A stretch of 9,914 nucleotides of DNA from positions 1-9,914 of the forward strand of contig JAAURZ010000044.1 in assembly GCA_012031955.1 (NCBI GenBank), in the 5' to 3' direction. Positions 1 to 9,914 of this stretch are shown one piece after another; the stretch's first letter is position 1; every line of letters begins with the position of its first letter. The translations under genes were made by a program, and so were the position numbers. The notes beneath the pieces are model-generated. The model was not told where the DNA came from. It made no database searches and saw only the letters and a list, made by a program, of their open reading frames with translations. This stretch comes from Bacteroidia bacterium (GTDB lineage Bacteria; Bacteroidota; Bacteroidia; Cytophagales; Cyclobacteriaceae).

Positions 1-261
1 TTCGCCCGGAGGTCGATGCTGGTCTTGTTCACCTTCCACTTGCGCGACACCAGCTTGTAGTCGTCGGACACGCGGTGGATGTCGGCGATGCCGGTCATGT
101 GACCAAGTTGCCTGATGTCGATCTCCTTCTTGCCGATAGCCACCAGGTAGGTGGCACGCTGCGTGGTCACTTCGGTGGTCTTGTATGCAAGGCTGTTGAT
201 CTTGTCGACGATGGTGGCTTTGTCGGCGGCGGCTCACGCCGGGTAGCAGTTGTATGATCAT
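1..261 (-). CDS. aroF: 3-deoxy-7-phosphoheptulonate (DAHP) synthase, type I-beta, N-terminal part
   Basis: DAHP synthase condenses phosphoenolpyruvate with erythrose 4-phosphate, the first step of the cytoplasmic shikimate pathway. Only the N-terminal ~86 residues lie in the window; the gene runs off the left edge. It begins MIIQLLPGVS. After one extra base near 231 is skipped it continues ADKATIVDKINSLAYKTTEV and later reads IHRVSDDYKLVSRKWK. This is the small ferredoxin-like regulatory domain that precedes the barrel in type I-beta enzymes, where 'YKLVSR' just before the barrel is typical. In Bacteroidota this enzyme is often fused to a C-terminal chorismate mutase, which cannot be seen here. 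The ATG overlaps the trpA stop (ATGA), so it is the last visible gene of the trp operon and is probably translationally coupled to trpA. As written, the frame breaks at 231, probably a sequence error. The family is fairly certain; the symbol varies between annotations. Confidence 0.82.
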   Translation of the reverse strand, partial: MIIQLLPGVSRRRQSHHRRQDQQPCIQDHRSDHAACHLPGGYRQEGDRHQATWSHDRHRRHPPRVRRLQAGVAQVEGEQDQHRPPGE

Positions 262-1051
262 GATTTGTTTCTCAAAGTGTGAACGAATGCGGCTATCTCC
301 TTTTCAAAGTCGACGGCGGTGCCGAGCAGCGTGATGAACGAGCTGCCCACGATGGCGCCCGCCGCGTATTGGCACGCGGTGCTGAAGGTGCTATAGTTAG
401 AGATGCCGAAGCCGATGAGCAGCGGGTTGTGGAGTTTGAGTGCCTTGAGTTTTTGAAGTAGTCGACCTGGGCTTGTGAGAACTCACCGCGCGCGCCGGTG
501 ATGCTGGTAGCAGACACGGCATAGATAAATCCGTTGGTGGCTGCATCGATCTTGCGGATGCGGTCTTCCGATGTAGTGGGCGAAATGAGGAATGTGTTGC
601 AGAGGCCGTACTTCTCAAAAAGCGCTTTGTAATCGGCGATATATTCCGCCATGGGCAGGTCTGGGAGTATGAGACCGTCTACGCCGGCGGCGGCGGCGTC
701 TTTCAGGAATGGCTGAATACCATATTGCAGTACTGGGTTCACATAACCCATCAGTATAATCGGTATGTCCACCTGCGGGCGCAGTTCGGCCACCTGCCTT
801 AAAAGCAACTTCACATTCATGCCGTTGTCGAGCGCCACTTTGTTGCTTGCCTGTATGGTGGGGCCATCGGCCACCGGGTCGGAGAACGGAATACCGATCT
901 CAAGTATGTCAGCGCCGGCCTTCTGCAACGCCACACCTATGCGCACGGTATCGTCGCGTTGCGGATAGCCTGCCGTGTAGTATATGGAGAGGATGTCGGC
1001 CTTCTTTGCGTGAAAGGTATCGATAATGCGATTGTCTACGGTCGTGTTCAT
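258..1051 (-). CDS. trpA: Tryptophan synthase alpha subunit (frameshifted in this sequence)
   Basis: TrpA splits indole-3-glycerol phosphate into indole and glyceraldehyde 3-phosphate and channels indole to TrpB in a cytoplasmic alpha2-beta2 complex. The start MNTTVDNRIIDTF is chosen because it lies 4 bases after the trpB stop; an in-frame upstream ATG at 1102 lies inside trpB. Family motifs include YYTAGYP, EIGIPFSDPVADGP with the two catalytic acids at about Glu51 and Asp62, and ISPTTSEDRI. After FSQAQVDYFK the frame is lost at a T run (450-454, an A run on the coding strand). Adding one base restores LKALKLHNPLLIGFGIS, GAIVGSSFITLLG and a C-terminus ending TLRNKS. The repaired length is 264 residues, normal for the family. 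The restored stop overlaps the start of the DAHP synthase gene as ATGA. The single homopolymer indel is most likely a sequence error. Confidence 0.93.
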
Positions 1052-1055
1052 TGGT

Positions 1056-2237
1056 TTAGTATTTTCCCCAGCGTATGTAGGTCTCCAGGTCTTTGTCGCC
1101 ACGGCCCGACAGGTTGATCACCACCACGTCGTCGGCTTCCAACTCAAGTTTCTGCAGCGCCGCGATGGCATGCGCCGACTCGATGGCCGGAATGATTCCT
1201 TCGAGCCTGCTTAGCTGAATGCCGGCTTCCATGGCTTCGTCGTCGGTGGCGTTCACAAATTTCACACGGCCCACGTCGAACAAGTGCGCATGCACGGGGC
1301 CGATGCCGGGATAGTCGAGGCCGGCGGAAATAGAATAGGGTTCTATCACCTGGCCGTCGTCGGTTTGCATGAGCAGCGTTTTGCTGCCGTGCAGTACGCC
1401 GAGTTTACCCAACGCCGTAGTCGCCGCCGACTCGCCAGTGCCCACGCCTTTGCCTGCTGCTTCCACGCCCACGAGGTTTACATGTTCATGGTCGAGGTAA
1501 TGGTAGAAAGCGCCGGCGGCATTGCTGCCCCCGCCTACGCAGGCGATCACGTAGTCGGGAAATGGATTGCCGATAACGTCGGTGAGCTGGCGCTTCATCT
1601 CTTCGCTGATAACGGACTGGAAGCGCGCCACCATGTCCGGGTACGGATGCGGACCCACCACGGAGCCGATAATATAGTGGGTGTCTGTAGGGTGATTGAT
1701 CCAGTGCCGCATGGCTTCGTTGGTGGCGTCTTTCAGCGTCATGTTGCCGCTCTCCGCCGGCACTACTTTCGCCCCGAGTATGCGCATACGCTCTACGTTA
1801 GGCCGCTGCCGTTCCATATCTACCTTGCCCATGTATACGATGCATTCCATGCCCATGAGTGCGCACACGGTGGCGGTGGCTACGCCGTGCTGGCCGGCAC
1901 CGGTCTCGGCAATGATCTTCTCTTTACCGAGTCGCCTTGCTAGCAGTATCTGGCCGATGGTGTTGTTCACCTTATGCGCGCCGGTGTGGCAGAGGTCTTC
2001 GCGTTTAAGGTAGATGTTTGTCTTGTAGTGTTCGGACAGTCGCCCGGCAAAATACAGTGGCGTCGGCCTGCCCACGTAGTCCTTCAGCAACTGGTGGAAG
2101 TCATGCTGAAATGCGGGTTCCTGCATGATGGCAAGGTATCGCTCACGAAGTTCTTCCACGTTGGGATAGAGCATCTCGGGGATGTATGCACCGCCAAACT
2201 TTCCATAATATCCGCGCTCGTCTACGCTGTAGTTCAT
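1056..2237 (-). CDS. trpB: Tryptophan synthase beta subunit
   Basis: TrpB joins indole and L-serine to make L-tryptophan with pyridoxal phosphate, as the partner of TrpA. The reading frame is intact at 393 residues, the usual length for the short TrpB1 type. Visible motifs are GRPTPLYFA near residue 56, HTGAHKVNN with the PLP-binding Lys89, AETGAGQHG with the catalytic Glu111, the cofactor phosphate loop [10 protein letters not shown] at about 233-242, and NLSGRGDKD with Ser377, which contacts the PLP ring nitrogen. The start overlaps the trpF stop as ATGA, implying translational coupling, and trpA follows after 4 bases. It is one of the few operon genes here without an apparent indel. A 219-residue open frame on the opposite strand within it is a codon-bias shadow. 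Confidence 0.98.
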
Positions 2238-2861
2238 AGGTCTATGGTCTTTATCTTCAATAGCAGTTGGATTATTTTCTGCGTGTCTTTCACGCCGGGC
2301 ACTGACTCCACGCCGCTGTTCAGTCTACGGCAAATAATCTCTTGTCGTTCAGCTCCACGATGCCTTCGACGTTTTCCGGCGACAGCCCGCCGCTGAGGAA
2401 GTAAGGCGCCTCTTCTTCGTAGCGCTTCAGCAACGACCAATCGAACGACGTAGCGTTGCCGCCGTAGTGCTTGCCTTTGGTATCGAATAGAAAGTAGTTG
2501 ACTACGTCGCGATAGTATTGCAGCGCCTTGAAGTCGAATGTCTCGTCGATGCCAAAGGCTTTGATAATCTTGTAGCCGGCGCTTTTCATGAGTTCGCACT
2601 TCTCCACCGACTCATAGCCATGCAGTTGTATGTAGTCCAGCGAGGCGTTGCGTGCGAGTTCCATCATGGTGGGCACGCTGTCGTTTACGAATACGCCCAC
2701 CTTCTGTATGTCGGGGGGCAGCGTTGGCATATCGAACGCCTCCCCTACGTACCGTGGCGAGTGCGGGTAAAATATGAAGCCCATGAAGTCGGGGCCGAGC
2801 GTGGCCACGTCCACAATGTTTGCGGTTCCTTCATGCCACATATTTTTACCTTCGGCGTCAT
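2234..2861 (-). CDS. trpF: Phosphoribosylanthranilate isomerase (two frameshifts in this sequence)
   Basis: TrpF isomerises N-(5'-phosphoribosyl)anthranilate to the carboxyphenylamino-deoxyribulose phosphate used by TrpC. The true start is ATG at 2861, giving [13 protein letters not shown] with the general-base Cys8; the KICGM motif marks the family N-terminus. One base is missing near 2824-2825. The next frame then carries [41 protein letters not shown] with the general-acid Asp127, and [12 protein letters not shown] second base is missing at about 2322, where GAC-TGA should read GAC-CTG-AAC. The frame then gives [14 protein letters not shown] and the C-terminus. The repaired protein has 209 residues, typical of TrpF. 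The start overlaps the trpC stop and the stop overlaps the trpB start, both as ATGA. Without repair only a central 173-residue piece is seen. Confidence 0.92.
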
Positions 2862-3665
2862 TGTGCAGTTATTTCCAGTTTCCTAAGGTCATCAATAAAT
2901 TCTTTACACGCCAGTTCCGGGCGATTATGCCGCATGAAGTTCTCCACCGATCCAGGAAGCCCCGGAATCCGTGCTTGCGCAGTGCGATGATCTTGTCGGG
3001 CGTGTCATGCCGCTTTCAGAGATTTTGGTGACTGTGGGCGGCATGAGTGCGGCGAGTTGTATCGACGTATCGAGGCTTACTTCAAATGTTTTGAGGTTGC
3101 GGTTGTTGACGCCTATGATGGAAGCCCCATTGTCAAGGTTGGCTTTGAGTTCGTCTGCGTTGTGTACTTCTAGCAGCACTTCCAGTCCCAGCGAAGCGGC
3201 TACTTCTGTAAGTGCTTTGATCTCGGGCGGCGATAGCACCGCTGCGATGAGAAGAATGGCATCGGCGCCAATGGATTTGGCTTCGATGACCTGGTACTCG
3301 TCGACCGTGAAGTCTTTTCGCAATACGGGGCAGAAGTTGAATTTGCGTGCTGTCTTCAGGTCGTCGTTGGTGCCGCCGAAAAATTCGGTATCGGTGAGCA
3401 CCGAGAGCGCGGACGCGCCGGCCTGCATGTAGCCGATGCTGGTACGTTCCACCGACACATAGGGATTGATCATGCCCTTCGACGGCGACTTGCGCTTGAT
3501 CTCGGCGATGATGCCCGACTTGTCGGGCCGGTTCACGTACCTGGCAAGCGACACGGTGGGCGATGGAAAATAAATACTCTTTTCCAACAGCTTTACCGGA
3601 AAGAGGCTCTTTCGCTCGGCTACCTCCTGCCGTTTGTGAGCTACAATCTTGTCGAGTATGTTCAT
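2858..3665 (-). CDS. trpC: Indole-3-glycerol-phosphate synthase (frameshifted near its 3' end)
   Basis: TrpC closes the indole ring, turning carboxyphenylamino-deoxyribulose phosphate into indole-3-glycerol phosphate with loss of CO2. The first ~220 residues read cleanly: MNILDKIVAHKR, GIIAEIKRKSPSKG with Glu55 and the catalytic Lys57, VLTDTEFFGG, RKDF with Lys117, LEVLLEVH with Glu166, GVNNRNLKTF and SESG. After that one base is missing near 3003-3005, and extra bases at 2952 and 2945 complete the damage. Correcting all three gives TPDKIIALRKHGFRGFLIG, then ENFMRH and a C-terminus ending LRKLEITAQ. The repaired length is 268 residues, normal for the family. FLIGENFM is the usual final phosphate-binding segment. 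The restored stop overlaps the trpF start as ATGA, and trpD ends 4 bases upstream. Read without repair, the protein is 246 residues with a scrambled tail. Confidence 0.93.
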
Positions 3666-3669
3666 GTGG

Positions 3670-4656
3670 CTATGCCTGAATTAGTTTTTGAAATGCTTCT
3701 TTCGCCCTGCCGGACACAAGGGCCTCGCGCGCTTTCTCTACTGCCGGCGCGATTCCCGGCTGCTGGTCGGCTGCGAAGAGCGCCATGGCGGCGTTGGCAA
3801 TCACTGCGGCGTTTTGCTGGGCCGTGCCGTTGCCATCGAGTACGTTCAGGAATATTTTCGCCGCTTCCTCTACTGTGTCTCCTCCTTTCAAGTCGGCACT
3901 TTTGAGATATGGCAGCGCAAGGTCTTCGGGATCGGCAATGCGTTCGCCGCCGTTAAAGAAATATTTGAAGGCCCCGGTGAGCGATACTTCGTCGTAGCCA
4001 TCGAGCGCGTGCAATATTACGTACTGCTTGTTGCTGCGCTGGTACAGGTAACAGTACTGCCGTGCAAGTTCGAGGCTGAATACACCTACCAACTGGCGCG
4101 TGGGAAACGCCGGGTTCACCATCGGGCCGAGCATGTTGAAGAATGTTTTCACGCCAAGTTCTTTTCGAATAGGCGCCACGTTCTTCATGGCGGGATGGAA
4201 CAGCGGTGCGTGCATGAAACAGATGTTGGCACGGTCGAGGCTGCGGCGCAATTCGTCGATGTTGTTGGTGAACTTGTAACCGAAGTATTCGAGCAGGTTG
4301 CTCGATCCACTTACCGACGACACACCGTAGTTGCCATGTTTGGCGACGGGCTGCCCCGCGGCGGCCACCACAAACGACGACAGTGTGGAGATGTTGAATG
4401 TGTTCTTGGCGTCGCCACCGGTGCCACACACGTCCATCACCGGTTGGTCGAACCTGGCGGGTATGCATAGTTCCAGCATGGCATCGCGAAAGCCCTGTAG
4501 CTCGTCCACCGTAATGCTGCGCATCATGTACACGGTCATGAATGCGGTGGTCTGGCTGGCATTGAACTTTCCGGAAGCCAGTTCCACCAGCACTTCGCGC
4601 GCCGTCTCTTTCGTGAGCGACCTGTGATCTATGAGTTCGTTCAGTATCTGCTTCAT
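3670..4656 (-). CDS. trpD: Anthranilate phosphoribosyltransferase
   Basis: TrpD transfers the phosphoribosyl group of PRPP to anthranilate, the second step from chorismate to tryptophan. The frame is intact at 328 residues, normal for a free-standing TrpD not fused to TrpG. Motifs are CGTGGD at 77-82 and NIST at 88-91, both at the PRPP site, KHGN at 106-109, NVAPIRKELGVKTFFN with the anthranilate-site arginine at about 164, and LGPMVNP at about 176-182. The segment KHGNYGVSSVSGSSNLLEYF departs from the enterobacterial KHGNRAVSS pattern but keeps the glycine- and serine-rich loop; this variant is, to my knowledge, usual in Bacteroidota. The gene sits between trpG and trpC with 4-base gaps on both sides, consistent with coupled translation in one transcript. 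Confidence 0.98.
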   Translation of the reverse strand: MKQILNELIDHRSLTKETAREVLVELASGKFNASQTTAFMTVYMMRSITVDELQGFRDAMLELCIPARFDQPVMDVCGTGGDAKNTFNISTLSSFVVAAAGQPVAKHGNYGVSSVSGSSNLLEYFGYKFTNNIDELRRSLDRANICFMHAPLFHPAMKNVAPIRKELGVKTFFNMLGPMVNPAFPTRQLVGVFSLELARQYCYLYQRSNKQYVILHALDGYDEVSLTGAFKYFFNGGERIADPEDLALPYLKSADLKGGDTVEEAAKIFLNVLDGNGTAQQNAAVIANAAMALFAADQQPGIAPAVEKAREALVSGRAKEAFQKLIQA

Positions 4657-4660
4657 TGCG

Positions 4661-5233
4661 TTATGCCTTGTGTTTTATCCAGTTGTCGATCATTTTGGCG
4701 CCTTCGGGTGTCATCACCGACTCCGGGTGGAATTGCACACCGCGCACGTCGTATTCTACGTGGCGCACGCCCATTACCAGGCCTTCATCGTTCGCGGCTG
4801 TTACCTTCAGCGCCGGTGGAATGCTTTCGGGTTTGATGGCCCACGAGTGGTAGTGCGTGGCCTGAAAACGGTCTGACACATTGTTGAACAAGTATTCGTC
4901 GCGGTCGAGCACGGTGGCTACGGAGGTAACACCGTGCAGCACCTTCGGAATGTTGAACAAGGATGCGCCGTACACTTCGCCGATGCCCTGGTGGCCAAGA
5001 CACACGCCCAGTATGCTCCTGGTTGGTCCGTACCTTTTGATCACATCTTTCATGATGCCTGCTTCATCGGGAATGCCAGGCCCCGGCGACAGCATGATTT
5101 GTCGTATATGCCCACCGCGTCCGTAGTAATGGCGTCGTTGCGGATCACGTCGGGTGTGTAGCCGAGCGCACGCACAATGTGCACGAGGTTGTAGGTAAAT
5201 GAATCGTAGTTATCGAGTATCAAGAATTTTCAT
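4661..5233 (-). CDS. trpG: Anthranilate synthase glutamine amidotransferase subunit (frameshifted at its 5' end)
   Basis: TrpG is a class I glutamine amidotransferase that releases ammonia from glutamine and delivers it to TrpE. The start ATG at 5233 gives MKIL. One extra base at 5221 and one missing base in a T run at 5098-5100 interrupt the frame. Repair restores [20 protein letters not shown], which is the family signature at the N-terminus, followed by [10 protein letters not shown]. The nucleophile is Cys78 in GVCLGHQ, with His169 and Glu171 of VQFHPES completing the triad. The repaired length is 190 residues, a stand-alone TrpG not fused to TrpD or TrpE. As read, only the last 144 residues from MLSPGPG form an open frame, so an automatic call would lose the first 46. 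The stop is 4 bases from the trpD start. Confidence 0.94.
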
Positions 5234-6664
5234 TTCTGCTTCTGTTGCTCCTTTTTGTTAAATGTTCTCGGCCTATACGCACGGCGCCGGCGCAGTGCTT
5301 CGAGTTTGTTGTTCACTTCCTGCAGTTCGCTCTCGCTTTTGGATTTGGACACCACCCCGGCGCCCGCCTGGAATATCAGTTTGTTGTCGATGCTCAGAAA
5401 GGTACGTATCATAATGGCATGGTTGAACGACTGATCGAATCCAATGAACCCGATGGCGCCGCCGTAGAAGCTGCGATTCACATTCTCGTACCTGTCGATC
5501 AACTGCATGGCCATGTGTTTGGGCGCACCCGAGAGTGTGCCGGCGGGGAAGGTATCGGCCGCCATGTTTACCACCAGGGCATCGTCGCGCAGGGTGCCTG
5601 TCACTTTGGACACGAGGTGTATGACGTGCGAGTAAAATTGTATTTCCTTAAATACTTCCACGGTCACGTGCCCGGCGTTGCGGCTCATGTCGTTGCGCGC
5701 CAGATCCACCAGCATCACATGCTCAGCGTTTTCTTTTTCGTCGGCGGCCAGCTTTTCCGCCAGGGCTGCGTCTTCCTGGTCGTTGCCTGTTCTCCGGAAT
5801 GTGCCTGCGATGGGAAATATATGCGCCTTTCCTTTCTTTACTTGCAATTGCGCCTCGGGCGATGAGCCCATCAGTTTAAAGCTGCCGTAGTCGAAGTAAA
5901 ACAAATACGGCGAGGGGTTGATTGAACGTAATGCACGGTACACGTTGAATTCGTCGCCCTGGAAGCCGGTGGTAAACCGCCGCGACAATACAATCTGGAA
6001 TACATCGCCGCGGTAGCAGTGTTCTTTGCCTTTATCGATCACCTGAAGGAATTCCTGGTCGGTGAAGTTCGACGTTTCATTGTCGGTGAGGGTGAACTTG
6101 TATGTGGCGAAGCGGTTGCTGAAAATAATCTGACGTATGCGATGCAAGGTCGACGCCCCGTTGTTGCCGGCCCAGGTGTTTTTCGAACAGGGTGAGCGCG
6201 TTGGAGAAATGGTCCACCAATATCACGTAGCGATAGAGTTTGTAGACTGCGTCTGGTATGAGCTGCTCTTTTTGATCGATGGTCACGGATTCAAAATGCT
6301 TCACGGCGTCGTAACCGATGTATCCGAACAGACCCGCATAGCTGTTCTTCTGATCGAGCGCCTGGTCTGGCTCAAACATGTTCATGAATCTTTTCAAAGC
6401 CTCCACCAACAGCCCCTGGCCGGCTACGTCTTCTTTGTTGATGGTGCCGTCGGGATAGCGGCTAACGGCCATGTTGTTTTTCACCTGGAACGACGCGATG
6501 GGATCGCAGCAGATAAAAGAGAGGCTGTTCTCATGGCCGTGGTAGTCGGAGCTTTCCAGCAGGATACTACCGGCAAAGGCGTCTCTCAGCTTCAGGTAAA
6601 TGTTGACCGGGGTGAGGGTGTCGGCCAGTAATTTCTCGGCGTACGTTTTGAGTTTGTATTTCAT
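5230..6664 (-). CDS. trpE: Anthranilate synthase component I (frameshifted)
   Basis: TrpE converts chorismate and ammonia into anthranilate with TrpG and is the usual feedback-inhibited step. The start at 6664 (MKYKLKTYAEKLL) follows the attenuator. LLES at 35-38 matches the tryptophan-binding element of feedback-regulated TrpE. The chorismate-binding domain shows GDVFQIVLSRRF, NPSPYLFYFDYG, GSSPEAQ, PIAGTFRR, AEHVMLVDLARND, FPAGTLSGAPK and QAGAGVVSKS. An extra base near 6148 splits the frame between the N-terminal part and the catalytic domain. Two more apparent insertions, at 5286 and 5273, hide the ending: removing them gives ALRRAVRIAENI followed by TAA at 5258-5260, a normal TrpE end and 467 residues in all. 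As written the frame instead runs to 5230 with a lysine-rich tail and overlaps the trpG start as ATGA. The extended tail is therefore probably an artefact. Confidence 0.94.
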
Positions 6665-6697
6665 CGGCACTGTTATTTCTCGGTATATAAAACACGA

Positions 6698-6721
6698 GGG
6701 CCCGCTGCGAACAGCGGGCCC
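6698..6721 (-). terminator. Attenuator terminator hairpin upstream of trpE
   Basis: On the minus strand GGGCCCGCTG and CAGCGGGCCC form a perfect 10-bp stem around a TTCG loop. It is followed by TCGTGTTTTATATA, a moderately U-rich tract in RNA. It ends 33 bases before the trpE start and 35 bases after the leader peptide stop. Its 5' arm plus loop can pair instead with the segment just at the leader stop, so I read it as the switchable terminator of the attenuator. It may also end transcription from the upstream THX gene when tryptophan is plentiful. The U tract is not a clean run, so termination strength cannot be judged. Confidence 0.85.
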
Positions 6722-6755
6722 CCGGGCTAAAGTGCAATTTTCATAGCATGGCTGT

Positions 6756-6812
6756 TCACATATCAATGTCTGATATATGCCACCACCATGTAATTGTAAA
6801 ATGCTTCTTCAT
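6756..6812 (-). CDS. trpL: trp operon leader peptide with three tandem Trp codons
   Basis: A short frame of 18 codons reads MKKHFTITWWWHISDIDM and ends in TGA. Three consecutive TGG codons at 6788-6780 in so short a peptide, immediately before a GC-rich terminator and trpE, identify it as a regulatory leader peptide rather than a functional protein. Stalling at the Trp codons when charged tRNA-Trp is scarce would set the downstream RNA fold. The start lies 21 bases after the THX stop, in an A-rich stretch with no Shine-Dalgarno sequence, as is usual in Bacteroidota. It shares no sequence with the E. coli leader beyond the Trp run, as expected for leaders that evolve only to hold control codons and pairing segments. 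Confidence 0.92.
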   Translation of the reverse strand: MKKHFTITWWWHISDIDM

Positions 6813-6833
6813 GTTTGTTATTTCTTAAGCTTC

Positions 6834-7001
6834 CTACTTCTTTCTTGCGGGTTTTGCTTTGGTGTCTTCGGTTACAGCACCTGCCACCTTGGTGGCATCA
6901 CCCCGCTCCAACCTTGCCTTGATAGACCTGCGGTTTCGCGACTTGCCGAAGGATTGTCTCCAACGCTTGCCTTTTGCCGATTTCTTGTCTCCCTTGCCCA
7001 T
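6834..7001 (-). CDS. Small ribosomal subunit protein THX (bTHX family)
   Basis: A 55-residue, strongly basic protein reading MGKGDKKSAKGKRWRQSFGK and then SRNRRSIKARLERGDATKV, ending in PARKK. The GKGDKKS..GK..R.S(Y/F)GK.R.R pattern is that of the THX peptide, which in Thermus sits in the head of the 30S subunit and in Bacteroidota is a short protein of similar start. The C-terminal ~25 residues, rich in Ala, Lys and Thr, extend beyond the minimal THX and are less conserved. A good promoter lies just upstream, with the start ~28 bases after its -7 box. The trp leader peptide begins 21 bases downstream with no terminator or separate promoter visible between them, so the two are probably on one transcript. 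It is too short for most ORF cut-offs. Confidence 0.88.
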   Translation of the reverse strand: MGKGDKKSAKGKRWRQSFGKSRNRRSIKARLERGDATKVAGAVTEDTKAKPARKK

Positions 7002-7028
7002 AGTCGGTTTGGATGTTCCTTACGGTGG

Positions 7029-7060
7029 CAATTATAGCAAAAGTCTGAATGCTTCACAAA
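7029..7060 (-). promoter_or_regulatory. Bacteroidota-type promoter for THX and the trp operon
   Basis: On the minus strand TTTG (7060-7057) is followed after 20 bases by TATAATTG (7036-7029). The Bacteroidota consensus is TTTG, 19-21 bases, TAnnTTTG, so only one base of the fixed positions differs. Transcription would start near 7022, giving a 5' leader of about 20 bases before the THX start at 7001. No other good match is seen between here and trpE, so this is the best candidate promoter for the trp attenuator and operon as well. The match is by eye. Confidence 0.65.
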
Positions 7061-7084
7061 GTGTCCTGAAAATTTTACGGCCGG

Positions 7085-9157
7085 CTACCAGATCTTTACC
7101 CTCACCGAGTCGGCCCGGTACATTTTGTCGCCCGGTTTCACGCTAAAAGCAGTGTAAAAGTCCTCGTTGTTGGACAGCGGCCCGTTAGCCCGGTACATAG
7201 CCGGTGCATGCGGGTCGGTCTGCACCTGGGTGCGCAGGCTCTCTTCTTTGTATTTGATACGCCAGATAGTTGCCCACGAAATAAAGAAGCGCTGCTCGGG
7301 TGTAAAACCGTCGATGAGGCCGGGGCTGCCGTGTTCTTTCAGGTAGCGCTGCAAGCCGGCGTAAGCCACGGCCACTCCACCCAGGTCGCCGATGTTTTCG
7401 CCCAGGGTGAATTTACCTTGCACGTGCACGTCTTTCAACGGTTCGTACGCGTCGAACTGGGCTGCGTAGGCATTGCCCTTGGTCTGGAATTTTTCCAGGT
7501 CTTCGTCGGTCCACCAGTTTTTCAGGTTTCCTTCGGCGTCGAACTTGCTTCCCTGGTCGTCGAAGCCGTGTGATATTTCATGGCCGATCACCGCGCCGAT
7601 GCCACCGTAGTTCACCGCGTCGTCGGCACGATAGTCGTAGAAGGGCGGCTGAAGGATGGCGGCCGGAAATACGATCTCATTGAAGGTCGGGTTGTAGTAC
7701 GCATTCACTGTCTGCGGTGTCATACGCCATTCTTTTTTATCGACAGGTTTGCCTAGCTTGTCGAGCATGCGCTGCATGTTGAATTTTCTTCCGTTTATTA
7801 CGTTTTGCGCATACGATGCTTTCTCCGGATTCTTGTCGACTTGCAAGCCGGCGTAGTCGCGCCACTCATCGGGATAGCCTATCTTGACGGAGAACGTGCT
7901 GAGTTTGTTCAGCGCCTTCGCTTTGGTTGAGTCCGACATCCAGTCGAGCCCTTTGATGCGCTCCGCGAATGCCAGCTTGATATTTTCGACCATCTCAATC
8001 GCTTTTTGCTTGGCCTCCGGCGGGAAGTTCTTGTCGACATAGAGCTTTCCTATGGCCTCGCCCAACGTGCCGTTAGTGGCGTCGAGCACGCGCTTCCACC
8101 TGGGCCTGAGTTCTTCAATGCCACGCAGGTATTTGGTGTTGAATTCGAAGTCTTCAACCACCAGCGCGTAGTTGAGGAACGGCGCCGCCATGTCGATCAA
8201 TTTCCAACGAAGGTAGGCGCGCACGTTTTCCATTTTCGTTTTCGCAAATACTTCAGGCAGGCCATCCATGAAACCGAGGTCGGAAATAATCACGGAATCC
8301 ATTCCCGAAATACCGAGGTCCTTCAGGTAGGTGTCCCAATTCACCGACGGTACGATTGACTGAAGCTGAGCGATCGATCGCTTGTTGTAGCGCTTGTTAG
8401 GATCGCGGCGGTCTTCTTTTGTCATGGTGTTGTTGGCCAGCGCGGTCTCTATCACCATGATGGCGTCGGCGTGGTTGGCGGCTTCCTGGGGCATTTCGCC
8501 GGCGAGCACAAACATGTCGGTCATGTGTTTCACATACTTTTCACGTGTCTCCGCCGATTTAGGGTCGGTCTTCGTGTAGTAGTCGCGTTCGGGCAAACCC
8601 AGTCCGCTCGCTCCTATATATAAAGCCACCTGGTCGCTCTTCTTCAAATCGTTGTTCACAAATATGCCGAAGAAGGCGCCGGTGCCTACGCGTTGCTGCT
8701 CGACCAGGTATTTCTGAAGTTCAAGCGGCGTGGTAATGGCGTTGATTTTATCCAGGTAAGGTTGTATGGGTTTGATGCCCATGGCCTCGGCTTGCGCGGA
8801 GTCCATGCCGATGGCGAAAAAGTCAGACGCCTTGCGCTGGTCCGATCCATCGGGATACTGGTCGCCCGTGGCGGATTCTTTCAGCACAGCGAGCACGTCG
8901 TTGCGGGTATTTTCGCCAAGCTCGGAAAAGCTCCCCCACCTGCCCTGGTCTGCGGGTATCTCGGTTCGCGCGATCCAGCCACCGTTTACAAAAAGAAAGA
9001 AGTCGTCGGCAGGCCGCACCGTGGTGTCCATGTTTTCCAGGTTTATGCCCACACCTTTTGCAAGCTTCGACTCGGTGGAGGTAGAGCACCCGCAGCATAC
9101 GGCCATCGCCACCGCCAGTGCCACAATCATATAGTGTTGGAATTTCTTTAAGAACAT
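7085..9157 (-). CDS. M13-family (neprilysin/PepO-like) zinc metallopeptidase, probable lipoprotein
   Basis: A secreted or envelope-anchored endopeptidase that cuts oligopeptides, 690 residues, the usual length for bacterial M13 enzymes, with an intact frame. The start at 9157 is preferred over an in-frame ATG at 9202 because MFLKKFQHYM runs straight into the hydrophobic core IVALAVAMAV and then CCGCSTS. Cys24 is the likely lipid-attachment site, though the lipobox is not ideal. Residues ~35-400 form the M13 N-terminal domain (DDFFLFVNGGW near its start). The catalytic domain has NAYY at 485-488 for substrate binding, zinc motif HEISH at 526-530 with catalytic Glu527, ENIGD at 587-591 carrying the third zinc ligand Glu587 and Asp591, His650 in DPHAP, and Arg656 before NGP. 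It ends in VKIW, like other M13 proteins. No link to tryptophan synthesis is evident; it looks like an independent neighbour. Confidence 0.95.
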   Translation of the reverse strand: MFLKKFQHYMIVALAVAMAVCCGCSTSTESKLAKGVGINLENMDTTVRPADDFFLFVNGGWIARTEIPADQGRWGSFSELGENTRNDVLAVLKESATGDQYPDGSDQRKASDFFAIGMDSAQAEAMGIKPIQPYLDKINAITTPLELQKYLVEQQRVGTGAFFGIFVNNDLKKSDQVALYIGASGLGLPERDYYTKTDPKSAETREKYVKHMTDMFVLAGEMPQEAANHADAIMVIETALANNTMTKEDRRDPNKRYNKRSIAQLQSIVPSVNWDTYLKDLGISGMDSVIISDLGFMDGLPEVFAKTKMENVRAYLRWKLIDMAAPFLNYALVVEDFEFNTKYLRGIEELRPRWKRVLDATNGTLGEAIGKLYVDKNFPPEAKQKAIEMVENIKLAFAERIKGLDWMSDSTKAKALNKLSTFSVKIGYPDEWRDYAGLQVDKNPEKASYAQNVINGRKFNMQRMLDKLGKPVDKKEWRMTPQTVNAYYNPTFNEIVFPAAILQPPFYDYRADDAVNYGGIGAVIGHEISHGFDDQGSKFDAEGNLKNWWTDEDLEKFQTKGNAYAAQFDAYEPLKDVHVQGKFTLGENIGDLGGVAVAYAGLQRYLKEHGSPGLIDGFTPEQRFFISWATIWRIKYKEESLRTQVQTDPHAPAMYRANGPLSNNEDFYTAFSVKPGDKMYRADSVRVKIW

Positions 9158-9171
9158 TTCAGTTTTTTTTA

Positions 9172-9203
9172 TAAGAATAGCTGGTAATTCCATGTCTTTC
9201 AAA
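9172..9203 (-). promoter_or_regulatory. Candidate promoter for the M13 peptidase gene
   Basis: On the minus strand TTTG (9203-9200) is followed after exactly 20 bases by TATTCTTA (9179-9172), a partial match to TAnnTTTG with two of the last four bases differing. It would start transcription about 8 bases before the ATG at 9157 and so exclude the upstream ATG at 9202. Spacing fits well but the -7 box is weak. Confidence 0.35.
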
Positions 9204-9304
9204 AGGAATTATGTGAATGGAGTTTTCATTAAGACGTGATTCACGGTAACTTCGCCGGTACCGGGCTTGTTATCTAGCTGATACTATGACCTGACTGTCT
9301 GCAC

Positions 9305-9865
9305 ATGGCAACACCAAGCATCCACATTATCGCGGCGATACGCGGGACTGCGCAACGACTGGCCGGCAGCGACGCCTACCAGTGGGGCCACATGGGTCTG
9401 TGCAACTGCGGTTTCCTGGCGCAGCAGGTGACGCACTTAAGGAAAGACGAAATTCATGCGCGCGCCATGGAACGCCACGGCGACTGGAGCGACCAGCTTA
9501 ATGATTACTGCCCCACGAGCGGGCTGCCTATGGACGACCTGATCACGTCCATGCTCGGCTTCGGATTCGACGTCGAAGACTTGCGCCACCTCGAACGGCT
9601 GTCCGACGGCCGGGTGCTCCGATGTCTGCCATTCCACCGGCGGGCGCTGCAACACAATGTTAAGGCAGACGTGATCACCTATCTACAAGCGTGGGCCGGC
9701 CTGCTGGAGCAGGAGTTGCTCGACGTAAGGGTACCCGCGTTGCACATGGCTACGGCGGAAGTACAAAGAAAGCACAGTCCCTGGGTTCGTCTCCCTGGTT
9801 TACGAAGCGCATCCAGCGTTTATGAATACCTTCTTCGACGAGCCCGCATTTGCGCAGCACGCTGA
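9305..9865 (+). CDS. Conserved protein of unknown function with a CNC motif
   Basis: An open frame of 186 residues; I recall similar Bacteroidota proteins but know no function. The first ~140 residues look like a genuine protein: AYQWGHMGLCNCGFLAQQVT, then HGDWSDQLNDYCPTSG, MDDLITSMLGFGFDVEDLRH and ITYLQAWAGLLEQELLD. Cys33, Cys35 and Cys69 with nearby His could bind a metal, which is a guess. No signal peptide or membrane segment is seen, so it is probably cytoplasmic and helical. It diverges from the M13 gene across a 147-base gap. From about residue 149 on, the frame overlaps the opposite-strand acetyltransferase end and becomes Arg-rich. The real stop is probably lost to a base error, perhaps the TAA at 9726-9728 in the next frame. 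The start ATG has no clear ribosome binding site. Confidence 0.7.
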   Translation: MATPSIHIIAAIRGTAQRLAGSDAYQWGHMGLCNCGFLAQQVTHLRKDEIHARAMERHGDWSDQLNDYCPTSGLPMDDLITSMLGFGFDVEDLRHLERLSDGRVLRCLPFHRRALQHNVKADVITYLQAWAGLLEQELLDVRVPALHMATAEVQRKHSPWVRLPGLRSASSVYEYLLRRARICAAR

Positions 9866-9914
9866 TAGACGCTGTGTTGTCAGTATCTACCAGTGTCCAG
9901 ATGCGGTATATGCC
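9750..9914 (-). CDS. GNAT-family acetyltransferase (RimJ/RimL-like), C-terminal part
   Basis: The last 54 residues of a gene that starts beyond the right edge. It begins GIYRIWTLVDTDNTASISVL and continues RKCGLVEEGIHKRWMRFVNQ, then EPRDCAFFVLPP and stop TAG. The pattern R.W..VD..N.AS..VL.K.GF.EEG, followed by a short strand with 'PRD', is the C-terminal half of the GNAT fold as in RimJ/RimL-type N-acetyltransferases that use acetyl-CoA. The acetyl-CoA binding loop should lie just outside the window. It converges on the plus-strand gene of unknown function, whose open frame overlaps it by ~115 bases as written. Substrate cannot be told. Confidence 0.8.
   Translation of the reverse strand, partial: GIYRIWTLVDTDNTASISVLRKCGLVEEGIHKRWMRFVNQGDEPRDCAFFVLPP

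Follow-up and report, generated by a model that had tools for sequence, protein, structure and literature searches.

The element upstream of trpE in the window, the whole stretch of 9,914 nucleotides that was analysed, is very probably a ribosome-mediated transcription attenuator of the trp operon and a Cytophagales-type member of the Bacteroid-trp family (probability roughly nine in ten). It directly precedes trpEGDCFBA in a Cytophagales-like genome and combines tandem Trp codons with three stems that exclude one another, the last being an intrinsic terminator, as is characteristic of ribosome-mediated trp attenuation. All the parts of a classical trp attenuator that the earlier note had described upstream of trpE in Bacteroidota are present. 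The following features were annotated:

296 to 5226, minus strand: trpG, trpD, trpC, trpF, trpB and trpA (Pfam matches)
5230 to 6664, minus strand: trpE, in two frames with the change near 6150-6180 (Pfam PF04715 and PF00425, tblastn)
6695 to 6724, minus strand: intrinsic terminator, 13-bp stem with one G-U pair, followed by a tail at 6694-6686; supported by covariation
6707 to 6715, minus strand: arm 3, the antiterminator partner, corresponding to the 5′ half and loop of the terminator
6751 to 6759, minus strand: arm 2 of the antiterminator 2:3, 9 bp with 6715-6707 including one G-U pair; contains the stop codon
6757 to 6765, minus strand: arm 2 of stem 1:2, the partner of arm 1; supported by covariation
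6771 to 6779, minus strand: arm 1, 9 bp with arm 2 including one G-U pair; supported by covariation
6780 to 6788, minus strand: three Trp codons UGGUGGUGG, read from the sequence, the predicted stall site
6756 to 6812, minus strand: trpL leader peptide with stop, 18 codons, reading MKKHFTITWWWHISDIDM (ATG 6812-6810, TGA 6758-6756)
6834 to 7001, minus strand: gene of the 30S ribosomal protein bTHX, 55 aa (NCBIfam TIGR04560, 40.7 bits against a cut-off of 26)
7028 to 7036, minus strand: TATAATTGC, −7 element upstream of bTHX with conserved TATnnTTGC, probable promoter of thx-trpL-trpE
7057 to 7060, minus strand: TTTG, −33 element of the putative Bacteroidota-type promoter, 20 nt before the TATAATTGC box

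The nearest TrpE relatives were found in Cytophagales/Cyclobacteriaceae MAGs, the closest being MAG UBA5867 with 83% identity over the part compared, followed by a Cyclobacteriaceae MAG with 76%. The gene upstream of bTHX encodes an M13 peptidase according to Pfam. In the region 2873-6182, tblastn revealed frame changes in trpE and trpG relative to the proteins of both reference relatives L001 and L002, and one in trpC relative to the L001 protein only, with none relative to L002. This suggests indel errors of the source assembly. The leader and terminator of the window agree with those of the relatives.

On re-computation, the coordinates and the three pairings described earlier (1:2, 2:3 and the 3:4 core) turned out to be exact. 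The terminator had been described as a 10-bp stem, which holds for its core, whereas the full stem comprises 13 bp (6724-6695). Its tail reads TGTTTTATA, with only moderate U-richness. The stop codon, previously placed inside arm 2, falls within the 2:3 arm and straddles the end of the 1:2 arm. In the MFE fold, stem 1:2 is extended by an outer pairing of CAUGG (6790-6786) with CCAUG (6751-6747), which encloses the Trp codons; the Rfam RF01692 consensus encloses them likewise. The fold of 6680-6812 has a z-score of −5.4 against shuffled sequences, none of 200 shuffles being as good. Taken singly, the 2:3 pairing of the window is not significant against its own shuffles (z −1.5), so that its support rests on the relatives.

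For the comparative analysis, a locus set was compiled from the window and the best 80 of 587 TrpE relatives, an uneven sample. A short ORF with the WWW run precedes trpE in 75 of the 81 loci, together with a terminator in 73, which bears out the conserved Trp run proposed for checking in the earlier note. The ORF scan did not find the leader in L008 and L066; in L066 the element is detected by R1, a covariance model built from the window's clade. In total, 74 leaders were analysed further, two of them from a single locus (L034). The geometry is fixed, with medians of 8 residues before WWW, 7 codons after it and 57 nt from WWW to the terminator. The Trp codons UGGUGGUGG are invariant in the alignments A2 (Cytophagales-type) and A3 (Flavobacteriaceae), the rows of which were picked for a WWW leader. 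As a control, 1,002,586 bases of the same loci contain three WWW mini-ORFs, of which two lie in a common frame, corresponding to a chance rate of 0.0019 per 620-nt region.

From the family of the L001 genome, 41 genomes were covered, 40 of them with a full TrpE. Among these 40, the WWW leader occurs in 33 and is accompanied by a terminator in 31. Locus L119 was left out of the 33, as its WWW lies only in a distant 9-codon ORF and its near leader has WW. The leaders of L100, L102, L111, L118 and L119 carry WW or WYW instead of WWW, that of L124 carries WRW as judged by eye, and in one of the 40 genomes (L099) the leader was not found. In a sample of 148 genomes from the phylum, 33 have a TrpE at E ≤ 1e-100 and 30 of these loci were read. 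WWW precedes trpE in 25 of the 30 (23 of 28 plus G001 and G025), and no leader was found before trpE in L181 and L182.

Covariation was counted in A2, i.e. the 18 chosen Cytophagales-type leaders from which R1 was also built; L029, L033 and L034b, misplaced in a first alignment (A1), and L026 were left out. In stems 1:2 and 3:4, 91.7% of the cells are paired, compared to 36-48% when the arms are slid against each other, and both partners vary in 16 of the 22 pairs (shuffled mean 10.2). The 2:3 columns are 87.0% paired, compared to 22-81% when slid, and show a both-side change in one of nine pairs, a value equalled by 317 of 500 shuffles. Covariation of all three stems, likewise proposed for checking, is thus found for 1:2 and 3:4 and is weak for 2:3, partly because one subclade has shifted the pairing to another register. 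Three arm 2/arm 3 sets could be distinguished: GUGAACAGC/GCUGUUCAC in L001, L002, L007, L030, L086, L087 and L103, GAUCGG/CCGAUC in L003, L006 and L088, and AUCGG/CCGAU in L036 and L058. Sister lineages carry differing yet self-consistent sets, which at the sequence level is a compensated redesign and supports the 2:3 pairing.

The pairing of arm 2 was further compared with that of arms swapped between the 74 leaders. Against the 5′ half of the terminator only, the own arm 2 has no advantage (better in 35 of 74), because the partner of arm 2 in Flavobacteriaceae is the loop together with the 3′ half of the terminator. Against the whole own terminator, it is better than the swapped mean in 63 of 74, with mean energies of −16.6 (own) and −13.4 kcal/mol (swapped); it ranks in the top 5% in just 19 of 74.

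A hairpin serving as a mere terminator of bTHX or of an upstream operon, with the WWW frame as a chance ORF, would account for the end of bTHX 21 nt before the leader, where a terminator is required. This reading was rejected and is considered extremely unlikely, since 75 of 81 loci have the WWW leader in this position, mostly without bTHX upstream, stem 1:2 covaries, and WWW mini-ORFs arise by chance at the low rate given above.

The behavior of the attenuator was approached by folding the nascent RNA in a simple ribosome-position model with three states: ribosome stalled at the Trp codons, free RNA and ribosome at the stop codon. Upstream pairing of arm 3 is highest in the stalled state in 64 of the 74 leaders, compared to only 18-33 of 74 favoring the antiterminator when stalled if the middles are shuffled (five repeats). 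In the other ten, the stalled state shows no preference for 2:3 over free RNA. The mean upstream pairing of arm 3 is 0.54 stalled, 0.28 free and 0.14 at the stop; the values of the window are 0.58, 0.16 and 0.29, respectively. At equilibrium, the finished terminator of the window prevails with the ribosome in any of the three states (0.99), as it does in 13 of 14 leaders tried, the exception being L010 with 0.15 in the stalled state. Since the terminator wins at equilibrium as soon as arm 4 exists, switching has to be under kinetic control, and the order of synthesis matters. Attenuation of the E. coli trp operon likewise depends on the order of synthesis.

The proposed switch would operate as follows. 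With plentiful charged tRNA-Trp, the ribosome would reach the leader stop codon and cover arm 2, terminator 3:4 would form, and RNA polymerase would halt before trpE. With scarce Trp-tRNA, it would stall at UGGUGGUGG and mask arm 1, so that arm 2 (GUGAACAGC) and arm 3 (GCUGUUCGC) could pair while arm 4 is still to be synthesized; formation of 2:3 would then permit read-through into trpEGDCFBA. If the leader is not translated, 1:2 would form, followed by the terminator. We infer that the attenuator responds to tryptophan and that ribosome and polymerase are coupled at it.

Sensing of tryptophan by TnaC-like arrest of the nascent peptide instead of codon stalling would be compatible with a multi-Trp peptide followed by a downstream switch. 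Arrest peptides conserve specific other residues, whereas this leader peptide is highly variable between loci outside its start and Trp run. The arrest reading was therefore rejected and is considered very unlikely.

Codon stalling is the mechanism read here for a kind of attenuator that has been known since 2010. Bacteroid-trp (RF01692) is among the RNAs listed by Weinberg et al. 2010 (PMC2864571), is described in Rfam as 'Bacteroidete tryptophan peptide leader RNA', and is discussed for Flavobacterium psychrophilum in PMC6414381. In the literature searched, which lies outside most subscription papers, the accession was found only in PMC2864571 and the name Bacteroid-trp also in PMC4977773 and PMC6414381.

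The window does not match RF01692 even at E 10, and the gathering score of 49 bits is not reached. Among 13 sources scanned, RF01692 lies above its threshold in L053, L060 and L072; at the leader it scores 29.6 bits in the nearest relative L001 and 48.4 in L018/Xanthocytophaga. In the phylum sample, 15 of 148 genomes contain RF01692 matches. R1 recovers Flavobacteriaceae leaders in register (e.g., L072 with 59.0 bits). Since the window is included in R1, a match of R1 on the window proves nothing. At E up to 0.01, R1 matches 78 of the 148 genomes; many of the weak ones among the matches listed cover the terminator only and were for this reason not counted as leaders. A second model, R2, was built from 20 Flavobacteriaceae leaders only, with the 10 terminator pairs as its sole structure. 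Three of its 20 rows (L053, L060, L072) were shown to pass RF01692, and the row ends were taken from R1 matches. R2 finds the window leader with 44.3 bits (E 4.5e-9), the next best match in the window reaching 11.1 bits; the Trp codons and terminator, which are common to all, add to the scores of both R1 and R2.

The window and RF01692 agree in the phylum, in the trp genes downstream, and in the order of AUG, about 8 codons and UGGUGGUGG; the L001 alignment shares with RF01692 the long hairpin around the Trp codons and the distance of the terminator 5′ arm. As in Bacteroid-trp, the element of this Bacteroidota window is followed by a trp biosynthesis gene, trpE, and the Trp run of its leader ORF falls within the 5′ half of a long hairpin. 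The differences are that the RF01692 model stops inside the terminator, that bTHX lies directly upstream in the window, and that the antiterminator partner is the 5′ arm and loop in the window's clade, compared to the loop and 3′ arm (GUCGUGA/UCACGAC) in many Flavobacteriaceae. The window element is classed here as a divergent member of Bacteroid-trp, though below the Rfam cut-off. The anatomy read in the earlier note stands, with a conserved Trp run and covarying stems 1:2 and 3:4. The element is not isolated within its phylum, as related leaders are widespread in the phylum sample and it belongs with RF01692. A T-box reading was rejected as well, with no match to the Rfam T-box in the window at E 10.

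All 20 chosen rows of the Flavobacteriaceae alignment A3 share, unchanged, CGUGA near the leader end and the complementary UCACGAC, which spans the terminator loop and 3′ arm; in many of these rows the UGA of CGUGA is the leader stop codon.

E. coli trpL (RF00513) resembles the window element in its tandem Trp codons, its arms 1:2, 2:3 and 3:4 and its stop codon in arm 2, within the same three-arm layout. It has two adjacent Trp codons, compared to three in the window. Against RF00513 (Enterobacterial Trp_leader), the window scores 16.5 bits, below the gathering score of 41. Descent of the Bacteroidota and enterobacterial trp leaders from one ancestral attenuator appears improbable: the arm logic is identical and the E. 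coli leader is matched in register by R1 (20.0 bits) and R2 (19.6 bits), but partial, terminator-only matches already reach 15-32 bits with R1, so that about 20 bits says little on descent or on whether the element is convergent or very old, the two options raised in the earlier note. Within Bacteroidota, common descent is supported by scores exceeding that of E. coli, by the constant spacing and by the presence of such leaders ahead of trp genes across the phylum.

The bTHX gene and the probable promoter position were overlooked in the earlier note; the gene is missing from the ORF list because it is shorter than 80 aa. In total, 107 distinct WWW leaders were compared, 14 with bTHX within 260 nt upstream and 93 others. 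TAnnTTTG is named as the Bacteroidota promoter box in PMC6414381. It occurs at most 60 nt from the leader ATG in 59 of the 93 leaders without a near bTHX (shuffled mean 6.7) and at none of the 14 bTHX loci. Of these 14, 13 carry TATnnTTGC before bTHX (shuffled rate 0.006) and 12 also TTTG 18-20 nt upstream of it; the stretch from the bTHX start to the leader ATG contains neither TAnnTTTG nor TATnnTTGC. The bTHX stop and the leader ATG are separated by 0-21 nt in 13 loci, among them the window (21 nt), and by 75 nt in L103, which is the one locus without TATnnTTGC before bTHX. Three further loci have bTHX farther off (L098 39 nt, L120 50 nt, L105 197 nt); TATnnTTGC is missing before bTHX in all three, and L120 carries a TAnnTTTG box, TACTTTTG, between bTHX and the leader. 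The upstream box thus tracks adjacency, occurring in 13 of 13 tight loci (0-21 nt) and in none of the four looser ones (39-197 nt).

The co-occurrence of the tight gap and the upstream box points to a single thx-trpL-trp transcript in the tight clade; in the clade of the window, transcription probably starts before bTHX, which would make the leader a second cistron. With a shared promoter before bTHX, the attenuator terminator probably also ends the bTHX mRNA. Judged from sequence comparison, the balance leans towards a reading in which bTHX is the first cistron of the trp operon and one upstream promoter drives all genes. Ribosomes leaving bTHX would then pass on to the leader, which lies 0-21 nt downstream, and the bTHX mRNA would end at the attenuator terminator. 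Cells replete in Trp would make bTHX alone and starved cells bTHX together with the trp enzymes. The three looser bTHX loci slightly lower the odds of this reading.

Alternatively, the leader may have its own promoter inside or after bTHX, with bTHX and the attenuator on separate transcripts. Promoter boxes can be degenerate, and the four looser loci, lacking the upstream box and in L120 carrying a box in between, fit such an arrangement. Against it stand the lack of either box between bTHX start and leader ATG at all 14 loci, the box near the leader in 59 of the 93 others and the spaced TTTG/TATnnTTGC pair before bTHX in 12 of 14, and separate transcripts are therefore regarded as rather unlikely. 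If bTHX is the first cistron, the promoter would lie before a ribosomal-protein gene, in contrast to E. coli, where the trp promoter lies before the leader. The literature searched, with the coverage given above, yielded nothing linking bTHX with trp genes, and the local bTHX arrangement looks new. The TAnnTTTG box is absent from both strands of the whole window (9914 bases; 4.1 expected by chance).

Upstream of trpE, 11 loci (L011, L014, L015, L016, L019, L023, L024, L025, L043, L051, L054), mostly Prolixibacteraceae-type records, contain tandem attenuators: the WWW leader is preceded, at a distance of 138-220 nt, by a second short ORF, which in 9 of the 11 has a terminator of its own according to a script. 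The core of the second ORF reads IWLPWWGLL or IWLPWWGLF in all but L019 and L024 (9 of the 11). Its conservation beyond the Trp residues is perhaps partly explained by the core also encoding stem arms. Two Trp-run leaders in series before trpE were also observed in Cytophagales-type genomes, in L034 (at 2098 and 2323), L120, L121 and L123.

RF01692 misses part of the family, as R1 strongly matches additional genomes of the phylum sample upstream of trpE, of trpD and of a TrpB-like gene. R1 detected WWW leaders before trpD in L153, L156 and L160 (TrpD 57-58% identical to that of the window; trpD of L153 confirmed by Pfam), before a TrpB-like gene in L161 (32% identical to the TrpB of the window), and before divergent trpE genes in L147, L154, L155, L158, L162 and L163 (44-48% identity).

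Attenuation by a leader peptide requires a ribosome close behind the polymerase. To our knowledge, ribosome-polymerase coupling has been little studied in Bacteroidota, and the wide occurrence of such leaders before trp genes of this phylum offers a natural reporter for transcription-translation coupling there. Should the bTHX arrangement hold true, the 'off' product of the attenuator would itself be a useful mRNA.
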